Shown here: one piece after another, positions 1-64,000 of the stretch | How positions within the stretch are numbered: position 1 is the stretch's first letter | Layout of the letters: the number at the start of each line of letters is the position of its first letter | Source of the DNA: Candidatus Melainabacteria bacterium RIFCSPHIGHO2_02_FULL_34_12 | GTDB lineage: Bacteria > Cyanobacteriota > Vampirovibrionia > 2-02-FULL-35-15 | Length of the DNA stretch: 64,000 nucleotides | Reading direction: 5' to 3' | NCBI GenBank assembly: GCA_001784555.1 | Contig: MFRM01000007.1 | Span: 1 to 64,000, forward strand | Program-made: the position numbers and the translations under genes | Notes under the pieces: generated by a model | What the model was told of the DNA's origin: nothing | Databases searched by the model: none | What the model saw: the letters and a program-made list of their open reading frames with translations, nothing else

Positions 1-2
1 CT

Positions 3-383
3 GACTGCATAGTAATTCCAAAAGGTTCAAAGCATCCTAACGAAGCATTTAAATTTATAAGCTGGTTAATGAAACCTGAAAATCTGGAAGAGCTTTGTCT
101 CTTACAGGGAAAGTTTTCACCGCTTAAAATTTCAGACAGAGAAGATTTTATTAAAAAACACCCTCACTCTTACATAAAGGTTTTTATAGATGTTGCAAAA
201 TCAAACGGAGCAGTATTTTTCCCGCAGGGTACATACTATGAGCTCTATAAAAGAGAATTAAAAAGAGCATTTGAAGCAGTAATGAGACTAGAAAAATCTC
301 CAGAAGATGCATTAAATGAAGTGCAGGAAAAGATGGAGAATGAGATTAGCAGGCAAGCAAAATATGAAATAAAGAGGACATAG
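3..383 (+). CDS. ABC transporter extracellular solute-binding protein, C-terminal part (partial)
   Basis: The frame is open from base 3 to the stop at 381-383, so this is the last 126 residues of a protein that begins before the window; the ATG at 69 is internal. The stretch PKGSKHPNEAFKFISWL and the downstream YYELYKRELKRAFEAVM look like the C-terminal lobe of family 1 solute-binding proteins of sugar ABC transporters, where a helix (A..F..WL) and a terminal amphipathic helix with spaced Ala/Glu close the fold. Such proteins bind substrate outside the inner membrane and deliver it to a permease pair. The substrate cannot be judged from this part. No permease gene follows: the next gene is on the other strand. 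Family call is by motif style only. Confidence 0.6.
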   Translation, partial: DCIVIPKGSKHPNEAFKFISWLMKPENLEELCLLQGKFSPLKISDREDFIKKHPHSYIKVFIDVAKSNGAVFFPQGTYYELYKRELKRAFEAVMRLEKSPEDALNEVQEKMENEISRQAKYEIKRT

Positions 384-407
384 ATTTACTATATCCTCTT
401 GGATATA

Positions 408-1337
408 TCATGGAGCATAGCTTTCAGCACAATTTATAGTTGTTTTATTGCCTACATGCTCTAGACTAGTACAAAAAAGTCCATTAGGTGGAGCACCAGA
501 ACTTCTACAATCACAAACATATTGACTGGAAGGGGTTCCATCACAACCTCTATTTATTCTCCAATTAGGATTTGTATCAAATTCATTTATTGTTACACAT
601 TCAATTTCACATGTACCACACATCCCTGCAGGAGTTGGTGATGGTAATACGCATGCCGGATCTAGTGCACATAAGTCAGCCAATCCAGAAACCGCACAAC
701 ATGCACCAAAGCAACAGCCAGTCATCCCACATAACATTTGAGGAGAAGGACATATTGGTGTTGGCGTTGGGGGAGCACAAAGCACACCACCACTAGGTGG
801 CTGGTAGCAGGGATCAGTAGGTAGGCAACAGGCCGTTATTAGTCCGTCTGCAGATGGACAACATTTCGAGAGAGAAGTATTATTTGTACATTGACCAGCA
901 CAGGGATCAGTTGGAGTAGGCGTCGGCGTTGCTGCTCCACAACAATTTGTATATGGCGGACCACCACAACAACCTTGTGTAGTTGAACAAACAAATGCCG
1001 TGCTTGAACTACAAGAATTGCAGCATACCGTATTATTTGAAAGTTCTGTTCCATTACATGCAGGCACACATACATTACTTACACAAACGGCACAGCCTGC
1101 AGGTGCACTACAATCTGCAGTAGTCATGCATGGTGTTGGGGTTGATGATGGACAAGGTTGACACATTCCAGGACTTCCTACACACACTAAACATCCAGGA
1201 ACTAGCAGATCCTCACAATCACTATTACTACTGCATGCATCCCCATTTACAGCTGCATCAGTTCTATAATTTAAATTTATAAGCACAGAGGAAAACACCA
1301 TAACTAATATCACCAAATAACTTATTGCTCTTTTCAT
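408..1337 (-). CDS. cysteine-rich secreted protein, function unknown
   Basis: 309 residues with a clear signal peptide (MKRAISYLVILVMVFSSVLI, then a likely cleavage near residue 28) and no further membrane segment. The mature part holds 44 cysteines, including seven CC pairs, joined by Thr/Pro linkers (PTPTPTDP, PPTPTPI, PSPTPAG). This pattern suggests several small disulfide-bonded modules on a Pro/Thr spacer, exported to the envelope or outside. I do not recognise the family. A Shine-Dalgarno AGGAG sits at 1344-1348 on the minus strand and supports the ATG at 1337. A TATAAT hexamer lies at 1375-1380 and a ten-base C run (G on the coding strand) lies 97 bases before the start. The gene is convergent with the solute-binding protein gene. 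Confidence 0.8.
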   Translation of the reverse strand: MKRAISYLVILVMVFSSVLINLNYRTDAAVNGDACSSNSDCEDLLVPGCLVCVGSPGMCQPCPSSTPTPCMTTADCSAPAGCAVCVSNVCVPACNGTELSNNTVCCNSCSSSTAFVCSTTQGCCGGPPYTNCCGAATPTPTPTDPCAGQCTNNTSLSKCCPSADGLITACCLPTDPCYQPPSGGVLCAPPTPTPICPSPQMLCGMTGCCFGACCAVSGLADLCALDPACVLPSPTPAGMCGTCEIECVTINEFDTNPNWRINRGCDGTPSSQYVCDCRSSGAPPNGLFCTSLEHVGNKTTINCAESYAP

Positions 1338-1374
1338 TTTTTTCTCCTGGAATTAAAAACCTGTAACTGGAAGA

Positions 1375-1380
1375 ATTATA
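1375..1380 (-). promoter_or_regulatory. candidate -10 box of the Cys-rich protein gene
   Basis: TATAAT on the minus strand, 37 bases before the start codon and about 27 bases before the Shine-Dalgarno. No good -35 box is visible 17 bases upstream, so the call rests on the perfect -10 hexamer and position. Confidence 0.35.
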
Positions 1381-1433
1381 CCTCACAGCATTCAAATCTA
1401 ACCTTAATTTTTTCTAATAATAATGACCTTTTA

Positions 1434-1443
1434 CCCCCCCCCC
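1434..1443. repeat. C10 homopolymer (G10 on the coding strand of the Cys-rich protein gene)
   Basis: Ten consecutive C in an otherwise AT-rich intergenic region, about 54 bases upstream of the candidate -10 box of the Cys-rich secreted protein. Homopolymer G/C tracts of this length slip during replication; in other bacteria such tracts in promoters switch surface proteins. It could also be a sequencing artefact in length. Confidence 0.9.
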
Positions 1444-1501
1444 GAAATTTTTAAACGGGTTATTTGATTGATGGGGTTAGCCCTGAAAGGATTTAAGATT
1501 T

Positions 1502-1825
1502 TCATTTATAATCCTCCAGGATATTATCAATTGAAATTGCTTTTGCTTGATGGTCAGCTATCAAATTATTTAAAACTCTAGAAATATGTTCATATTCTTT
1601 GGTTGTTATTTCTTTCTCTTTAAGTTTGTTGATTCTATATTCATATTTTTCCAACAGATGCCAGTTTGATTCCAGTAAAACCTGATATTGAAAAAGATAA
1701 TGTTTTGCTGAATTAGATAAGCCCTCCTTCATAGATAAAGCTAATTCAATTGATTTAGAAACAAATTTAAAACTTTGTTTTACTTTTTTAAGTTTTAATT
1801 CAAGATTTTTTAGTTTGTCGTTCAA
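1502..1825 (-). CDS. hypothetical coiled-coil protein
   Basis: 107 residues, rich in Lys, Glu and Leu, with heptad-like stretches near the N-terminus (KLKNLELKLKKVKQSFKF) and centre (KYEYRINKLKEKEITTKEY), so a helical, probably coiled-coil protein. It starts with TTG and overlaps the end of the upstream ORF by 26 bases in another frame, which suggests translational coupling as a two-gene unit. No known domain recognised. No signal peptide or membrane segment. Confidence 0.5.
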   Translation of the reverse strand: MNDKLKNLELKLKKVKQSFKFVSKSIELALSMKEGLSNSAKHYLFQYQVLLESNWHLLEKYEYRINKLKEKEITTKEYEHISRVLNNLIADHQAKAISIDNILEDYK

Positions 1826-2042
1826 CAGCTTTGTCTAGAATTCTCAACCCTTCTTTTAATAACCTATTATTTCTTTGTTCACCTTTAATTGCATCCAGAG
1901 TCCACTCCATAATTTTTATATCTTTTTCTGTCAATGGTTTTTCATCTTGCAAAGCCTTTAAAACAACAAGCTTTTGTTTTGGTTTTAGTAATTTCACATT
2001 ATTAACAATTTCTGAAAGTTTATTTTTCTTTTGACTTTTCAT
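1800..2042 (-). CDS. hypothetical small helical protein
   Basis: 80 residues, highly charged and helical (KLSEIVNNVKLLKPKQKL, then EGLRILDKAVERQTKKS). First gene of a pair with the coiled-coil ORF at 1502-1825; they overlap by 26 bases. The leader up to 2192 contains no other gene. I do not recognise a family; a small regulatory or toxin-antitoxin-like role would fit size and pairing, but nothing in the sequence proves it. Confidence 0.5.
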   Translation of the reverse strand: MKSQKKNKLSEIVNNVKLLKPKQKLVVLKALQDEKPLTEKDIKIMEWTLDAIKGEQRNNRLLKEGLRILDKAVERQTKKS

Positions 2043-2192
2043 ACTTATTATTTTCTCACATCATTCTAATTTAGGTTTAAAGATTAAATAGAAATAACCT
2101 TTAATTGCACAAAAATGGTTTGATTCCTAATAAAAATCTATAACCAAGAGTCACCTTACATATTTAGATTAAACAATCCGTTGGAATGGGAA

Positions 2193-3317
2193 TCAGATTA
2201 ATGTCATTGACATAAACTGCTTTTCTAATATTTTTCTAATTCTTTTGGCTGCCTTCCCATCACCATATGGATTTTTCACGTGAGTCATTTTTCTGTACGC
2301 TTTTTTGTCGGTTAATAATTTTGAGGCTTCTTTAAATATTTTCTCCGGATTTATTCCCACAAGCTTTGCTGAACCAGCTTTTATTCCTTCAGGACGTTCT
2401 GTATTTGTACGTAAAACTAAAACTGGTTTTCCAAGCGTAGGAGCTTCTTCCTGTACCCCGCCAGAATCTGACATAATTAAATAACTGTTTTTCATAGCAT
2501 ATATAAATGGAACATAGCCTGGCGGCTCTATAAGAAAAACTCTTTTGTGGTTTTTTAGTATTGGCTTTATAACATTTCTAACCTTTGGATTTAAGTGAAG
2601 CGGTAAAAGAACTGCTGTGTCCGGGAAATTATTTAATATCTTTATAAGTGTTTTTGCAATTGCCCTGTGCGAACTTCCGAAGTTTTCCCTTCTGTGCATG
2701 GTAACCAGAATTACCCTATATTTTTTAAAATTAGGCAGAGATGCAATTAATTGCTTTTCTATCTTCAGATTTTTAGCTGTATATAAAAGCGCATCTATAA
2801 CTGTGTTTCCAGTTAGAAAAATATTTGATTTTATATTTTCTTTTTTTAAATTCTGTACTGCATTTTCAGTCGGCGCAAAATGAACAGAAGCCAGATGTGA
2901 AACTAGTCTGCGTGACATCTCTTCAGGAAACGGGTTATAAATGTCATTTGTTCTTAAGCCTGCCTCTACATGAGCCACAGGTATTTTTAAATAAAATGCA
3001 GCAATGCTGGCTGCCATGACAGTAGCAGTGTCACCCTCTACCATGACAAGATGAGGTTTGATTTTTTCAAAAACTTTATAAGTAGCCTCAATAACTTTTG
3101 CAGTAAGACCTGGCAAAGTCTGATTAATCTTCATTAGCTTTAAATTAAAATCTTCTTTAATTCCAAACCAACGGAGCATCTGATCTACCATCTCTCTATG
3201 CTGTCCGGTATTAATTAATATAGGTTTGAGAATTTTTGATTTTTTAAGCTCTAAATAAACAGGTGCTAGTTTTATAACTTCAGGGCGTGTTCCTACAATG
3301 ATGGCAATTTTTTTCAT
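2193..3317 (-). CDS. wecB: UDP-N-acetylglucosamine 2-epimerase (non-hydrolysing)
   Basis: Interconverts UDP-GlcNAc and UDP-ManNAc in the cytoplasm for surface polysaccharide synthesis. Family marks are GTRPEVIKLAP near the N-terminus, HVEAGLRT in the middle, SDSGGVQEEAPTLGKPVLVLR near residue 285 and NTERPEG after it; length of 374 residues is normal. The ATG at 3317 (MKKIAIIVGTRPE) is preferred: a further in-frame ATG at 3356 would add 13 residues encoded inside the inverted repeat at 3326-3408, which no homologue is expected to have. It follows lpxD in the same direction, so surface sugar supply is transcribed with lipid A synthesis genes, probably as one unit. Confidence 0.93.
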   Translation of the reverse strand: MKKIAIIVGTRPEVIKLAPVYLELKKSKILKPILINTGQHREMVDQMLRWFGIKEDFNLKLMKINQTLPGLTAKVIEATYKVFEKIKPHLVMVEGDTATVMAASIAAFYLKIPVAHVEAGLRTNDIYNPFPEEMSRRLVSHLASVHFAPTENAVQNLKKENIKSNIFLTGNTVIDALLYTAKNLKIEKQLIASLPNFKKYRVILVTMHRRENFGSSHRAIAKTLIKILNNFPDTAVLLPLHLNPKVRNVIKPILKNHKRVFLIEPPGYVPFIYAMKNSYLIMSDSGGVQEEAPTLGKPVLVLRTNTERPEGIKAGSAKLVGINPEKIFKEASKLLTDKKAYRKMTHVKNPYGDGKAAKRIRKILEKQFMSMTLI

Positions 3318-3325
3318 GGGGTCAT

Positions 3326-3408
3326 CGTCATTGCGAGGGCTGAAAGCCCGAAGCAATCTCCAAAGCGTTAGTGAGATTGCTTCGTCGCTAACGCTCCTCG
3401 CAATGACG
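3326..3408. repeat. 83-bp inverted repeat of the TCATTGCGAG type
   Basis: Ends are the inverted 13-mer CGTCATTGCGAGG (3326-3338) and its complement (3396-3408); the inside has a second inverted pair, GAAGCAATCT / AGATTGCTTC. The same element, with the same outer and inner arms, recurs at 53833-53958. It covers the last 13 codons of lpxD and the gap before wecB, so the LpxD tail SLRGALATKQSH is repeat-encoded. Confidence 0.9.
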
Positions 3409-4540
3409 TATCCAGCTTATTTTCTAACTGTTTTATCTTTTCTTCCAACTCTTTAACTTGCCCTTCTAATTTCTCGTGTTTTCTTGGCATTCTTCTTAAT
3501 GCTTTTTCGTTTTTAAGATATTCCATATATGGCATTGCCGGAAATCCCATATAAACACTGTTTCCTGGAATATTGCCATGAACTCCAGCTTTTGCTAGAA
3601 AAATTACATCACTGCCAATATTTATATTATCGGCAAAACCAACCTGACCTCCCGCTATTATTCTGTCTCCAGTTTTAACACTGCCTGCAAATCCAACCTG
3701 ACCTACTATAAGACAATCTTTTCCTATTTTACAGTTATGTGCAATCTGAACCAGATTATCTATTTTTGTGCCAGCTCCAATTACTGTAGAACCAATGGTC
3801 CCTGAATCAATACAGGTATTTGCACCTATTTCCACATCATCTTCTATGATTACACTGCCTATAGATGGAATCTTATGCTGAACCTGACGACCAAGATTAA
3901 AATTAAAATTACCTTTTTTAGCTTTTTCAAGATTACTTTCTTCTTCAGTTACATAGCTGTATCCATCAGAGCCTACAACCACTCCAGAATGCAAAATGAT
4001 TCTATTTCCCATTTTCGTATAATCTGCAATTGAACAATTAGGATAAATAATACCGTTATCTCCGATTTCTACATTTGAACCGATATAAACATTCGGGTAA
4101 ATAATTACATTTTCACCTACCTTAGAATCCTGTCCTATAAAAACATTTGCTCCAATGGCTGAGTTTTTACCAATTTTAGCTCTTAAATCTACTACTGCTG
4201 TCGGATCAATTCCACAGGCAGGAAAAAATCTTTTTCTTTCAAAAAGCTGCAGTAAACTTTTAAGTACAAGCCTGGCTCTCTTTACAAATATAACTGGGCA
4301 ATTCAGGGAAGAAGTTTCTCCCTTTAGTGCATCAGGCAAAATTAATGCTTTTGCTTTAATTTTATTTAGAGATTTAAAATATTTTTGCTCTATGATAACA
4401 GCAATATCATTTTCAGTAGATGTTTCGGGCGAAACAGCAATACTTTCAATGGTTATTGATTTATCTTTTTCTTCTTTTACCTGAATTTCACCGTCTATTG
4501 CTTTTGCAATATCAGACAATGACAATGTTCGCAACATCAT
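3368..4540 (-). CDS. lpxD: UDP-3-O-acyl-glucosamine N-acyltransferase
   Basis: Third step of lipid A synthesis: adds the second acyl chain to UDP-3-O-acyl-glucosamine. Residues 1-105 form the uridine-binding domain; from about 110 there is a run of hexapeptide repeats (IGANVFIGQDSKVGENVII) giving the left-handed beta helix, with the catalytic His region QIAHNCKIGKDC near 265. The C-terminus has a coiled coil (EGQVKELEEKIKQLENKLD) and then 13 residues encoded by the inverted repeat at 3326-3408. The start overlaps the ompH stop as ATGATG/TGA (4537-4540), so translation is coupled. fabZ and lpxA, which commonly follow lpxD, are not here. Confidence 0.95.
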   Translation of the reverse strand: MMLRTLSLSDIAKAIDGEIQVKEEKDKSITIESIAVSPETSTENDIAVIIEQKYFKSLNKIKAKALILPDALKGETSSLNCPVIFVKRARLVLKSLLQLFERKRFFPACGIDPTAVVDLRAKIGKNSAIGANVFIGQDSKVGENVIIYPNVYIGSNVEIGDNGIIYPNCSIADYTKMGNRIILHSGVVVGSDGYSYVTEEESNLEKAKKGNFNFNLGRQVQHKIPSIGSVIIEDDVEIGANTCIDSGTIGSTVIGAGTKIDNLVQIAHNCKIGKDCLIVGQVGFAGSVKTGDRIIAGGQVGFADNINIGSDVIFLAKAGVHGNIPGNSVYMGFPAMPYMEYLKNEKALRRMPRKHEKLEGQVKELEEKIKQLENKLDTSLRGALATKQSH

Positions 4541-5022
4541 TCCTTTTTCTCAGCAATAGGAGGCTTTTTCTTCAGAGCTTCAGAAACAGCATCTGTAATA
4601 TCTGTGCCGCCTACAAGAACTGCCCTTTTATCAAACACCACATCAAGCCCCTTTTCAGATGCAGTTTTTTTAATAGCAGCAAGGATTTCATCCTCTATTT
4701 TTACTGAGAGCGATTCAATAAGTGTTTTAGTCTCTTGTGCCTTAGCATCAATTTTTACCTGCAGTTCTTTTTTCTTTGTCAGTTTTTCTGCTTCAGATTT
4801 TTTCTGTTTTTCAAATTCAGCATATATTTTTTCTGTTTCAGTAATGGCATTTCTTAATTCATCCTGAGCATCAGAGATTTTCTTCGTGGCATCCTGGGCC
4901 CCTGGATACTGATCAAAAAGCTTTTCTCCGTCCACTACACCGATCTTTGAAGAGCCGGTCTGTGCATATGCAGGCCAAAAACTTAAAAACATTATTAGAA
5001 CTGGTACTATTATCCTTGTCAT
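4537..5022 (-). CDS. OmpH/Skp-family periplasmic chaperone
   Basis: 161 residues with a signal peptide (MTRIIVPVLIMFLSFWPAYAQ) and then the Skp pattern: a short beta start IGVVDGEKLFDQYPG, a long charged coiled-coil hairpin, and the C-terminal strand KGLDVVFDKRAVLVGGTDIT. Skp proteins hold unfolded outer-membrane proteins in the periplasm for BamA. The ATG at 5022 has a GGAGAT ribosome site eight bases upstream; the in-frame ATG at 5052 would put that site inside the gene and lengthen the signal peptide. Gene order bamA, then this gene, then lpxD matches the usual outer-membrane biogenesis cluster. Confidence 0.92.
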   Translation of the reverse strand: MTRIIVPVLIMFLSFWPAYAQTGSSKIGVVDGEKLFDQYPGAQDATKKISDAQDELRNAITETEKIYAEFEKQKKSEAEKLTKKKELQVKIDAKAQETKTLIESLSVKIEDEILAAIKKTASEKGLDVVFDKRAVLVGGTDITDAVSEALKKKPPIAEKKE

Positions 5023-5092
5023 TTTTAATATCTCCTTAACTCCGTATGCCATTAATCATACCTGAAAACAGGTACCGTGTGTTAGACAAAAA

Positions 5093-5120
5093 GTAGAGAC
5101 GCACTATGGAACGTCTCTAC
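5093..5120. repeat. 28-bp palindrome, GTAGAGACG family
   Basis: Arms GTAGAGACG and CGTCTCTAC at the two ends with an imperfect centre. It lies between ompH and the divergent unknown gene at 5247. Same family as the elements at 21948, 54450 and 54698. Confidence 0.85.
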
Positions 5121-5128
5121 TAAATCAA

Positions 5129-5142
5129 GTGATGTACATCAC
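5129..5142. promoter_or_regulatory. 14-bp perfect palindrome resembling a CRP/FNR-family site
   Basis: GTGATGTACATCAC has the form GTGA-N6-TCAC, the core of the CRP-type half-site spacing. An AT-rich AATATAAAT stretch follows 10 bases later, so the site would sit in the core promoter of the plus-strand gene at 5247, or upstream of ompH on the other strand. No regulator gene of this family is in the window. Confidence 0.4.
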
Positions 5143-5246
5143 GTAAAATAATATAAATCTATTACAATTCATAACCTGGAGTTAAATGTTTTATTCTAAT
5201 TTTCAATTGGGGGAAATACGGTGGTTAGCATATTTTATTACTTAAA

Positions 5247-5732
5247 ATGGAATCAAAAGAAATGGACAAAGATCTTACCAGGCAAATTGCAGAATCTAAA
5301 CTCCAGAAATCTATTAAAGATGCTAACCGCCATCATGACAACTGGTCGCTTCACAGTCAGCAAAAAGCCACTGAAATAATTCTTAATGCAAAAATTGAAT
5401 TTAATAATAACCTTGCAGAAATCGGGGATATAAGCATGGAGGAAGCTTTTCAACGAAATGCAGAATTACAGTATCAACTTAGAATCAATAAAAACCAAAG
5501 TCTAAGAATGGGCAACGCTCCTGCTACAACTGTCATGGCTGACTTATATGATGCTCAGATGGAATATCTTGAGAATATAAAAAAAATAAATGAACTGAGA
5601 GATACTGAAACAACTAATTCAGATGACTGGAGATTAGCCCTTATTCAACAATACATGGATATAGAAAATTTAAATCCCTGCACAAACGATAAAAGTCAAA
5701 ATAAAGAAACAGATGAAGTTAGAAAATTCTAA
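5247..5732 (+). CDS. hypothetical protein, helical, weakly TolC-like C-terminal half
   Basis: 161 residues, strongly charged, no signal peptide or membrane segment. Residues 70-120 (ELQYQLRINKNQSLRMGNA, then VMADLYDAQMEYLENIKKI) recall the long helices of outer-membrane efflux proteins, where R...G.A...DL.DAQ..YL is typical; but the protein is far too short and lacks a signal peptide, so this is only resemblance. It stands alone on the plus strand between bamA and ompH, and its last four bases overlap the bamA stop. No strong ribosome site precedes the ATG at 5247; an alternative start is the ATG at 5262. Confidence 0.6.
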   Translation: MESKEMDKDLTRQIAESKLQKSIKDANRHHDNWSLHSQQKATEIILNAKIEFNNNLAEIGDISMEEAFQRNAELQYQLRINKNQSLRMGNAPATTVMADLYDAQMEYLENIKKINELRDTETTNSDDWRLALIQQYMDIENLNPCTNDKSQNKETDEVRKF

Positions 5733-7792
5733 AACCGTTCTCCAAGTCCAAAATTAAATCTTCCAAGTATATTTCTATTATTCCAGAGAGGTTTAATCCA
5801 TGGTATACCGTAGTCAATTCTTATTGCACCAAGCATTGGAATGTTTGCTCTTACTCCAAGACCTGTTGAGAAGGCTGTATTTAAGCGGTTATAGAGCCTA
5901 TTTACACTTTGATTTCCTCCTACATATCCAAAATCACTGAAGAATGCCAGCTTTAAATTCTGACCAATTGGAGTGTTTTTAAATCCTGGAATGGTATCCA
6001 GAAGTGGTGTTCTGTATTCAATACTAGTCAGTAAACTTCTTGCCCCTATTCCTAAGTCTGAAAATGTTCTATAACCTCTTACTCCATAAAATCCGCCTGC
6101 CTTGAACTGGTTATACATGGGAATATCACCAATTACACTTGAGGCTCCCTGAATATTAAATGCCAGAGTATCTTTTTTACCGATAGGAATATATCTTCTT
6201 AAATCTATGCCTAGCTTTGTAAAGCTGCTATTGCCAATGCCAACTGCCTGCCCCACGCTTAATCTGTTATTCCAGCCGGACTTAGGATCCATTGGATTGT
6301 CTCTGGTATCAAATGCAATTGATGGACTGAAATTAATATAATTACCTCCTGTCAATTGATCTTTTCGGATTTCTTTTGCCAGCTCACCTGCTGCATGTTT
6401 TTTTATAGCTTCATCATGTCCACTTAACGACTGTCCTGGCTTAAATGCTGTCTTTTCAGTTATGTCATCTAAATATTTTGCATTATCGACATCTAATAAT
6501 TGTTCAGCGAGGAAATCAGTAGCAGATGAATTAAACTCTCTTATGGTTACGCTTTCACCGTTTAAATCTAGCCCTGCAAATAGATTCATTCCTAAAGGTC
6601 GGCTAAAAGATGTACCTATGGAAAAATTTCTTTCCTGCGCCAGATCTACCAGATAACTATTAAAGGTATATCCATGGGTAAAAAATGTAGCAGAGTTTTT
6701 AGTACCTAGAAAATTGGGGTCTGTATATTTTACTTCTGCCTGAATAGTTTTTTTGTCTGCAAGATAATTTTGGTTTACAAGTGAATTAAATGTATTAGCT
6801 AAAACTCCTGTGCCAACCTGCGTATTTAATGAAATTGATTTGCCTTCTCCAAAGAGATTATTATTACTAAAACCTACATTTGCATAAACACCATTTAAAG
6901 TGTTTACCCCTCCGCCAAATCCAAATGATGTGGTTCTTTTTTCATCTACTTCTACAGTAAGCTCATATTTATCAGGGTTTTGAGCAGATGGTTTTATGTT
7001 TCTTTTAATATCGTTAAAAAGTCCGGTCCCTTGTAAAGCCCGAAAATCCTGTACAAGAAGGATTTCATTATATGGTTCATCTGGTGAAAGGTTTGGAATA
7101 AATCTGCGAATATATTTTTCTTTAGTCTTTGAATTACCAGTTATATTTATCTTTTCAATAATTCCTTCGTTTAATTTTACAATTAATGTACCATCCGGAT
7201 CTAATGCAATATCAGTAATCCTAGCTAAAACGTATCCTTTTTCTTGGTAAAGTTTTTCAATGGTATCCAGTGTTTCTGAAATCTTTTTTATGCTTTCTGG
7301 TTTTCCAATTAAATCCTGAACCACTAATAATAAATCTTCTGTGTGTAAAATTTCATTTCCAAGAATCTGGACTTTCGCAATTGGATTATTTTCTTCAATT
7401 CTTATTTTTAAAAGAACTCCGTTATCTGTCTGTTCAGGACTTGCCTGGATGCTATCTCTGACAAAATATCCAAGATTATCAAGGGCTTCAAGATCACTTA
7501 GTACTTTATCTTTATCAAACTTTGAACCGACCTTAGAATCAATAGTACTTAAAATATGCTCCTCTGGAATAAGCCTGTTACCCTCGACAAGGATTTCTTT
7601 TATGGTAGTTGCCTTATCAAAATCAATTTCATCGCTATCTGGTTTATGTTTTTCTTTATTAAAAAAAGAACCTATATTTGAAAATCCGGATTGGGCATAA
7701 GCTGGAAAGTTAAGGCTATTTATAACTAACAGGACTAAAACAAATAAAGAAAGCAGGGCTTTAAAATTATTATTTTTATAGATTCTTTTCAT
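5729..7792 (-). CDS. bamA: outer membrane protein assembly factor BamA (Omp85)
   Basis: 687 residues. Signal peptide (FKALLSLFVLVLLVINSL, then FPAYAQ), a short Asp/Glu linker, three POTRA-like repeats from about 60 to 290 (ILVEGNRLIPEEHI; VQILGNEILHTEDLL; INITGNSKTKEKYI), then the surface antigen D15 barrel ending in LGRFNFGLGERF with the expected C-terminal Phe. BamA inserts beta-barrel proteins into the outer membrane. Three POTRA domains rather than five is the cyanobacterial arrangement. The barrel carries the conserved GGFYGVRGYRTF motif, the VRGY lock. It is divergent from tuf and lies upstream of ompH-lpxD, with one opposing gene between. Confidence 0.95.
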   Translation of the reverse strand: MKRIYKNNNFKALLSLFVLVLLVINSLNFPAYAQSGFSNIGSFFNKEKHKPDSDEIDFDKATTIKEILVEGNRLIPEEHILSTIDSKVGSKFDKDKVLSDLEALDNLGYFVRDSIQASPEQTDNGVLLKIRIEENNPIAKVQILGNEILHTEDLLLVVQDLIGKPESIKKISETLDTIEKLYQEKGYVLARITDIALDPDGTLIVKLNEGIIEKINITGNSKTKEKYIRRFIPNLSPDEPYNEILLVQDFRALQGTGLFNDIKRNIKPSAQNPDKYELTVEVDEKRTTSFGFGGGVNTLNGVYANVGFSNNNLFGEGKSISLNTQVGTGVLANTFNSLVNQNYLADKKTIQAEVKYTDPNFLGTKNSATFFTHGYTFNSYLVDLAQERNFSIGTSFSRPLGMNLFAGLDLNGESVTIREFNSSATDFLAEQLLDVDNAKYLDDITEKTAFKPGQSLSGHDEAIKKHAAGELAKEIRKDQLTGGNYINFSPSIAFDTRDNPMDPKSGWNNRLSVGQAVGIGNSSFTKLGIDLRRYIPIGKKDTLAFNIQGASSVIGDIPMYNQFKAGGFYGVRGYRTFSDLGIGARSLLTSIEYRTPLLDTIPGFKNTPIGQNLKLAFFSDFGYVGGNQSVNRLYNRLNTAFSTGLGVRANIPMLGAIRIDYGIPWIKPLWNNRNILGRFNFGLGERF

Positions 7793-8194
7793 CTTAAATA
7801 GAGTGCTTTCCCTATTTTGTAGGGTTTTATGTTTACTAAACCTAAAATTTTAACATATTAGTATGACGGGAATCCATTTCTAGTGAGCCCACAAAGACCT
7901 TATTTAATATACAATATGCTTCAAAATACACTAAAATAAACATGATTTAAGTCTAAAACCAGGCAAATATAGCTTTGTGTATAACGAATTTCCGACATAT
8001 TTTGTTACTTACAAATAATTCATACTAACAGTTTAGGAAGATCTACTCAATAGCATTAAAACAAAATACCTTTTCAACATTATGGTTTCCGGTTAGAATG
8101 TTAAAGCTTGAAATTTAATATAATTATTTGAGCAAAATTTCGAGCAAAATACTTATAGATTAATTAGAAAGAAATAAACAAGGAGTCAAGTAAA
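7793..8194. other. intergenic region between divergent bamA and tuf
   Basis: About 400 bases with no gene, no tRNA and no strong hairpin. It must hold the promoters of bamA and of tuf. TATAAT at 8119-8124 (plus strand), 71 bases before the tuf start, is a candidate -10 without an obvious -35. A short GACGGGAATCCA piece near 7863-7874 looks like a decayed end of the TCATTCCC repeat seen at 53648. Confidence 0.6.
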
Positions 8195-9409
8195 ATGGCA
8201 AGGCAAAAGTTTGAAAGAACAAAACCAAACGTAAATATTGGAACCATAGGTCACGTAGACCATGGTAAGACTACCTTAACCGCAGCAATCACAATGGCAC
8301 TGGCTGCTGAAGGTGGAGCACAAGCAAAAAAATATGATGAAATTGACTCTGCTCCAGAAGAAAAAGCAAGAGGTATTACTATAAACACTGCTCACGTTGA
8401 ATATGAAACAAAAAGCCGTCACTATGCACACGTGGACTGCCCAGGACATGCTGACTATGTAAAAAACATGATTACAGGAGCAGCACAGATGGACGGAGCT
8501 ATTTTAGTTATTTCTGCAGCTGATGGACCTATGCCACAAACCAGAGAGCATATTCTGCTTGCCCGTCAGGTAGGAGTTCCACACATTGTGGTTTTCTTAA
8601 ATAAAGTAGACATGGTAGATGATCAAGAATTAGTTGAACTTGTAGAAGTTGAAACCAGAGAACTCCTTACTAAATATGGTTTTAAGGGAACTGAAATCCC
8701 AATTGTCAAAGGCTCAGCATTAAAAGCTATGGAAGTCCTAATGAAAAATCCCACCACTAAAAAAGGTGAAAACAAAGATGTAGATTGCATACATGAACTC
8801 ATGGATGTAATTGATAAGAGCATTCCAACACCACAAAGAGATGTAGACAAACCATTCCTCATGGCAGTTGAAGATGTCTTCTCAATTACAGGTCGTGGCA
8901 CAGTTGCAACAGGACGTGTTGAAAGAGGTAAGCTCAAAGCTCAGGAAGAAATTGAAATTATTGGCATTAAAGATACCACTAAAACCATAGCTACCGGACT
9001 TGAAATGTTTAGAAAAACACTGGATGAAATTCAAGCAGGCGATAATGCCGGTGTACTTCTTAGAGGCATAGATAAAGATGGTATTGAACGTGGTCAAGTT
9101 TTAGCAAAGCCAGGTTCAATTAAACCTCACACTAAATTTAATGCCGAGGTTTATGTTCTTACAAAAGAAGAAGGTGGAAGACATACTCCGTTTTTCCCTG
9201 GATACAGACCTCAGTTTTATGTAAGAACCACTGACGTTACCGGATCAGTTAAACTTCCCGAAGGAGTTGAAATGGTAATGCCTGGAGATAATATTGCAAT
9301 GGAAGTAGAACTCATACAGCCAGTTGCTATTGAGGAAGGAATGAGATTTGCAATCCGTGAAGGCGGAAAAACTGTCGGTGCCGGCGTTGTAAGTAAAATA
9401 CTCTCCTAG
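8195..9409 (+). CDS. tuf: elongation factor Tu
   Basis: GTPase that brings aminoacyl-tRNA to the ribosome. 404 residues; G1 GHVDHGKT, G2 region with RGITIN, G3 DCPGHAD, G4 NKVD and G5 SALK are all intact. Compared with the 394-residue enterobacterial protein there is an added loop, [15 protein letters not shown], in the place where cyanobacterial and plastid EF-Tu carry one, and the N-terminus [19 protein letters not shown] is also cyanobacterial in style. Ribosome site AAGGAG lies nine bases before the ATG. fusA and rpsG, usual upstream neighbours, are absent; bamA is there on the other strand. Confidence 0.98.
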
Positions 9410-9412
9410 TGT

Positions 9413-9438
9413 GTAAGGGCAAACCAGTGTGTTTGCCC
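9413..9438. repeat. 26-bp palindrome, GTAAGGGC family, in the tuf-rpsJ gap
   Basis: GGGCAAAC and GTTTGCCC arms around CAGTGT, with the family start GTAA on the left. It fills most of the 40-base gap between tuf and rpsJ, replaces the region where a ribosome site for rpsJ would sit, and could form a hairpin in the message that attenuates or stabilises the tuf end. Confidence 0.8.
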
Positions 9439-9449
9439 AAAAGAAAAAA

Positions 9450-9779
9450 ATGGCAAAAGCACAAACCCAACAACTGAAAAATCGAATCAGAATCAGACTG
9501 AAAGGTTATGATCACAGAACGTTAGATGCTTCATGTGATCAGATTGTTGACTCTGCTTCAAGAACAGGAGCTACCATCACAGGTCCAATTTACCTGCCCA
9601 CTGACAGACACATATACTGTGTTAATCGCTCGCCACACGTCGACAAAAAATCACGAGAACACTTTGAAATTAGGGTTCATAAAAGATTAATTGATATAGA
9701 AAATCCGACTAATGAAACCACTGATGCATTAACCAGATTAGATTTGCCTGCAGGAGTAGATATAGAGTTAAAACTATGA
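9450..9779 (+). CDS. rpsJ: 30S ribosomal protein S10
   Basis: 109 residues; [16 protein letters not shown] and [16 protein letters not shown] are the S10 signatures. S10 sits in the 30S head and also acts as NusE in antitermination. The ATG at 9450 (MAKAQTQQ) is chosen over a GTG at 9429 that lies in the palindrome. The ribosome site is weak (AAAAG), perhaps because the palindrome took its place. Order tuf-rpsJ is the cyanobacterial one; rplC overlaps its stop. Confidence 0.95.
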
Positions 9780-10441
9780 CAATACCAGCCAGAACAAGAC
9801 CAGAAATTCTAGGGAAAAAACTCGGCATGACTCAGATTTTTAATGCTGATGGTGATGCTATTCCAGTAACTGTAATTGAGCTTGGTGAAAATATAGTCAC
9901 TGATATTAAAACACCAGTTAAAAACGGCTATGCTGCTATTCAGCTAGGCACAAACATTAAAAAAGAAAAACATCTGAATAAGCCAAAAATGGGAAACTTA
10001 AAAAAGAAAAACTTACCGATGTTTGGATATTTAAAAGAATACAGGGTAAAACCTGAAGAATTAGATGCTCATAAAATTGGTGAACAGATTGATCTATCAA
10101 AAATATTAACTCCTAAAGAACTAGTAGATGTAACTGGAATGTCCATTGGAAAAGGTTTTCAGGGAATGGTAAAGCTTTATAATAAACAAAGAGGTCCTAA
10201 ATCCCATGGTTCAAAATCATATAGACAGCCAGGTTCTATTGGAGCACATACATATCCAGGAAGAGTATTACCAGGAAAGAAAATGCCATCCAGGATGGGA
10301 AATGAAAAAGTTACTGCTAGAAATTTAAAAGTCATTGAGTTCAATAAAGAAAAAAATGTGGTTTTAGTAAAAGGTGCAGTACCAGGCGTTGAAGGTGGAA
10401 TGTTAACTATCAGACCATCTATTAAGAAGTGGAATGTTTAA
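9776..10441 (+). CDS. rplC: 50S ribosomal protein L3
   Basis: 221 residues; [14 protein letters not shown] start, KGFQGMVK, and the [20 protein letters not shown] loop that reaches the peptidyl transferase centre. It starts four bases before the rpsJ stop (ATGA), so it is coupled to rpsJ. Normally rplD follows; here the plus-strand operon ends and rplD is more than 10 kb away on the minus strand. The stop lies four bases from the end of the opposing MlaE-like gene, with no terminator hairpin between. Confidence 0.97.
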
Positions 10442-10445
10442 TAGT

Positions 10446-11234
10446 TTAAATCCACAGCGCAGTAATTATATAATCCAGAATTACTACTAAAGCAAAATTT
10501 ATTACTACCGATAATCTGGTCGAGCTACCAACAGCTTTAGAGCCGCCTTTAGTTAAAATTCCACAGGTATAACTGATAGCAGTTACAATAATTCCAAACA
10601 CAGAAGCTTTAACCAGCCCAAGCATAATGTCATTTATTTCTATTGAATTATAAATAGAAGAAATGTAGAGAGTCTGTGAGATATGGATTAAAAGATTTGA
10701 AATAAAAAAATTAACAATGAGCCCAAAAAACATGCATATTGAAATTATGACAGGAAAACCAATAAACCCGGCAAGAAGCATTGGGAAAAGAATATAAGAA
10801 GAAGGACTTACTTTAGCTAATTTCATAGCATCAAGCTGCTCAGTAATTTTCATGGAGCCAATCTCTGCTGTCTTACCTGAACAAAACTGTGTGACTATTG
10901 CAAGAGTTGCCATTACAGGAACACCTTCACGTATTAATCCCAGCGCAATAAGCCCTCCCAGATAACTAGTACCTCCATGACTTGCAATGGCTGGAGCCGT
11001 GTGAATTGATGAAACAATGGAGCTAGCTCCAACTGTAAGAGCAGATATTGGAATGCAGGTCCATGTTATTTTTCTAAGATTCTCAAGAAAATTATCAACG
11101 TATATTTTTCTATCTATAAAAGCTGATTTTACTGCTTCAGAAACACTTAAAGAAAAAGTTGCAATAAAATTATTTATTGAATTTAGTATCAAACTAAAAC
11201 GCTCTGCAATAACTGTTTCTACAGGAAATCGCAT
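10446..11234 (-). CDS. MlaE/YrbE-family lipid ABC transporter permease
   Basis: About 262 residues with five or so membrane segments. The family signature is visible in the centre: LGGLIALGLIREGVPVMATLAI, followed by GSMKITEQLDAMKLAKVSP, the coupling-helix region (EQLDA) that meets the ATPase. Such permeases move phospholipids between inner and outer membranes. The ATG at 11234, seven bases after the secY stop, is preferred to a TTG at 11264 inside secY. It is the last gene of the spc operon, in the place where adk/map usually follow secY. No matching ATPase or MCE-domain protein gene is in the window. Confidence 0.88.
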   Translation of the reverse strand: MRFPVETVIAERFSLILNSINNFIATFSLSVSEAVKSAFIDRKIYVDNFLENLRKITWTCIPISALTVGASSIVSSIHTAPAIASHGGTSYLGGLIALGLIREGVPVMATLAIVTQFCSGKTAEIGSMKITEQLDAMKLAKVSPSSYILFPMLLAGFIGFPVIISICMFFGLIVNFFISNLLIHISQTLYISSIYNSIEINDIMLGLVKASVFGIIVTAISYTCGILTKGGSKAVGSSTRLSVVINFALVVILDYIITALWI

Positions 11235-11241
11235 GTTCTTA

Positions 11242-12705
11242 TCACAAAGGTTTCTTTGCACCAAAACTTAATATGCTTCTGGTCTGATAACGATGCGTCT
11301 GAGCATAAGTAATTATCTGATTTCTGGTATCAATTGCAACACCTACCAGAATTATTAATGAAGTGCTTCCAAGTCCACCTAAAGTAGCCACCTGGCAAAG
11401 ATTTTCAGCATGTATAGGCAAAACTGCAACCAGACCAATAGCAACAGCACCTATAAAAATTAACCTGTTTACTATTAAATCCAGATACTCACTGGTAGGT
11501 TTCCCTGGTTTAACTCCCTGAATAGCTGAACCATTTTTCTTTAGATTTTCTGCAATTTCCTTAGGATTTAAAATGATTGAAGCATAAAAATATGAAAATA
11601 AAATAATCAGAAGAAAATATATCATTGAATGTTGCCAGTGTCCGCTTCTAAAAAGAAATTCAATTTGCAAGGCAAACCAACTGCCAAAATCACTAAAAAT
11701 ATAATTTTCTCCAATCTTTACCTGAGAAAGAGCAAAACTTAACTGAGCAAGACCTGGTGTATTAGTAAAAATGTCTCTTAAGGTAATTGAAATAGATTTG
11801 TTTTGTAATCCTGCAAATGCAAGAAGCTGAAGCGGTAAAAACATTAAAGAACTCGCAAAAATAATAGGCAAAACACCTGCCGGATTAATTTTAAACGGCA
11901 TGTAGTGATCAGGGGCTGCAGTAACTCTGCCACCTGCGGCTTGACGTCTGGCACCTAGTACTAGAATCTTCCTCGCACCTTCCTGAATAAAAATAATTAG
12001 CACAATTAATATACAAAAAACCATGAGCAGTGTGGCAACACCCCATGCTGGTGCTGAACCAGTATTTAAGGCTGTTACTGTATCTTTAATCATAATTGGC
12101 ATCCTTGAAGCAATACCTATGAAGATCAGCATTGATGCACCATTGCCAATGCCGCGTTCAGTTATAACTTCACCAAGCCACATTACAAAAACACTTGAAC
12201 ACGTAAGAACTACAATGGTATTTAAATAAAATACTGGTGTCCCAGCATATGCAACGCCGGCTACATCTAGAAATCGTGCAAGTGCAAGGGACTGGATCAT
12301 GGCAAGAACCAATGTAGTATTTCTTGTGATTTGTTGAAATTGTTTTCTGCCCTGATCTCCTTGTTCTTTTTGTAAATTTTTTAGTGCTGGAATGACTTCT
12401 GTCATTAGCTGCATAATGATAGAGCTGGTTATATAAGGTCCAATCCCAAGTGCAAAAATTGACAGGGCACTTAAAGCACCACCAGCAAATAAATCTACAA
12501 GACCAAGTAAACCGCTTGTAAGTACATTTGAACTTTTTAAGACATCATGATTTACACCTATTAAGGGAATATGAACTCCCAGTCTGTATATAGCTAACAT
12601 AGAAACAGTAAAGAGAATCTTTTTCATAAGACCAGCAGACTTTAACATTTCTCCAAATGTTGAAATGTCTGCTTCTTTGCCTTGTTTTCTAGCTTGAACT
12701 GACAT
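11242..12705 (-). CDS. secY: preprotein translocase subunit SecY
   Basis: Central channel of the Sec translocon in the inner membrane. 487 residues, with ten expected membrane segments, the plug region HIPLIGVN after TM1, the LDVAGVAYAGTP region and the cytoplasmic loops before TM9 and TM10 (NPKEIAENLKKNG with the GxxPG-like VKPGKPT). It is slightly longer than the usual 430-440, with extra sequence around residues 310-360 (TLRDIFTNTPG to FRSGHWQHS), a periplasmic loop insertion. It follows rplO and precedes the MlaE-like gene. No clear ribosome site precedes the ATG. Confidence 0.97.
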   Translation of the reverse strand: MSVQARKQGKEADISTFGEMLKSAGLMKKILFTVSMLAIYRLGVHIPLIGVNHDVLKSSNVLTSGLLGLVDLFAGGALSALSIFALGIGPYITSSIIMQLMTEVIPALKNLQKEQGDQGRKQFQQITRNTTLVLAMIQSLALARFLDVAGVAYAGTPVFYLNTIVVLTCSSVFVMWLGEVITERGIGNGASMLIFIGIASRMPIMIKDTVTALNTGSAPAWGVATLLMVFCILIVLIIFIQEGARKILVLGARRQAAGGRVTAAPDHYMPFKINPAGVLPIIFASSLMFLPLQLLAFAGLQNKSISITLRDIFTNTPGLAQLSFALSQVKIGENYIFSDFGSWFALQIEFLFRSGHWQHSMIYFLLIILFSYFYASIILNPKEIAENLKKNGSAIQGVKPGKPTSEYLDLIVNRLIFIGAVAIGLVAVLPIHAENLCQVATLGGLGSTSLIILVGVAIDTRNQIITYAQTHRYQTRSILSFGAKKPL

Positions 12706-12750
12706 ATTGTTTAATTAGAGCTGAGAGCTGAAAATAATTATACCTATTCA

Positions 12751-13215
12751 TTATACTAATGACTTAGTATTTGTAATAAGTTCACATTTACCACCGGCAG
12801 CTTCAATTTTTTCTTTTGCTGATTTTGAAAAATAGTTAGCTTTAACAGAAACTGCAAACTTGATATCACCATCACCTAATACCCTTACGCCATCATTTAA
12901 TTTATCAATAATTCCTTTATCTAAAAGAATCTGAGGTGTAATTTCTTTACATTTAGAAAGAACTTCTAAATCTGAAAGATTAACGATAGTCCAGTTTCTT
13001 TGGTTTGGAACTTCATTGGTCTGAAATTTCGGCAGCCTTCTGTAGAGAGGAGTTTGTCCCCCTTCAAAACCAGCTCTGGCACCTTTTCCAGACCTTTGAC
13101 CCTGACCATTATTTCCACGGCAACATGTTTTGCCATGACCTGAAGCTCTTCCACGTCCTAAGTTCTTACTTTTTCTTCGTGAGCCTTTTGCTGGTTTTAA
13201 TTCTGTCAATTTCAT
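12751..13215 (-). CDS. rplO: 50S ribosomal protein L15
   Basis: 154 residues; KPAKGSRRKSKNLGRGRASG and KGARAGFEGGQTPLYRRLPK are the L15 N-terminal tail, and the VSVKANYFSKSAKEKIEAAGG C-terminal fold follows. Late-assembling protein of the 50S body. rpmD (L30), which lies between rpsE and rplO in many bacteria, is absent, as in cyanobacteria. Confidence 0.96.
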   Translation of the reverse strand: MKLTELKPAKGSRRKSKNLGRGRASGHGKTCCRGNNGQGQRSGKGARAGFEGGQTPLYRRLPKFQTNEVPNQRNWTIVNLSDLEVLSKCKEITPQILLDKGIIDKLNDGVRVLGDGDIKFAVSVKANYFSKSAKEKIEAAGGKCELITNTKSLV

Positions 13216-13234
13216 AATTACCTCTTTTACTCTT

Positions 13235-14038
13235 TTAGCTGGCTTTAATCATCTCTGTAATAGTTAAACCTCTTAGTTTTGCAACTTCCCCAAACTTTCT
13301 AAGACCTTTTAATCCTGATATGGTTGCTCTTGCAACATTAAGCGGTGATCTGGAACCTAATGACTTCGAAAGAATATCACCAACTCCACCAAGTTCAAGT
13401 ACTGTTCTGGCTGCACCGCCAGCTTTAATTCCAGTACCTTCACCGGCTGGTTTTAATAGTACTCTTGCAGCTCCTGCTCTTCCAATAATTTGATGAGGAA
13501 TGGTTGAATTTAAAAGAGGTACGATTACAAGATTTTTCTTTGCATCCACAACACCTTTCTGAATGGCACTGATAACTTCAAGTGCTTTTCCAACCCCAAC
13601 TCCTACTTGTCCTTTAGCATTACCTACAATAACAACTGCTCTAAAGCTAAGCTTTTTCCCGCCTTTAACAACTTTAGTTACTCTTCTGATTTGAACTACT
13701 TTTTCAATCCATTCAGAGGCTTCTTTCCCTTTTTCTGAAGACCTGTCTCTTTTCTTTCTTCTCTTTCTGGGATCAGTTTTTTTAGTAACCTTTTGTACTA
13801 TTTCCTGTTCAGTTGCTTCTTCTATACCGGTTAATTCATCTTCTTCTTCCTCTGGTTCTGCTGCTTCAGCAACAACAGCTTCAGCAACAACAGCTTCAGC
13901 AACAACAGCTTCAGCTTCAACAGTTACCTCAGTGTCAGCTTTAACTTCTTCTGTTTTTGGCTGAGCTTCAGTTTGCTGTTCTTCTTTTTTTTCTTCTTCT
14001 TGATTTGAATTCATATTTTCTTTATCTTGCTCTGTCAT
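13235..14038 (-). CDS. rpsE: 30S ribosomal protein S5 with long acidic N-terminal extension
   Basis: 267 residues against the usual 165-170. The S5 core begins near residue 108 ([20 protein letters not shown]) and is complete: [34 protein letters not shown], and the C-terminal LRGLTITEM. The first ~105 residues are low complexity: Glu/Gln/Lys-rich, then about four copies of the pentapeptide AVVAE encoded by a 15-bp tandem repeat (13863-13915), an acidic patch EPEEEEDE and a basic patch [10 protein letters not shown]5 acts in mRNA entry and decoding fidelity; the extension would lie on the solvent side. Expression start at 14038 is the only ATG in reach except Met9. Confidence 0.95.
13863..13915. 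repeat. 15-bp tandem repeat within rpsE
   Basis: About 3.5 copies of GCTTCAGCAACAACA (plus strand), encoding AVVAE units in S5 on the minus strand. The unit is a multiple of three, so copy-number change would alter protein length without breaking the frame. Confidence 0.9.
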
Positions 14039-14054
14039 ATTGACTCCTTAAAAA

Positions 14055-14423
14055 TTAAAATTCCAGTCCTGCGGATCTGGCACCATCAGCAAAAGCAAGG
14101 ATTTTTCCATGATATTTATTTCCACCACGGTCAAATACAACTTTTTTATATCCTTTTTTTAATGCATCCTGTGCAACAATTTCACCGATTTTCTTAGCAG
14201 CATCTTTTGTCCAGGTTGTTTTAATCTCTTTTTTCAAAGCAGGCTGCAAAGTAGAACAAAAGACCAATGTTTTTGAATCAGTATCATCAATTAACTGAGC
14301 ATAAATATGTTTGTTTGACTTATAGACTGAAAGACGTGGTCTCTCTTTAGTACCAACAACTTTATTTCTCATCCTTTGATGTCTTTTTCTTGTTCTTTCT
14401 TTTTTTGCAACTTTTGTAATCAT
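14055..14423 (-). CDS. rplR: 50S ribosomal protein L18
   Basis: 122 residues; the start [16 protein letters not shown], then [20 protein letters not shown] and the C-terminal [20 protein letters not shown] are typical of L18, which binds 5S rRNA in the central protuberance with L5. It lies in normal order between rplF and rpsE, with a 16-base gap to rpsE. Confidence 0.97.
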
Positions 14424-14432
14424 AAACTACAC

Positions 14433-14993
14433 CTACTTCTTAGCAGCAGATTTACCAACCTTCCTTCTGATTTTTTCATCGGAATATTTTATACCTTTTC
14501 CTTTATACGGCTCAGGTGCTCTTACTGATCTTATATATGCTGCAAGATCTCCAACTGTTTGTTTGCTTATACCTGTAACTGTTAGGTGAGTCTGATTCTT
14601 ATCAATTTCAATTTTAGTTTCTTTATTAGGTGGTTCTACTTCTACCGGATGACTGTAACCCATCTGCAAAACAAGCTTAGTCCCCTGAAGTTGCGCTCTG
14701 TAACCTACACCGACAATATCTAGCTCTTTTTTAAAACCTTGAGTAACTCCAAGGATCATGTTCTGAATTAAAGTACGAGATGTTCCATGAAGGCTTTTAA
14801 CTGGTTTTTCATCACTGTCTCGCTTTAAAATAATTTTTCCGTCTTGTTTTGAGATAGTAATTTCTTTTCTAAAAGAACTTTCTAATTCACCTTTTGGTCC
14901 TTTAACTTTAACAGTCTGACCAATAGGAGATTCAAGAATGGTTACTTCAACCTTATCTGGGATTTGTATTGGATTTTTTCCTATTCTTGACAT
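14433..14993 (-). CDS. rplF: 50S ribosomal protein L6
   Basis: 186 residues from the ATG at 14993 (MSRIGKNPIQIPDKVEV), which has AAAAGGAAT just upstream. A longer frame from 15038 would add 15 residues that run back into rpsH and are not expected. Both L6 repeats are present, and the C-terminal KGKGIKYSDEKIRRKVGKS is the conserved signature. L6 lies near the sarcin-ricin loop and factor-binding site. Normal position after rpsH. Confidence 0.96.
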   Translation of the reverse strand: MSRIGKNPIQIPDKVEVTILESPIGQTVKVKGPKGELESSFRKEITISKQDGKIILKRDSDEKPVKSLHGTSRTLIQNMILGVTQGFKKELDIVGVGYRAQLQGTKLVLQMGYSHPVEVEPPNKETKIEIDKNQTHLTVTGISKQTVGDLAAYIRSVRAPEPYKGKGIKYSDEKIRRKVGKSAAKK

Positions 14994-15004
14994 ATTCCTT
15001 TTCC

Positions 15005-15406
15005 CTACCAAACCTGGCAGAGTAATTCTCCTCCACAACCTTCTTTTCTTGCCTGACGATCTGTCATTAGTCCTTTGCTGGTACTAATTATTGAGATTCC
15101 AAGCCCACCATAAACACGTGGAGATTCTTGTGCTTTAACATATACACGTAATCCAGGTGATGAAACTTTTTTAATTCCACTTATCAATTTTTCCCCTCTT
15201 GGTCCATATTTTAAATTAATTTTTATATTCTTTCTTAACGGACTTGATTCAACAACTTCATAGGAATTAATATAGCCTTCTTTTTTTAATACTTCAGCAA
15301 TGTTCGTTTTTAATTTAGAAGCAGGTATCTCTACTGTTTCATGAGTAGCTCTAACAGCATTTCTGATTCTTGTTAACATATCACTTATTGAGTCTGTATG
15401 CGACAT
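15005..15406 (-). CDS. rpsH: 30S ribosomal protein S8
   Basis: 133 residues; [21 protein letters not shown] start and the C-terminal signature [21 protein letters not shown] followed by [12 protein letters not shown]8 binds the central domain of 16S rRNA early in assembly and in other bacteria represses the spc operon through its own message. Normal order between rpsN and rplF. Confidence 0.97.
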
Positions 15407-15423
15407 TTAATTATTTCTCCCAA

Positions 15424-15630
15424 TTACCAACTAGCTTTAACCACACCAGGCAATAATCCATTGTGTGCCATTTGTCTTAGACAAATCCTGCACAAACCAA
15501 AATCCCTATAATATGCCCTCGATCTTCCGCACTTTCTACATCTATTATGCAGTCCAATTTTAGGATATTTACCCTTAGCAGCTAAAATCCTTTTCTTTCT
15601 TTCTCTTTCAATCATGCAAAGTTTTGCCAT
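15424..15630 (-). CDS. rpsZ: 30S ribosomal protein S14, zinc-binding type
   Basis: 68 residues. Two CxxC pairs, [20 protein letters not shown], mark the short zinc-binding S14 form, as opposed to the roughly 100-residue zinc-free form common in cyanobacteria. The end [11 protein letters not shown] is the standard S14 tail. It assembles in the 30S head with S3 and S10. A 249-base gap holding a palindrome and a tRNA separates it from rplE, so rpsZ onward may need its own promoter or read-through. Confidence 0.95.
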
Positions 15631-15690
15631 TTTATTTTATTTCTCCTGATGTTTTTATGATTTTGTTTTTTATATTTCCTTTTGTTTTTT

Positions 15691-15715
15691 GGGCAGGTAT
15701 AAAACCTGCCCCTAC
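15691..15715. repeat. palindrome, GGGGCAGG family, between rpsZ and tRNA-Gly
   Basis: GGGCAGGT and ACCTGCCC arms with the family end CCCTAC on the right. It sits 12 bases beyond the 3' end of tRNA-Gly on the minus strand, so it could fold into a hairpin next to the tRNA end and guide processing. Confidence 0.75.
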
Positions 15716-15727
15716 ATCTTATAACAA

Positions 15728-15798
15728 GCGGGCGACGGGATTCGAACCCGCGACGTCAAGCTTGGGAAGCTTGCATTCTACCACTGAATTACACCCGC
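15728..15798 (-). tRNA. tRNA-Gly (anticodon CCC)
   Basis: Read on the minus strand, all four stems pair: acceptor GCGGGTG with CGCCCGC (one T-G wobble), D arm ATTC/GAAT, anticodon stem CAAGC/GCTTG around loop TTCCCAA, giving CCC at 34-36, and T arm GCGGG with loop TTCGAAT. CCA is not encoded. It decodes GGG, which a CC-wobble U34 tRNA could also read, so this is a supernumerary-type isoacceptor. It is placed inside the ribosomal protein operon between rplE and rpsZ, in the same direction. Confidence 0.95.
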
Positions 15799-15879
15799 AT
15801 TCCAGAGGATCAGAAATCAGAATACCTAATTCCTTACTTGCTTTCATCGAGTGTAATTTAATTTTGTTTTTCATACATC

Positions 15880-16422
15880 CTACTTTTTAAACGGCATTCC
15901 TAACTCAGAAAGCAAAGCCAGTGCTTCTTCATTGGTTTTTGCAGTGGTTACAAATGCAATATCCATACCTCTAACATTATCCACCTTCTCATAATGTATT
16001 TCAGGAAATACAATTTGTTCTTTTAATCCTAAATTGTAATTCCCTTTTCCATCAAAACTTTTCTTGGATACACCGCGAAAATCTCTAAGTCTTGGCAGAA
16101 TGAAATTTACAAGCTTACTGAAAAAGTCATACATTCTTTGTCCCCGTAAAGTAACCATACATCCTACAGGACCACCTTGTCGGATTTTATAGGTAGCAAT
16201 TGATTTCTTAGCTCTGGTAATAAGTGGTTTTTGTCCGGTAATCATTTTTAGATCATTAAGCCCTCCATCAAGAAACTTAGAGTCATTCATTGCTTCACCC
16301 ATACCCATATTAACTACAACTTTTTCAAGTGCCGGGACTTGAAGGATATTTTCATAACTAAGCTTCTTCATCAGAGCTGGTCTTATTTCATCTTTATATT
16401 TATTTCTTAAATTAAATGCCAT
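15880..16422 (-). CDS. rplE: 50S ribosomal protein L5
   Basis: 180 residues; [16 protein letters not shown], the [19 protein letters not shown] motif, LPRLRDFRG and the [20 protein letters not shown] end are all L5. It binds 5S rRNA and contacts the P-site tRNA. Followed by the tRNA-Gly insertion rather than directly by rpsN. Confidence 0.97.
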
Positions 16423-16454
16423 GATTTATCCCTTTACACTTTTACCTTTTTACC

Positions 16455-16919
16455 TTAATCAATCTGTTCTCCGCTTACTTTTGAAATCCTTACTTTCTTT
16501 CCGTCTTTCAAAAATTTATATCCGATTCTTGTTGGTTTTTTCTTTCCTGAGTCAAAATACATAACCTTTGAAGCAAATATTGGAGCTTCTTTTTCAATAA
16601 TTTCACCAGGTCTTCCCATACCTTTGGCTTTTTGGTGTTTTTTAATAATATTTATCCCTTCAACAATAACTTTTCCTTCTTTTGGAAATGCTGCTATTAT
16701 TTTTCCTGATTTGCCTTTTTCTGCACCTGAAATTACCATTACAGTATCGCCTCGTTTAATTTTTAATTTTGATTTAGGATTTGTAGCACCTTCTTTTACA
16801 AATGCACGCGAGACAATATAAAAACCATTTTTCTTTGGATGTCCTTTAATCGGAGCATTAGTAAAAATAATTCTTCGGGGTTTATTTTTATTAGGTATTT
16901 TTATGTAATTTTCACTCAT
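16455..16919 (-). CDS. rplX: 50S ribosomal protein L24 with N-terminal extension
   Basis: 154 residues, about 45 more than usual. The L24 KOW domain starts near residue 50 (KLKIKRGDTVMVISGAEKGKSGKI) and continues through EGINIIKKHQK and APIFASKVMYFD. The N-terminal 45 residues (IPNKNKPRRIIFTNAPIKG and so on) are basic. No ATG, GTG or TTG codon lies close to the core, so the extension appears real. L24 starts 50S assembly and sits near the tunnel exit. One base separates it from rplN. Confidence 0.95.
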   Translation of the reverse strand: MSENYIKIPNKNKPRRIIFTNAPIKGHPKKNGFYIVSRAFVKEGATNPKSKLKIKRGDTVMVISGAEKGKSGKIIAAFPKEGKVIVEGINIIKKHQKAKGMGRPGEIIEKEAPIFASKVMYFDSGKKKPTRIGYKFLKDGKKVRISKVSGEQID

Positions 16920-16920
16920 T

Positions 16921-17289
16921 TTATAAAACCTCCGGGGCTAATGAAATTATTTTCATAAATTGTTTTTCACGCAATTCTCTGGCAACAGGACCAAATACAC
17001 GTGTCCCTCTGGGATTGTTTTGTTTGTCAATTATTACCACTGCATTTTCATCAAATCTGATTTTACTTCCGTCATTTCTGCTCAATGTTTTCTTAGTTCT
17101 TACTACAACACAGGTAACAACTTCATGTTTTTTTACCGGCATATTTGGAATTGCATCTTTGACAACACCAATCAAGAGATCACCAATACCTGCATAGCGA
17201 GAATTCCCACCTTTTAACACACGTATGCATCTGACTGACTTAGCACCAGTATTGTCTGCAACTTCCACGTTAGATTCTTGTTGTATCAT
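16921..17289 (-). CDS. rplN: 50S ribosomal protein L14
   Basis: 122 residues, exactly family length. Starts [20 protein letters not shown] and carries the signature [14 protein letters not shown] and the [19 protein letters not shown] region. L14 forms part of the subunit interface and the RsfS binding site. Three bases after rpsQ. Confidence 0.97.
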
Positions 17290-17292
17290 TTT

Positions 17293-17538
17293 TTAGTCAG
17301 CCCTTCTCACGATTTCTTTTAAAATCCATTTTTTAGTTTTACTTATTGGTCTGTGCTCTTCTATTGCAACCTTGTCACCAATTTTGCACTCATTTTTTTC
17401 ATCATGTGCTTTAAAGTTTTTAGTTCTTACAACTGTTTTTTGATATTTAGGATGAGGTGCTCTGTTCTCAACAGCTACAACAATGGTTTTTTCCATTTTA
17501 TTGCTGACGACATTCCCTCTTAATATTTTTTTAGGCAT
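17293..17538 (-). CDS. rpsQ: 30S ribosomal protein S17
   Basis: 81 residues; [20 protein letters not shown], then [27 protein letters not shown], the OB-fold S17 signature. Primary binder of the 16S 5' domain. One base after rpmC, three before rplN. Confidence 0.96.
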
Positions 17539-17539
17539 A

Positions 17540-17824
17540 TTATTTACCTTCCTTCTTTTTTACTGCTTTAGGCTCAGTTTTCTTTTTTCTTTCTTTTTTT
17601 ACTTTTACAGTAGATTTAGCAGCATTAGGATTTTCTTTTAGCTTTAAAGATTTCACTGTAAGCATTTTTGCGATTTCTTTTCTCTTTTTCTTTATAAGAG
17701 ATGTGTCCTCGAGCTGTCTGGCAGCAAATTTCATTCGCAGATTGACCAGTTCTACTTGTGATTTTTTAACCTGTTCATCTATTTCAGGCGGGGTTAATTC
17801 TTTTATTTCAGTTAGATTTAACAT
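17540..17824 (-). CDS. rpmC: 50S ribosomal protein L29 with lysine-rich tail
   Basis: 94 residues against the usual 63-70. The core ([52 protein letters not shown]) is normal; about 30 residues of Lys/Glu/Ala tail follow ([20 protein letters not shown]). L29 sits by the peptide exit, beside L23, where trigger factor and SRP dock, so the tail is probably exposed near the exit. Confidence 0.95.
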
Positions 17825-17826
17825 TT

Positions 17827-18249
17827 TTATCCTTTAATATGATCTTCTTTTTCTATTATTCTGCATTTAATAGGAAGCTTATGAGATGCCAATTGGAGAG
17901 ATTCTATAGCAATTTCCCTTGGAACTCCCGTCATTTCAAATAAGATCCGACCAGGTCTTACTACTGATACCCAAAATTCCGGATTTCCTTTACCTGAACC
18001 CATTCTTACTTCAGCAGGTTTTTTAGTTACAGGTTTATCAGGAAATACCATTATCCAGATTTTTCCACCACGCTTAATACTTCTTACCATTGCTTTTCTT
18101 GCTGCTTCAAGCTGCTTGGAAGAAACCCATGCTGGTTGAAGTGCCTGTAAACCATATTCACCGTAATGAAGTCTTACACCACGTGACTCTTTACCAGTCA
18201 TTCTGCCACGCATTTGTTTTCTAAATTTTGATTGTCTTGGCTGTAGCAT
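17827..18249 (-). CDS. rplP: 50S ribosomal protein L16
   Basis: 140 residues; starts [17 protein letters not shown], then [21 protein letters not shown] and [21 protein letters not shown], all conserved L16 segments. L16 organises the A-site region of the 50S. Its first base is the last base of the rpsC stop. Confidence 0.97.
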
Positions 18250-18992
18250 TAGTCGTACTCTCTCTCTTTTCTTTTTCTTCTTCTTTTACCTGCTAATTCT
18301 TCTTCAGTTAGATCTTCAGCTGAAACAGGTTTAATATTCCTTTGGACGAATTCTCCAGGAGCAACATTACCACGATAAATCCAGACTTTTACCCCAATAA
18401 TTCCAAAGACAGTTTTTGCTGTAGCAAAACCATAATCAATATCAGCTCGTAAAGTATGCAAAGGAATAGCTCCATCCCTTAGCCACTCAGTTCTAGCAAT
18501 ATCATTTCCGCCAAGTCGACCAGATACCATAACCTTAACTCCTTTAGCACCGGCTCTCATTGCTCTTTGCATTGCTTGTTTCATTGCTTTTCTAAATGTA
18601 ACTCTGCGTTCTAACTGCTGAGCAACAGCTTCACTGGTAAGTTGTGCATCAAGATCTGCCTTTGATACTTCAATTACATTAATCTGAACAATAACGTCTT
18701 TTCGGTTAATCATTTCAACAACTTGATTTTTTAAAGTTTCAAGTCCTTGTCCACCCTTACCAACAACTATTCCAGGTCTTACTGAATGAATGTTTACTTG
18801 GATTAATTGGGCTTTTCTCCAAATTTCAATTTTACTAATACCTGCATTAAAAAGTTTTCTTTTTATGTACTCACGAATAAGCCTGTCTTCAAGCACAAGA
18901 TCAGCATAATATTTGGGCGGAGCATACCATTGAGAGTCCCATGTCAGAATGACTCCTAATCTAAAACCTTTTGGATGTGTTTTTTGACCCAT
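18249..18992 (-). CDS. rpsC: 30S ribosomal protein S3
   Basis: 247 residues; starts [20 protein letters not shown], with the KH domain ([20 protein letters not shown]) and the C-terminal domain [20 protein letters not shown]. The basic end [13 protein letters not shown] is short. S3 forms the mRNA entry tunnel and has helicase-like unwinding action. Overlaps rplP by one base. Confidence 0.97.
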
Positions 18993-19001
18993 TTTTTAAT
19001 A

Positions 19002-19613
19002 CTACTCCTTATCTTCCTTCTTATCTTTTTTCTTTTTAATTTCTTTAGTCTTAGCAGTTTCGTCTTTTTTAGCTTGCTTTAACGGTTTTGCTTTAGTCTT
19101 CTTTTCTTCTTTTTTTACATCTTTTACAGCTGCTTTTTCAGTATGTTTTCCTTCTTCAGGATGTTCATGGTCATGATCGTGTTTGTGATCGTGCTTATGG
19201 TCATGAACCTGGGTAGTTTTTGGAGCACGCTTATGTTCAGTCTTATGAGCATTGTCATTGTCAGCATATTTTTGTGCTGTTTTTTCATCATGATTAACTT
19301 CAATGGTTACATGACTAGTCCTTTTTAAGATAGGAAATCCTCTTCCTCGTGACACGGCTCTCCATCTTTTAAGCGTAGTTGACTGATCTACATATGCTTT
19401 TGTGACTTTCAGCTCATTTGGATTTAAGGAATTATTTTCTTTAGCATTTGAAACTGCAGATTTTAATACTTTTTCAATAACACGTGCTGCAGCATATGAC
19501 ATAAACTTTAAAACTGTTTGTGCACTATTAGCATCTTTTCCACGAATTACATCTATTACTCTTCTGAGTTTTCGCGGTGACATTCTAATATATTTTGCTA
19601 TTGCTTTTGCCAT
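19002..19613 (-). CDS. rplV: 50S ribosomal protein L22 with histidine/lysine-rich C-terminal tail
   Basis: 203 residues from the ATG at 19613 (MAKAIAKYIRMSPRKLRRVI). The L22 core, including VDQSTTLKRWRAVSRGRGFP and the end TSHVTIEV, is complete by residue 107, the usual full length. The remaining ~95 residues are extra: nine His between residues 137 and 157, alternating with Asp/Lys/Glu (VHDHKHDHKHDHDHEH), then about 45 residues of Lys/Glu. Alternating His-Asp runs commonly bind zinc, nickel or copper. L22 lines the exit tunnel, so the tail would emerge at the solvent side. A GTG start at 19649 falls in the palindrome at 19640 and is less likely. Confidence 0.95.
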   Translation of the reverse strand: MAKAIAKYIRMSPRKLRRVIDVIRGKDANSAQTVLKFMSYAAARVIEKVLKSAVSNAKENNSLNPNELKVTKAYVDQSTTLKRWRAVSRGRGFPILKRTSHVTIEVNHDEKTAQKYADNDNAHKTEHKRAPKTTQVHDHKHDHKHDHDHEHPEEGKHTEKAAVKDVKKEEKKTKAKPLKQAKKDETAKTKEIKKKKDKKEDKE

Positions 19614-19639
19614 GTTTGTTTTTGGTTTGCTCCTACTTT

Positions 19640-19665
19640 GGGCAGACACATAGGTCTGCCCTTAC
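19640..19665. repeat. 26-bp palindrome, GGGCAGAC family, between rpsS and rplV
   Basis: GGGCAGAC / GTCTGCCC arms with the CTTAC-type family end. It occupies the rpsS-rplV gap, where other genes of this operon are spaced by 1-10 bases. Confidence 0.8.
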
Positions 19666-19667
19666 AT

Positions 19668-20000
19668 TTATTTTTTAGCCTCTCCACCTTTTCCTGGTGC
19701 TGCCGCTGGTGCTGCTGTGGCCGCTACAGCATCTTTTTTAGCTACGCCAGAATGTGCTCTAAAAAATCTTGTGATTGAAAATTCTCCAAGCCTATGACCA
19801 ATCATTTGTTCTGTAACATAAACTGGTACAAATTTCCTGCCATTGTGAACTGCAATGGTATGCCCAATCATCTCAGGAATAATCATTGATGCACGTTTCC
19901 AGGTTTTAACTACCTGTTTTTTCCCGTTTTTGTTCATCTCATTAATTTTATTCAATAATGATGGATGAACATATGGACCTTTTTTTAATGACCTTCCCAT
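19668..20000 (-). CDS. rpsS: 30S ribosomal protein S19
   Basis: 110 residues; [19 protein letters not shown] start, [24 protein letters not shown] and [13 protein letters not shown] are S19. The last 20 residues are an Ala/Pro/Gly/Lys tail ([18 protein letters not shown]), longer than usual by about 15. S19 lies in the 30S head facing the A-site tRNA. Stop and rplB are separated by one base. Confidence 0.97.
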
Positions 20001-20001
20001 C

Positions 20002-20826
20002 TTATTTCTTTCTCCTTGCGACTATATACTTATCAGAAAGTTTTGGCTTTCTGGTTTTCTTACCCATTGCTGGTTTGCCCCATGGAGTTTTTGGCTGTCC
20101 ACCAATAGGACTCCTGCCTTCTCCGCCACCATGTCCATGATCTACAGGATTCATAGCAGAGCCTCTAACTGTAGGTCTGATACCTAAATGACGTTTACGA
20201 CCAGCTTTTCCTAAATTTACATTTAAATGATCTAAATTACCAAGCTGTCCTAACGTAGCCTTACAACCAATGGCTACTCTTCGCATCTCACCTGAAGGAA
20301 GTCTGACAGTAGCATAATCTCCTTCTTTTGCAAGAAGTTGTGCTGCTCCACCTGCAGTTCTTGCCATTTGACCACCTGCACCTGGTTTCAATTCAACATT
20401 ATGGATAAATTCCCCAACAGTAATATTACGAAGTGGAAGCGTATTCCCAATTTTTTGTTCGACATTTGTGCCAGACATTACAAGGTCATTTGTTTTTAAA
20501 CCGTTTGGGCTGAGTATATATCTTTTTTCTCCGTCATTATAGTGAAGAAGAGCTATTCTGCAATTTCTGTTTGGATCATATTCAATTGCTACTACTTTAG
20601 CTGGAACATTGTCTTTGTCTCTTTTGAAATCAATTAATCTGTAATGTTTTTTATGACCGCCGCCTTTGTGCCTAGTTGTTATTCTTCCAAGATTATTCCT
20701 GCCTGATTTTTTCCTGTAAGGCATTAATAATTTTTTTTCAGGTTTTGACTTAGTAATCTCACCAAAGTCTATAAAGCTCATGCCTCTTTGTCCGGGAGTT
20801 TGTGGTTTTAATTCTCTAATTGGCAT
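20002..20826 (-). CDS. rplB: 50S ribosomal protein L2
   Basis: 274 residues, family length. [21 protein letters not shown], the central [14 protein letters not shown]-like stretch ([19 protein letters not shown]) and the peptidyl-transferase motif [19 protein letters not shown], with the essential His, are intact. Ends with [13 protein letters not shown]. Needed for subunit joining and peptidyl transfer. Confidence 0.98.
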
Positions 20827-20864
20827 TTCTTATTCCTTCATCCTAAATCTTATATAGTGTTAAT

Positions 20865-21158
20865 CTATGAAACCTCTGGGAAATATTCAATTCTTGGACC
20901 TTCTATGGTTAAAACTGCTTTTTTTGAATCAATTGGTAATTTATATCCGGCTTTGGTCCTACGTCTATGACCTTTGATTTTTATTGTTTGTATACCTTTT
21001 ATTTTTCTATCAGGAAAAATTACTTCAAATGCATTTTTAATAGCTGATTTTGATGCATCCTTAGCTACTTCAAAAGTATATTTATTAAACTGGCTAAGTG
21101 CAGTACTTTTTTCAGTAATAAGAGGCTTAATTATAATATCTGAGATGTTCTTAGCCAT
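20865..21158 (-). CDS. rplW: 50S ribosomal protein L23
   Basis: 97 residues; IIIKPLITEKSTALSQFNKYTFEV start, FEVIFPDRKIKGIQTIKIKG and RRRTKAGYKLPIDSKKAVLTI are L23. It is the docking point for trigger factor and SRP at the exit tunnel. Starts four bases after rplD. Confidence 0.96.
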   Translation of the reverse strand: MAKNISDIIIKPLITEKSTALSQFNKYTFEVAKDASKSAIKNAFEVIFPDRKIKGIQTIKIKGHRRRTKAGYKLPIDSKKAVLTIEGPRIEYFPEVS

Positions 21159-21162
21159 TTTT

Positions 21163-21795
21163 TTATGCTTTCTTGGCTTTTCCTTTCGCTAATTTTGAAA
21201 ACCTCTTTTCTAATTCTGAAATAGCACTTTCAGTAATTACTATGGTGTTTGCTTTTAATACATCATAAACACCAACAAATTTTTGATCTTTTAATTCTAC
21301 TTCGGGGACATTTCTTGATGTTCTTTTGACCTCAGCACAGTTAGGCTCACCCTCTTTACAAATAAATAGTAGTGGGGTTTTCATAATGCCTGCTGATTTT
21401 GCTTGTGCCAGGAAAGTTTTTGTTTTTCCATCCTTAATCTCAGGAAGCTTGTTTAAAATTACTATATTTTCTGATTTAGATGCTATTGCCTGAGCTAAAG
21501 CAAGATTTCTTGCTTTTTGAGGAATCTTAAATTTAAAAGAACGGGGTTTAGGACCAAAGGTAATTCCTCCACCAACCCATAAAGGAGATCTAATAGAACC
21601 TGCTCTGGCTCTTCCTGTTCCTTTTTGTTTCCAGGGTTTTTTACCACCTCCACGAACTTCTCCTTTTGTTTTAGTAGAAGCTGTGCCGGCTCGTTGATTT
21701 GATTGTTGTCTTAAAACTGATAAATGCAATAAATGAACATTAGGCGTTAAATTCGAAAATAAATCAGGAAGTTGTTGTATGCTTGCTTTAGACAT
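21163..21795 (-). CDS. rplD: 50S ribosomal protein L4
   Basis: 210 residues; the tunnel loop QSNQRAGTASTKTKGEVRGGGKK followed by PWKQKGTGRARAGS is the L4 signature. In enterobacteria L4 represses the S10 operon. Here it is the first gene of the minus-strand operon because rpsJ-rplC are on the plus strand, so its transcription depends on the new upstream region, where a good promoter is visible at 21857-21885. Confidence 0.97.
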   Translation of the reverse strand: MSKASIQQLPDLFSNLTPNVHLLHLSVLRQQSNQRAGTASTKTKGEVRGGGKKPWKQKGTGRARAGSIRSPLWVGGGITFGPKPRSFKFKIPQKARNLALAQAIASKSENIVILNKLPEIKDGKTKTFLAQAKSAGIMKTPLLFICKEGEPNCAEVKRTSRNVPEVELKDQKFVGVYDVLKANTIVITESAISELEKRFSKLAKGKAKKA

Positions 21796-21856
21796 TTTTT
21801 TAATGGGTTATAAATGTTTTTTGTTTTTGCGATCATATTTAAAGACGCAGAGGTTA

Positions 21857-21885
21857 ATTCTAACGGTCTATGATATTTTGGTCAA
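21857..21885 (-). promoter_or_regulatory. sigma-70 type promoter for the rplD-secY operon
   Basis: On the minus strand, TTGACC (-35, 21880-21885), a 17-base spacer and TAGAAT (-10, 21857-21862). The predicted start near 21850 gives a leader of about 55 bases before rplD. This is the best promoter seen in the window and sits where the split superoperon needs one. Confidence 0.65.
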
Positions 21886-21947
21886 CAACTAATTTTTATT
21901 GTGTATGGAAATACATTTGCTTACAACTGCTATGATATTTTAAATAG

Positions 21948-21975
21948 GTAGAGACGCTATGAATAGCGTCTCTAC
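21948..21975. repeat. 28-bp perfect palindrome, GTAGAGACG family
   Basis: Thirteen-base arms GTAGAGACGCTAT around GA. It lies between the rplD operon promoter and the glycosyltransferase gene, transcribed divergently. Perfect pairing allows a strong hairpin on either strand. Confidence 0.9.
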
Positions 21976-22063
21976 ATCAATAATTAAACTTGAACAATTT
22001 AAAGAAATTATAAAAAATTAGTTTCAATTGCTTTTAAAGAACTATGGAGTAAAAGTAAAAAGG

Positions 22064-23140
22064 ATGCATGCATTATTTATTAATCCCGGTGGCATTGGAG
22101 ATCAAATATTATTATTACCTGCTGTTAAATTATTAAAAGAGAATTATCCTGACTATCATATAGATCTTTTGTGCGAGCCAAGAAGCTCATGCATTGGTGA
22201 GCTGACAAATTTATATAGAAAAATTAAAGAATTTGATTTTAAAGATAAAAATCCTGAGATATTTAGTCTCAGAGAAATAATCCGCAGAAGAAGATATAAG
22301 TATGTAATTTCAACCGGCTCTTCTTACAAAGCAAATTTTGTAACTGCACTTGCTGATGCTGAAATTAAAATAGGTTTTAAAAAAGGATTTTTTAGCAAAT
22401 TTCTTTTGACATATCCAGTAATTCTTAATAAAAACCAATACACATCTAATATGTTCAGTGATCTTCTAGAGCCAATTGTTTCAGATCTTTCCAAAAAAGT
22501 AGCAGGAAAAAATTTAATCCCAGAAATAAAATTAAAAATGAGTGCTGTTGAATGGGCACGAGAAACACTAAATCCCAGAATTAAAGAAAGATATTATGCT
22601 AAGAAAATCTTCATACATCCCGGTGTTAGTAAACTCAGTATTCAAAAAAATATTTTAAAAAGCTGGTCAAGCAAAAACTGGGCAACACTGATAGAAAAGC
22701 TTATTGAAAACCAGGACAATATGGTTATTCTTATCGGGGGAAAAGACGATCATGACACCATTGATGACATCCATAAAAAGTTATCGTTTTTTGCAAGACC
22801 AAAAAACTTTTTTGATTTGAGTTCTCTTGATCTAACAATTGAAAAATTGGGAGCACTTATTAGCTCATCTGATTTGCTTGTTTGTGTAGATTCTGCACCC
22901 ATGCATATTGCTGTAGCGCTAGGAAAGAGACTTGTAGCTTTCTTTGGACCAACTAATCCTAAAAAACTGCTCCCAAATAATCCAAAATTCATTCCGGTTC
23001 ACGTAAAAAATCTGGAGTGTAGACCATGTCTTTTTGATAATAGAAGTGAATCATGTTCAAGACCAGAATGCCTAAACGTAACTCCAGAAATGATGTTAAA
23101 TACAATAAATATTCAACTTGGTTCTTTGAAAACTGTTTAA
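22064..23140 (+). CDS. glycosyltransferase family 9 (heptosyltransferase-like)
   Basis: 358 residues. N-terminal MHALFINPGGIGDQILLLPA is the family 9 nucleotide-sugar fold start, and the second half has IHPGVS, ILIGGKDDHD, SSDLLVCVDSAPMHIAVALGK and VAFFGPTNP, the donor-site motifs of heptosyltransferases, then the CRPC...CSRPEC cysteine cluster common in the family. It likely adds a heptose or similar sugar to the LPS core at the inner face of the membrane. The ATG at 22064 is preferred to a TTG at 22028; the family motif begins right after it. Confidence 0.88.
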   Translation: MHALFINPGGIGDQILLLPAVKLLKENYPDYHIDLLCEPRSSCIGELTNLYRKIKEFDFKDKNPEIFSLREIIRRRRYKYVISTGSSYKANFVTALADAEIKIGFKKGFFSKFLLTYPVILNKNQYTSNMFSDLLEPIVSDLSKKVAGKNLIPEIKLKMSAVEWARETLNPRIKERYYAKKIFIHPGVSKLSIQKNILKSWSSKNWATLIEKLIENQDNMVILIGGKDDHDTIDDIHKKLSFFARPKNFFDLSSLDLTIEKLGALISSSDLLVCVDSAPMHIAVALGKRLVAFFGPTNPKKLLPNNPKFIPVHVKNLECRPCLFDNRSESCSRPECLNVTPEMMLNTINIQLGSLKTV

Positions 23141-23398
23141 TTAAGTTTTATAAGAAGGGAAAATTAATATTTTATTTTCTGTTTTTTCTCCTTGGGATGG
23201 TTTTACGCTCTTATTAAGATTATCTTTTTTAGGTTCACCTGAAAGTTGCTTTAGCCGAGTAAGTATTTTTGCCAGAAAGAACAATTGCCTGTCTTCCTTC
23301 TCTGATAAATATCTAAATCTTGATGAAAAATCTTTTTCAAGGAACAGAGAAAGTTCATTAATTATTTTGTCTAGCTTATTTTCTTTGTCATATCTCAT
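23141..23398 (-). CDS. hypothetical protein
   Basis: 85 residues, helical and charged: INELSLFLEKDFSSRFRYLS, LFFLAKILTRLKQLSGEPKK. No signal peptide, membrane segment or known motif. Convergent with the glycosyltransferase gene, whose stop touches its own, and divergent from tpiA 37 bases away, so it probably shares the promoter region with tpiA. Confidence 0.5.
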   Translation of the reverse strand: MRYDKENKLDKIINELSLFLEKDFSSRFRYLSEKEDRQLFFLAKILTRLKQLSGEPKKDNLNKSVKPSQGEKTENKILIFPSYKT

Positions 23399-23435
23399 TA
23401 ATTTTTATTATATAATGATTTACTGAAAGATATTT

Positions 23436-24230
23436 ATGAGAAAGAAATTTATTATTGGAAACTGGAAAATGAACTTAACTTTAGGTGAGGCTCAGGATCT
23501 GGTTTTTAAATTAAAAAACTTCATGAAAGGTAAGAATTCTACAGATGTGGCTGTTTGTCCGCCATACACTTATCTCTTAACCCTTTCAAATATCCTAAAA
23601 GACAGCAATATACTTATTGGTGCGCAAAACATGTTTCATAAAGAAGAAGGAGCCTTTACTGGTGAGATTTCTCCCGTAATGTTAAAAGACCTGAATGTAA
23701 TTATGGTTATTTTAGGTCACAGTGAAAGAAGACAAATTTTTCATGAAACGGACCAGGATGTAAACTTAAAAATTAAGTGTGCATTAAAATTTGGGTTTAT
23801 GCCTGTATTTTGCGTGGGTGAAGATTTTAATACTAGAGAAAAAGGCAAAGCAGAAGATTGGGTAAAGAATCAGATTCTTGAGGGAATTAAAGATTTAAAA
23901 GCAGAAGAAATCGAAAAGTTAATTATTGCTTATGAACCTATATGGGCAATTGGAACAGGAAAAATATGCAGCGGCGAAGATGCTAATAAAATAATAAAAA
24001 TGATTAGGGAAACGATTAAATTAAAAAGTAACGATTCAATAGCTCAAAAAGTCCGAATTTTGTATGGAGGAAGCATTAAAGCAAGCAACTTCCAGGAACA
24101 CATTAAATACCCGGATATTGACGGGGGTTTAGTAGGTGGAACGAGTCTTATATTTGAAGAGTTTTCAAAAGTTATAGATTTGGCATCGGCAAGTAACGTA
24201 CATGCACTGCATCAAAGCCATCCTGTGTAA
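23436..24230 (+). CDS. tpiA: triose-phosphate isomerase
   Basis: Glycolysis: interconverts DHAP and glyceraldehyde-3-phosphate. 264 residues; GNWKMN with the catalytic Lys, LGHSERR with the catalytic His, YEPIWAIGTGK with the catalytic Glu and phosphate loop, then YGGSIKASN and GGLVGGTSL. The last ~15 residues (ASASNVHALHQSHPV) go beyond the usual end and overlap the opposing SPOR gene by 59 bases. TATAAT at 23411-23416 is a candidate -10 close to the start. Confidence 0.97.
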   Translation: MRKKFIIGNWKMNLTLGEAQDLVFKLKNFMKGKNSTDVAVCPPYTYLLTLSNILKDSNILIGAQNMFHKEEGAFTGEISPVMLKDLNVIMVILGHSERRQIFHETDQDVNLKIKCALKFGFMPVFCVGEDFNTREKGKAEDWVKNQILEGIKDLKAEEIEKLIIAYEPIWAIGTGKICSGEDANKIIKMIRETIKLKSNDSIAQKVRILYGGSIKASNFQEHIKYPDIDGGLVGGTSLIFEEFSKVIDLASASNVHALHQSHPV

Positions 24231-24711
24231 GTTCTTTTGCAAAAGAATATGCTTTTGATTTTGAACCAAGTCTTTCCATCTCAAATGTATAAATTCCATT
24301 ATCAAGTTTTTTTATATCTATTTGTTTAAACTTAGGTAAGAGTTTAATTGCTTCATCTTTAGCTACAGACAGATTCCCATATTCACCAACAGTTACAACA
24401 TAAGGCTTAGACATAGGGACATGCAGGAATTCGCTTATTGTACTGAATAGTTCAAATAATTTAGGATCCAATGTTTTAAGAAAAAAAGAATTTAATATAA
24501 TGCTTGAAGAAATTAAAATAAAAACTGCCAAAGAAGAAATTAACTGAAGATTTGTTTTCTTTTTAATTTGATTCTTTTTAAATCTCAGCTTCTCAATAGG
24601 ATTTTCAATTTCAATTTCAATCTTCTCATTTACAGTTACTGATTCTGAAGATGTTTCTACAGCTTCTTTATTTTTTGATTCGAATATATTTTTATTTTTT
24701 ACTTCACTCAC
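24172..24711 (-). CDS. SPOR-like domain membrane protein
   Basis: 179 residues from a GTG start. Residues 1-55 are charged, one membrane segment follows (LQLISSLAVFILISSSIIL), and the rest, from KPYVVTVGEYGNLSVAKDEA to GFDAVHVRYLPM, has the beta-alpha-beta pattern of SPOR peptidoglycan-binding domains (VTVGEY...A..A..L...G). Probably an inner-membrane protein with its C-terminus in the periplasm binding septal glycans. Assignment by pattern only. Its 3' end overlaps tpiA tail to tail by 59 bases. Confidence 0.6.
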   Translation of the reverse strand: MSEVKNKNIFESKNKEAVETSSESVTVNEKIEIEIENPIEKLRFKKNQIKKKTNLQLISSLAVFILISSSIILNSFFLKTLDPKLFELFSTISEFLHVPMSKPYVVTVGEYGNLSVAKDEAIKLLPKFKQIDIKKLDNGIYTFEMERLGSKSKAYSFAKELTQDGFDAVHVRYLPMPNL

Positions 24712-24715
24712 AATA

Positions 24716-24731
24716 TTGTATTGTAATACAA
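24716..24731. promoter_or_regulatory. 16-bp palindrome before the SPOR-like gene
   Basis: TTGTATT-GT-AATACAA, perfect arms of seven, located 5-20 bases upstream of the GTG start of the SPOR-like gene on the minus strand. Could be an operator or a hairpin covering the start; no regulator is known. Confidence 0.35.
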
Positions 24732-24756
24732 AGTAATAACATAAAAGACGGAAAAT

Positions 24757-25575
24757 CTATTTTATTTCACAAAAACCATGTGTATTTTTATCTGACTTTG
24801 ACTTTGAAAACTCTTCATCTGCAGATGGTATTAAAGCTTCTTCAGTTAATTCAATATTTATTTCATCCCCAGCTCTAATATCAACCATATTCCCTCTCTG
24901 ATAGGCAAAAAGAGAAAGCCCTGCAATTGCACCTACTACAGCCCCTATAGTACCTCCTGCAGCACTGCCTTCAGCAGCTAAGCCAGCACCAAAACCTGCA
25001 GCAATAGGAGCAATAATAGTCGATCCTGAGATTAATGCGTTTTTCTTAGTTAGCTTACCTTTTAAAAGTCCGCTTCTGGTAAGCACATTAGCTACTATCG
25101 GGATTTGCCTGCCGTCCGGAATTGAAACATTCTTAAACTCAATTCTTATACTTCCTGCTCGATGAAGTCTTCTGGCAAGATTTATTTCAGAGATGGTTCC
25201 ATTTACAGTACTTCCTGCAGGAACTACATTATCACCATTTATAATTATATTTTCAGAGATTTTAGCTGTAATTTCGTCCCCAACCATGCTTGTTAATTCA
25301 TCTACAGGAGTTTCAAATATAATTTTTAGTTTTGTGCCTCCAGGAATCTTACTGACATATCCTTTAAGTAAGGTAGGTTTATCAGTTTTTATCTCTTTTA
25401 TCTCCGGGTCATTAGTGTCAGTGTCAATTTCATTAAAATCTTTTTCTTTTTCTATAACTGACTCATCTGGATTTTCAACTTGACTTTCAATATTTTGAGC
25501 AAAACAAAGATTATTTGTTATTAATATGAAGGCAAATAAGAAAATTAATTTGTTTTTTATTTTATTGTTGGGCAT
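24757..25575 (-). CDS. secreted/periplasmic protein with glycine-zipper segment, function unknown
   Basis: 272 residues from the ATG at 25575; signal peptide NKLIFLFAFILITNNLCFAQ. An acidic linker leads to a beta-rich domain (KIPGGTKLKIIFETPVDELT, VGDEITAKISENIII, VPAGSTVNGTISEI) that resembles the beta-barrel folds of TrbI/VirB10-like or flagellar-type envelope proteins. Near residue 195 a Gly/Ala-rich stretch (IAAGFGAGLAAEGSAAG, TIGAVVGAIAGLSLFAY) is a glycine zipper that may insert into membrane. Ends with another beta segment. It lies between the SPOR gene and the O-antigen ligase gene, all on the minus strand, so an envelope role is likely. Confidence 0.7.
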   Translation of the reverse strand: MPNNKIKNKLIFLFAFILITNNLCFAQNIESQVENPDESVIEKEKDFNEIDTDTNDPEIKEIKTDKPTLLKGYVSKIPGGTKLKIIFETPVDELTSMVGDEITAKISENIIINGDNVVPAGSTVNGTISEINLARRLHRAGSIRIEFKNVSIPDGRQIPIVANVLTRSGLLKGKLTKKNALISGSTIIAPIAAGFGAGLAAEGSAAGGTIGAVVGAIAGLSLFAYQRGNMVDIRAGDEINIELTEEALIPSADEEFSKSKSDKNTHGFCEIK

Positions 25576-25592
25576 CTTTTCTATTTCCAATT

Positions 25593-26816
25593 TTACACTT
25601 TTTCCCCTTCTTTTAAACTTAACATTGCCAGATAACCAAATACAAATCCTGAAAAATAAAGAAGTAAGTATTTTACTTCACTGTCTCCCCAGAAATACTC
25701 AAATATACCCTCTATAAAAAAAGCAATGATAATTGAAATTAAACACGATGAATATTTACTTTTGCTTAAATTCCATAAAAGTACCCTTATAAAAGAATAA
25801 AACAAATAAAGATAGGAAATAAGACCTAAAATGCCATTTGTAACTAATATCTGCAAATAAACATTATGGGCATGGGTCCAGATTTTGAACGTAAAAAGAT
25901 CTGAAGTTTCATGATAGATCTTAGGAAACGTGCCTGCACCAAACAGCATATTTTTTTTCCATAAAGCAATTGCAATACCCCACAACTTTAATCTCGAATT
26001 TGGCTTAATGTTTTTACCAGGAAAAAACACATTCCTGATTCTGTTTAAAACCGTATGGTTAAAAATTGCCGTTAATATTAATGATATTAATGTCAATCCA
26101 GAGATAAGAAAAATATTTTTTGTACTAACCTTATTTAAACAAAAATAAATAACTATAGCAATAGCAATTCCAAAAATAACCGCACGTTCTGAAGAATTTA
26201 AAACACAAAAAATAGTACAAGTTAATAAAAGTAAATAGAATAGTTTATTTTTTGATTCACTAAGCAAAGAAAGGAAAAAGAATACAAAAATAATTAACTG
26301 CCCTGCATATGAATACGGGTTTTTATGAAATCCTGAAATTCGATGGTGAATAGCCTGCCTGTCAAAAATATCCAAGTGAAAAAACTGTAATAATCCGTAT
26401 ATTACTGAAATTATCCCTGCAACTAATATCGCATTTTTTATATGGTTTGTATTTTGATCTTTCTTTAAAACATAAAACATCACCCAAGCAAAAACAAAAT
26501 AATCCTGACAATATCGAAATAATGCATTAATTCCTTCGCTTAATCCTGAATTAACAAACTTAGTAAAAGTAAAAACAAATATATAAAGCATAAAAGCAGA
26601 GTTTAATGTCTGAAAAACCTCATTATCCAGATTTAACTTCTTTCGACCTGAAAGATAAAGTATTGCAAAAATCGAAGCACCTGAAAAAATTAAAATCCCT
26701 GTTAAAGTAATAGATGTAACCAGCGCAACAGGCAAGAGACAAATGAAAACCGATTCAAGAAATTCTAATGCATTAATTAAAGTTAATGGTGAAATCAAAT
26801 CTTTACCTCTTGGCAT
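25593..26816 (-). CDS. O-antigen ligase / polymerase family membrane protein (Wzy_C type)
   Basis: 407 residues with ten or more membrane segments. The large periplasmic loop between late helices holds the family marks NSRLKLWGIAIALWKKN, LFGAGTFPKIY and THAHNVYLQILVTNGILGL, where the H..N.Y pattern is conserved in WaaL/RfaL and TupA-like ligases. Likely joins a lipid-linked glycan to the LPS core or polymerises a glycan. The ATG at 26816 has no ribosome site; a TTG at 26798 has GAGG seven bases upstream and is a good alternative. Either start overlaps the divergent thiS gene. Confidence 0.85.
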   Translation of the reverse strand: MPRGKDLISPLTLINALEFLESVFICLLPVALVTSITLTGILIFSGASIFAILYLSGRKKLNLDNEVFQTLNSAFMLYIFVFTFTKFVNSGLSEGINALFRYCQDYFVFAWVMFYVLKKDQNTNHIKNAILVAGIISVIYGLLQFFHLDIFDRQAIHHRISGFHKNPYSYAGQLIIFVFFFLSLLSESKNKLFYLLLLTCTIFCVLNSSERAVIFGIAIAIVIYFCLNKVSTKNIFLISGLTLISLILTAIFNHTVLNRIRNVFFPGKNIKPNSRLKLWGIAIALWKKNMLFGAGTFPKIYHETSDLFTFKIWTHAHNVYLQILVTNGILGLISYLYLFYSFIRVLLWNLSKSKYSSCLISIIIAFFIEGIFEYFWGDSEVKYLLLYFSGFVFGYLAMLSLKEGEKV

Positions 26817-26970
26817 TTCTATTTTAAAGCTATTAGAAATTTATAAAATTAACAAAGATAGAGTTGTTATAGAGTTAAACAAATCAATATTAAATAAAAA
26901 TAATCTGGAGGAAATCAGATTAAGTGAAAATGATGAGCTTGAAATAGTTACTTTTGTAGGCGGAGGATAA
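26743..26970 (+). CDS. thiS: sulfur carrier protein ThiS
   Basis: 75 residues with beta-grasp pattern (ALIKVNGEIKSLPLGISILK; DRVVIELNKSIL; LSENDELEIVTFVGGG) ending in Gly-Gly, the tail that is adenylated and thiocarboxylated for thiazole synthesis. About ten residues longer at the N-terminus than usual; no ATG/GTG/TTG lies nearer the domain start, so the ATG at 26743 is used. Its first 74 bases run antisense to the start of the O-antigen ligase gene. No other thiamin gene is in the window. Confidence 0.85.
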   Translation: MKTDSRNSNALIKVNGEIKSLPLGISILKLLEIYKINKDRVVIELNKSILNKNNLEEIRLSENDELEIVTFVGGG

Positions 26971-26997
26971 AGACTTTCTGAAAAAGTAACCTCTACT

Positions 26998-27525
26998 TCA
27001 TACTTCTACCAGTGACAAAGCTTTAAGAAGCTCAGCACAAAAAGCAGGCAAATCAGCAGGCGTTCTGGATGTAATTAAATTACCGTCAACAACTACTTCC
27101 TTATCCACCCATTTTGCACCAGCATTAATCAGATCAGTTCTGATACTTGCGTAGCTTGTAAGTCTTTTACCTTTTACTATATCTGCTTCAACAAGCATTG
27201 ACCCTCCATGACAAATACATGCTATTGGCTTGCTTTTTGCATTTATATCCTCAACAAATTTCACCATTTTTTGATTCATCCTCATTTTATCCGGAGCCCA
27301 GCCACCAGGAATTACAAGACCTACATAATCTGCTGCTGAGACTTCATCAATTGATTTATTTGCTTTAATTTTTGTACCTTTTTTTCCAATAAATTCTTCA
27401 GATTTATTTGGACCAATAACATCCACGATAAAATTTTTATTTTCAAGCTTATCTTTTGGATCAGTTACTTCTGAATCCTGAAATAATTGATCAATGATAA
27501 TTGCAACTTTTTGATTTTTTGACAT
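26998..27525 (-). CDS. DJ-1/PfpI family protein
   Basis: 175 residues from the ATG at 27525, which has GGAGG eight bases upstream; a TTG at 27540 would contain that site. The nucleophile elbow ACICHGG has the family Cys-His pair, and ADYVGLVIPGGWAPDKM has the conserved Gly-Gly-Trp. It matches the PfpI/YhbO/general stress protein 18 branch, implicated in glyoxal or protein deglycation and stress protection; the true activity is uncertain. It ends close to thiS, tail to tail. Confidence 0.88.
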   Translation of the reverse strand: MSKNQKVAIIIDQLFQDSEVTDPKDKLENKNFIVDVIGPNKSEEFIGKKGTKIKANKSIDEVSAADYVGLVIPGGWAPDKMRMNQKMVKFVEDINAKSKPIACICHGGSMLVEADIVKGKRLTSYASIRTDLINAGAKWVDKEVVVDGNLITSRTPADLPAFCAELLKALSLVEV

Positions 27526-27612
27526 GACTTTTACCTCCAATTGTTAAAATTCTATCGCAATATTACCAGGACTTACACAAATTTTGTTCAGCCACATTCG
27601 GGCAGATCGTCT

Positions 27613-28044
27613 CTACTCTTTATTCCATGGATTAAATATTGCAATTAAAATACCTAATCCTCCCATTGCTATAAATGCAGAAGGTGCAAGTAGAGGAGTA
27701 AATTCAGTTAGTATTTCAAAATTAAATGGTTTTCCATGAAATAAAAAATCAATGAATATAGGGTATCGCCATTTATTATGCAAGTATAATCCTGACATAC
27801 CTACAAAAATTGAAAACAACATTAAAATCCAAAAAAAATAATAACTGATTTTATTAAAAGTTAAAAAAATCAATATCCCGATTAAACCTCCTGCTGTTCC
27901 AAATATTATGGGTAACCACATTATCTTCTTTTCACTTAAAAGTTCATAATGTTGCAAATAGACCTCAAACCCAAGCACAAGAAAGCCTATTGAAATAAAA
28001 AAAACCATTAGACGATTTAATCGTAAAAAATCATTCATATGCAC
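27613..28044 (-). CDS. hypothetical four-helix membrane protein
   Basis: 143 residues with four predicted membrane segments (LMVFFISIGFLVLGFEVYL; WLPIIFGTAGGLIGILIFL; YYFFWILMLFSIFVGMSGLYL; LLAPSAFIAMGGLGILIAI). No family recognised. Divergent from trpE with only about 20 bases between starts; the shared ATTGTACAAT (28047-28056) gives a TACAAT hexamer on each strand just before each start. The first ATG (28044) and the second (28038) are both possible. Confidence 0.6.
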   Translation of the reverse strand: MHMNDFLRLNRLMVFFISIGFLVLGFEVYLQHYELLSEKKIMWLPIIFGTAGGLIGILIFLTFNKISYYFFWILMLFSIFVGMSGLYLHNKWRYPIFIDFLFHGKPFNFEILTEFTPLLAPSAFIAMGGLGILIAIFNPWNKE

Positions 28045-28063
28045 TAATTGTACAATAGGAGGA

Positions 28064-29557
28064 ATGAATACAAAACAAATAGAAGAGATTAATAAACAAA
28101 CTGCTCAAATTACTGACGGGCCTTTTATTGTTTCTACAAATAAAGAACTTCTTGCTGATCTGGAAACGCCTGTTAGCGCATTTTATAAACTTTGTGAAAA
28201 TAAACCATATTCATTTTTGCTCGAATCTGTAGAAGCAAATGAAAAGATAGGACGTTACTCAATAATTGGAACTGAACCTATTCTCATTTTTAAAAATCAA
28301 AACAATAAAACCCAGCTTCAAGATTTAGTTGAAAATAAAACTATTGATCTGGAAGACAATCCCTTTAATGCTCTTAAATCCATTCTTAAAAAGATCAAGG
28401 TGTCTGGCGATAAGGATTCCAGTTCTATCGGTTTTGTGGGTTATATAGGTTATGAAAATATAAGATGGATAGAACCAAAAACAAAGTTTTTACCGGCAAA
28501 AAACATACCCGATGTTTTATTAATTTTGCCCGGGAAATTAATAATTTTTGATCATATTCTTCATAAAGTAAATCTTATTGCAGTAAATCTTACAAATGAT
28601 AAAAAAATAACTGAAAAAAAACTCGCAGAAACAAAGGATAAGCTAAAAGAACTCCTGAATGAATTTAATAAGACAAAAAACATCAAAACCCTTTCATTAA
28701 ATTACAATAACAACATACATATTTCATATTCAAGTAATTATAAAAAAGATGAATATTTAAATATTATTAAAAAAGCAAAGGAGTACATAAAAAAAGGTGA
28801 CATTTTCCAAGTGGTTCCTTCCCAAAAACTTACCCTTAAAGGAAACTATGATGGTCTTTTACTATACAGAGCTTTAAGAAGCATTAATCCTTCTCCTTAT
28901 ATGTTTTATTTAAATCTTAAAGACTTTCAATTAGCAGGTTCTTCACCTGAAGTAATGGTGAAATCAGAAAAAGTTGGAGATGAAAAGTTTGCATATCTTA
29001 GACCTATAGCCGGAACTTATCCTCGCGGAAAAAACGAAAAAGAAGATTTAGAATACATTTCAAAATTATCAAACGATCCTAAAGAAAGAGCTGAACATTT
29101 AATGTTAGTTGATCTTGCCAGGAATGATTTGGGCAGAGTATGTGAAAGCGGAACTATTCAAGTCCCGGAACTTATGGTTATTGAAAAATACTCACATGTT
29201 TTACATATGGTTAGTCTTGTAAAAGGAACTTTAAAAAAAGATAAGACTGCTATAGATCTTTTATGTGCATCATTTCCTGCCGGCACATTAAGCGGTGCGC
29301 CAAAAGTCAGAGCACTGGAAATTATCAGAGAATTAGAAAATGAACAAAGAGGTCCTTATGGGGGCTGTACTGGTTTTTTTGGTTTAAATGACACGATTAA
29401 TACCTGCATGACAATAAGAACCTTTGTTATTTATAAAGATCACATTGAAATACAAGCAGGTGGTGGTATTGTAGCTGACTCAGATCCTGAAAATGAGTTT
29501 CAGGAAACACTTAGAAAAGGTGCTGCATTATTAAATGCAGTTAGTCTTTTACAGTAA
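28064..29557 (+). CDS. trpE: anthranilate synthase component I
   Basis: First step of tryptophan synthesis: chorismate to anthranilate, with glutamine amide from TrpG. 497 residues; regulatory N-terminal half with LLESVEANEKIGRYSIIG, catalytic half with GDIFQVVPSQ, PIAGTYPRG, LVDLARNDLGRV, FPAGTLSGAPKVRA and GGCTGFF. LLES is the tryptophan feedback site. trpG and other trp genes are not nearby. AGGAGG is only one base before the ATG, and TACAAT ends seven bases before it, so the real transcription start deserves mapping. Its end overlaps rnhB by 17 bases. Confidence 0.97.
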   Translation: MNTKQIEEINKQTAQITDGPFIVSTNKELLADLETPVSAFYKLCENKPYSFLLESVEANEKIGRYSIIGTEPILIFKNQNNKTQLQDLVENKTIDLEDNPFNALKSILKKIKVSGDKDSSSIGFVGYIGYENIRWIEPKTKFLPAKNIPDVLLILPGKLIIFDHILHKVNLIAVNLTNDKKITEKKLAETKDKLKELLNEFNKTKNIKTLSLNYNNNIHISYSSNYKKDEYLNIIKKAKEYIKKGDIFQVVPSQKLTLKGNYDGLLLYRALRSINPSPYMFYLNLKDFQLAGSSPEVMVKSEKVGDEKFAYLRPIAGTYPRGKNEKEDLEYISKLSNDPKERAEHLMLVDLARNDLGRVCESGTIQVPELMVIEKYSHVLHMVSLVKGTLKKDKTAIDLLCASFPAGTLSGAPKVRALEIIRELENEQRGPYGGCTGFFGLNDTINTCMTIRTFVIYKDHIEIQAGGGIVADSDPENEFQETLRKGAALLNAVSLLQ

Positions 29558-30233
29558 TTTGATTTATGCTGCTTAACGTTTTTCTTACAAATAATTTTCT
29601 GTGCAGTGGTGTTATCCCATGTTTTTTTATAGCGTTTCTATGGGATAAAGTACCATAGCCAGAGTTTGTCAACCAGTCAAATTTATTATAGGTTTCGCTT
29701 TTAGATATTTTCTCCATTAAAAGATCCCTGTACACTTTGGCAATAATTGATGCACTTGCAATTAAGGCAGATTTAGCATCACCATCAATAATAGATACCT
29801 GTTTAGAATTAATAAAAGGATTAAATTTATTACCATCGATCAGCAAGAATGTCTTGAGATTTTCCCTACTTAGGTTTAAGAGTAGATTCTCATATGCTCT
29901 TTTCATTGCAAGAAAAGTAGCATTTAAAATATTTAGTTTTTCAATTTCTAAAACACTGGCATAACCAAGCGCAAACTCACCAAATCTTATTAGAAACTTA
30001 TAGATTTCTTCCCGTGCTTCTTTTGTTAATTTTTTTGAATCATCAATTTCAAGGAGTAGCTTTTTATCAGATTTTTTGTTGATTTTATTTGTTTCTTTTT
30101 TCCACGTAAAAGCACAAGCAATTACAGGCCCTGCTAGCGATCCCCTGCCAACCTCATCAATGCCGATTAAACAATAATTTTTATACTCATTTGCAAGAGA
30201 TACATCAAATTCAATTAGTTTGTTTTTTTTCAT
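29541..30233 (-). CDS. rnhB: ribonuclease HII
   Basis: Removes ribonucleotides from DNA-RNA hybrids. 230 residues from the ATG at 30233; the longer frame to 30272 adds 13 unlikely residues. Catalytic motif GIDEVGRGSLAGPVIACA, LLIDGNKF and DGDAKSALIASASIIAKVYRD carry the DEDD carboxylates. The first 20 residues (KKNKLIEFDVSLANEY) precede the catalytic Asp, normal for RNase HII. Convergent with trpE. Confidence 0.95.
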   Translation of the reverse strand: MKKNKLIEFDVSLANEYKNYCLIGIDEVGRGSLAGPVIACAFTWKKETNKINKKSDKKLLLEIDDSKKLTKEAREEIYKFLIRFGEFALGYASVLEIEKLNILNATFLAMKRAYENLLLNLSRENLKTFLLIDGNKFNPFINSKQVSIIDGDAKSALIASASIIAKVYRDLLMEKISKSETYNKFDWLTNSGYGTLSHRNAIKKHGITPLHRKLFVRKTLSSINQITVKD

Positions 30234-30419
30234 GGAAATCAAATTACTATAAAGAAACACTGCTTCAAACAATTAATGAAGAAAAATACTGGAAATACAA
30301 CTACTTGTAAAGTGAAATTCTTTACATTCAGGAAATATCAAAGTAATTCATGTGTTATTATCATCAAGACAGTGAGGCAGTGAAAAAGTATAGTAAATTA
30401 GTAAATTAAAGGTGCATTA

Positions 30420-30635
30420 TTGAGTAGTTTAAATCCAGCAGATTTATTTAAATTCTTCCAATCAAATGGAAACAGAATAGCTTTTTTCGATTCATTGAAA
30501 TCTGAGATTAAGCCAATTGCACAAGAATTAAACCTTCAAAAAGTAGATAGTATTTTTAAACTAATCTACAGACTGTTGGTTTATTCAGCCTTTGGATTTT
30601 TTGTTAAAGTACTTCTAAAAGTTTTAAAGTTCTAG
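30420..30635 (+). CDS. hypothetical small protein with C-terminal membrane helix
   Basis: 71 residues from a TTG with AAAGG eight bases upstream. The C-terminal third ([21 protein letters not shown]) is hydrophobic, giving one membrane helix or amphipathic anchor. No family recognised. It lies directly before rplS, in the same direction, and may be a small leader gene of that operon. Confidence 0.45.
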
Positions 30636-30774
30636 ATTTTATTTGTTTTACAATAGTCACGACAAAAATCATCTAAAACGCCTAGACAAATTAGAGATTC
30701 AGAGATTAAAAGATACTTATTCTGTTTCTATGTTAAAATCAAATACTGCTTTTAACCGTTTCAGGGATTCACAA

Positions 30775-31191
30775 ATGCATCTAAAAATTAAAGAGATTAT
30801 TTCAAATAATTTAAAAAAAGACATTCCAAATGTTCGTGTAGGTGACACAGTAAAAGTTACTGTAAGAATTAAAGAAGGCGCCAAGGAAAGAAGCCAAAAC
30901 TACGAAGGCGTCATAATAAAAATCAAAGGTTCTAGCATAAATAAAACTTTTACGGTAAGAAGAATTTTCCAGGGTATAGGAGTTGAAAGAGTTTTCTTCT
31001 TACATTCACCGAAAATAGAAAAAATAACTGTCCTTAGGTCAGGCAAATCAAGAAGAGCTAAACTATACTATCTAAGAGAACGAGTCGGAAAATCTACTAA
31101 ACTTAAAGAAATAATATCATCATCTCAGGGAGTTGGCTCCTTCCCTAAAGAAGTTATTCCTGAAGAAGGCAAGCTTGTTGAAATTACCTAA
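30775..31191 (+). CDS. rplS: 50S ribosomal protein L19
   Basis: 138 residues from the ATG at 30775, which has AGGG eight bases upstream. L19 motifs: [56 protein letters not shown] and [15 protein letters not shown]. The C-terminal ~20 residues are an added tail. The frame is open back to a TTG at 30643 and an ATG at 30730, but the longer forms would add residues that L19 does not have. L19 sits at the subunit interface. The cyclophilin gene follows after seven bases. Confidence 0.93.
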
Positions 31192-31198
31192 TCAAAAA

Positions 31199-31915
31199 AT
31201 GAGGCTGAAAAGTAAAATAAAAACTAATATAATCTTCAGTCTTTTGCTTATATTATTATTACCGATACATTCACTAAAATCTATTTCACAAACAAAAGAA
31301 ACCCATATAAAAACAGAGGAAACAAAAATTATTAAAAAAGAAGTGATGAAACCAAAAATTGAAATTGAAAATGAATCACTGGCAAAAGATGATAAAAAAA
31401 CCTCTGATACCATTTTAATCCAAACTGATAAAGGTCCAATAAAAATTAAACTTTTCAGAAAAGAAACACCTATTACTACTGATAATTTTATCGATCTTGT
31501 AAAAAAAGGATTTTATAACGGTACTGTTTATCATAGAGTAGTGCCAAATTTTGTAATCCAAGGAGGAGATCCTCTTGGAGATGGAACAGGAAATTATATA
31601 GATCAGGAAAAAGGCGAGCCCAGATTTATAAAGCTTGAGAGAACTCCAGATTTAAAATTTGACCGTGCAGGAAGGGTAGGAATGGCAAGAACAGCTAATC
31701 CAAACAGTGCAAGCTGTCAGTTTTTTATAGCTTTACAAGCATTACCATCTCTAGACCCCGGTGGAGTTGATCCATATGGTTACGCAATTTTTGGTCAGGT
31801 TAGTGATGATACACTTGAAACAGTTAAAAAGATAGTAAATGATTCTAAACCTGCATATCCAGGAAGTGACAGACCAGCAAATCCTGTTAAAATGCAATTA
31901 GTCACACTTGAATAA
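31199..31915 (+). CDS. secreted cyclophilin-type peptidyl-prolyl isomerase
   Basis: 238 residues from the ATG at 31199. N-terminal signal peptide or anchor (KTNIIFSLLLILLLPIHSL), a charged linker of about 45 residues, then a cyclophilin domain: LFRKETPITTDNFIDLVKKG, YHRVVPNFVIQGGDPLGDGTG with the catalytic Arg, SASCQFFIALQALPSLD and YAIFGQV. Assists proline-limited folding, here in the periplasm or on the membrane. The frame reaches back to 31133 inside rplS, but those residues are shadow. Confidence 0.93.
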   Translation: MRLKSKIKTNIIFSLLLILLLPIHSLKSISQTKETHIKTEETKIIKKEVMKPKIEIENESLAKDDKKTSDTILIQTDKGPIKIKLFRKETPITTDNFIDLVKKGFYNGTVYHRVVPNFVIQGGDPLGDGTGNYIDQEKGEPRFIKLERTPDLKFDRAGRVGMARTANPNSASCQFFIALQALPSLDPGGVDPYGYAIFGQVSDDTLETVKKIVNDSKPAYPGSDRPANPVKMQLVTLE

Positions 31916-31986
31916 CTTGAATAATAAATTGTTATTACCTAGCTAATGTAACACTTTCAAATAAACAACTTATAAGGTAGATTTTA

Positions 31987-32000
31987 TCCGATTCATTCGG
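31987..32000. repeat. 14-mer repeated elsewhere in inverted orientation
   Basis: TCCGATTCATTCGG; its reverse complement stands at 39099-39112, again in a long leader region (before the 270-residue unknown protein). Both copies are intergenic; no longer common sequence is seen. Confidence 0.4.
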
Positions 32001-32090
32001 TAAAATCTGAAGAACATGAAAAGAAGCCATTCTAAATGCATTTTGCAAAGCCTGACAAGCGAAGAATGAGCAAGGAAGGCGGTAAATAAA

Positions 32091-33386
32091 TTGCTTGAAA
32101 CACTCCCAAATACAAAAAAATCTCAGGAACTCTTTAAAAGAGCATGTGAATTAATTCCAGGCGGAGTAAATTCCCCGGTAAGAGCTTTTAAATCAGTAGG
32201 TCTTGACCCTCTTTTTATTTCAAAAGCAAAAGGATCATATATATGGGATGCAGATCAAAACAAATATATTGATTTTGTTAATTCCTGGGGTGCTTTAATA
32301 CACGGACATTTGCCGCCTGAAGTAGTAGATGCAATTGAAAAAGCATTATTAAAAGGAATAAGCTTTGGTGCTTGCCATGAAAATGAGATAGAACTAGCAG
32401 AAATAGTTACAAAGAATTTCCCGAGCATAGAAAAAGTTCGTTTTGTAAATTCAGGTACTGAAGCTGTAATGACTGCCATCAGATTAACCAGAGCTTATAC
32501 CAAAAGAAATAAAATAATAAAATTTGCAGGCTGTTATCACGGTCATTCAGATTCTGTTTTAAGCATGAGCGGTTCAGGACTTGCAGCTCTAGGTCTTTCT
32601 ACTTCTCCTGGAGTTACAAAAAACACAGCCAGTGAAACAATAACATTACCCTATAATGATTTCAATTCCCTGGAAATCACTTTAAGTAAATATCCTAAAG
32701 AAATTGCCGGGATCATAATTGAACCTATAGTAGGCAATGCAGGTGTTTTATTACCAAAAAATAATTTTTTAAAGCTTGTAAGAGAAGTATCTAAAAAACA
32801 TAAATGCTTGCTCATTTTTGATGAGGTAATAACTGGATTCAGGCTTTCTCAGGGCGGTGCACAGTTTTTATTTAATATTACTCCAGACTTAACTGTACTT
32901 GGAAAAATAATTGGCGGAGGAATGCCAATAGGTGCTATAGGCGGTAAAAAAGAAATTATGGACCTGCTTGCACCAATTGGTCCTGTTTATCAGGCTGGTA
33001 CTTCGTCCGGAAATCCAATTTCAGTCTCATGCGGCATTGCCACTTTAAAACTGTTAAATGAAGAGACCTATAAATATTTGGAAGAAATAACATCCATGCT
33101 TTGTGAAGGTATAAAAAAAATCAACTCTGAGAAAAACATTAAACTTCAAATTAATTCAATTGGCTCCATGTTCACTGTCTTTTTTACTGAAAATGAAGTA
33201 TATGATTATAATTCAGCAAAAAATTCAAATACAAAGAGATATGCAGATTTTTTCCAAAAAATGCTTTCTAAAGGCATATATCTGGCACCAAGTCAGTTTG
33301 AAGCTAATTTTTTATCTACAGCACATAAGGAAGATGACATAAAAAAGACATTAGAAGCCTATAAGCAAATTTCAGATAACAAATAG
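32091..33386 (+). CDS. hemL: glutamate-1-semialdehyde 2,1-aminomutase
   Basis: PLP enzyme of the C5 heme pathway, makes 5-aminolevulinate. 431 residues from a TTG start with AAGGAAGG upstream. PGGVNSPVRAFKSVG, FVNSGTEAVMTAIRL, YHGHSD, IFDEVITGFR and the PLP lysine region GKIIGGGMPIGAIGGKKEI are conserved. Its presence fits a cyanobacterial-lineage organism that keeps heme synthesis. Stands alone; xer follows 72 bases later. Confidence 0.96.
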   Translation: MLETLPNTKKSQELFKRACELIPGGVNSPVRAFKSVGLDPLFISKAKGSYIWDADQNKYIDFVNSWGALIHGHLPPEVVDAIEKALLKGISFGACHENEIELAEIVTKNFPSIEKVRFVNSGTEAVMTAIRLTRAYTKRNKIIKFAGCYHGHSDSVLSMSGSGLAALGLSTSPGVTKNTASETITLPYNDFNSLEITLSKYPKEIAGIIIEPIVGNAGVLLPKNNFLKLVREVSKKHKCLLIFDEVITGFRLSQGGAQFLFNITPDLTVLGKIIGGGMPIGAIGGKKEIMDLLAPIGPVYQAGTSSGNPISVSCGIATLKLLNEETYKYLEEITSMLCEGIKKINSEKNIKLQINSIGSMFTVFFTENEVYDYNSAKNSNTKRYADFFQKMLSKGIYLAPSQFEANFLSTAHKEDDIKKTLEAYKQISDNK

Positions 33387-33458
33387 GACTGAGATAGGCA
33401 AGTAGGCAAGATGTAATTATTTAGGAACTTAGTTAACTACTTCTTCCGTCTATGAATA

Positions 33459-34430
33459 ATGTTTTATACAAAAGATAATTTTCATCAAATGAGCACAGAA
33501 CTTTTTGAATCAATTACAAAATATCTCACAAGTTTAAGTCTTGACGGTGATACTTTAAGAGCTTACACAATAGATCTTCACAGATTTGAAAGAACACTGG
33601 GAAATATTGCCGTAGAAACCATAACAAAAGAACATTTAAAAGACTATCTTGATAATTTAAAATCAAAACACGGACAAAGAGTTTCTTTAGCAACTCAAAA
33701 CAGACATTATGCATCTCTGCACAGATTTTTTGAATGGTGCCTACAGGAAAAGCTTATAAATGACAATCCAATGGAAAACCTTCCAAGAAGAAGACCAAAC
33801 AAAGACAACGGAGAAGTAATGCCAGGCACAGTAATAAGATCCTTAAAAAAAGAACAAGTTGAAAAACTCTTAAGAAATGCACAGACAACCAGAGAGAAAT
33901 TATTATTTACACTTCTGTATACAAGTGGAATCAGGATAAGTGAAGCACTGGATTTAAATATTCAGGACATTCATGATGGGACCATTCATATTAATCACGG
34001 TAAAGGCAATCAACCCAGACAGGCATATTTAAGTAAGCAAACTGAAAAACTTTTAATCCAATGCCTTGAGGAAAGAGGAAACCCTACAAGCGGTCCATTA
34101 TTTGTAACAACCCACGGTCAAAGACTATCTTATGCAAGAGCCCGACAACTATTTATGGATGCAGCCCGAAATATAATAAATACTGACGGCACAATGATAA
34201 CAATTCACCAATTAAGACATACCTTCTGTACAGAACGTGCAGGACATATAGATTCTTTTGTACTACAAAGATTAGCCGGACATAATGACATACGAACTAC
34301 CTTAAGATATGCAAAAGTCAGTGATGACGTTGCTAAAGAAGCATTTAATAATTTTGACGAATGGCAGGATTATAAAAAGAAGATGCCAGTAGAGCCATCA
34401 GACAGATTTAAACCGCTTAAGTTGAATTAA
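33459..34430 (+). CDS. tyrosine recombinase (XerC/XerD-like)
   Basis: 323 residues. N-terminal SAM-like DNA-binding domain (YLTSLSLDGDTLRAYTIDLHRFE), C-terminal catalytic domain with all residues: Arg in TSGIRISEALDL, Lys in HGKGNQ, HQLRHTF (His and Arg), LAGHNDIRTTLRYAKV (His and the Tyr nucleophile). May resolve chromosome dimers or mobilise an element. No matching attachment site, tRNA or transposable partner is beside it. An alternative start is the ATG at 33489. Confidence 0.9.
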   Translation: MFYTKDNFHQMSTELFESITKYLTSLSLDGDTLRAYTIDLHRFERTLGNIAVETITKEHLKDYLDNLKSKHGQRVSLATQNRHYASLHRFFEWCLQEKLINDNPMENLPRRRPNKDNGEVMPGTVIRSLKKEQVEKLLRNAQTTREKLLFTLLYTSGIRISEALDLNIQDIHDGTIHINHGKGNQPRQAYLSKQTEKLLIQCLEERGNPTSGPLFVTTHGQRLSYARARQLFMDAARNIINTDGTMITIHQLRHTFCTERAGHIDSFVLQRLAGHNDIRTTLRYAKVSDDVAKEAFNNFDEWQDYKKKMPVEPSDRFKPLKLN

Positions 34431-34434
34431 GTTA

Positions 34435-34725
34435 TTAAACAAATACTGGTTCTCGCATTTTATTTATCTCTTCTGTAACCCGTTCAACACTTTTTGTATT
34501 TTTCTCCAGCCATTCTTTTCCCATAAAATGTCTTCTGGTCGAAAAGAATGCAGCTGTAAATCCGGTAGCTAGTTCATGATAGAGTTTCTGAGATTTACCT
34601 AGAAAGCTGTTATCAGATGGGAGGAATTCTATTAGTGGAAGAGCAATGTTTAGGGTGTTGGCACATGCGCCTAAACCGAATAAGAATTTACCGTTTTGAG
34701 ATTTATTTTCTTTTCTATAAAGCAT
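34435..34725 (-). CDS. hypothetical protein, second half of a duplicated unit
   Basis: 96 residues; hydrophobic centre GKFLFGLGACANTLNIALPL, then SFLGKSQKLYHELATGF and FFSTRRHF. It aligns with the neighbouring ORF at 34671-35021: both have SFLxK, ten residues, then GFxxFF. Its ATG lies inside that ORF in another frame (overlap 55 bases). Either two coupled paralogues or one protein broken by a frameshift. Function unknown. Confidence 0.5.
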   Translation of the reverse strand: MLYRKENKSQNGKFLFGLGACANTLNIALPLIEFLPSDNSFLGKSQKLYHELATGFTAAFFSTRRHFMGKEWLEKNTKSVERVTEEINKMREPVFV

Positions 34726-35021
34726 GCAACTTCGCCAAATTTTGCTGCAAGTGGTCTTTTATGAATATCTTCTCCTAAATCATCATCTTCTTTTCTGGAA
34801 TAAATACTATACTGAAAGAAATTTCTAAAACCATATGATATTGACTGTATAAATCCAAAGAACTTATTTAAAAATGATGCTTCATCTGTACAGGCTTTTA
34901 TACATCCACAGGTAGTACCGATTAGTCCAGAGGCTATACTAAATGCGCCTGTAGTTTTATTTGCTTTTGCCCATTGTGGATTATCGCCCCATTTATAAGT
35001 TGCAGGGCTAACTCTATTCAT
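34671..35021 (-). CDS. hypothetical protein, first half of a duplicated unit
   Basis: 116 residues; GAFSIASGLIGTTCGCIKA is a hydrophobic start, then SFLNKFFGFIQSISYGFRNFF matches the same pattern in the following ORF. The end after residue ~95 (FIEKKINLKTVNSYSV) shows no counterpart and reads like sequence after a frameshift. Weak membrane character, no signal peptide. Function unknown; it lies in the region between xer and the export/sigma genes. Confidence 0.5.
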   Translation of the reverse strand: MNRVSPATYKWGDNPQWAKANKTTGAFSIASGLIGTTCGCIKACTDEASFLNKFFGFIQSISYGFRNFFQYSIYSRKEDDDLGEDIHKRPLAAKFGEVACFIEKKINLKTVNSYSV

Positions 35022-35207
35022 AAGTTAGCCATTCCCAAAAGCTAATTTATACAAACCAAGGTTTTGTAGGTGAAAAAGTTAAGAAAATAATCTTCAATGT
35101 AAAAAAATATTCACAAAACCAGGTATTTATATTGCTTTTGGGGGCATGCATCGTTAAAGTAAATACAGTAATTACCTGTGATCTGATTAAGAGACTTTAA
35201 TAAAAAA

Positions 35208-35429
35208 ATGATTATTCCAAGAGATAAAGCAGTTCAAGCTACATCACTAAGAGCTCAAGTTGATGCTGATATGGTTTTAGTTATACAGTTATTAAAATCG
35301 GATCAGGAAATCAAGCCTGGACAACTAAATTCTCTCGATCAAAAAGGAGTTACTAAACACGGAAGAGCAGCATGGGCAGCTAGACTTGAGGAAAATTTAG
35401 AATACTCACAGCTTGAACAACATTGGTGA
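35208..35429 (+). CDS. hypothetical small protein
   Basis: 73 residues, mixed charge, no membrane segment (DKAVQATSLRAQVDADMVLV; RAAWAARLEENLEYS). No family recognised. It stands alone on the plus strand between minus-strand genes; no strong ribosome site precedes the ATG at 35208. Confidence 0.4.
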   Translation: MIIPRDKAVQATSLRAQVDADMVLVIQLLKSDQEIKPGQLNSLDQKGVTKHGRAAWAARLEENLEYSQLEQHW

Positions 35430-35544
35430 AGTTATTATTTTGATAATAGAAATGTTACAGGAAAACCTATTTAGAATTCATATGTTGTAGTAAAAGTATT
35501 ATTAAATTTCCATAGATTAGCTTTACTTTTTAAAATACTAGAAA

Positions 35545-36999
35545 TCAACTCATTTCTATAAGCCCGGCAGGATCAGGCTCTTCATTTAATTTATTTAAAA
35601 CCAAGAGTGAAGCATATACTGCCAGAATTATTTCAAGTCTCAACGGTCCGGAAGAAACTATAGCAAGTTCTTCATCAATATCAGTAGCCTTATAAATTTC
35701 ATCAGTTAATAATACGTTTAAATCAGCAAGTTTAGGCTGATGTTCAAGTAAAAACATTATCTCGCCAATGGCACATTCAAGATCATTTACAATTCCATTG
35801 TTTTCATTTCTGGTTTGAATATCAAAGGTAAACTCATTATTTGACTTAAGCAAGAATTTAAGAAGAAATCTGCCTCTTATTCTGGACAAATAATAAACTT
35901 CACATGAAGCAATAATACCTTCATCAGCTCCTTCTCCTTTTTTCTTTTTCCACTCGCTTAAAAAATCATAATTATCTTTTATTTGTGGAAGAGGAAGCGG
36001 ATAATAAAGTAAAAGTAATGGCAAAACCAAAGGGTAATCATTATAATTCAAGAGCGGGACAAATCCAGCTATAGTCTTACTTAGTAAATTACTGTCTCCA
36101 AAAATCTGTTCCTGGACATATTTAAGTCTCTGCATTAGAAAATTATTTAATAATTTTGGATTCATTTCAATATTATCTTTTGCAAAAAGTCTCAGACATT
36201 CAGGGAACTCATTAGGCAGAGCAAGAATTTGATGTAAATATTTAATTTTAGAAGGTTCTAAATTTATAAGATTATTTAATTCCTCTGGAATAGGTGGTGC
36301 AATTTTATTTTCTGTCTGACCATCATCATTTGAACCCTCTTCACTAGAAGATCCTAATTTTTTAAAGTTTGCAAGATTAACAAGCAATTCGGTTTGCTGT
36401 ATCCCGGACTGCTCTATAGCAGAAAAAATATGAGATAAAATTAACAAGTATTTTTTTCTGGCTAACTGTTTTAGGTTTTGATTGTCTTTTCCCCGGCTAT
36501 CTCCATCAAATCCTTCATAGTTCTGTCTTTGAAAACCTTTTATGCCTTCTAAAGTAGTTGCCAATTGCTTTTCACCTGATTCAAGGTCAGTAAAACTTTT
36601 ATTGTTATGTTCTGCTATCCAGGATTTTAATGACATATTAGAGATGCCTGCATATGCCGGCAAATCTGATGGTCCTTTAAAAGCTGCTTGTGATGGTGTG
36701 GATGGGACCTGAGTATTTATAGTATTTTTAACTTCCTGATTTAAATTTGTCTGAGGAATATTCGTAGAATTTAAGGCAGCTTGATTTACCGCAGGATTAT
36801 TTAAAACAGATGCATTTAAGGGAATGTTTGAATTGGTGTTAACAAGGCTTTGAACAGGTTTGTTTTGTTGTAAATTATTAACAGATTGCTCAGTACTTTT
36901 TTCAACACTTACTTTATTTAATTGCTCTTTTACCTGTTTGCCCAGATTTTTAATTGCTGAGAAGATATTAAACGATAAATTGTTACCAAATCCAGTCAT
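35545..36999 (-). CDS. large hypothetical protein, possibly FliK/hook-length-like
   Basis: 484 residues from the ATG at 36999 (MTGFGNNLSFNIFSAIKNL), five bases after the sigma factor stop. The first ~130 residues are Gln/Asn/Pro/Ser-rich and disordered. The middle is helical; from about 355 a beta-rich segment (CEVYYLSRIRGRFLLKFLL, FTFDIQTRNENNGIVNDLE) has the pattern of the C-terminal domain of flagellar hook-length proteins, where strands precede a helix. Gene order sigma factor / this gene, near flhB, makes an export-apparatus role plausible, but no diagnostic motif is present. Treat as unknown. Confidence 0.55.
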   Translation of the reverse strand: MTGFGNNLSFNIFSAIKNLGKQVKEQLNKVSVEKSTEQSVNNLQQNKPVQSLVNTNSNIPLNASVLNNPAVNQAALNSTNIPQTNLNQEVKNTINTQVPSTPSQAAFKGPSDLPAYAGISNMSLKSWIAEHNNKSFTDLESGEKQLATTLEGIKGFQRQNYEGFDGDSRGKDNQNLKQLARKKYLLILSHIFSAIEQSGIQQTELLVNLANFKKLGSSSEEGSNDDGQTENKIAPPIPEELNNLINLEPSKIKYLHQILALPNEFPECLRLFAKDNIEMNPKLLNNFLMQRLKYVQEQIFGDSNLLSKTIAGFVPLLNYNDYPLVLPLLLLYYPLPLPQIKDNYDFLSEWKKKKGEGADEGIIASCEVYYLSRIRGRFLLKFLLKSNNEFTFDIQTRNENNGIVNDLECAIGEIMFLLEHQPKLADLNVLLTDEIYKATDIDEELAIVSSGPLRLEIILAVYASLLVLNKLNEEPDPAGLIEMS

Positions 37000-37003
37000 A
37001 TTA

Positions 37004-37801
37004 TTAACTAAAACCTTCAGCTGAAAGCATCTGGCGTACTTTTTCAATAGCATCCTGAATCATATGTGAAACACGTGAAGGTGTTACACCAAGCCAACTT
37101 GCAATATCATTTCCTTTTTTTCCCTCATAAAATCTTAATTCAATTACCCTCTTATGTTTTGGGGGAAGTTTATCAATAGCACGTTTTACTGCTGCTTTTA
37201 ACTCCATTAACTCAAGTTTTGCCAGCTCATCAGTTGTCATTTGTTCAGCAGTAGCAGTTTCCCTGCTAAAGTCTTCCAGATATAGAATAGTTTCAAAAAC
37301 TCTTTCTTTTGCATCTTCTTCATTCATATTCTGGTCATCATCTTCACTTTTAATTTCACGGGGATAAGATTCCTGACCTTCATCAAGTGATTTATCCTTA
37401 TTTTGTGTTTGTTTTACTCCATACCAGTTATATTTTGAACGAAGCTCATCTTTAATAGCCCACTTAACGGCTTGTGCAATATAGCTGGAATTATAATTTT
37501 TTTTATTTTTTGCTACTTCATAAAGCAGCTTATTTACTGTAATCAAACCAATGTTTATTAATTCGCTGTATTCTGCAAGATATGAGGGAATAGATTTATA
37601 TTCTTTTTTTACCACCATTTCAATAATCGGCATAAATGTTTTCAAGGTGGCTTCACTGGTACCTGTATCAGGACCAATAAAAAGATCTTTATTAGAAGTA
37701 GGCGGCTTTTCTTTTTCCAGCGGAATCGCACTTAATTCTTCGCTTATCTTCTTTTTACTTTGCTGTTCGCTTGCTTTCATTTTTGGCCTTTTTTGTTCCA
37801 C
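37004..37801 (-). CDS. sigma-70 family RNA polymerase sigma factor (FliA/SigF-like)
   Basis: 265 residues. Residues 1-35 are charged and variable. Region 2 is seen at IIEMVVKKEYKSIPSYLAEY, SELINIGLITVNKLLYEV and SYIAQAVKWAIKDELRS, though the usual DL.Q.G.....A...F core is altered. Region 4 is strong: LPPKHKRVIELRFYEGKKG, then the helix-turn-helix DIASWLGVTPSRVSHMIQDAI. Probably directs a dedicated gene set; position beside an FlhB-type gene suggests control of a motility or export system. Followed after five bases by the 484-residue unknown. Confidence 0.88.
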   Translation of the reverse strand: MEQKRPKMKASEQQSKKKISEELSAIPLEKEKPPTSNKDLFIGPDTGTSEATLKTFMPIIEMVVKKEYKSIPSYLAEYSELINIGLITVNKLLYEVAKNKKNYNSSYIAQAVKWAIKDELRSKYNWYGVKQTQNKDKSLDEGQESYPREIKSEDDDQNMNEEDAKERVFETILYLEDFSRETATAEQMTTDELAKLELMELKAAVKRAIDKLPPKHKRVIELRFYEGKKGNDIASWLGVTPSRVSHMIQDAIEKVRQMLSAEGFS

Positions 37802-37948
37802 TGGTATGTAGTTAAATAGTTAAATGTTCAATTTTTTATTTAACTTCCTTAGTTATTCTTTAATCACTAATAATACTTTATTCCACTCCTGACTAATATA
37901 TCTAAAATTCTTAGCTAATTTATGATAAGAATTGGTTAAGTATAAATA

Positions 37949-39028
37949 TTACCTGAATTGTTCTTTCCCACGTAACTGATAAACAAAAATAAGCACTTCT
38001 GCAACTGCTCTATAAAGTTCAGGTGGTATATCCTGGTTAACCCTGACTAATCTGAATAATGCTCTGGCAAGAGGAATATTTTCAATGATCGGGATTCCAT
38101 ATTCCTGAGCAATTTCTATTATCTGCTGTGCAATAAGCTCTGTTCCTTTAGCAAGTACTTTTGGTGCAGTACTCATTTGCGGATCATATTTTAGTGCCAT
38201 GGCAATATGATCAGGATTTTTAACCACAAAATCTGCTTCTTTTACCTGTGTCATCATCTGCCCATAAGCAACTTGTTGTTGCCTCTGGCGCCTCATGGAT
38301 TTTATAAGAGGATCTCCTTCAGTTTGTTTAAATTCATCTTTAAGTTCTTTAAATGTCATTTTTTGATCATTCATAAATTTCCAGCGCTGAAAGAGATAGT
38401 CAAGAATCGCTATTACCAGAAGGAAAATAATACTTTTTACAGTAAAATCATAAAAAACTTTTCCAAGAATTGCAATGCTTCCAAATCTGTTATTTGCTTC
38501 TATAAGACCTAGTAAATCAGACATGTTTTTCTGTAAACTGATATATGCAATATATCCAAGTACAGATACCTTAAACACAGATTTAATAAGTTCAAATAAA
38601 GAACGTACATTAAAAATTATTTTTTTGAATCCTTCAAAAGGATTTAATTTCTCAAGGGAGAACTTCATTGTTTCAGTGGTAAATATTGGACCGACCTGAA
38701 AAAACTCAACGACTATTGCAGTAACCAACAATGCTAAAAGCAACGGCAAAATTATAACCACCAAACAATACCAGCTGTGAAAATAAATATATCCACCGCC
38801 AATTGCAGAAAATGATTTTTGTGGAATCTGACTCCAGAGTGAATTAAATAACTGTACAAAATTCTGCCAGATAAATCCGGAGGAATAATAAATCATAAAA
38901 AAACCAACAATAAAGGTCAAAAGCTGGCTTAAATCTTTGCTTTTAAATACTTGACCTTTTTTATGTGCTTCTTTTAATTTATGCGGCGTAGCATCAAACT
39001 GCTTATCACCGGAGTCTTGTTCAGCCAT
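37949..39028 (-). CDS. flhB: FlhB/SctU-type type III export switch protein
   Basis: 359 residues. N-terminal DATPHKLKEAHKKGQVFKSKDL is the family start, then four membrane segments (to residue ~210) and the cytoplasmic domain. The autocleavage site, normally NPTH, reads NPDH at 271-274 (KNPDHIAMALKYD). The rest (APKVLAKGTELIAQQIIEIA, PLARALFRLVRVNQDIP) is well conserved. FlhB switches substrate class from rod/hook to filament in the flagellum, SctU does the same in injectisomes. AAAGGA precedes the ATG, with a hairpin further up. No other export gene is in the window, so flagellum and injectisome cannot be told apart. Confidence 0.9.
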   Translation of the reverse strand: MAEQDSGDKQFDATPHKLKEAHKKGQVFKSKDLSQLLTFIVGFFMIYYSSGFIWQNFVQLFNSLWSQIPQKSFSAIGGGYIYFHSWYCLVVIILPLLLALLVTAIVVEFFQVGPIFTTETMKFSLEKLNPFEGFKKIIFNVRSLFELIKSVFKVSVLGYIAYISLQKNMSDLLGLIEANNRFGSIAILGKVFYDFTVKSIIFLLVIAILDYLFQRWKFMNDQKMTFKELKDEFKQTEGDPLIKSMRRQRQQQVAYGQMMTQVKEADFVVKNPDHIAMALKYDPQMSTAPKVLAKGTELIAQQIIEIAQEYGIPIIENIPLARALFRLVRVNQDIPPELYRAVAEVLIFVYQLRGKEQFR

Positions 39029-39391
39029 AAGTTCCTTTTATATAGCTCCAGACAAGCTGGAGCTTCTCTCAATCAATTTTTCCGTTTGATCGGACTTGCC
39101 GAATGAATCGGATGAATCCTATAATTGCCAAACGTTATATTAGTTAGTATCATCACAGAATGTTATGCTCTTATTAATTAATTACGACTGCTTTTATGAA
39201 AAGTACGTTTCTGTTTTAATAAGCTCTTAATGATTTACTGAAAAAAGCTTATCTAATAAAATTCTACCCATTTATTGATAATTACTCAGGGGTATTCCTA
39301 TTTTACATCTGACTTAACCCAGTCTTAGTTGTAATCCATAAACTGTGTCCTTATAAGGAGAGGGTCCTTAGCGGACATTACTTATTTACAA
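39029..39391. other. intergenic region between divergent flhB and an unknown gene
   Basis: 363 bases, no gene. Contains the flhB leader hairpin (39044-39064), the inverted 14-mer CCGAATGAATCGGA at 39099-39112 that recurs at 31987, and a small GTCC-TTAGC-GGAC hairpin at about 39364-39376 near the start of the plus-strand gene. The two divergent promoters must be here; none is clear. Confidence 0.5.
39044..39064 (-). promoter_or_regulatory. hairpin in the flhB leader
   Basis: AGCTCCAG and CTGGAGCT, an eight-base perfect stem with a five-base loop, ending 15 bases before the flhB start and just upstream of the AAAGGA ribosome site. May set translation or protect the 5' end. Confidence 0.45.
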
Positions 39392-40204
39392 ATGGCTTTT
39401 GTTTTAAACATAATAAATCCAAATGCACGTTTTGGCTTGGCCGATCCAGCGATGTTGGCCCAGCTTAGGAAGTCTGATGAGACTAAAAATGAAGAAGCAA
39501 GAAAAGCTGAAGAAAAAAGAGAAGAAAGCACAGACGAAAGTTCTCAGGATAAACAACAAGTAGCAAAAAAACCAGCTCCTTCTCTTACACAGGCACAAAT
39601 TGTTGCTCAAAAAAACAGATTGACAGCAATTAAATTCAATCAACAAGCTCATGAAGAACTTGAAAGAAGTTATAAACCCTTAAATGAGTTACTTCAGGAA
39701 GCTATAAAAGCAAATTTAATTCCTCAACAAACAGTAGCTGATATTCAAAGAGCTGATAAAGCACAATTTAATCAAGGACTAACTAATTTTGCAGCTAGTG
39801 AGGTTTATAAATTATATGATGATCCAAAATTTAAATCAAAGTTTAAATTCGGACAGGATGTATTTAATGCTGCTAAATTAGTTATCGGCGTGATTAAGGA
39901 AAAAGGGGATTTTAAGCTTGATTATATTGATGCTAATGCAGAAGGCAGCAGAGAAGCTTTTGATGTATTTAAAGATGAAGAAAAATCAAAACAACTTGCT
40001 CTATTGCTTCAGTATGCAACTGATCATTTTATGGATGAAACCAGCAAGCTGCTTAGCAGCCCGCTTAAAAAAGATCAGGCAAATGCACAAGCAGCATTAG
40101 ATATAGCTAAAGCAGTACTTCAAGCAGAAAACAGAATTAGAGCTCAGATGCTTTATACTCAAAGTCTTGGAGTAAAAAATATTAGTCATATAACTACTGC
40201 TTAA
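39392..40204 (+). CDS. hypothetical helical protein
   Basis: 270 residues, no signal peptide or membrane segment. Residues 30-75 are charged and Gln/Ser-rich (disordered); the rest is almost wholly helical (TAIKFNQQAHEELERSYKPL; DVFNAAKLVIGVIKEKGDF; AQAALDIAKAVLQAENRIR). No family recognised. It faces flhB across a long leader region, and the N-terminal 30 residues (FVLNIINPNARFGLADPAML) are non-helical, which would suit an export substrate, but this is guesswork. Its end overlaps rsmA by 11 bases. Confidence 0.6.
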   Translation: MAFVLNIINPNARFGLADPAMLAQLRKSDETKNEEARKAEEKREESTDESSQDKQQVAKKPAPSLTQAQIVAQKNRLTAIKFNQQAHEELERSYKPLNELLQEAIKANLIPQQTVADIQRADKAQFNQGLTNFAASEVYKLYDDPKFKSKFKFGQDVFNAAKLVIGVIKEKGDFKLDYIDANAEGSREAFDVFKDEEKSKQLALLLQYATDHFMDETSKLLSSPLKKDQANAQAALDIAKAVLQAENRIRAQMLYTQSLGVKNISHITTA

Positions 40205-40994
40205 GTTCATTAGAAATTAAAATATACTGATCTAAAGTAAGATTTTCAGGGCGCAGATTTTCATTGATATTAAGTTTACTGATGATTTTATTTACTTGTT
40301 CTTTACTGTCGAGAAACTTGCATAAAGAATTACTTATCTTTTTTCTTCTTTGTTGAAAAGCAGTTCTGATTATATTTTTTACAAGTTTAGGATTTTCGAT
40401 TTTTTTCAGATTTTCCCTTACTTTCAGCTCGATAAATGCTGAGTCGACTTTTGGAGAAGGCAAAAATGCTTTAGAAGGTACATGGAAAAGAATTGAAGGC
40501 TTGGAAAAATATTGAACAAGAATTGAAAGTGGACTGTAGTTTTTCGTACCAGTCTCAGCCACAAGCCTAAGAGCAACTTCTTTCTGAATCATAAGGTGTA
40601 TGCTTTTAATTTTTTTCAGATGCTCTCTAGGTTTATCAATCTCCCCAAAAAGCTTGAGCAAAATATCAGATGTAATATTATAGGGTATATTTCCAATAAC
40701 CCTGAACGGCTTATCAATCAACTCATCAATATCTATCTTTAAAATGCTTGCCTTAATGATTTGAACATTTTTAATTTTATTTTGAGTTAGATTATTCCTT
40801 AATTTAAGAGCTATGTTATTTTCAAGTTCAACAGCAAATATTTTTTTTACTCTTTTAGCAAGTTCACATGTAAGAATTCCTGTACCTGCACCAATTTCAA
40901 GAACAACATCATCCGGAGTTAAATTAATACTATCTATTATTTTATTTAAATAAAAACTGTTAGTTAAAAGATGCTGCCCAAACGATTTTTTCAT
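40194..40994 (-). CDS. rsmA: 16S rRNA dimethyladenosine transferase
   Basis: Dimethylates A1518 and A1519 of 16S rRNA (KsgA). 266 residues; starts KKSFGQHLLTN, SAM site LEIGAGTGILTCELA, EL in VELEN, and the target-adenine motif NIPYNITSDILLKL are intact. C-terminal domain with HVPSKAFLPSPKVDSAFI. Start overlaps the grxC stop as ATGA. Confidence 0.96.
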   Translation of the reverse strand: MKKSFGQHLLTNSFYLNKIIDSINLTPDDVVLEIGAGTGILTCELAKRVKKIFAVELENNIALKLRNNLTQNKIKNVQIIKASILKIDIDELIDKPFRVIGNIPYNITSDILLKLFGEIDKPREHLKKIKSIHLMIQKEVALRLVAETGTKNYSPLSILVQYFSKPSILFHVPSKAFLPSPKVDSAFIELKVRENLKKIENPKLVKNIIRTAFQQRRKKISNSLCKFLDSKEQVNKIISKLNINENLRPENLTLDQYILISNELKQ

Positions 40995-41248
40995 TGCAAT
41001 AATCTGTCCAATTCACCTTTTTCTTCAAGAGCATGGATATCATCGCATCCGCCTATGTGTTTGTCATTAATAAAAATTTGAGGCACTGTTCTTCTAGCAT
41101 TAGCTCTCACTGCCATTTTTTCTCTGGCTATCTCATCGCCGTCTATCCTGTAACGGTTATATTTAATTCCTTTTTTATCTAATAACTGAATTGCCCTTTG
41201 ACAATATGGACAATGATCCCATGTGTAGATTTCAACTGTTGGTTTTAT
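40991..41248 (-). CDS. grxC: glutaredoxin 3-like protein with non-canonical start codon
   Basis: Reads on the minus strand as KPTVEIYTWDHCPYCQRAI, RTVPQIFINDKHIGGCDDIH and ends with LDRLLQ. CPYC is the redox site, TVP the cis-proline, GGCDD the glutathione groove: a complete glutaredoxin of about 85 residues. No ATG, GTG or TTG stands before the first strand in this frame; a TAG lies at 41276-41278. Possible starts are ATA (41246-41248), four bases overlapping the rpmE stop (ATAA) with GGAAAG five bases upstream, or ATT (41273-41275). It ends with an ATGA overlap on rsmA. Gene order rpmE-grxC-rsmA is a tight operon. Confidence 0.88.
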   Translation of the reverse strand: MKPTVEIYTWDHCPYCQRAIQLLDKKGIKYNRYRIDGDEIAREKMAVRANARRTVPQIFINDKHIGGCDDIHALEEKGELDRLLQ

Positions 41249-41448
41249 TTTTTCTTTCCGTATCTTTTCTGAAATCTATCTACTCTTCCTTCAGAATCTA
41301 ATATCTTTTGTGTGCCTGTGTAATACGGATGGCAGCTACTGCAAATTTCTACCCTAATAGCAGGTTTTGTGGAACCAATCTCTATTTCATTTCCACATAT
41401 GCAGGTAGCAATTACTTTATGATATTCAGGATGTATTTCTTTTTTCAT
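41245..41448 (-). CDS. rpmE: 50S ribosomal protein L31, zinc-binding type
   Basis: 67 residues; KKEIHPEYHKVIATCICGNE, then VEICSSCHPYYTGTQK with the four Cys of the zinc form, and the RVDRFQKRYGKKK end. L31 bridges the 50S central protuberance with the 30S head and can serve as zinc store. Its 3' end overlaps the start of grxC. Confidence 0.96.
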   Translation of the reverse strand: MKKEIHPEYHKVIATCICGNEIEIGSTKPAIRVEICSSCHPYYTGTQKILDSEGRVDRFQKRYGKKK

Positions 41449-41549
41449 AACTTTCTTTGGGTTTAGAAGAACATAATATCTAATTGTTTGAAATACTTCA
41501 AGTGATACAATACGCCTCTACAAAATACTCAATTTAACAATTTAACACT

Positions 41550-42659
41550 TTAACACTGCACTACTTCAGGCTCATTTATCATTCTATCTATTTCTTCCAG
41601 TAATGTATCTAACAATTTTTCTTCAGGTAATACTTTAAATACTTTACCTTTTTTATAGATAACTCCCTTACCATTTCCACCGGCAATACCTATGTCTGCT
41701 GCTTTTGATTCACCAGGTCCATTTACTACACAGCCCATAACTGCAACTGTTATTGGTTTTTTAATATTTTTTAATTTTTCTTCAATGGTTTTAGCCATCT
41801 CTTCAAAACCATTTAATTCCATTCTTCCACAACTTGGACAGCTTACAAGATTTAAACCTTCCAGCTTTAGTCCAAGAGATTTTAAGATTCCTTTTGCAAC
41901 TTCAATTTCATTACATGGATCACCTGTTAAAGAAACCCTAATTGTGTCCCCAATGCCTTCAGCTAAAAGTGTACCTATGCCAACTGAAGATTTAATGGTT
42001 CCTCCTTTTGGTGTCCCAGCTTCTGTAACACCCAGATGTAATGGGTACTCAACCTTAGTAGACATTAAGCGATATGCTTCAAGCATAACCGGCACATCAG
42101 ATGCTTTTAAAGATATTTTAATTAAATCAAAATCTAAATCTTCAAGAATTTTTACATGTTCAAGTGCACTGGCTACCATAGCTTCATGAACCCTGTCAGC
42201 TCCATAAATTGCTCCCCATTTCGCATCCAGAGAACCAGCATTTACTCCTATTCGTATCGGGATTTTTCTTTCTTTTGCTGCATTTACTACTTCAATTACC
42301 CTGCTTCGTTCTCCAATATTTCCAGGATTTAATCTAAGAGCATCAACGCCTTGTTTTATTGCCTCAAGTGCAAGCCGCCAGTCAAAATGAATATCTGAAA
42401 TTAAAGGAATAGGAGAGCGTTTTTTTATTTCACTGAGCTTTGATGCTGCTTCCTTGTCAGGTACTGCTACCCGTACAATTTCACAACCGGCTTCTTTAAG
42501 TTCATTTATTTGTCTAACTGTAGATTCTACATCCCGGGTATCAGTAGTAGTCATTGACTGAATTACAACAGGAGCTCCGCCACCAATAAGCACTGAACCA
42601 ACATACAATTTTTTTGATTTTCTTCTTTTATATGTAGGGTTTGATACAAGGTATGACAT
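41550..42659 (-). CDS. ispG: 4-hydroxy-3-methylbut-2-enyl diphosphate synthase (MEP pathway)
   Basis: Converts MEcPP to HMBPP, the seventh step of the MEP isoprenoid route, with a 4Fe-4S cluster. 369 residues from the ATG at 42659; TIM barrel with GGGAPVVIQSMTTTDTRDV and LRLNPGNIG, cluster motifs CPSCGR and CVVNGPGES, and the conserved GIAGGNGKG. No ribosome site; TATAAT ends seven bases before the chosen ATG and a palindrome lies just upstream (42677), so the message could be leaderless. An upstream frame from 42686 runs into the palindrome. Confidence 0.95.
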   Translation of the reverse strand: MSYLVSNPTYKRRKSKKLYVGSVLIGGGAPVVIQSMTTTDTRDVESTVRQINELKEAGCEIVRVAVPDKEAASKLSEIKKRSPIPLISDIHFDWRLALEAIKQGVDALRLNPGNIGERSRVIEVVNAAKERKIPIRIGVNAGSLDAKWGAIYGADRVHEAMVASALEHVKILEDLDFDLIKISLKASDVPVMLEAYRLMSTKVEYPLHLGVTEAGTPKGGTIKSSVGIGTLLAEGIGDTIRVSLTGDPCNEIEVAKGILKSLGLKLEGLNLVSCPSCGRMELNGFEEMAKTIEEKLKNIKKPITVAVMGCVVNGPGESKAADIGIAGGNGKGVIYKKGKVFKVLPEEKLLDTLLEEIDRMINEPEVVQC

Positions 42660-42676
42660 GATGTTCATTATATCGT

Positions 42677-42704
42677 GTAGGGTCATGCCGCGGCATGACC
42701 CTAC
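42677..42704. repeat. 28-bp perfect palindrome, GTAGGGTC variant
   Basis: Fourteen-base arms GTAGGGTCATGCCG, fully complementary with no loop. It lies between the TPR gene stop and the ispG start; four bases after its CTAC end comes TATAATGAA on the minus strand. Confidence 0.92.
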
Positions 42705-42706
42705 AA

Positions 42707-44527
42707 TTATGGTTTTAACGTTTTCAGGTAAGCAATTCTGTCTTTTGCATCTTTAACATAGGAACCTGTAGGAGCATTTTGTAAATATTTCTGATAATTT
42801 TCAATGGCAGATTTATTATTTTTCATTTCCTCATAAATTACACCAAGAAAAAAGGATGCGTCTGCTTGTCCTTTTGGATCCAGCTGAACAGCTTTCATAT
42901 ATGATTTTATTGCTTCGTCTAATTGTTTATTTGCTTGATATGCTGTGCCAAGATTAAAATAAGTCTGAGCATCATTTGGAACCAGCTCTAAAGCCATAGA
43001 ATAATCAACTATTGCACCAGCAATGTCATTTGAAGTTTGTTTGTTAATTGCTGATTGTATTAGAGGCTCTGCAATTTCAACATTGACCAGCTTTAATACA
43101 TTTTCGTAAGTTGCATTTCCTTTATCCAGCTCAAGTGCTTTTTTATACTGAAGCTGAGCATTATTTAAATCTTTGGCTGCCTGATATGCTGTACCAAGAT
43201 TATAATAAACAGCTGAATCATCTGGATTAATTGAAATAGCTGCAAGATATGTGGTAATAGCTTCTTGATAATTAGTTGAATTTTGTAGTTCTATTGCACG
43301 TGCTGAAAGATCCTGGAATTTTTTACTGGTGACTTGTTTACTTAAAATTTCAAGAGCTGATTTTACTTTTTGATTAGAAGAATCTATTGCTAAGGCTTTA
43401 TTATAAGCTTTCTCAGCATGTGGAAAATCTCCTTTTGCCTGAAAGGCAGTACCAATATTGTAATGAAGAGTTACATCATTAAAATTTATTTCAAGAGCTT
43501 TTACGTATTGATCTATGGCTTCATCATATTTACCATCGTTTTGAAACTTTAGCGCCTGCTCTGAGAACTGAGAGGCCCTAGCTTTTATTTTGTCCTGCTC
43601 AAGGGATTTTAGTCCTTTAAGTGCAATTTCATTCTCAGGATCCAGCTTTAGTGCCTGATTAAACTCTTCTTCTGCATTTACAAAATCTTTTTTTAACTGA
43701 AGTGCTTGTGCAAGGCCTATATGATTTTCAGTTACAAGCGGAGCAAGCCTTACAGCTTCATTCCAGCCTCTAACATTAGCAGTAAGTGCATCCTGGGAAG
43801 AAGGCTCAAGCTCAACTGCTTTTCTATAATGTTCAATTGCACTTACAATATCTTTTAGAGCTAACAAACCATCTGCAACTTTTATATGTGCTTTAGCTGA
43901 ATCTTTAATAGAAAGTGCTTTCTTATAAGTATCAATTGCATTATTTATGTCATTTGTTCTTTGTCCATCTCTTAAGTAAAGTATGTAATAAATATCTCCC
44001 AGATTAATTAATATATTTGGATCTGGTTCTTTAGAAAGTTTTAGTGCTTTTTTATATTCAATCAGAGCAAATTCAAATTTTGCGTCTGCTCTTAATTTAT
44101 CTCCAAGCTGCATCCTGGCTAATGAGTCGCTTGCCTTTACTCCTTTTTGTCTTAAAAGTGCATCCAGATTTGCATCAGCAGTTTCATTTTCAGGGTCAAG
44201 ATAAATCGCTGTTCGGAATTCTTTTAAAGCATTTTCATGATCAGTTCTTTCTGCAAGAAATTTGCCGTAATTATTATGAGCAATACTAATATTTTGTTTT
44301 ACTACGGTATTATTTGGCTCAATAGACAATGCCTCATTAAATAGCTGAATTGCACCTTCATAATCTTTTTTCTTATGCAGCTCTATTCCTTGGTTTACCA
44401 ACTTTACAACTTCCTGATTTGGGATATAGCCTTCATTTTGAGCAAAAGAAGCAGAGAAGCAGAGAGACAGAGAAGCAAAGATAAAACTTACCAGAGAAAA
44501 TAAAAATGTTTTTTTACATATCATCAT
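42707..44527 (-). CDS. secreted TPR-repeat protein
   Basis: 606 residues with a signal peptide (FLFSLVSFIFASLSLCFSA) and at least ten tetratricopeptide repeats over the whole length, e.g. HKKKDYEGAIQLFNEALSIE, FQNDGKYDEAIDQYVKALEI and ANKQLDEAIKSYMKAVQLD. The cysteine in the signal segment is not a clean lipobox. TPR arrays hold protein partners; in the periplasm likely a scaffold in outer-membrane or glycan export. Partner unknown. It sits alone between ispG and the divergent ATP synthase genes; the ATG pair lies right after a TAAAAT hexamer. Confidence 0.9.
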   Translation of the reverse strand: MMICKKTFLFSLVSFIFASLSLCFSASFAQNEGYIPNQEVVKLVNQGIELHKKKDYEGAIQLFNEALSIEPNNTVVKQNISIAHNNYGKFLAERTDHENALKEFRTAIYLDPENETADANLDALLRQKGVKASDSLARMQLGDKLRADAKFEFALIEYKKALKLSKEPDPNILINLGDIYYILYLRDGQRTNDINNAIDTYKKALSIKDSAKAHIKVADGLLALKDIVSAIEHYRKAVELEPSSQDALTANVRGWNEAVRLAPLVTENHIGLAQALQLKKDFVNAEEEFNQALKLDPENEIALKGLKSLEQDKIKARASQFSEQALKFQNDGKYDEAIDQYVKALEINFNDVTLHYNIGTAFQAKGDFPHAEKAYNKALAIDSSNQKVKSALEILSKQVTSKKFQDLSARAIELQNSTNYQEAITTYLAAISINPDDSAVYYNLGTAYQAAKDLNNAQLQYKKALELDKGNATYENVLKLVNVEIAEPLIQSAINKQTSNDIAGAIVDYSMALELVPNDAQTYFNLGTAYQANKQLDEAIKSYMKAVQLDPKGQADASFFLGVIYEEMKNNKSAIENYQKYLQNAPTGSYVKDAKDRIAYLKTLKP

Positions 44528-44564
44528 TTACTATTTTAAAGCATATAGCTAATATAATCATGTT

Positions 44565-44762
44565 ATGGGACTTCTATATGATTTGATTTTTGGTGTTTTT
44601 GTTTTAACTGCTCTGGCTGCAACCCTAGGGAACTATTTAGACAGAAGATTTCATACAAGTCCTTTATTAGCAATAACACTTGGGATACTTGCAATAATTT
44701 TTGGACTGGCACGCTTGGTTATTAAATCAAATGAAATATATAAAAATACATCGAAAAAATAA
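44565..44762 (+). CDS. AtpZ/AtpQ-like F0F1 ATP synthase accessory membrane protein
   Basis: 65 residues, two membrane helices (DLIFGVFVLTALAATLGNYL; SPLLAITLGILAIIFGLARLV). The pattern GxxLDxxFxTxPLLxIxxGxLxxxxG is that of small AtpZ-type proteins encoded before atpI. They are thought to help assemble the ATP synthase membrane part or move Mg. TATAAT ends six bases before the ATG. Next gene starts with a one-base overlap (TAATG). Confidence 0.75.
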   Translation: MGLLYDLIFGVFVLTALAATLGNYLDRRFHTSPLLAITLGILAIIFGLARLVIKSNEIYKNTSKK

Positions 44763-45127
44763 TGAAAGATATTAATAGTCTTAAATCGCTACTGAATAAA
44801 GTTTCTTTTATTCAACTTGTGACAGTTACAGCTTTATGTTTTATATACTTATTTTTTAGTCCAAATTCCAGCATTCTTTCAGGTTTTATAATAAGCGGAA
44901 TCATATCAGTGCTTTACTCCCAATTATTAAAAGTTAGCTCAACAAATACATTACTTTTATTCTTTGGTTTCCCTATCAGATTAATTATTCTTATACCTCC
45001 TGCTGCAATACTGGTTCACAAATTTCATTCAAATCTGATAGCATTGTTTATCGGTTTTGTATTATGCCAGCTTATTTATATTTTACTCGTTTGGCAACAT
45101 ACAAAAAAAATTAAAGTTGAGGGATAA
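44762..45127 (+). CDS. atpI: ATP synthase subunit I-like assembly protein
   Basis: 121 residues, four membrane segments, highly hydrophobic (LVTVTALCFIYLFFSP; ILSGFIISGIISVLYSQLL; NTLLLFFGFPIRLIILIPPAA; LIALFIGFVLCQLIYILLV). Sequence divergence in this family is high; position between the AtpZ-like gene and atpB is the main evidence. AtpI helps assemble the c-ring. Stop and atpB start are adjacent. Confidence 0.7.
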   Translation: MKDINSLKSLLNKVSFIQLVTVTALCFIYLFFSPNSSILSGFIISGIISVLYSQLLKVSSTNTLLLFFGFPIRLIILIPPAAILVHKFHSNLIALFIGFVLCQLIYILLVWQHTKKIKVEG

Positions 45128-45859
45128 ATGTCATCATCACTTGGAGTTCATGTTACAAGCCAAATACTAGGTCAGAAGGTACATATGGATACGCTTGTTT
45201 ATTCATGGGCAATTATGGGCTCTATCCTTTTAATCAGCTTTTTACTTACAAGAAATTTAAAAATTGAAGGGTATTCAGTTAAACAATCCATCCTGGAAAC
45301 AATATGGGGATTAATTAATGGACTTACCTCTACACAAATACCTGGAAATAAAGGAAAGAATTTTATTCCTTTAATAGGTGGAATATTTATTTTTACTCTT
45401 TTTGCTTATTGGCTAGGACTAATGCCATGGAAAGTAGGAGAAGCATTCACCTGGTGGCCACAGCTTGACAACGGTAATCATTGGGAAGGTTCATCTCCAG
45501 CAGCAGACCTAAATGTAACTGCAGGAATGGCATTAATTTCATTAATTACTTATATAATTGCTGGAATAAAAAGTGGTGGTATTGGATATGTTTTAAATTA
45601 TTTTAAACCCCTGGGTTTTGTAGAATGGCTTGATTTGCTTGTCAGACCACTAACTCTTGCTCTCCGGCTCTTTGCAAACACAATAGCAGGTGAAATCTTA
45701 GTTATGTCTATTTTAGGATTAGTTGCAGTTATTTTACCAGTCTTTGCAGTTGCATTTGAACTATTTATAGGTTTAATACAAGCACTTGTATTCTCATTAT
45801 TAACTACGGTATACATTGGTACTGCTGTTGCTCATTCAGAGCATGCAGAAGAACATTAA
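45128..45859 (+). CDS. atpB: ATP synthase subunit a
   Basis: 243 residues. Fifth-helix signature RPLTLALRLFANTIAGEI includes the essential Arg, and the last helix region (IGLIQALVFSLLTTVYIGTAVAH) is conserved. It forms the proton half-channels against the c-ring in the inner membrane. Short loop NHWEGSSPAADLNVTAG is typical of cyanobacterial and related forms. atpE, atpF and the F1 genes do not follow: two bases after the stop an opposing ABC gene ends. Confidence 0.95.
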   Translation: MSSSLGVHVTSQILGQKVHMDTLVYSWAIMGSILLISFLLTRNLKIEGYSVKQSILETIWGLINGLTSTQIPGNKGKNFIPLIGGIFIFTLFAYWLGLMPWKVGEAFTWWPQLDNGNHWEGSSPAADLNVTAGMALISLITYIIAGIKSGGIGYVLNYFKPLGFVEWLDLLVRPLTLALRLFANTIAGEILVMSILGLVAVILPVFAVAFELFIGLIQALVFSLLTTVYIGTAVAHSEHAEEH

Positions 45860-45861
45860 AA

Positions 45862-46812
45862 TTACTTTTTTCCTATTTCTAAAAAACATCTGCTTCTATG
45901 ATGCTTATTGTCTGTGATGTCATATAGTTCTGGTATCTCTTTTTTACACTTTTCAAATACAAACGGACAGCGGGGATGAAATGCACATCCCAAGGGAATT
46001 GAATTTATACTTGGTGGTTGTCCAAATATAGGATTAAGCAGTTTTTTATTTTCATCAGGAAGAGAATTTAATAGCCCTATTGTATAGGGATGCTTAGGAT
46101 TTGTAAAAATATCTTTCGTTAATCCATGCTCAACAATTTTTCCAAGATACATTACATAAACCCGATCGCAAATTTCAGAAACCTGAGCAAGATCATGAGT
46201 AATTAATAAAATTGCTTTCTTTTGCTTTTTTAAATTTTTCATAATTTCAAGGATTTGTAATTGTATGGTTACATCAAGAGCAGTGGTAGGTTCATCTGCA
46301 ATTAGTACATCTGGCTGACCTACAAGTGCCATTGCAATTAATGCTCTTTGTTTCATTCCTCCTGAAAATTGATGTGGATAATCATTAATTCTGCTGGAAG
46401 GATTCGGAATATTCATCATTTCAAGTGAAGATTTAGCTGAAAGCAAAGCATCCTTATATGAAACTTGTTTATGTACTTCCAGCACCTCTGCAATCTGATT
46501 ACCTACTGTAAAAACAGGATTTAATGCAGACAAGGGATCTTGAGGTATTAAAGAAATTTGGTTTCCTCTGATTTTACGTTTTGATTCCTCATCAAGAGTA
46601 AGCAAATCCTTTCCTTTATAAAGTATTTTTCCGGTTAATTTAGAATTTGGAGGATAAATACCTAAAACTGAAAATGCTGTTAATGATTTTCCGCATCCTG
46701 ATTCACCAACCAAACCTACTATTTCAGAATCTTCAAGATCAATAGAAACACCGTCAACAGCATTTTTGCCGTCAAATGATATAGTCAAATTTTGAACTTC
46801 TAAAACTTTCAT
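45862..46812 (-). CDS. oligopeptide/dipeptide ABC transporter ATP-binding protein
   Basis: 316 residues. Walker A GLVGESGCGKSLT, signature SGGMKQRALIAMALV, Walker B VLIADEPTTALDV and the H-loop LLITHDLAQV are all intact. The C-terminal extension with CAFHPRCPF and C...P..Y... is the OppD/DppD-specific oligopeptide domain. Powers uptake of peptides or nickel; its permeases and binding protein are not here. CATAAT upstream of the ATG is a candidate -10. Confidence 0.92.
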   Translation of the reverse strand: MKVLEVQNLTISFDGKNAVDGVSIDLEDSEIVGLVGESGCGKSLTAFSVLGIYPPNSKLTGKILYKGKDLLTLDEESKRKIRGNQISLIPQDPLSALNPVFTVGNQIAEVLEVHKQVSYKDALLSAKSSLEMMNIPNPSSRINDYPHQFSGGMKQRALIAMALVGQPDVLIADEPTTALDVTIQLQILEIMKNLKKQKKAILLITHDLAQVSEICDRVYVMYLGKIVEHGLTKDIFTNPKHPYTIGLLNSLPDENKKLLNPIFGQPPSINSIPLGCAFHPRCPFVFEKCKKEIPELYDITDNKHHRSRCFLEIGKK

Positions 46813-46892
46813 GCTTGAGTTCTTTACTGATTATGGTAACATTTAAATGAATATACTTTTAAAAAAGTAAATCAAAGAAAATCACAAAAAAC

Positions 46893-47717
46893 ATGGCACA
46901 AAGTCCAATAGATTTCACTTCATTAGATAATAATGAGCTAGACAGTAAAGATATTCATAAACTTTTATCTCAATATCATAAATCTAAAGATAAAGTCATT
47001 AGAGATAAAATAGTTCAGATTTCAATATCTCTGGTTAAAAGAATAGCTTATGGATTAGCCCGAAGAAGTACTGACCCTGTAGATGATTTAATTCAGGTAG
47101 GAAGTATTGGCCTTGTAAAAGCAATAGAACAATTTGATCCGAATGCCGGAGCTAAATTCTTTACTTATGCCACGCATTTAATTACCGGTGAAATCCGCCA
47201 TTATTTAAGAGATAAAACCTCTATGATAAGAGCTCCAAGAGAATTACAGGAACTTAGCTTTAGAATTTCAAGATTAGTTCAGGATTTAATTCATGAATTA
47301 GGTCGTGAACCTACTGATGCTGAAGTTTCAGAAGTTCTTCAAATTCATCCCGACAAAATATCCGAAGCATTTGAGGTAGACCGTAGAAGAACTTTAATTT
47401 CGCTTGATCAAACATTAACCACTGACGGTACAAGCGAACAATTACTTTTAGATACTCTTGAAGATAGTTCACATCAGATAAAGTTCAGTTCAGAAGAAGA
47501 CAACATAATGCTTCAAACTGCAATTAAACAATTAAAAGACAATCTCAGAGAAGTTGTAGAAATGACCTATTACCAGGATTTAAGCCAGACAGAAGTAGCA
47601 AGAAGACTTGGGATATCACAAATGCAGGTCTCAAGAAGGCTAAGAGCAGCAACTGCTGAATTACAAAGAATTTTACTTGGAAATAAAATGAATCTGAATA
47701 AGAAAAAATCTAAATAA
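46893..47717 (+). CDS. sigma-70 family RNA polymerase sigma factor (SigB/SigF type)
   Basis: 274 residues. Region 2: DPVDDLIQVGSIGLVKAIEQFDP and FFTYATHLITGEIRHYLRD; region 3: RAPRELQELSFRISRLVQD; region 4: LRDNLREV-like QLKDNLREVVEMTYYQDLS then helix-turn-helix QTEVARRLGISQMQVSRRL. All three regions intact, the form of alternative sigma factors for stress or, in cyanobacteria, SigF for phototaxis/pili. No anti-sigma or antagonist gene is beside it. galE follows after five bases. Confidence 0.92.
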   Translation: MAQSPIDFTSLDNNELDSKDIHKLLSQYHKSKDKVIRDKIVQISISLVKRIAYGLARRSTDPVDDLIQVGSIGLVKAIEQFDPNAGAKFFTYATHLITGEIRHYLRDKTSMIRAPRELQELSFRISRLVQDLIHELGREPTDAEVSEVLQIHPDKISEAFEVDRRRTLISLDQTLTTDGTSEQLLLDTLEDSSHQIKFSSEEDNIMLQTAIKQLKDNLREVVEMTYYQDLSQTEVARRLGISQMQVSRRLRAATAELQRILLGNKMNLNKKKSK

Positions 47718-47722
47718 AAACC

Positions 47723-48697
47723 TTGGCTCATACCATATTAATAACTGGAGGCGCAGGATATATTGGAGGTATAACCACCGAGACCCTTCATAAGGAAGGC
47801 TTTAATCTTGTAGTACTTGATGATTTATCTACAGGGCATAAAGAAAATTTATTTAAAGACTTTCCTTTCTACAATGGCAAAATTGGTGATGTAGATATTC
47901 TAAAAAAAATATTCTCGGAAAATAAAATTGATTTGGTTATTCATATGGCAGGTGCTGCACTTGTAAAAGAATCAATGCTTAATCCACAGAAGTACTTTGA
48001 TATAAATTTTTGTCAAGGTGAAAATCTGTTAGACGTAATGAATCTTTTTGGAGTAAAAAAAATTGTATTTTCTTCTTCATGTGCAGTTTATGGAATACCA
48101 AAAGAATCGGACATACCAATAAATGAAGATGTTCAGACTAAACCTGTAAACCCTTATGGAGAATCAAAGCTTTTATTTGAAAAAGCCCTAGAGTGGCATA
48201 AAAAATCTAATGATCTTGATTATATTTCACTAAGATATTTCAACGTAGCCGGAAGCAGCGATACTAGAGGAGAAAATCATTCTCCAGAAACTCATTTAAT
48301 TCCTCTTGTTGTAAAAGCAGCAAAAGATCCGGGTTACAAACTTAATGTATTTGGAAATGACTACCCTACAAAAGACGGTACTGTAATAAGGGATTATATA
48401 CATATAATTGATCTGGCAAATGCTCATATTTGTGCAATTAATACATTAATTAAAGGCGAAAAACATCAAAGCACTTATAACGTAGGATATGGTCAAGGTT
48501 ATTCAGTTCTTGAAATTGTCAATGCAGCCAAAGAAGTTTTAAAAAAAGAAATAAATTACGTCATATCGGAAAGAAGAGAAGGCGATCCGCCTGTTTTAAT
48601 TGCTGATACGAGAAAAATTCAGCATGATTTGAACTGGAAGCCTAGATATAACAACATACATGAAATTATAAGTTCTGCAAGCAGGTTTACAAATTAA
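47723..48697 (+). CDS. galE: UDP-glucose 4-epimerase
   Basis: 324 residues from a TTG five bases after the sigma factor gene. NAD site TGGAGYIGG, VLDDLSTGHKENL, Ser in SSSCAVYG and catalytic YGESK (Tyr and Lys), RYFNVAGSS and the C-terminal DGTVIRDYIHIIDLANAH motif confirm the extended SDR GalE family. Provides UDP-galactose for glycans. Weak ribosome site suggests translation coupled to the sigma gene. Confidence 0.95.
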   Translation: MAHTILITGGAGYIGGITTETLHKEGFNLVVLDDLSTGHKENLFKDFPFYNGKIGDVDILKKIFSENKIDLVIHMAGAALVKESMLNPQKYFDINFCQGENLLDVMNLFGVKKIVFSSSCAVYGIPKESDIPINEDVQTKPVNPYGESKLLFEKALEWHKKSNDLDYISLRYFNVAGSSDTRGENHSPETHLIPLVVKAAKDPGYKLNVFGNDYPTKDGTVIRDYIHIIDLANAHICAINTLIKGEKHQSTYNVGYGQGYSVLEIVNAAKEVLKKEINYVISERREGDPPVLIADTRKIQHDLNWKPRYNNIHEIISSASRFTN

Positions 48698-48799
48698 AAC
48701 CTGCGTGTTCTTTTATAAATATTTTTTACAACTCATACATCCACATTGAATTAAAAAATATAATTGCTAGAATTATTCAAGGTAAAGGGGAAACAATTT

Positions 48800-49015
48800 A
48801 TGGCAAAAGTTTTAGTTAATTTTCAGGATGATTTTTTACAAGAGATAGATCGAGTTGCAGAACTTGAACACAGAACAAGAAGTTCATTAATTAGAGAAGC
48901 ACTCAGGAGATATTTGTTACAACATTCAGTACAAACAGAAAAAGCAGAGGCTATTAATCAACCAGCTCCACTCGTAACAAACAAAATTGTTTATCCAACT
49001 GCAAAAGCAAGTTGA
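48800..49015 (+). CDS. ribbon-helix-helix (CopG-like) DNA-binding protein
   Basis: 71 residues from the ATG at 48800, which has AGGGG upstream. The start AKVLVNFQDDFLQEIDRVAE is the ribbon and first helix, and RTRSSLIREALRRYLLQHS the second helix, of the RHH fold that binds DNA as a dimer, as in CopG, Arc and many antitoxins. Tail of 25 residues is disordered. No toxin gene beside it: galE is upstream and a second RHH-like gene is convergent across a shared terminator. Confidence 0.8.
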   Translation: MAKVLVNFQDDFLQEIDRVAELEHRTRSSLIREALRRYLLQHSVQTEKAEAINQPAPLVTNKIVYPTAKAS

Positions 49016-49031
49016 CTTTTTTAAGCAAAAA

Positions 49032-49066
49032 AAAAGCCCCTTTAAAAAGGGGCTTTTAAATTTTTT
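49032..49066. terminator. bidirectional intrinsic terminator
   Basis: AAAAGCCCCTTT paired with AAAGGGGCTTTT, followed by a T run on the plus strand (49061-49066) and preceded by an A run, giving a T run on the minus strand. Sits between the two convergent ribbon-helix-helix genes and can end both. Confidence 0.85.
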
Positions 49067-49083
49067 ACTAAACAAAGCTTGAA

Positions 49084-49341
49084 CTAGTTCAATGAAGATA
49101 CTAATTCATTAGATGCATCTGTCTTTTGTGTAAAAAGACTATCAGCATTACTACCAATTAAACGTGCCCATTGTTCAATAACTTCAGCTTGGCTAACACC
49201 TTTTTGTGTAGCAACATGTCTGATTATTTCCAAAGCTCTTGGTGAAAGACGGAATGAAACCATCTTTTTTGCTTCTCCATAGAGTGGCTTTGGACCAGTT
49301 TTCTTTCTGCTTTGTTGTGATTGATTTGTTAATGTATCCAT
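49084..49341 (-). CDS. hypothetical small ribbon-helix-helix-like protein
   Basis: 85 residues. KKMVSFRLSPRALEIIRHVATQ, then GVSQAEVIEQWARLIG, follows the ribbon-helix-helix pattern (a strand with FRL, a helix, a turn with S.AEVIE, a helix). The first 25 residues are basic and Gln-rich. Possibly a DNA-binding regulator; it shares a terminator with the convergent CopG-like gene. Confidence 0.65.
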   Translation of the reverse strand: MDTLTNQSQQSRKKTGPKPLYGEAKKMVSFRLSPRALEIIRHVATQKGVSQAEVIEQWARLIGSNADSLFTQKTDASNELVSSLN

Positions 49342-49565
49342 GTCTCTCCTCTTATTTTTTTATTAACCGTCCGAAGTAATAATTTATCGTAGTATTGACT
49401 AATGTATTAAAAAATACATAAATATTTTATAATTGGGCTTGACTGAATACAGAAAACTTAAAAAATACTTAAATTCAATTAAAAATTTCATGAAATTTCC
49501 TAACAAATTTCATTTTGCTCGGTTATCTTAACTAGGTTAAGAAAATAAAGGAAGGAGACTGGAAG

Positions 49566-50345
49566 TTGAAAACAATAAAAGAAGCTTATAAGTTGACTGA
49601 AAAAATAATTGAGAGAGCAAGTCTTTTTATAAATAAAAACCTAAACAAGATTAGAAAAATCTCCTTTAAAAAAGGAGATTTTAATTTGGTTACCAATGTA
49701 GATCATGAGGTAGAGGAACTTCTTTTAAAAGAAATCTATTCAAAATTTCCAGATCATTCTGTTATTGCAGAAGAATCAGGCATTAAAACAAATAATTCAA
49801 TTTATAAATGGTTTATTGATCCTATAGACGGGACTACTAATTTTGCTCATGGATATCCTTGTTTTTGTATTTCAATTGCTTTTGCAAAAGATAATGTTAT
49901 TGAATTTGGATTTATAAAAAATCCTGTAACTGACGAATTATATAGTGCCAGAAAAAATAAAGGCGCAAAGTTAAATGGTAAAAATATTTCAGTTTCAAAG
50001 ACAAGAAAGCTCAAAGATTCTCTACTTGTAACAGGTTTTCCATATGATAGAAGAACATCAAAAATTAATAATTTTAAAAACTTTTGCAATTTAACTTTAA
50101 CTACTCAGGGCGTCAGAAGAGACGGTTCAGCTGCAATGGATCTATGTTATGTTGCCTCAGGTAAGTTTGATGGTTTTTGGGAAATAAAATTAAGTCCATG
50201 GGATGTAGCTGCCGGAGTATTAATTTTAAAAGAGGCAGGAGGAAAAATAACTGCATTTAAAAATAAAAAATATAACATCTACAGTAAAGAAATAGTTGCA
50301 TCTAACGGGAAGATTCATGATGAATTATTAAAATATTTATCCTAA
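49566..50345 (+). CDS. suhB: inositol monophosphatase family protein
   Basis: 259 residues from a TTG with GGAG and AAGGAAGG upstream. Metal-binding motif WFIDPIDGTTNFAHGYP, the earlier EE in AEESG and the C-terminal WDVAAGVLILKEAGG are complete. Hydrolyses inositol-1-phosphate; the E. coli member SuhB also aids rRNA antitermination. The next gene, on the other strand, ends two bases after the stop. Confidence 0.92.
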   Translation: MKTIKEAYKLTEKIIERASLFINKNLNKIRKISFKKGDFNLVTNVDHEVEELLLKEIYSKFPDHSVIAEESGIKTNNSIYKWFIDPIDGTTNFAHGYPCFCISIAFAKDNVIEFGFIKNPVTDELYSARKNKGAKLNGKNISVSKTRKLKDSLLVTGFPYDRRTSKINNFKNFCNLTLTTQGVRRDGSAAMDLCYVASGKFDGFWEIKLSPWDVAAGVLILKEAGGKITAFKNKKYNIYSKEIVASNGKIHDELLKYLS

Positions 50346-50347
50346 TA

Positions 50348-51094
50348 CTAATTTTCAACTACTTCGATCCCATCATAACCAACTTGTCTCATTACATGAA
50401 AATAAGCATTTAGTAAATTGTGTGCAAAATCAACGTATTCTTGCTCATCTGAAAGATCAATAAGACCAGGTACAGAAAAATTTAAAGAGCGATTTTCACG
50501 ATCAGCCTTTGACTCTTCAAAAGCAGCAACCACATTATCAGCAGTACTGTAATAAGTTTCTAAGAGTTCTAAATCAGCCAGTGCTCTTCCTGAAAATCTT
50601 TGAAGTCCTACAACAGGAGCAAATTTCATTAATTTAGGTCTAGGCATATTAAATACTCTTTGACAGAAAAAACTTAGGGCTTTTTCCTCAGGAGATAAAT
50701 TATATCTAAACACGAAACTAGAGCTCTCAGATTCACTGGGAGTAATATTTAAAACTGTCACTATATTTTGAGGTATTACATCAACACTTGCTTGTACACC
50801 ATGATAGCCACGAACGCTGTATTGAATATTTTCAGCTTGATTAGATGTTAAGTAGCCCATTCCTCTCATTTGAGTTGCTACATCTTTATGCTTAACAGCC
50901 TGGTCAAATACTTCCATACTTACTCCATTAATACTTACAAGATCACCAGCATCATTACGGACAACACTATTAGAAACACCAGAAGAATCTGGATCCTGCG
51001 TTGGATAAATACATGGTTCATTAGCAACACTATCCCAAAACTTTTGAGGATTAACTCTTGGTCTTGGCACTATTACATTTACCGGTTCTAACAT
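50348..51094 (-). CDS. hypothetical protein
   Basis: 248 residues, soluble, mixed helices and strands, no signal peptide. N-terminal EPVNVIVPRPRVNPQKFWD is Pro/Val-rich; NIVTVLNITPSESESSSFV and RYNLSPEEKALSFFCQRVF follow. No family recognised. TAGTAT sits nine bases before the ATG. Codon and base use look like the neighbours, so no sign of recent transfer. Its end is tail to tail with suhB. Confidence 0.55.
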   Translation of the reverse strand: MLEPVNVIVPRPRVNPQKFWDSVANEPCIYPTQDPDSSGVSNSVVRNDAGDLVSINGVSMEVFDQAVKHKDVATQMRGMGYLTSNQAENIQYSVRGYHGVQASVDVIPQNIVTVLNITPSESESSSFVFRYNLSPEEKALSFFCQRVFNMPRPKLMKFAPVVGLQRFSGRALADLELLETYYSTADNVVAAFEESKADRENRSLNFSVPGLIDLSDEQEYVDFAHNLLNAYFHVMRQVGYDGIEVVEN

Positions 51095-51174
51095 TGTATT
51101 TTCATACTAACATTACAATCTAATACATTCATTAAACAGAATTAATGAAAAGTTTAAACTGGAGAAATCCTCTA

Positions 51175-52269
51175 TTATTTGTTAATTAGGTAATTAGAAA
51201 TACATTGTTTAACTTTTCTATCATCATATTTTGATAACGCCCAAAGCACATGTTCACGAATTACTGGATCTGCTTCATTCTCAGCCAGCCATATTAACTC
51301 TGGCAATGCTTCTTCTGACAATCTGTTTCCTGCAACAATAGCTGCATTTCTTAAAAAGCCAGAACGTTTTGGCCGTGTAAGTGCTGTATGACAAAACCTT
51401 GCATGAAATTCATCTTCAGTTCTAATTTTTAAGACATCCGCCAATTTAATCCAGTGACCAAAGCCTGATTCGGGCTTAAATTCTTGCCAAGACGTTTCTT
51501 TTATTTTTTTATTATATGGACAAACCAGCTGACATAAATCACAACCAAACATCCAGGAGCCAAATTTTTTGCGCAAATCAATTGGAATATTTCCCCGATT
51601 TTCTATTGTTTGGTAAGAAATACATAAACGCGCGTCAAGTAGGGGCGTTGCAGGCAACGCCCCTACACCTAACGCATCCGTAGGGCACACATCTATACAC
51701 CGAGTACATTTTCCACATGTACCGTTTATATCATGATCAGGTTCAATTTCAAGATTTGAAATTATTTCACAAACAAAAAAATAAGATCCGAATGGTTTAT
51801 TAATAATTAATGTATTTTTTCCAAAAAATCCCAGCCCTGAATTCCTGGCAAATGACTTTTCCAAGAGCGGAACAGAGTCTGAAAATCCTTTTGAAATAAA
51901 ACGATCACCAACTTCTTCTTTTATTTTTTCCTGAAACAATTTTATCTTTTTTCTAAGTACTTTATGGTAATCAATTCCGACTGCATAAGCAGCTATTCTT
52001 CCATAATTAGTCCCCGGGTCAGAAGGTGCTTCAGTATAGTAATTAACAAGTAAACTTATGACTGATTTTGCTTCAGAAAGAATTTGCTTTGGCTTTGCAT
52101 TTATCGGATCTTCTCTTAATAAATAACTCATATCCGCAGCAAAACCTTTTTCTCTCCACTTAAGAAAATGTTCATTTGATGAACTAATGTCATCTGCAAG
52201 CGTAATACCAACTGCATCAAAACCCAGATCAAATGCAATATCTGTAATTAACCTTTTAATATCAGACAT
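51175..52269 (-). CDS. queG: epoxyqueuosine reductase
   Basis: Last step of queuosine tRNA modification: reduces epoxyqueuosine with cobalamin. 364 residues; N-terminal B12-binding region with DAVGITLADD, ferredoxin motifs CGKCTRCIDVCP and CDLCQLVCPYN for two 4Fe-4S clusters, and a C-terminal HEAT-like repeat (LPELIWLAENEADPVIREHV). A palindrome at 51639-51666 is in phase and gives about ten extra residues, DALGVGALPATPLLDA, between the first cluster motif and RLCISYQTIE. Divergent from rimO; TATCAT lies six bases before the ATG. Confidence 0.95.
   Translation of the reverse strand: MSDIKRLITDIAFDLGFDAVGITLADDISSSNEHFLKWREKGFAADMSYLLREDPINAKPKQILSEAKSVISLLVNYYTEAPSDPGTNYGRIAAYAVGIDYHKVLRKKIKLFQEKIKEEVGDRFISKGFSDSVPLLEKSFARNSGLGFFGKNTLIINKPFGSYFFVCEIISNLEIEPDHDINGTCGKCTRCIDVCPTDALGVGALPATPLLDARLCISYQTIENRGNIPIDLRKKFGSWMFGCDLCQLVCPYNKKIKETSWQEFKPESGFGHWIKLADVLKIRTEDEFHARFCHTALTRPKRSGFLRNAAIVAGNRLSEEALPELIWLAENEADPVIREHVLWALSKYDDRKVKQCISNYLINK
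51639..51666. repeat. 28-bp perfect palindrome within queG
   Basis: Arms GTAGGGGCGTTGC around AG. Inside the coding region of queG, in frame, covering residues 202-211. Confidence 0.92.
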
Positions 52270-52286
52270 GTAATAATGATACCTTT

Positions 52287-52314
52287 GTAGGGGCGTACCA
52301 TGGTACGCCCCTAC
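52287..52314. repeat. 28-bp perfect palindrome between divergent queG and rimO
   Basis: Fourteen-base arms GTAGGGGCGTACCA. On the plus side CTAC is followed after four bases by TATAAT (52319-52324), on the minus side after five bases by TATCAT. It may thus separate or space two divergent promoters. Confidence 0.92.
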
Positions 52315-52322
52315 TTGTTATA

Positions 52323-53792
52323 ATGAAATATCCAATGCAAAACAAGCATAAAAAACTTCCTGTGATCGGCATATCTACCCTAGGCTGCCCTAAAAACCTT
52401 GTAGATACTGAAAACATTGTAGGCATACTGCACGCAGCAGGATACCCTATTACAACAGATCAAACCAAAGCTGATTTATCCTTGGTAAACACCTGTACCT
52501 TTATAGAAGGAAGTACAAATGAAAGCAAGGAAGTATTAAAAGATCTTTCTAGCCAGGGGAAAAAACTTATCATTACCGGCTGTATGGCACAAAGATTTAA
52601 AGGTGATTTGTTTTCTGAATACTCAAACGCACAGGCAGTAGTAGGAACAGGAAATATATCCGATATTTTAGAGGTAGTAAAAAAAGTTACTGCAAATTTA
52701 AACAAGGGTAAAGATTCAAGGATTATAAAAGTTGATGAAATCCCAATGGCTGTTGCAAATGCATCTACACCACGTTTAAATACACAAATAGGTCCAAGTG
52801 TTTACATAAAAATTGCAGAAGGCTGTGATCATAGGTGTGCTTTTTGTATCATTCCTTATTTAAGAGGAGATATGAAATCACGAACAATTGAAGACATAGT
52901 AAAAGAAGCTAAAATCCAGGTTACAAATGGTGCTAAAGAATTAGTTCTAGTTTCACAGGATAGCACTGCTTATGGAACAGATATATATAAAAGAAGAGCA
53001 CTGGCAGATTTACTTAGAGCACTAGCTGATGAATCAGGAGCACAGTGGATTAGGCTTATGTACGCTTATCCTACTGAAATGGACGAAGAAATGCTGGATG
53101 TAATTGCCTCTAAGAAAAATATAGTTAAATATATCGATATTCCACTACAACATGCCAGCAGTAAAGTGCTTAAATCCATGAGACGGCCTTCTACAGTAAG
53201 AGACACTGTTAATTTAATAAGAAAAAAACTTCCAAATGGAGCAATCAGAACCACTCTTATCGTAGGATTTCCAGGTGAAACTGAAGAAGATTTTAATGAG
53301 CTATATAATTTCGTAAAAGAAACTCGTTTTGACAGAGTAGGAGTTTTTACATACTCAAAAGAAAAAGGCACGCCTGCAAACGATTTCAAGAATCAGGTAA
53401 CTGAAGATATAAAAGAAGAGCGTAGAGAAAAAATAATGCTGCTGCAGCAAAAAATATCTTTAGAGAAAAATAAAGAATTTATTGGTAAAGAGATGGAAAT
53501 GCTAGTAGAATATCTCGAACATCATGGTAAGGGCGAGGCAACCTCGCCCCAACAGGAGACGCCCCGCAGGGCGTCTCCCCAACGAATCGTGGGACGCTCA
53601 TTCCGCGATGCACCAGAAATTGATGGTCAATTATATATAGATCTAGATGTCATTCCCACGAAAGTGGGAATCCAGAAAACCGATTTATCTGGATTCCCGG
53701 TCAAGCCGGGAATGACAATACAACCAGGAGAATTTATTAAAGTAAAAGTTATTGACTGTGATGAGTATGATCTTTTCTGTACGACTGCTTAA
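52323..53792 (+). CDS. rimO: ribosomal protein S12 methylthiotransferase
   Basis: Radical SAM enzyme that methylthiolates Asp88 of S12. 489 residues against about 440. N-terminal UPF0004 domain with STLGCPKNLVDTENIVG, radical SAM CDHRCAFCIIPYLRG, YIDIPLQHAS, and a C-terminal TRAM domain (GRSFRDAPEIDGQLYID, then EFIKVKVIDCDEYDLF). Two palindromes (53527-53550, 53555-53578) and one longer inverted repeat (53648-53717) add residues in the TRAM linker and in a TRAM loop, all in phase. The ATG at 52335 is an alternative start. Confidence 0.95.
   Translation: MKYPMQNKHKKLPVIGISTLGCPKNLVDTENIVGILHAAGYPITTDQTKADLSLVNTCTFIEGSTNESKEVLKDLSSQGKKLIITGCMAQRFKGDLFSEYSNAQAVVGTGNISDILEVVKKVTANLNKGKDSRIIKVDEIPMAVANASTPRLNTQIGPSVYIKIAEGCDHRCAFCIIPYLRGDMKSRTIEDIVKEAKIQVTNGAKELVLVSQDSTAYGTDIYKRRALADLLRALADESGAQWIRLMYAYPTEMDEEMLDVIASKKNIVKYIDIPLQHASSKVLKSMRRPSTVRDTVNLIRKKLPNGAIRTTLIVGFPGETEEDFNELYNFVKETRFDRVGVFTYSKEKGTPANDFKNQVTEDIKEERREKIMLLQQKISLEKNKEFIGKEMEMLVEYLEHHGKGEATSPQQETPRRASPQRIVGRSFRDAPEIDGQLYIDLDVIPTKVGIQKTDLSGFPVKPGMTIQPGEFIKVKVIDCDEYDLFCTTA
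53527..53550. repeat. palindrome within rimO, GTAAGGGCGAGG family
   Basis: GGGCGAGG and CCTCGCCC arms, in frame in rimO (residues about 402-410), encoding KGEATSP, nearly the same peptide (KGEVTSP) as the uvrC copy at 54274. Confidence 0.88.
53555..53578. repeat. palindrome within rimO, GGAGACGCCC variant
   Basis: Arms GGAGACGCCC with loop CGCA, four bases after the previous palindrome, in frame (residues about 411-419). Confidence 0.85.
53648..53717. repeat. 70-bp inverted repeat of the TCATTCCC type within rimO
   Basis: Ends TGTCATTCCC and its complement; inner GTGGGAATCCAG and CTGGATTCCCGG pair. In frame in the TRAM domain (residues about 442-465), giving VIPTKVGIQKTDLSGFPVK. Confidence 0.9.
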
Positions 53793-53832
53793 CTGTAAAA
53801 TCCAGATCCAACTTTGCAGAAATTATCAAAAT

Positions 53833-53958
53833 TGTCATTGCGAGCGAAGCAAAGCAATCTTACACCTGCAATTACGTTTCATGAAGTTTCATTATTAATG
53901 TTATTTGCATTGTGAGATTGCTTCGTCGTCCGCCTCAGGCGGACTCCTCGCAATGACA
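53833..53958. repeat. 126-bp inverted repeat of the TCATTGCGAG type
   Basis: Outer arms TGTCATTGCGAG and its complement; the right half reads AGATTGCTTCGTCG, then a nested GTCCGCC/GGCGGAC hairpin, then CTCCTCGCAATGACA. Matches the element at 3326-3408. Fills most of the rimO-uvrC gap (convergent genes) and may fold as a terminator for both. Confidence 0.9.
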
Positions 53959-53997
53959 AAACAGAAGTGATGAGTATGATCTTTTCTGTGCACTCGT

Positions 53998-55887
53998 TTA
54001 AATTTGCCTAATCTTCTCCCAAATTGCTTTTGAAATACATGGACTATGGTTAAAAACAGTTGTAAATATTTTTAAGTCTGACTCCTGAATATTTTTAATA
54101 GATCCAAAATAATTCATCAGCTTTTTAATCTTTGCTTTTGTTAAACCGGGGATTTTCTCCAATTTGGATTCAAACGTATCTTTTGCTCTGGTGTCTCTCT
54201 GAAAGGTTATAGCAAATCTATGAGCTTCATCTCTAATTCTTTGAAGTGCAAATAATGCTTGTGATTTTCGGTCAAGAAGTAAGGGCGAGGTAACCTCGCC
54301 CTTACTTCTTTTATCTACCTTAAAGACTTCTTCACGTTTTTTGGCTAGAGATATTAAATCAATCTTTGTAAAATCAATTTGTAGATTTTCCAGTGCTTCT
54401 TTTGCAGCATTTAATTGGCCTTTGCCGCCATCGATGATTATTAAATCCGGTAGAGACGGGGTAACCCCGTCTCTACGATACCGTCTTGAAACAATCTCCC
54501 TCATCGATGCAAAATCATCAATCTTTCCGATAGGCAGAGATTTAATTTTAAATTTTCTATATTCTGATTTTTCAGGTTTTCCATCTATAAAAGTCACCAT
54601 ACTTGCCACAGTACCAGTGCCACCTAGATGTGAAATATCAAAACATTCAATGCGATGCGGATAATTTTTTAAATTTAATTCCTGCTTTAATTCCACCAGA
54701 GACGTTGCATGCAACGTCTCTTCCATTGAATGGTTTGACAATAAAACCCTCTGTAGGGATAATTTTGCGTTTCGCTCTGCCATCTTTACAAGTTCTAATT
54801 TTTTACCCTTTTTAGGATATATTACAGTTGCATTTTTATTTAATCTCCCGCTAAGCCATTCTTCTACATATTTTTTTTCCTTTAAATCAAACTGGACAAC
54901 TATTTCATTAGGCAAATTATCATCATCTATCCTCGTGTAATATTGCTTTACCCCATCATTAAATGCATCAGCAGGCTCTGTACCTTTAGGAAGCTCAATT
55001 GTAAAAGACTCGACAGCAATTACTTTTCCTTCTCTTACCAGCAAAAGCTCAAGCACCATAAACTTTTCATCCCAGTAACATCCAAAGATATCCTGGTTTA
55101 ATTTATAGTCATCGCTTACTATGACTTGTTTTTCCAATACTTTCTCAATTTTTTTAATTGTATCTCTTAACCTTGCTGCTTTTTCATACTCCAGATTTTT
55201 ACTGGCTTCTTTCATTTGACTTTTTAAATCTTTTAAAACTACATCGTATTTGCCGAGCAAAAAATCTTCAACTTGCCTCACGATTTTGTAATAATTTTCA
55301 TCGATAATTAAGCTTTGGCATGGACCAGAACAAAGTCCAAGATGATAATTCATGCATGGTCTGTCTTTAAAAAGTGGTTTTCTGCGAAGCCTAAGCTGGA
55401 ATCCTTCTTTGAGAATTTTATATGTTTCCCACATTGCACTAGAATCGCTGTACGGACCAAAAAATTTATTTTTTGTCTTTGGGAATTTTCTTTTAAATCC
55501 TATGACATCTCTTATGGGTACAACTCTTGGATATTTTTCATCATAAGTAATCATCAGCCATGGAAATTTTTTGTCGTCTTTTAGAGTTACATTATATTTA
55601 GGCTGATATTTGTTTACTAAATTTGCCTCAAGTATTAATGCTTCTTTTTCAGATCTGGTCACTACAGTCTTAATTTCAATGATTTTAGGCACTAGAAAGG
55701 AGAGCTTTGGTCTATCTTTCCATGAAGTAACATTAAAATATGACCTAATGCGATTCTTTAAGTTCAAAGCCTTTCCAATGTATATAACACTTCCTTTCTT
55801 ATCAAACATCATGTAAACACCAGACAATGAAGGAATATTCTTTAATTGCTTTTTTAAGTCTGTGTCAACTTCTTGTGTATATTTCAT
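53998..55887 (-). CDS. uvrC: excinuclease ABC subunit C
   Basis: Nucleotide excision repair nuclease making both cuts with UvrB. 629 residues; GIY-YIG domain (LSGVYMMFDKKGSVIYIGKA), Cys cluster CMNYHLGLCSGPC, UvrB-binding UVR motif (LKDLKSQMKEASKNLEYEKA), RNase H-like domain (RIECFDISHLGGTGTVASMV, LIIIDGGKGQLNAA, RIRDEAHRFAI) and C-terminal HhH (IPGLTKAKIKKLMNYFGS). Three palindromes lie within the gene in phase, each in a poorly conserved loop. TATAAT ends nine bases before the ATG. Divergent from ahcY. Confidence 0.96.
   Translation of the reverse strand: MKYTQEVDTDLKKQLKNIPSLSGVYMMFDKKGSVIYIGKALNLKNRIRSYFNVTSWKDRPKLSFLVPKIIEIKTVVTRSEKEALILEANLVNKYQPKYNVTLKDDKKFPWLMITYDEKYPRVVPIRDVIGFKRKFPKTKNKFFGPYSDSSAMWETYKILKEGFQLRLRRKPLFKDRPCMNYHLGLCSGPCQSLIIDENYYKIVRQVEDFLLGKYDVVLKDLKSQMKEASKNLEYEKAARLRDTIKKIEKVLEKQVIVSDDYKLNQDIFGCYWDEKFMVLELLLVREGKVIAVESFTIELPKGTEPADAFNDGVKQYYTRIDDDNLPNEIVVQFDLKEKKYVEEWLSGRLNKNATVIYPKKGKKLELVKMAERNAKLSLQRVLLSNHSMEETLHATSLVELKQELNLKNYPHRIECFDISHLGGTGTVASMVTFIDGKPEKSEYRKFKIKSLPIGKIDDFASMREIVSRRYRRDGVTPSLPDLIIIDGGKGQLNAAKEALENLQIDFTKIDLISLAKKREEVFKVDKRSKGEVTSPLLLDRKSQALFALQRIRDEAHRFAITFQRDTRAKDTFESKLEKIPGLTKAKIKKLMNYFGSIKNIQESDLKIFTTVFNHSPCISKAIWEKIRQI
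54274..54310. repeat. 37-bp perfect palindrome within uvrC
   Basis: Eighteen-base arms beginning AAGAAGTAAGGGCGAGGT around one base. In frame, residues about 526-538, giving KRSKGEVTSPLL between VFKVD and RKSQALFALQRI. Confidence 0.93.
54450..54476. repeat. 27-bp perfect palindrome within uvrC
   Basis: Arms GTAGAGACGGGGT around one base. In frame, residues about 471-480 (YRRDGVTPSLPD), in the loop before LIIIDGGKGQ. Confidence 0.92.
54698..54721. repeat. 24-bp perfect palindrome within uvrC
   Basis: Arms AGAGACGTTGCA. In frame, residues about 389-397 (EETLHATSL), in the linker before the RNase H-like domain. Confidence 0.9.
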
Positions 55888-55930
55888 AACAACTCAATTA
55901 TATTGGAATTTGTTAAAATGATTTGGATAA

Positions 55931-57223
<1,293 letters not shown>

Positions 57224-57311
57224 AGAACGTATCGGCGTTGGGGAGTAACGGCGTATCGGCGAAAGAACAAGAGAACACATAACAACGAAAGGGCATACAG
57301 GCAAAATATAA

Positions 57312-58130
57312 ATGCATTTTTTAGGGAGATTCTTTCATCCAAGAAAAAAAATTGAATTCTTTGGTTTATATGACCAGGATGATAACCTGGTTTATCCTAT
57401 AGAATCAATTTTTTACCCAAATAAAACTGGTAATCCCTATAATTTTAACCATCTGCACCCGGTTTTATGTGTCGAGCCCACAAAAATTATTGGAATTGGT
57501 AAAAATTATAAAAGTCATGTAAAAGAATTTAATGCGGAGATACCTTCAGAACCCGTTATTTTTTTAAAAGCATCTAACACCATAATTGGTCCTGAAGAAA
57601 AAATTATTTTGCCAAACGATGTCGGGCAAATAGACTATGAAGGTGAAATAGCTGTTGTTATAAAAAAAGAGGTGGAGAAAATAAGTGAAGAAAAAGCTCT
57701 AGATTATGTTCTGGGATATACATGTGCAAATGACATTACTGCTAGAGATCTGCAAAAAAAAGATGGTCAATGGACCAGATCGAAAAGCTTCAGAACTTTT
57801 TGCCCTGTCGGTCCGTGGATTCTTCCAGCAGATATTTATCCTAAATACCAAAACCTTACTTTAAAAACATATGTTAACGATAAACCTGTTCAAAGCACTA
57901 AAGCCAGCTCTATGATCTTCAGCATTCCGTATATTGTTAGTTTTGTCTCAAGAATCATGACTTTATATCCCGGTGATATTATTCTAACTGGCACACCCAG
58001 TGGTGTAGGTCCATTAAAAAGTAATTATAAAATTGCTGTTGAAATTGAAGAAATAGGTACACTTATTAACAGGACCGGAAGTGAAACAAAAGGTATAAAA
58101 ACACAAACCTTCGCCACTAAAGATGCTTAG
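57312..58130 (+). CDS. fumarylacetoacetate hydrolase family protein
   Basis: 272 residues; IIGIGKNYKSHVKEFN, the metal-binding Glu in DYEGEIAVVI, DITARDLQKKDGQWTRSKSFRTFCPVGPW and LTGTPSGVG are the FAH-domain motifs. Members hydrolyse C-C bonds of 3-oxo acids or decarboxylate oxaloacetate; the substrate here is unknown. The gene follows ahcY by 88 bases that contain two copies of CGTATCGGCG. Confidence 0.9.
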   Translation: MHFLGRFFHPRKKIEFFGLYDQDDNLVYPIESIFYPNKTGNPYNFNHLHPVLCVEPTKIIGIGKNYKSHVKEFNAEIPSEPVIFLKASNTIIGPEEKIILPNDVGQIDYEGEIAVVIKKEVEKISEEKALDYVLGYTCANDITARDLQKKDGQWTRSKSFRTFCPVGPWILPADIYPKYQNLTLKTYVNDKPVQSTKASSMIFSIPYIVSFVSRIMTLYPGDIILTGTPSGVGPLKSNYKIAVEIEEIGTLINRTGSETKGIKTQTFATKDA

Positions 58131-58159
58131 CTCCGTCTAATGTTTATAAGGAAATAAAA

Positions 58160-59209
58160 ATGACAGAATTTTGGGATAGAAGAGCAAAACAATTTTTAGT
58201 AATTTCAGGTATTTTACTTTTACTTTTTGCTTTTTTACAGTTTGCTAAGTATTTCTCTGACATATTGATTATTCTTGGAATTTCTATTTTAATCGCATAT
58301 CTTTTAATTGGTCCTGTTGATCTCTTAACAAAAATTGTAAAGATAAGAGCCTTCTCAGTAATGCTCGTATATTTATTTTTAATTAGTTTGATAGTGTCTT
58401 TATTTATATTCCTCGTCCCCAAAGTAATAAAAGAATTTGGAGAATTCACTACTCAAATACCAGAAATTATTTGTTCTTTAAACAACATTCTCCAGAAGGT
58501 TGAAATCCGGCTGAATCGTACCGGCATACCTGTAAGTCTGCCTCCGGTTACAGAAGGAATATCAAGCAAGTTAAGTAACCTAAGCACAGATTCACTTACA
58601 AACATACTCGGTGCAGCACTTAATACATTTCATATTATTTTTTATGTACTAATTACCACGGTGATTTCATATTACTTTCTTCTGGACGGTCATAAAATTG
58701 TTAATGAGTTCACAAAACACATACCCTCAAAATATCAACATCATATTCATAAAATAGTCATTGAACTTGATAAATGTCTCAGGGGATTTTATGGAGGAAT
58801 GGTAAAGCTGGCAGCAATAAATGCCACCGTAATGTTTATGACATATCTCATTATGAAATTGCCTTATGCACTGCTTCTTGCACTTTGGCATTTTTTGTCA
58901 TGCATAATACCCGTAGTTGGCGGATGGATTGGACTTATTCCAGCAATATTAGTAGTAGGATTTGTTGATCCTTTTAAAATCTGGATACCTCTTGTAGTAT
59001 ATGAAGGATTTACCAGATTAATCAAAGATAATTTCATTACACCTCGCATAATGAGCGATGCTATAGGAATAAATCCAGTCCTTGTTTTAATAGCAATTCT
59101 GGTAGGACTTAAAGCAGCAGGTTTAGTTGGTGTCCTTTTTGCACTTCCAATATTTGGCGTTATAAATGTAATATTTAAATACTCTCTTGAACAGCTAAGT
59201 AAGAAGTAA
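58160..59209 (+). CDS. AI-2E family transporter (PerM/YdiK-like)
   Basis: 349 residues, seven to eight membrane helices. Family marks are the long periplasmic-facing amphipathic region (EIICSLNNILQKVEIRLN) and, near the end, IPVVGGWIGLIPAI and LVVYEGFTRLIKDNFITPRIM, the conserved P-x-x-G-G and D-N-x-x-x-P motifs. Probable exporter or ion carrier of unclear substrate. Start has AAGGA upstream. The stop lies within a 7-bp tandem repeat. Confidence 0.9.
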   Translation: MTEFWDRRAKQFLVISGILLLLFAFLQFAKYFSDILIILGISILIAYLLIGPVDLLTKIVKIRAFSVMLVYLFLISLIVSLFIFLVPKVIKEFGEFTTQIPEIICSLNNILQKVEIRLNRTGIPVSLPPVTEGISSKLSNLSTDSLTNILGAALNTFHIIFYVLITTVISYYFLLDGHKIVNEFTKHIPSKYQHHIHKIVIELDKCLRGFYGGMVKLAAINATVMFMTYLIMKLPYALLLALWHFLSCIIPVVGGWIGLIPAILVVGFVDPFKIWIPLVVYEGFTRLIKDNFITPRIMSDAIGINPVLVLIAILVGLKAAGLVGVLFALPIFGVINVIFKYSLEQLSKK

Positions 59210-59236
59210 GAAGTAAGAAGTAAAAAAGTAAAAAAG
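59197..59236. repeat. heptamer tandem repeat across the AI-2E transporter stop
   Basis: AAGTAAG x3 followed by AAGTAAAAAAGTAAAAAAG. The stop codon of the transporter gene (59207-59209) is in the repeat. Confidence 0.85.
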
Positions 59237-59309
59237 CTGAAAACGTATAGCATGCTGCATATAGATTCATATGCTAATCTATTTAGGTTCTTACGATCTT
59301 ATCATCCAT

Positions 59310-59381
59310 GCGCTAGTAGCTCAGGGGTAGAGCACTCGGCTTTTAACCGATTGGTCGCGCGTTCGATTCGCGCCTGGCGCA
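59310..59381 (+). tRNA. tRNA-Lys (anticodon TTT)
   Basis: Acceptor GCGCTAG with CTGGCGC (one T-G), D arm GCTC/GAGC, anticodon arm CTCGG/CCGAT around CTTTTAA (anticodon TTT; first stem pair C-T mismatched), T arm GCGCG with TTCGATT. Discriminator A; CCA not encoded. Stands alone between the AI-2E gene and an unknown gene. Confidence 0.95.
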
Positions 59382-59568
59382 TTTTTTATCACGCTTAGGA
59401 ATTTTTCTTAACTAATTATACAAATTTATATTTTTTCAGTGGTTTTCATTAAAAAATATTAGTTAACTACAGCTGATAGATTAAAAATAATTTAATATTT
59501 CACTCTAGATTAAGGATTAAAAAATTTGCTAGTCTCAAAATAGAGAAAACTATTTTAGGAGAAAAATT

Positions 59569-60510
59569 ATGGCAAATGTTAGTCCAGTAGGTGGAGATGG
59601 TAATATTCAGCAACTCACAGGAGCAGTAACAAAGCTATTTGGTCTTTTTAGAGCTATTAGTGAATTAAGTAATGCCGGAGACATTCAACTAAGCAAAAAA
59701 GTTGAAACGACTACTGATAGAGAGACTAGAGTTAGAACTACTACCACTATTATTGTAGAAGAACATGATCCTAAAAAAGCAGCAGAAGCTTTAACATCTC
59801 AAGCTACACTTGCAAGAATAGCTGAAGGAGCACAGGGATATGTAGAGTTAATTACAGCAGCTGTAAGTTTGACCAGAAGACACTCTGCAACAATTGACGG
59901 CGAAACCGGTGAACCTATTAGTGGTTTCTCAGGACCTACAAATATTTTTGATTTTTTTAAAGCAACAGCAAAAGCACAGCCAAATAACCCTTTAAATAAT
60001 TTAGCTGCTGAATTAGGTGTTACCGTAGATGATCTTTTAGGACTAGTTAAACAATTTGTAGATCAGAGAAAAGATGAAAATACAGCTGAGCTGGAAAGAA
60101 TATTTCCTCTTATACAGAACTTTGAAACAACAGGCATTATAGATGCAACCAAACAATATATTGCTTCTCAAAGCCCTCCTGTTGCTGACACAGAAACAGC
60201 ACTGAAGGAACTTGTTGAAAAGCATGGAGGTTTTGATAGATATATTGAAAGTATTGAAGCATTAAAAAAATCAAAGGAAGCTAATGCTCAAAGAGAAGAA
60301 GTTGAGACTGAACGAGACAGGATATTAGACAGAGCTTATCAGCTTCGCAATGAGCCTCAAACAAGCGATAAAAAGCCCAGCCAGGTAGTTGCTTTAGAAG
60401 CTGCTATTTTAGAAGTAGCAAATAATATTGAGGCTGAAGCAGAAAGAATCCTTGCAAAGCATGGTGGATATGAAACTTTACAAGCTTTATTAAAAAGTAG
60501 AGAAGAGTAA
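59569..60510 (+). CDS. hypothetical helical protein with C-terminal internal repeat
   Basis: 313 residues, soluble, no signal peptide. AGGAG seven bases before the ATG. Two related segments: LVEKHGGFDRYIESIEALKK near residue 220 and ILAKHGGYETLQALLKSREE at the very end; both read KHGG-aromatic, then a helix with Leu/Lys. Between them a charged coiled coil (EVETERDRILDRAYQLRNE). Residues 60-80 (TTDRETRVRTTTTIIVEEHD) form Thr-rich strands. No family recognised. Confidence 0.6.
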   Translation: MANVSPVGGDGNIQQLTGAVTKLFGLFRAISELSNAGDIQLSKKVETTTDRETRVRTTTTIIVEEHDPKKAAEALTSQATLARIAEGAQGYVELITAAVSLTRRHSATIDGETGEPISGFSGPTNIFDFFKATAKAQPNNPLNNLAAELGVTVDDLLGLVKQFVDQRKDENTAELERIFPLIQNFETTGIIDATKQYIASQSPPVADTETALKELVEKHGGFDRYIESIEALKKSKEANAQREEVETERDRILDRAYQLRNEPQTSDKKPSQVVALEAAILEVANNIEAEAERILAKHGGYETLQALLKSREE

Positions 60511-60519
60511 GTTTAGCTT

Positions 60520-60975
60520 TTACTTCTCATTATCGTTATCCACCATTTTATCCAGGTGAATTTTAAACGGCTTTAATACCCACAGTAAAACCAATGACAT
60601 TAAAGTAATAATAAATGCCAGGAGAAACATTCCTGTACCGCATGCCATACCTACTGCTGCAGCAACCCAAAGTGCAGTAGCCGTGGTAAGTCCTTTAGTT
60701 ACATATCCTGTATGTAATATTGCACCTGCACCCAGAAAACCAATACCAGAAACAATCTGTGCAGCAATGCGTGAAGTGTCCACATCCTGAAACCCATAAA
60801 TTGAAACTAAAGTAAATCCCGTAGAACCAACACAAACCAAAGACAATGTTCTAAAACCAACTGCTTTGTGACTTATTCCTCTTTCAATTCCTATAAGCAT
60901 ACCAAGCACAAATGAAACCATAATTCTTATGATTATGATCTGAGCTATTTGTAAATCTGTTGCTAATGTTTCCAT
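60520..60975 (-). CDS. MgtC/SapB family membrane protein
   Basis: 151 residues with four membrane segments. Signature GMLIGIERGISHKAVGFRTLSLVCVGS, containing the IGxER motif, then QIVSGIGFLGAGAI and TAATALWVAAAVGM-like TTATALWVAAAVGMACG are diagnostic of the family. The C-terminal cytoplasmic domain of the longer MgtC is missing, as in the SapB branch. Related proteins help survive low magnesium and acid. Convergent with the previous unknown gene. Confidence 0.93.
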   Translation of the reverse strand: METLATDLQIAQIIIIRIMVSFVLGMLIGIERGISHKAVGFRTLSLVCVGSTGFTLVSIYGFQDVDTSRIAAQIVSGIGFLGAGAILHTGYVTKGLTTATALWVAAAVGMACGTGMFLLAFIITLMSLVLLWVLKPFKIHLDKMVDNDNEK

Positions 60976-61072
60976 AAAGTCATTATTCTATTTTATAAAA
61001 CATATACCCATATATTGATAGCTACTCACAGTTTTAGCTAAAGGAGACTGTCACAAAATACCTTCAAAACTA

Positions 61073-62113
61073 CTATAGATAACAAGTATTGGGCTTGCTG
61101 CAGCAAGCCCCTACTTCCTCAATTGCCCAGAGAACTATTTCTTTTGCAAGCTGTCTTCCTGTAAATCTCTCAATTTCCTGCAGGCAGGTAGGACTTGTAA
61201 CATTTACTTCAATTAAATAATCACCAATAACATCAATGCCTGTAAAATACAATCCGTCTTTTTGAAGATATGGTTTTAACTCTTCACATATTTCTAAATC
61301 TCTTTTTGAAAGAACAGCAGGCTTAATATTGGCACCCTGATTCATATTTGCACGGAACTCACCGGCTTTTGGAATCCGTGCAAGAGCACCAATAGGATTA
61401 CCGTTTAAAAGAATAATTCTTTTATCGCCAGCTTTAACTTCAGGAATAAATTTCTGAACTATTAGTGGACTCTCATTGCGAAGACTGGATTCAATGGTAG
61501 AAAAACTTTCTTTCACATTTTTATTCAAATAAAAAACCTCACGCCCGCCCATATAATATAAAGATTTTAAAACCGCTTCATTATTATCATTTAAAAAATC
61601 TTTTATCTCTTCCGGCTGAGAACTAACAAGTGTTTCAGGAATTAAGTCAGGGAAATTTAAAGCATATAGTTTTTCATTTGCCTTTAACATGCCTAAGGGG
61701 CTGTTTATTATAAGTGCTTTAGAAGAATCAATCATTGAAAGCATTAACAGATAAGAAAGAAAATCCTGATTTATAGGAGGATCTTTTCTGGCAAAAACTA
61801 TATCTATTGAATCCAGCAAATATTCAGAGGTACTTACTACATTAAGATGCTCTCCGGCCTTTTGCTTTACGGTAACTTTATCAAACTTAGCAAAAACTTT
61901 ATTATTAATAATTTTTAAATAATTGGATTCTGTATATAAAATATTTATATTTTTTATCTTCAAATCTTGTGCAGCAAGCATTAATGCAAATGTAGAATCA
62001 TGAGAAATACCAGATTCAGAGAGGTTTTTAACCCCATTTGCAATAAATGCAATATTTACATCTTTCTTGCTTGTTTGTAATTTGTTATTTTTTTTAACTT
62101 CTGACATTGACAT
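61073..62113 (-). CDS. gshB: glutathione synthetase
   Basis: ATP-grasp ligase joining glycine to gamma-glutamylcysteine. 346 residues from the ATG at 62113 with GGAG four bases upstream (a TTG lies just before). VFARKDPPINQDFLSY, NSPLGMLKANEKLYALNF, VLKSLYYMGGREVFYL, KRIILLNGNPIGALAR and GLYFTGIDVIGDYLIEVNVTSP are the prokaryotic GshB motifs. The last ~12 residues (VGACCSKPNTCYL) are encoded by a palindrome at 61091-61114 and add three Cys. gshA is not in the window. Confidence 0.93.
   Translation of the reverse strand: MSMSEVKKNNKLQTSKKDVNIAFIANGVKNLSESGISHDSTFALMLAAQDLKIKNINILYTESNYLKIINNKVFAKFDKVTVKQKAGEHLNVVSTSEYLLDSIDIVFARKDPPINQDFLSYLLMLSMIDSSKALIINSPLGMLKANEKLYALNFPDLIPETLVSSQPEEIKDFLNDNNEAVLKSLYYMGGREVFYLNKNVKESFSTIESSLRNESPLIVQKFIPEVKAGDKRIILLNGNPIGALARIPKAGEFRANMNQGANIKPAVLSKRDLEICEELKPYLQKDGLYFTGIDVIGDYLIEVNVTSPTCLQEIERFTGRQLAKEIVLWAIEEVGACCSKPNTCYL
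61091..61114. repeat. palindrome at the 3' end of gshB, GGGCTTGCTG variant
   Basis: Ten-base arms GGGCTTGCTG, fully complementary, then the family end CTAC. In frame within the last codons of gshB (residues about 334-341). Confidence 0.85.
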
Positions 62114-62297
62114 CAATCTCCGTTCATTAATTAAATTTTTTTTATTTTATTCTTTAATTGTCAAATTGTATAATCCCTATATAGATTTAGGTGATAAAAA
62201 ATCATAACAAATAACAAAAATTATTGATTTACTAAAAAGAAGACTCCAAGGCATTAGAATATAACGATTGGAAATCAGCATTAAAGGAAATACATAA

Positions 62298-63272
62298 ATG
62301 GGATTAAAAGATTTTTTCAAAAACAGGCAACTTAAAAAAGCCGCCAAACTAAGAAATGGTACATCTACAGCAGGCAGCGTGCATGAGTTAAAAACCCAGC
62401 CACCTGTATGTGATGAGGTTTTATGTACTTTATGGGCTAAATGCACTGGATGTAATGAACTCTTATATACCAGTGAGCTAAAAAAGAACCTTGGACTATG
62501 TAAGCACTGTTCATATCACCACAGAGTTACTGCAAATGAAAGGATAGAGCAGCTTACTGATTTTGGAAACTTTATTGAAATAAATGAAAATATCTATCCC
62601 ACCGATCCTTTAAACTTTACAGATTTAAAACCCTATAAAGATCGTTTAAAAGAAGCAGAAAAAAGTTCAGGTTCAAAAGAAGCAATTACTACCGGAATCG
62701 GGACTATTAATAATCAAGGTGTAGCACTGGCTGTAATGGAGTTTCAGTATATTGGCGGCAGCATGGGATCAGTAGTAGGAGAAAAAATTACCCGACTTAT
62801 TGAAAAAGCAATAGAACAAAGACTTCCAGTAATTATTGTCTCAAGTTCCGGCGGTGCAAGAATGCATGAAGGTATTTTAAGTCTCATGCAAATGGCAAAA
62901 ACATCTAGCGCACTTAGAAAATTACATGAAGAAAAACTGCTTTATATCTCATTATTAACTGAACCTACTTTTGGCGGGGTAACTGCCAGCTTTTCAATGC
63001 TTGGCGACATAATTATTTCTGAACCTAAAGCAAGAATTGGTTTTGCAGGCAGAAGAGTTATTGAAGAAACTATCCGACAAAAGCTTCCAAAGGACTTTCA
63101 GACAGCTGAATATCTGCTTGAAAACGGACAGATTGATGCCATAGTTTCACGTTCTGAATTAAAACAGTATTTGTCTAATCAAATAAAATTACACTCTCAG
63201 AATAAAAGTAAGGCTTCAGAAAAAAACGGAACGAATAAGACCACATTTGAAAAATTATTAGCCTGGGTTTAA
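62298..63272 (+). CDS. accD: acetyl-CoA carboxylase carboxyltransferase subunit beta
   Basis: 324 residues. N-terminal zinc ribbon, [13 protein letters not shown] then GLCKHC, and the crotonase-fold domain with [56 protein letters not shown] and [14 protein letters not shown]. First committed step of fatty acid synthesis, together with AccA. AAGGAA nine bases before the ATG. accA follows after five bases, so both subunits are made from one message. The C-terminal 30 residues are a charged tail. Confidence 0.97.
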
Positions 63273-63277
63273 CAAAC

Positions 63278-64000
63278 ATGAAACAAAACAACATAGTACC
63301 TTTAGACTTTGAAAAACCGTTATTTGCTCTGTCAAAACAAATAATAGAACTTGAAAGTAAGACCATTCATAACGGAAACAAAAAAACTGTTGAGAATTTA
63401 AAGATTCAATATGAAAATGTAAAAAGTGAGATTTATAAAAATTTATCCCCGATTGATAAAGTTAAAATCGCCAGACATCCGCAACGCCCTTATCCACTTG
63501 ATTATATTAATTTAATAAGTCCTACATGGTATGAATTACACGGCGACAGAACTGGAAAAGATGACTATGCTATTGTCGGGGGACTGATTGAAATAGATGG
63601 TCAAACCATTATGGCAATTGGTACACAAAAAGGACGAAATATTAAAGAAAATCAAAAAAGAAACTTTGGAATGCCTTCGCCTGAAGGTTACAGAAAAGCT
63701 CTAAGACTTTTTTATCATGCTGAAAAGTTTAATTTTCCGGTAATAACTTTTATTGATACACCTGGTGCTTATCCTGGTCTTGAAGCTGAAGCCCACAATC
63801 AAAGCCAGGCAATTGCTATGAATCTGCGTGAACTTGCAGGTCTTACTGTTCCTGTTATTTCAGTAATAATAGGAGAAGGTGGCTCAGGTGGAGCGCTTGC
63901 TGTAGGAGTAGCAAACAGAATATTAATGCTGGAGAATTCTGTGTATTCAGTAATTTCACCAGAAGGTTGTTCTGCAATTTTATGGAGAACTAAAGATAAA
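63278..64000 (+). CDS. accA: acetyl-CoA carboxylase carboxyltransferase subunit alpha (partial)
   Basis: 241 residues to the window end, C-terminus missing. [19 protein letters not shown] start, [61 protein letters not shown] and [18 protein letters not shown] are AccA. It forms the alpha2beta2 carboxyltransferase with AccD. The ATG at 63278 is five bases after the accD stop; full length should be near 320. Confidence 0.96.

Follow-up and report, generated by a model that had tools for sequence, protein, structure and literature searches.

Short palindromes inside the genes queG, rimO and uvrC of a Melainabacteria/Caenarcanales-type bacterium fit, by their sequence, the double-foot REPs of subclass 2.4 TnpA_REP (RAYT) transposases, and they appear usually to replace protein loops rather than to lengthen them. 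With a probability of roughly 80%, we consider the copies to be double-foot REPs mobilised by a RAYT of the subclass 2.4 type, accompanied by loss of target DNA, selection for reading frame and renewal at permissive loops. The host genome (G000) is metagenome-assembled and represents a non-photosynthetic cyanobacterial relative. The following genes and elements were located in the window, i.e., the whole stretch of 64,000 nt that was analysed:

51175-52269, minus strand: queG (epoxyqueuosine reductase), host gene
51639-51666: double-foot REP of 28 bp inside queG, element frame 0, encodes VGALPATPLL
52287-52314: perfect double-foot REP of 28 bp, intergenic, between the divergent queG and rimO starts
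52323-53792, plus strand: rimO-type radical SAM methylthiotransferase gene with TRAM domain, host gene
53527-53553: REP of 27 bp in the rimO linker preceding the TRAM domain, element frame 1, encodes KGEATSPQ
53555-53578: palindrome of 24 bp (10-bp arms, 4-nt loop) in the rimO linker, adjoining the preceding copy
53648-53717: stem-loop repeat of ~70 bp from another family (GTCATTCCCACGAAAGTGGGAATCC...GGATTCCCGGTCAAGCCGGGAATGAC), rimO TRAM region
53998-55887, minus strand: uvrC, host gene
54274-54310: uvrC site 1, 37 bp, a 27-bp REP (54279-54305) extended by the complementary flanks AAGAA...TTCTT, element frame 1, encodes KGEVTSPLL
54450-54476: uvrC site 2, REP of 27 bp, element frame 1, encodes RRDGVTPSLP
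54698-54721: uvrC site 3, REP that has lost both its GTA and TAC feet, encodes ETLHATSL
21948-21975: another member of the family, classed as intergenic in a simple ORF call
42677-42704: further family member, flanked by an ispG-like gene and a TPR gene
61091-61116: decayed copy lacking the 5′ foot, supplies codons for the C-terminus of a glutathione synthetase-like ORF

All palindromes that the original prediction had listed for queG, rimO and uvrC were found where it placed them and lie in the open frames of these genes, and the peptide start that it described for rimO and uvrC is present in both (KGEATSP and KGEVTSP). Its description of the palindromes as perfect does not hold for all of them: in the queG copy the central dinucleotide is unpaired, the 3′ foot of the rimO copy at 53527 has decayed to CCCCAAC, and the copy at 54698 is footless. 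The perfect intergenic copy at 52287-52314 had been overlooked, as had other copies at 21948, 42677 and 61091. In uvrC, a predicted coil between secondary-structure elements contains or adjoins each of the three copies. The window holds nine palindromes with arms of at least 11 bp, five of them between 51639 and 54721, compared with 0-2 (mean 0.5) in first-order Markov shuffles; these palindromes are real and chance is excluded as their source.

The copies belong to a family of 27-29 bp elements of the form GTA[A/G]...[C/T]TAC that is dispersed throughout the genome. The strict form GTAG...CTAC occurs 48 times in G000 (0 times in the reversed-pattern control), the ends GTAA...TTAC are found in some copies, and a looser rule yielded 59 copies in sampled stretches of G000, on which the genic fractions given below rest. 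The strict copies show the GT[AG]G 5′ end and the complementary C[TC]AC 3′ end of double-foot elements. Related genomes carry 45 (G007) and 29 (G009) copies, and in a sample of the phylum the palindromes are also common in photosynthetic cyanobacteria, with up to 185 copies, and abound in some families, while the reversed-pattern control gave 0 in nearly all genomes and a maximum of 1. A literature query with the arm sequence returned unrelated papers only. Target-site duplications, which characterise classical IS elements and MITEs and which the original prediction had suggested looking for, were not seen among the 59 sampled copies; direct repeats at the element ends measured 0 bp in 40 copies, 1 bp in 13, 2 bp in five and 4 bp in one. 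The base at position -1 outside the element is T in 53% and G in 3%, and the outer ends show a weak CT/TT preference, with CT at -2/-1 in 14% against a background of 6%, which agrees with reports that TnpA_REP cleaves at CT.

The RAYT-type transposase that the original prediction had proposed to seek elsewhere in the genome is present in two copies, L031 (G000:C3) and L032 (G000:C12), both exceeding the Pfam Y1_Tnp cut-off. Both ORFs contain palindromic DNA between the HuH and Tyr motifs; an in-frame REP at this position, a feature of subclass 2.4, is found in L031, L211, L212, L250, L251 and others, and the internal half-palindromes of L032, L198 and L200 are paired but degenerate. Across the phylum sample, a strong palindrome follows the HuH motif within 180 nt in 15 of 34 RAYT ORFs, only two palindromes occur elsewhere in these 34 ORFs, and the loop with the internal palindrome is modelled with a pLDDT below 50. 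The six RAYTs of the family have the motifs of Y1 HuH transposases of subclass 2.4, with WQ in all six, YIxNNP in five (YVINNR in L032) and an HuH motif that reads NHxH in two and DHxH in four. Flanking REPs, as in a REPtron, were not found within 500 bp of L031 or L032; in the phylum sample, a palindrome lies within that distance of 7 of the 34 RAYT ORFs. Since matches to Pfam Y1_Tnp are split by the internal palindrome, that search alone undercounts RAYTs; a profile built from the six RAYTs detected more, including in G001 and G006, so that a link between copy number and the presence of a RAYT was no longer assumed. In G003, a genome of the family with eight copies, the Pfam search gave only a different Y1 protein, other than this RAYT type, and copies can therefore outlive or lack a cognate gene.

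Quentin et al. 2018 (PMC6006769) described the double-foot REPs of subclass 2.4 TnpA_REP, which they found in Cyanobacteria and Bacteroidetes. The present family agrees with them in the GT[AG]G and C[TC]AC ends, the in-frame REP between HuH and Y of the tnpA_REP gene, the WQ and YIxNNP motifs and the occurrence in Cyanobacteria, but differs in the non-photosynthetic host, the location of most sampled copies in housekeeping genes, the lack of REPs near L031 and L032 and the prevalence of DHxH, where the published table gives NH[IFV]H. How REPs spread is itself regarded as unresolved (PMC8266576). Excerpts of Di Nocera et al. 2013 (PMC3733652) report intragenic REPs, many of them in genes that serve DNA replication and repair (uvrA, uvrB, recB) and one at a recB site common to two Xanthomonas species, as well as a GTAG REP superfamily that includes cyanobacterial families; length-neutral replacement is not mentioned in these excerpts. 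That superfamily, as described there, shares the GTAG tag and copies inside ORFs with the present elements, but its tag is unpaired and its members are mostly intergenic, whereas here both feet pair and the majority of the sampled copies are genic. Element type and genic location are already known kinds. The small dispersed repeats (SDR) of filamentous cyanobacteria, reportedly treated by Elhai et al. in 2008, are similar, by description only, in being very small mobile repeats of the same phylum.

Among the 59 sampled copies, 34 (58%) lie inside ORFs; frames 0 and 1 account for 17 copies each, and the frame that would read TAG or TAA in the foot for none. Most host ORFs match Pfam families, and 28 ORFs of the sample beyond queG, rimO and uvrC carry copies; the three adjacent genes are not special hosts. 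The original prediction had explained the copies by plain in-frame insertion adding peptide, as described for Rickettsia palindromic elements (RPE), which are likewise dispersed and located in frame within genes. We consider this explanation unlikely, although many genes have in-frame copies and length was indeed gained in the D-Tyr-tRNA deacylase (+8 aa), at uvrC site 1 (+6 aa, only in G000 among the compared genomes) and in the rimO linker (together about +14 aa for two copies). The predominant copy in ORFs is 28 bp long (23 of 34), which is not a multiple of three and would cause a frameshift upon plain insertion, yet such copies occur in genes that include the likely essential ftsY, nadD and gltX. 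Moreover, 13 copies of 9-10 codons lengthened their proteins by a mean of +2.8 and a median of +2 aa, measured at the protein level against homologues at 70-80% identity or distant PDB proteins (FtsY, PrmC and CN-hydrolase were compared with distant PDB entries, and the CN-hydrolase copy, located at the alignment edge, was left out of the count). Seven copies in NadD, AnmK, FtsY (two), homoserine dehydrogenase, GltX and a metallo-beta-lactamase-fold protein gave gains of 0-5 aa. Within the window, the net gain is +5 aa in queG, with empty-site relatives as reference, +2 to +4 aa at uvrC site 2 and 0 aa at uvrC site 3, where homologues without the palindrome have equal length, an outcome that the original prediction had itself named as speaking against it. 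Hence, of its comparison with RPE, the dispersed mobile family in frame within genes stands, as does the assignment to a different sequence family; the spread as extra peptide does not, as the peptide is reported as added in RPE and is mostly replaced here. According to PMC3733652, RPE form CGTC-tagged or longer families without RAYT association; the present elements start with GTAG or GTAA and have no CGTC tag. For non-essential genes, a two-step history of insertion and later deletion may apply.

What seems to be new is that the same codon positions of uvrC, queG and rimO are occupied by different palindromes in several genera and empty in others. G009, G010 and G004 have different palindromes at the same codon position of queG and G003 has a degenerate nested one, while the site is empty in the sister genomes G006 (beside G009 and G010) and G008 (beside G004). 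The codons of uvrC site 3 carry palindromes in G001, G003, G007 and G009. The linker of uvrC site 2 contains a degenerate palindrome in G010, a possible remnant in G004 and a different repeat family in G001; the rimO linker of G013 holds an unrelated repeat family, and the ~70-bp repeat of the rimO TRAM region is present at the equivalent place in G009. A comparison of 40 distinct 28-mers speaks for turnover: both sides differ in 3256 position pairs and a single side in 1048, and arms mismatch by 6% within copies and differ by 35% between copies. This symmetric variation could also reflect descent from several founders. At the shared sites, the permutation test of right arms was small (queG 2/24, uvrC site 3 2/120), and the deep branches of the family tree are poorly supported (supports 21-37).

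Symmetry maintained despite sequence variation, the lack of target duplication and length-neutral replacement at several sites would also agree with an origin without transposition, in which template switching during replication (quasipalindrome correction) turns chance half-sites into perfect palindromes on the spot. We judge this quite improbable, since local events would not place GTAG feet and identical cores (e.g. TTGCATGCAA) at many unrelated loci and in distant cyanobacteria, where they are found; template switching may nevertheless serve as upkeep of symmetry after insertion. A functional RNA or DNA hairpin that is passed on vertically and maintained by selection through compensatory changes is very unlikely: occupancy of the same codon position at uvrC site 3 (five genera) and queG (four scored plus the nested G003) and compensated pair changes at both sites point towards it, but the queG site is empty in both sister genomes, the uvrC site 2 and rimO linkers hold unrelated repeat families in G001 and G013, about 30 unrelated genes carry scattered copies, and the feet of uvrC site 3 have decayed in G000. 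Chance palindromes or an artefact of the metagenome assembly deserve next to no weight, given the shuffle and reversed-pattern counts, which refute chance, and the presence of the palindromes in many independent genomes.

For RAYT-mobilised REPs, we infer the following course of cleavage, insertion with deletion and renewal. The HuH transposase would act on folded single-stranded REP DNA, probably of the lagging strand, by cutting it at the GTAG foot and pasting it at another locus, where the target would usually lose from a few to about 28 bp, so that a 27-29 bp element can end in frame. Selection would retain copies preserving frame and approximate loop length, and permissive surface loops would thus accumulate them. 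At such loops, a fresh copy would displace the old one or template switching would re-match the arms, so that symmetry could persist while the sequence changes.

It is possible, and proposed here tentatively, that RAYT-mobilised REPs perform a one-step, length-compensated replacement and settle again and again at identical codons of conserved proteins. If true, a mobile palindrome would keep rewriting particular protein loops in different genera. With most of its sampled copies in conserved genes, this genome offers a ruler: homologous proteins give the number of native bases lost in each event, and turnover is visible where orthologous sites hold differing palindromes. If replacement and re-occupation hold, they would constrain the transposition mechanism and provide a route for mobile DNA to rewrite loops of essential proteins without breakage.

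The palindromes of the original prediction were found in queG, rimO and uvrC, together with one that it had missed:

51175-52269, minus strand, queG, with a palindrome at 51639
52287-52314, palindrome in the spacer from which queG and rimO diverge
52323-53792, plus strand, rimO, with palindromes at 53527 and 53555
53648-53717, 70-bp repeat within rimO
53998-55887, minus strand, uvrC, with palindromes at 54274 (site 1), 54450 (site 2) and 54698 (site 3)

They had been called perfect, which does not hold for several copies, as 51639 has a central mismatch, 53527 lacks the 3′ foot and 54698 lacks both feet. Nine palindromes with arms of at least 11 bp occur in the 64-kb window; the mean for first-order Markov shuffles was 0.5 (range 0-2). 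Five of the nine fall within the 3.1-kb queG-rimO-uvrC stretch. The palindromes AAAAGCCCCTTTAAAAAGGGGCTTTT (49032-49057) and AAAATCTCCTTTAAAAAAGGAGATTTT (49656-49682), are terminator-like and lie outside the REP family.

The window is part of contig C7 of a genome (G000) that comprises 26 contigs and 2.1 Mb. Among named relatives, metagenome-assembled genomes of Candidatus Melainabacteria and Caenarcanales are nearest to it; the closest genomes compared belong to the same family, at 70-80% identity over three concatenated proteins. The strict family pattern, GTAGRGRCG-N6..14-CGYCYCTAC, matched 48 copies in G000, 45 in G007, 29 in G009, 10 in G006, 8 in G003 and 0-3 in the other family genomes, and the reversed control pattern gave zero matches in the family genomes searched. 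In the phylum sample the pattern was common in some photosynthetic families, with up to 185 copies per genome, and cores such as GTAGAGACGTTGCATGCAACGTCTCTAC were often common to these and G000. Most elements are 27, 28 or 29 bp long. Among 40 distinct 28-mers of G000, position pairs differing on both sides outnumbered those differing on one side (3256 vs 1048), and arm mismatch was 6% within copies vs an arm difference of 35% between copies, indicating that palindromy is conserved and sequence is not. L217 (6368-6424) carries a pair of distinct double-foot REPs, separated by 1 base, where a 153-aa ORF ends.

We sampled 19 stretches of 20 kb chosen around matches, the window and smaller loci, and called ORFs by a simple longest-ORF rule. 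Of 59 copies, 34 were inside ORFs, 17 intergenic and 8 across an ORF end. Genic copies used frame 0 (n = 17) and frame 1 (n = 17); the third frame, unused, would place a TAG or TAA stop codon in the element foot. Most host ORFs matched Pfam families, including FtsY (two copies), GltX, NadD, homoserine dehydrogenase, Mur ligase, PrmC-type methyltransferase, MiaB-like radical SAM, D-Tyr-tRNA deacylase, uracil-DNA glycosylase and RecN-like proteins, so queG, rimO and uvrC are no special target. Intragenic REPs, many in DNA-repair genes, were reported earlier by Di Nocera et al. 2013 (PMC3733652).

Mobility and in-frame placement had been predicted correctly; the proposal that copies mainly add peptide was not borne out. 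Relative to same-family relatives, elements of 9-10 codons lengthen uvrC by 0 aa (54698), 2-4 aa (54450) and 6 aa (54274), and queG by 5 aa. Against solved but distant homologues, in PDB alignments read by eye, the gain was 0-1 aa in NadD and AnmK, 0 and 2 in the two FtsY copies, 2 in homoserine dehydrogenase, 1 in GltX, 4-5 in PrmC, 3-5 in a metallo-beta-lactamase-fold protein and 8 in D-Tyr-tRNA deacylase. Over the 13 copies of both comparisons the gain had a mean of 2.8 and a median of 2 aa. Furthermore, 23 of the 34 genic copies are 28 bp long; this is no multiple of three, and inserted cleanly they would cause a frameshift. No target duplication was seen at the ends of the 59 sampled copies; the -1 base showed a weak preference for T and avoidance of G, and CT occurred at 14% of ends vs 6% in the background. 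From these sequence comparisons, genic copies appear to arise by replacement rather than by simple insertion. The UvrC copies lie in or beside predicted coil between secondary-structure elements.

The same codon sites are occupied across genera. At uvrC site 3, palindromes stand in exact register in G000, G001, G003, G007 and G009 with differing arms (GAGACG, GGGGCA and others); the remaining compared genomes had no clear palindrome there, G006 having a decayed one nearby. The queG site is occupied in G000, G009, G010 and, degenerately, G004, and the linker is shorter in G001, G002, G007 and G008; in G003 (L172) a similar, degenerate REP is interrupted by a second palindrome, CCGCCGAAGGCGAGGCTCGCCAAGGGCGG, still in frame. 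The rimO linker carries elements in G000 (two), G001, G004, G006 and G009, in varying frame. Copies pair at 13, 13, 11 and 5 of 13 positions in queG and at 11, 10, 12, 12 and 13 of 13 at uvrC site 3, many changes being compensated on both sides. Codon-shuffled genes yielded about 1.4 GC-rich quasi-palindromes over the whole set (uvrC 0.7, rimO 0.3, queG 0.4), and most of those observed cluster at the linkers. Two perfect palindromes of different sequence at a single site are not accounted for by vertical descent plus ordinary drift; a fresh copy may replace the old one, or arms may be re-matched after mutation. Occupancy differs between sister genomes (G006 vs G009 and G010; G008 vs G004), and since deeper branches lack resolution, gains and losses are not countable.

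Unrelated repeat families also occur in these linkers, with a TCATTGCGAGCGAAGC repeat at uvrC site 2 of G001 and a related one in rimO of G013. The intergenic stem-loop repeat TCATTGCGAGCGAAGCAAAGCAATCT...GATTGCTTCG...CTCGCAATGAC between rimO and uvrC (53836-53957) belongs to a family found in frame at the same G001 site, encoding VIASEAKQS, with a relative in G013 rimO. It is flanked by an exact 23-bp direct repeat, GTGATGAGTATGATCTTTTCTGT, at the end of rimO (53758-53780) and downstream (53967-53989), a pattern suggesting that the 3′ end of rimO was duplicated locally. The 70-bp repeat occupies the same rimO place in G009 (L144), its arms near-identical in the two genera and the surrounding gene diverged.

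G000 encodes two Y1/HuH genes, L031 (contig C3) and L032 (C12), matching Pfam Y1_Tnp over the cut-off. The L031 ORF holds a perfect 27-bp copy encoding CRGGVTPPLQ, in a loop (residues 91-107 of the model) with pLDDT < 50, and L032 a pair of degenerate half-palindromes; related RAYTs of G001, G006, G007, G009 and G010 carry palindromic DNA at the same place. Across 34 RAYT ORFs of the phylum sample, 15 had a strong palindrome in the 180 nt that follow the HuH motif, only 2 palindromes lay elsewhere inside the ORFs, and 7 ORFs had one within 500 bp outside. The post-HuH loops of L032, L198 and L200 show a paired layout like GTAGGGGCA...GTGTTTGCCC / GGGGCAGAC...TGCCCCTAC, unlike the internal REP of L031, and two more RAYT-like sequences (G000:C3:134000-134447 and G000:C3:250206-250715) contain stops and look decayed. 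In TnpA_REP subclass 2.4 the REPs are double-foot, bounded by GT[AG]G and C[TC]AC, and the transposase ORF itself contains in-frame REPs located between its HuH and Y motifs (Quentin et al. 2018, PMC6006769). The RAYTs and REPs of the G000 family share both signature features, and their WQ and YIxNNP motifs are consistent with it; assigned by motifs and REP layout, they would fit subclass 2.4.

In the literature searched, whose coverage is incomplete, there was no report of length-neutral replacement or cross-genus site re-use, except for a single recB case of a same-site REP in Xanthomonas in PMC3733652. Element and transposase conform to a type already described, here in a lineage that the REP literature examined does not name; what is new is that copies replace sequence length-neutrally and that different genera re-use the same codon positions.
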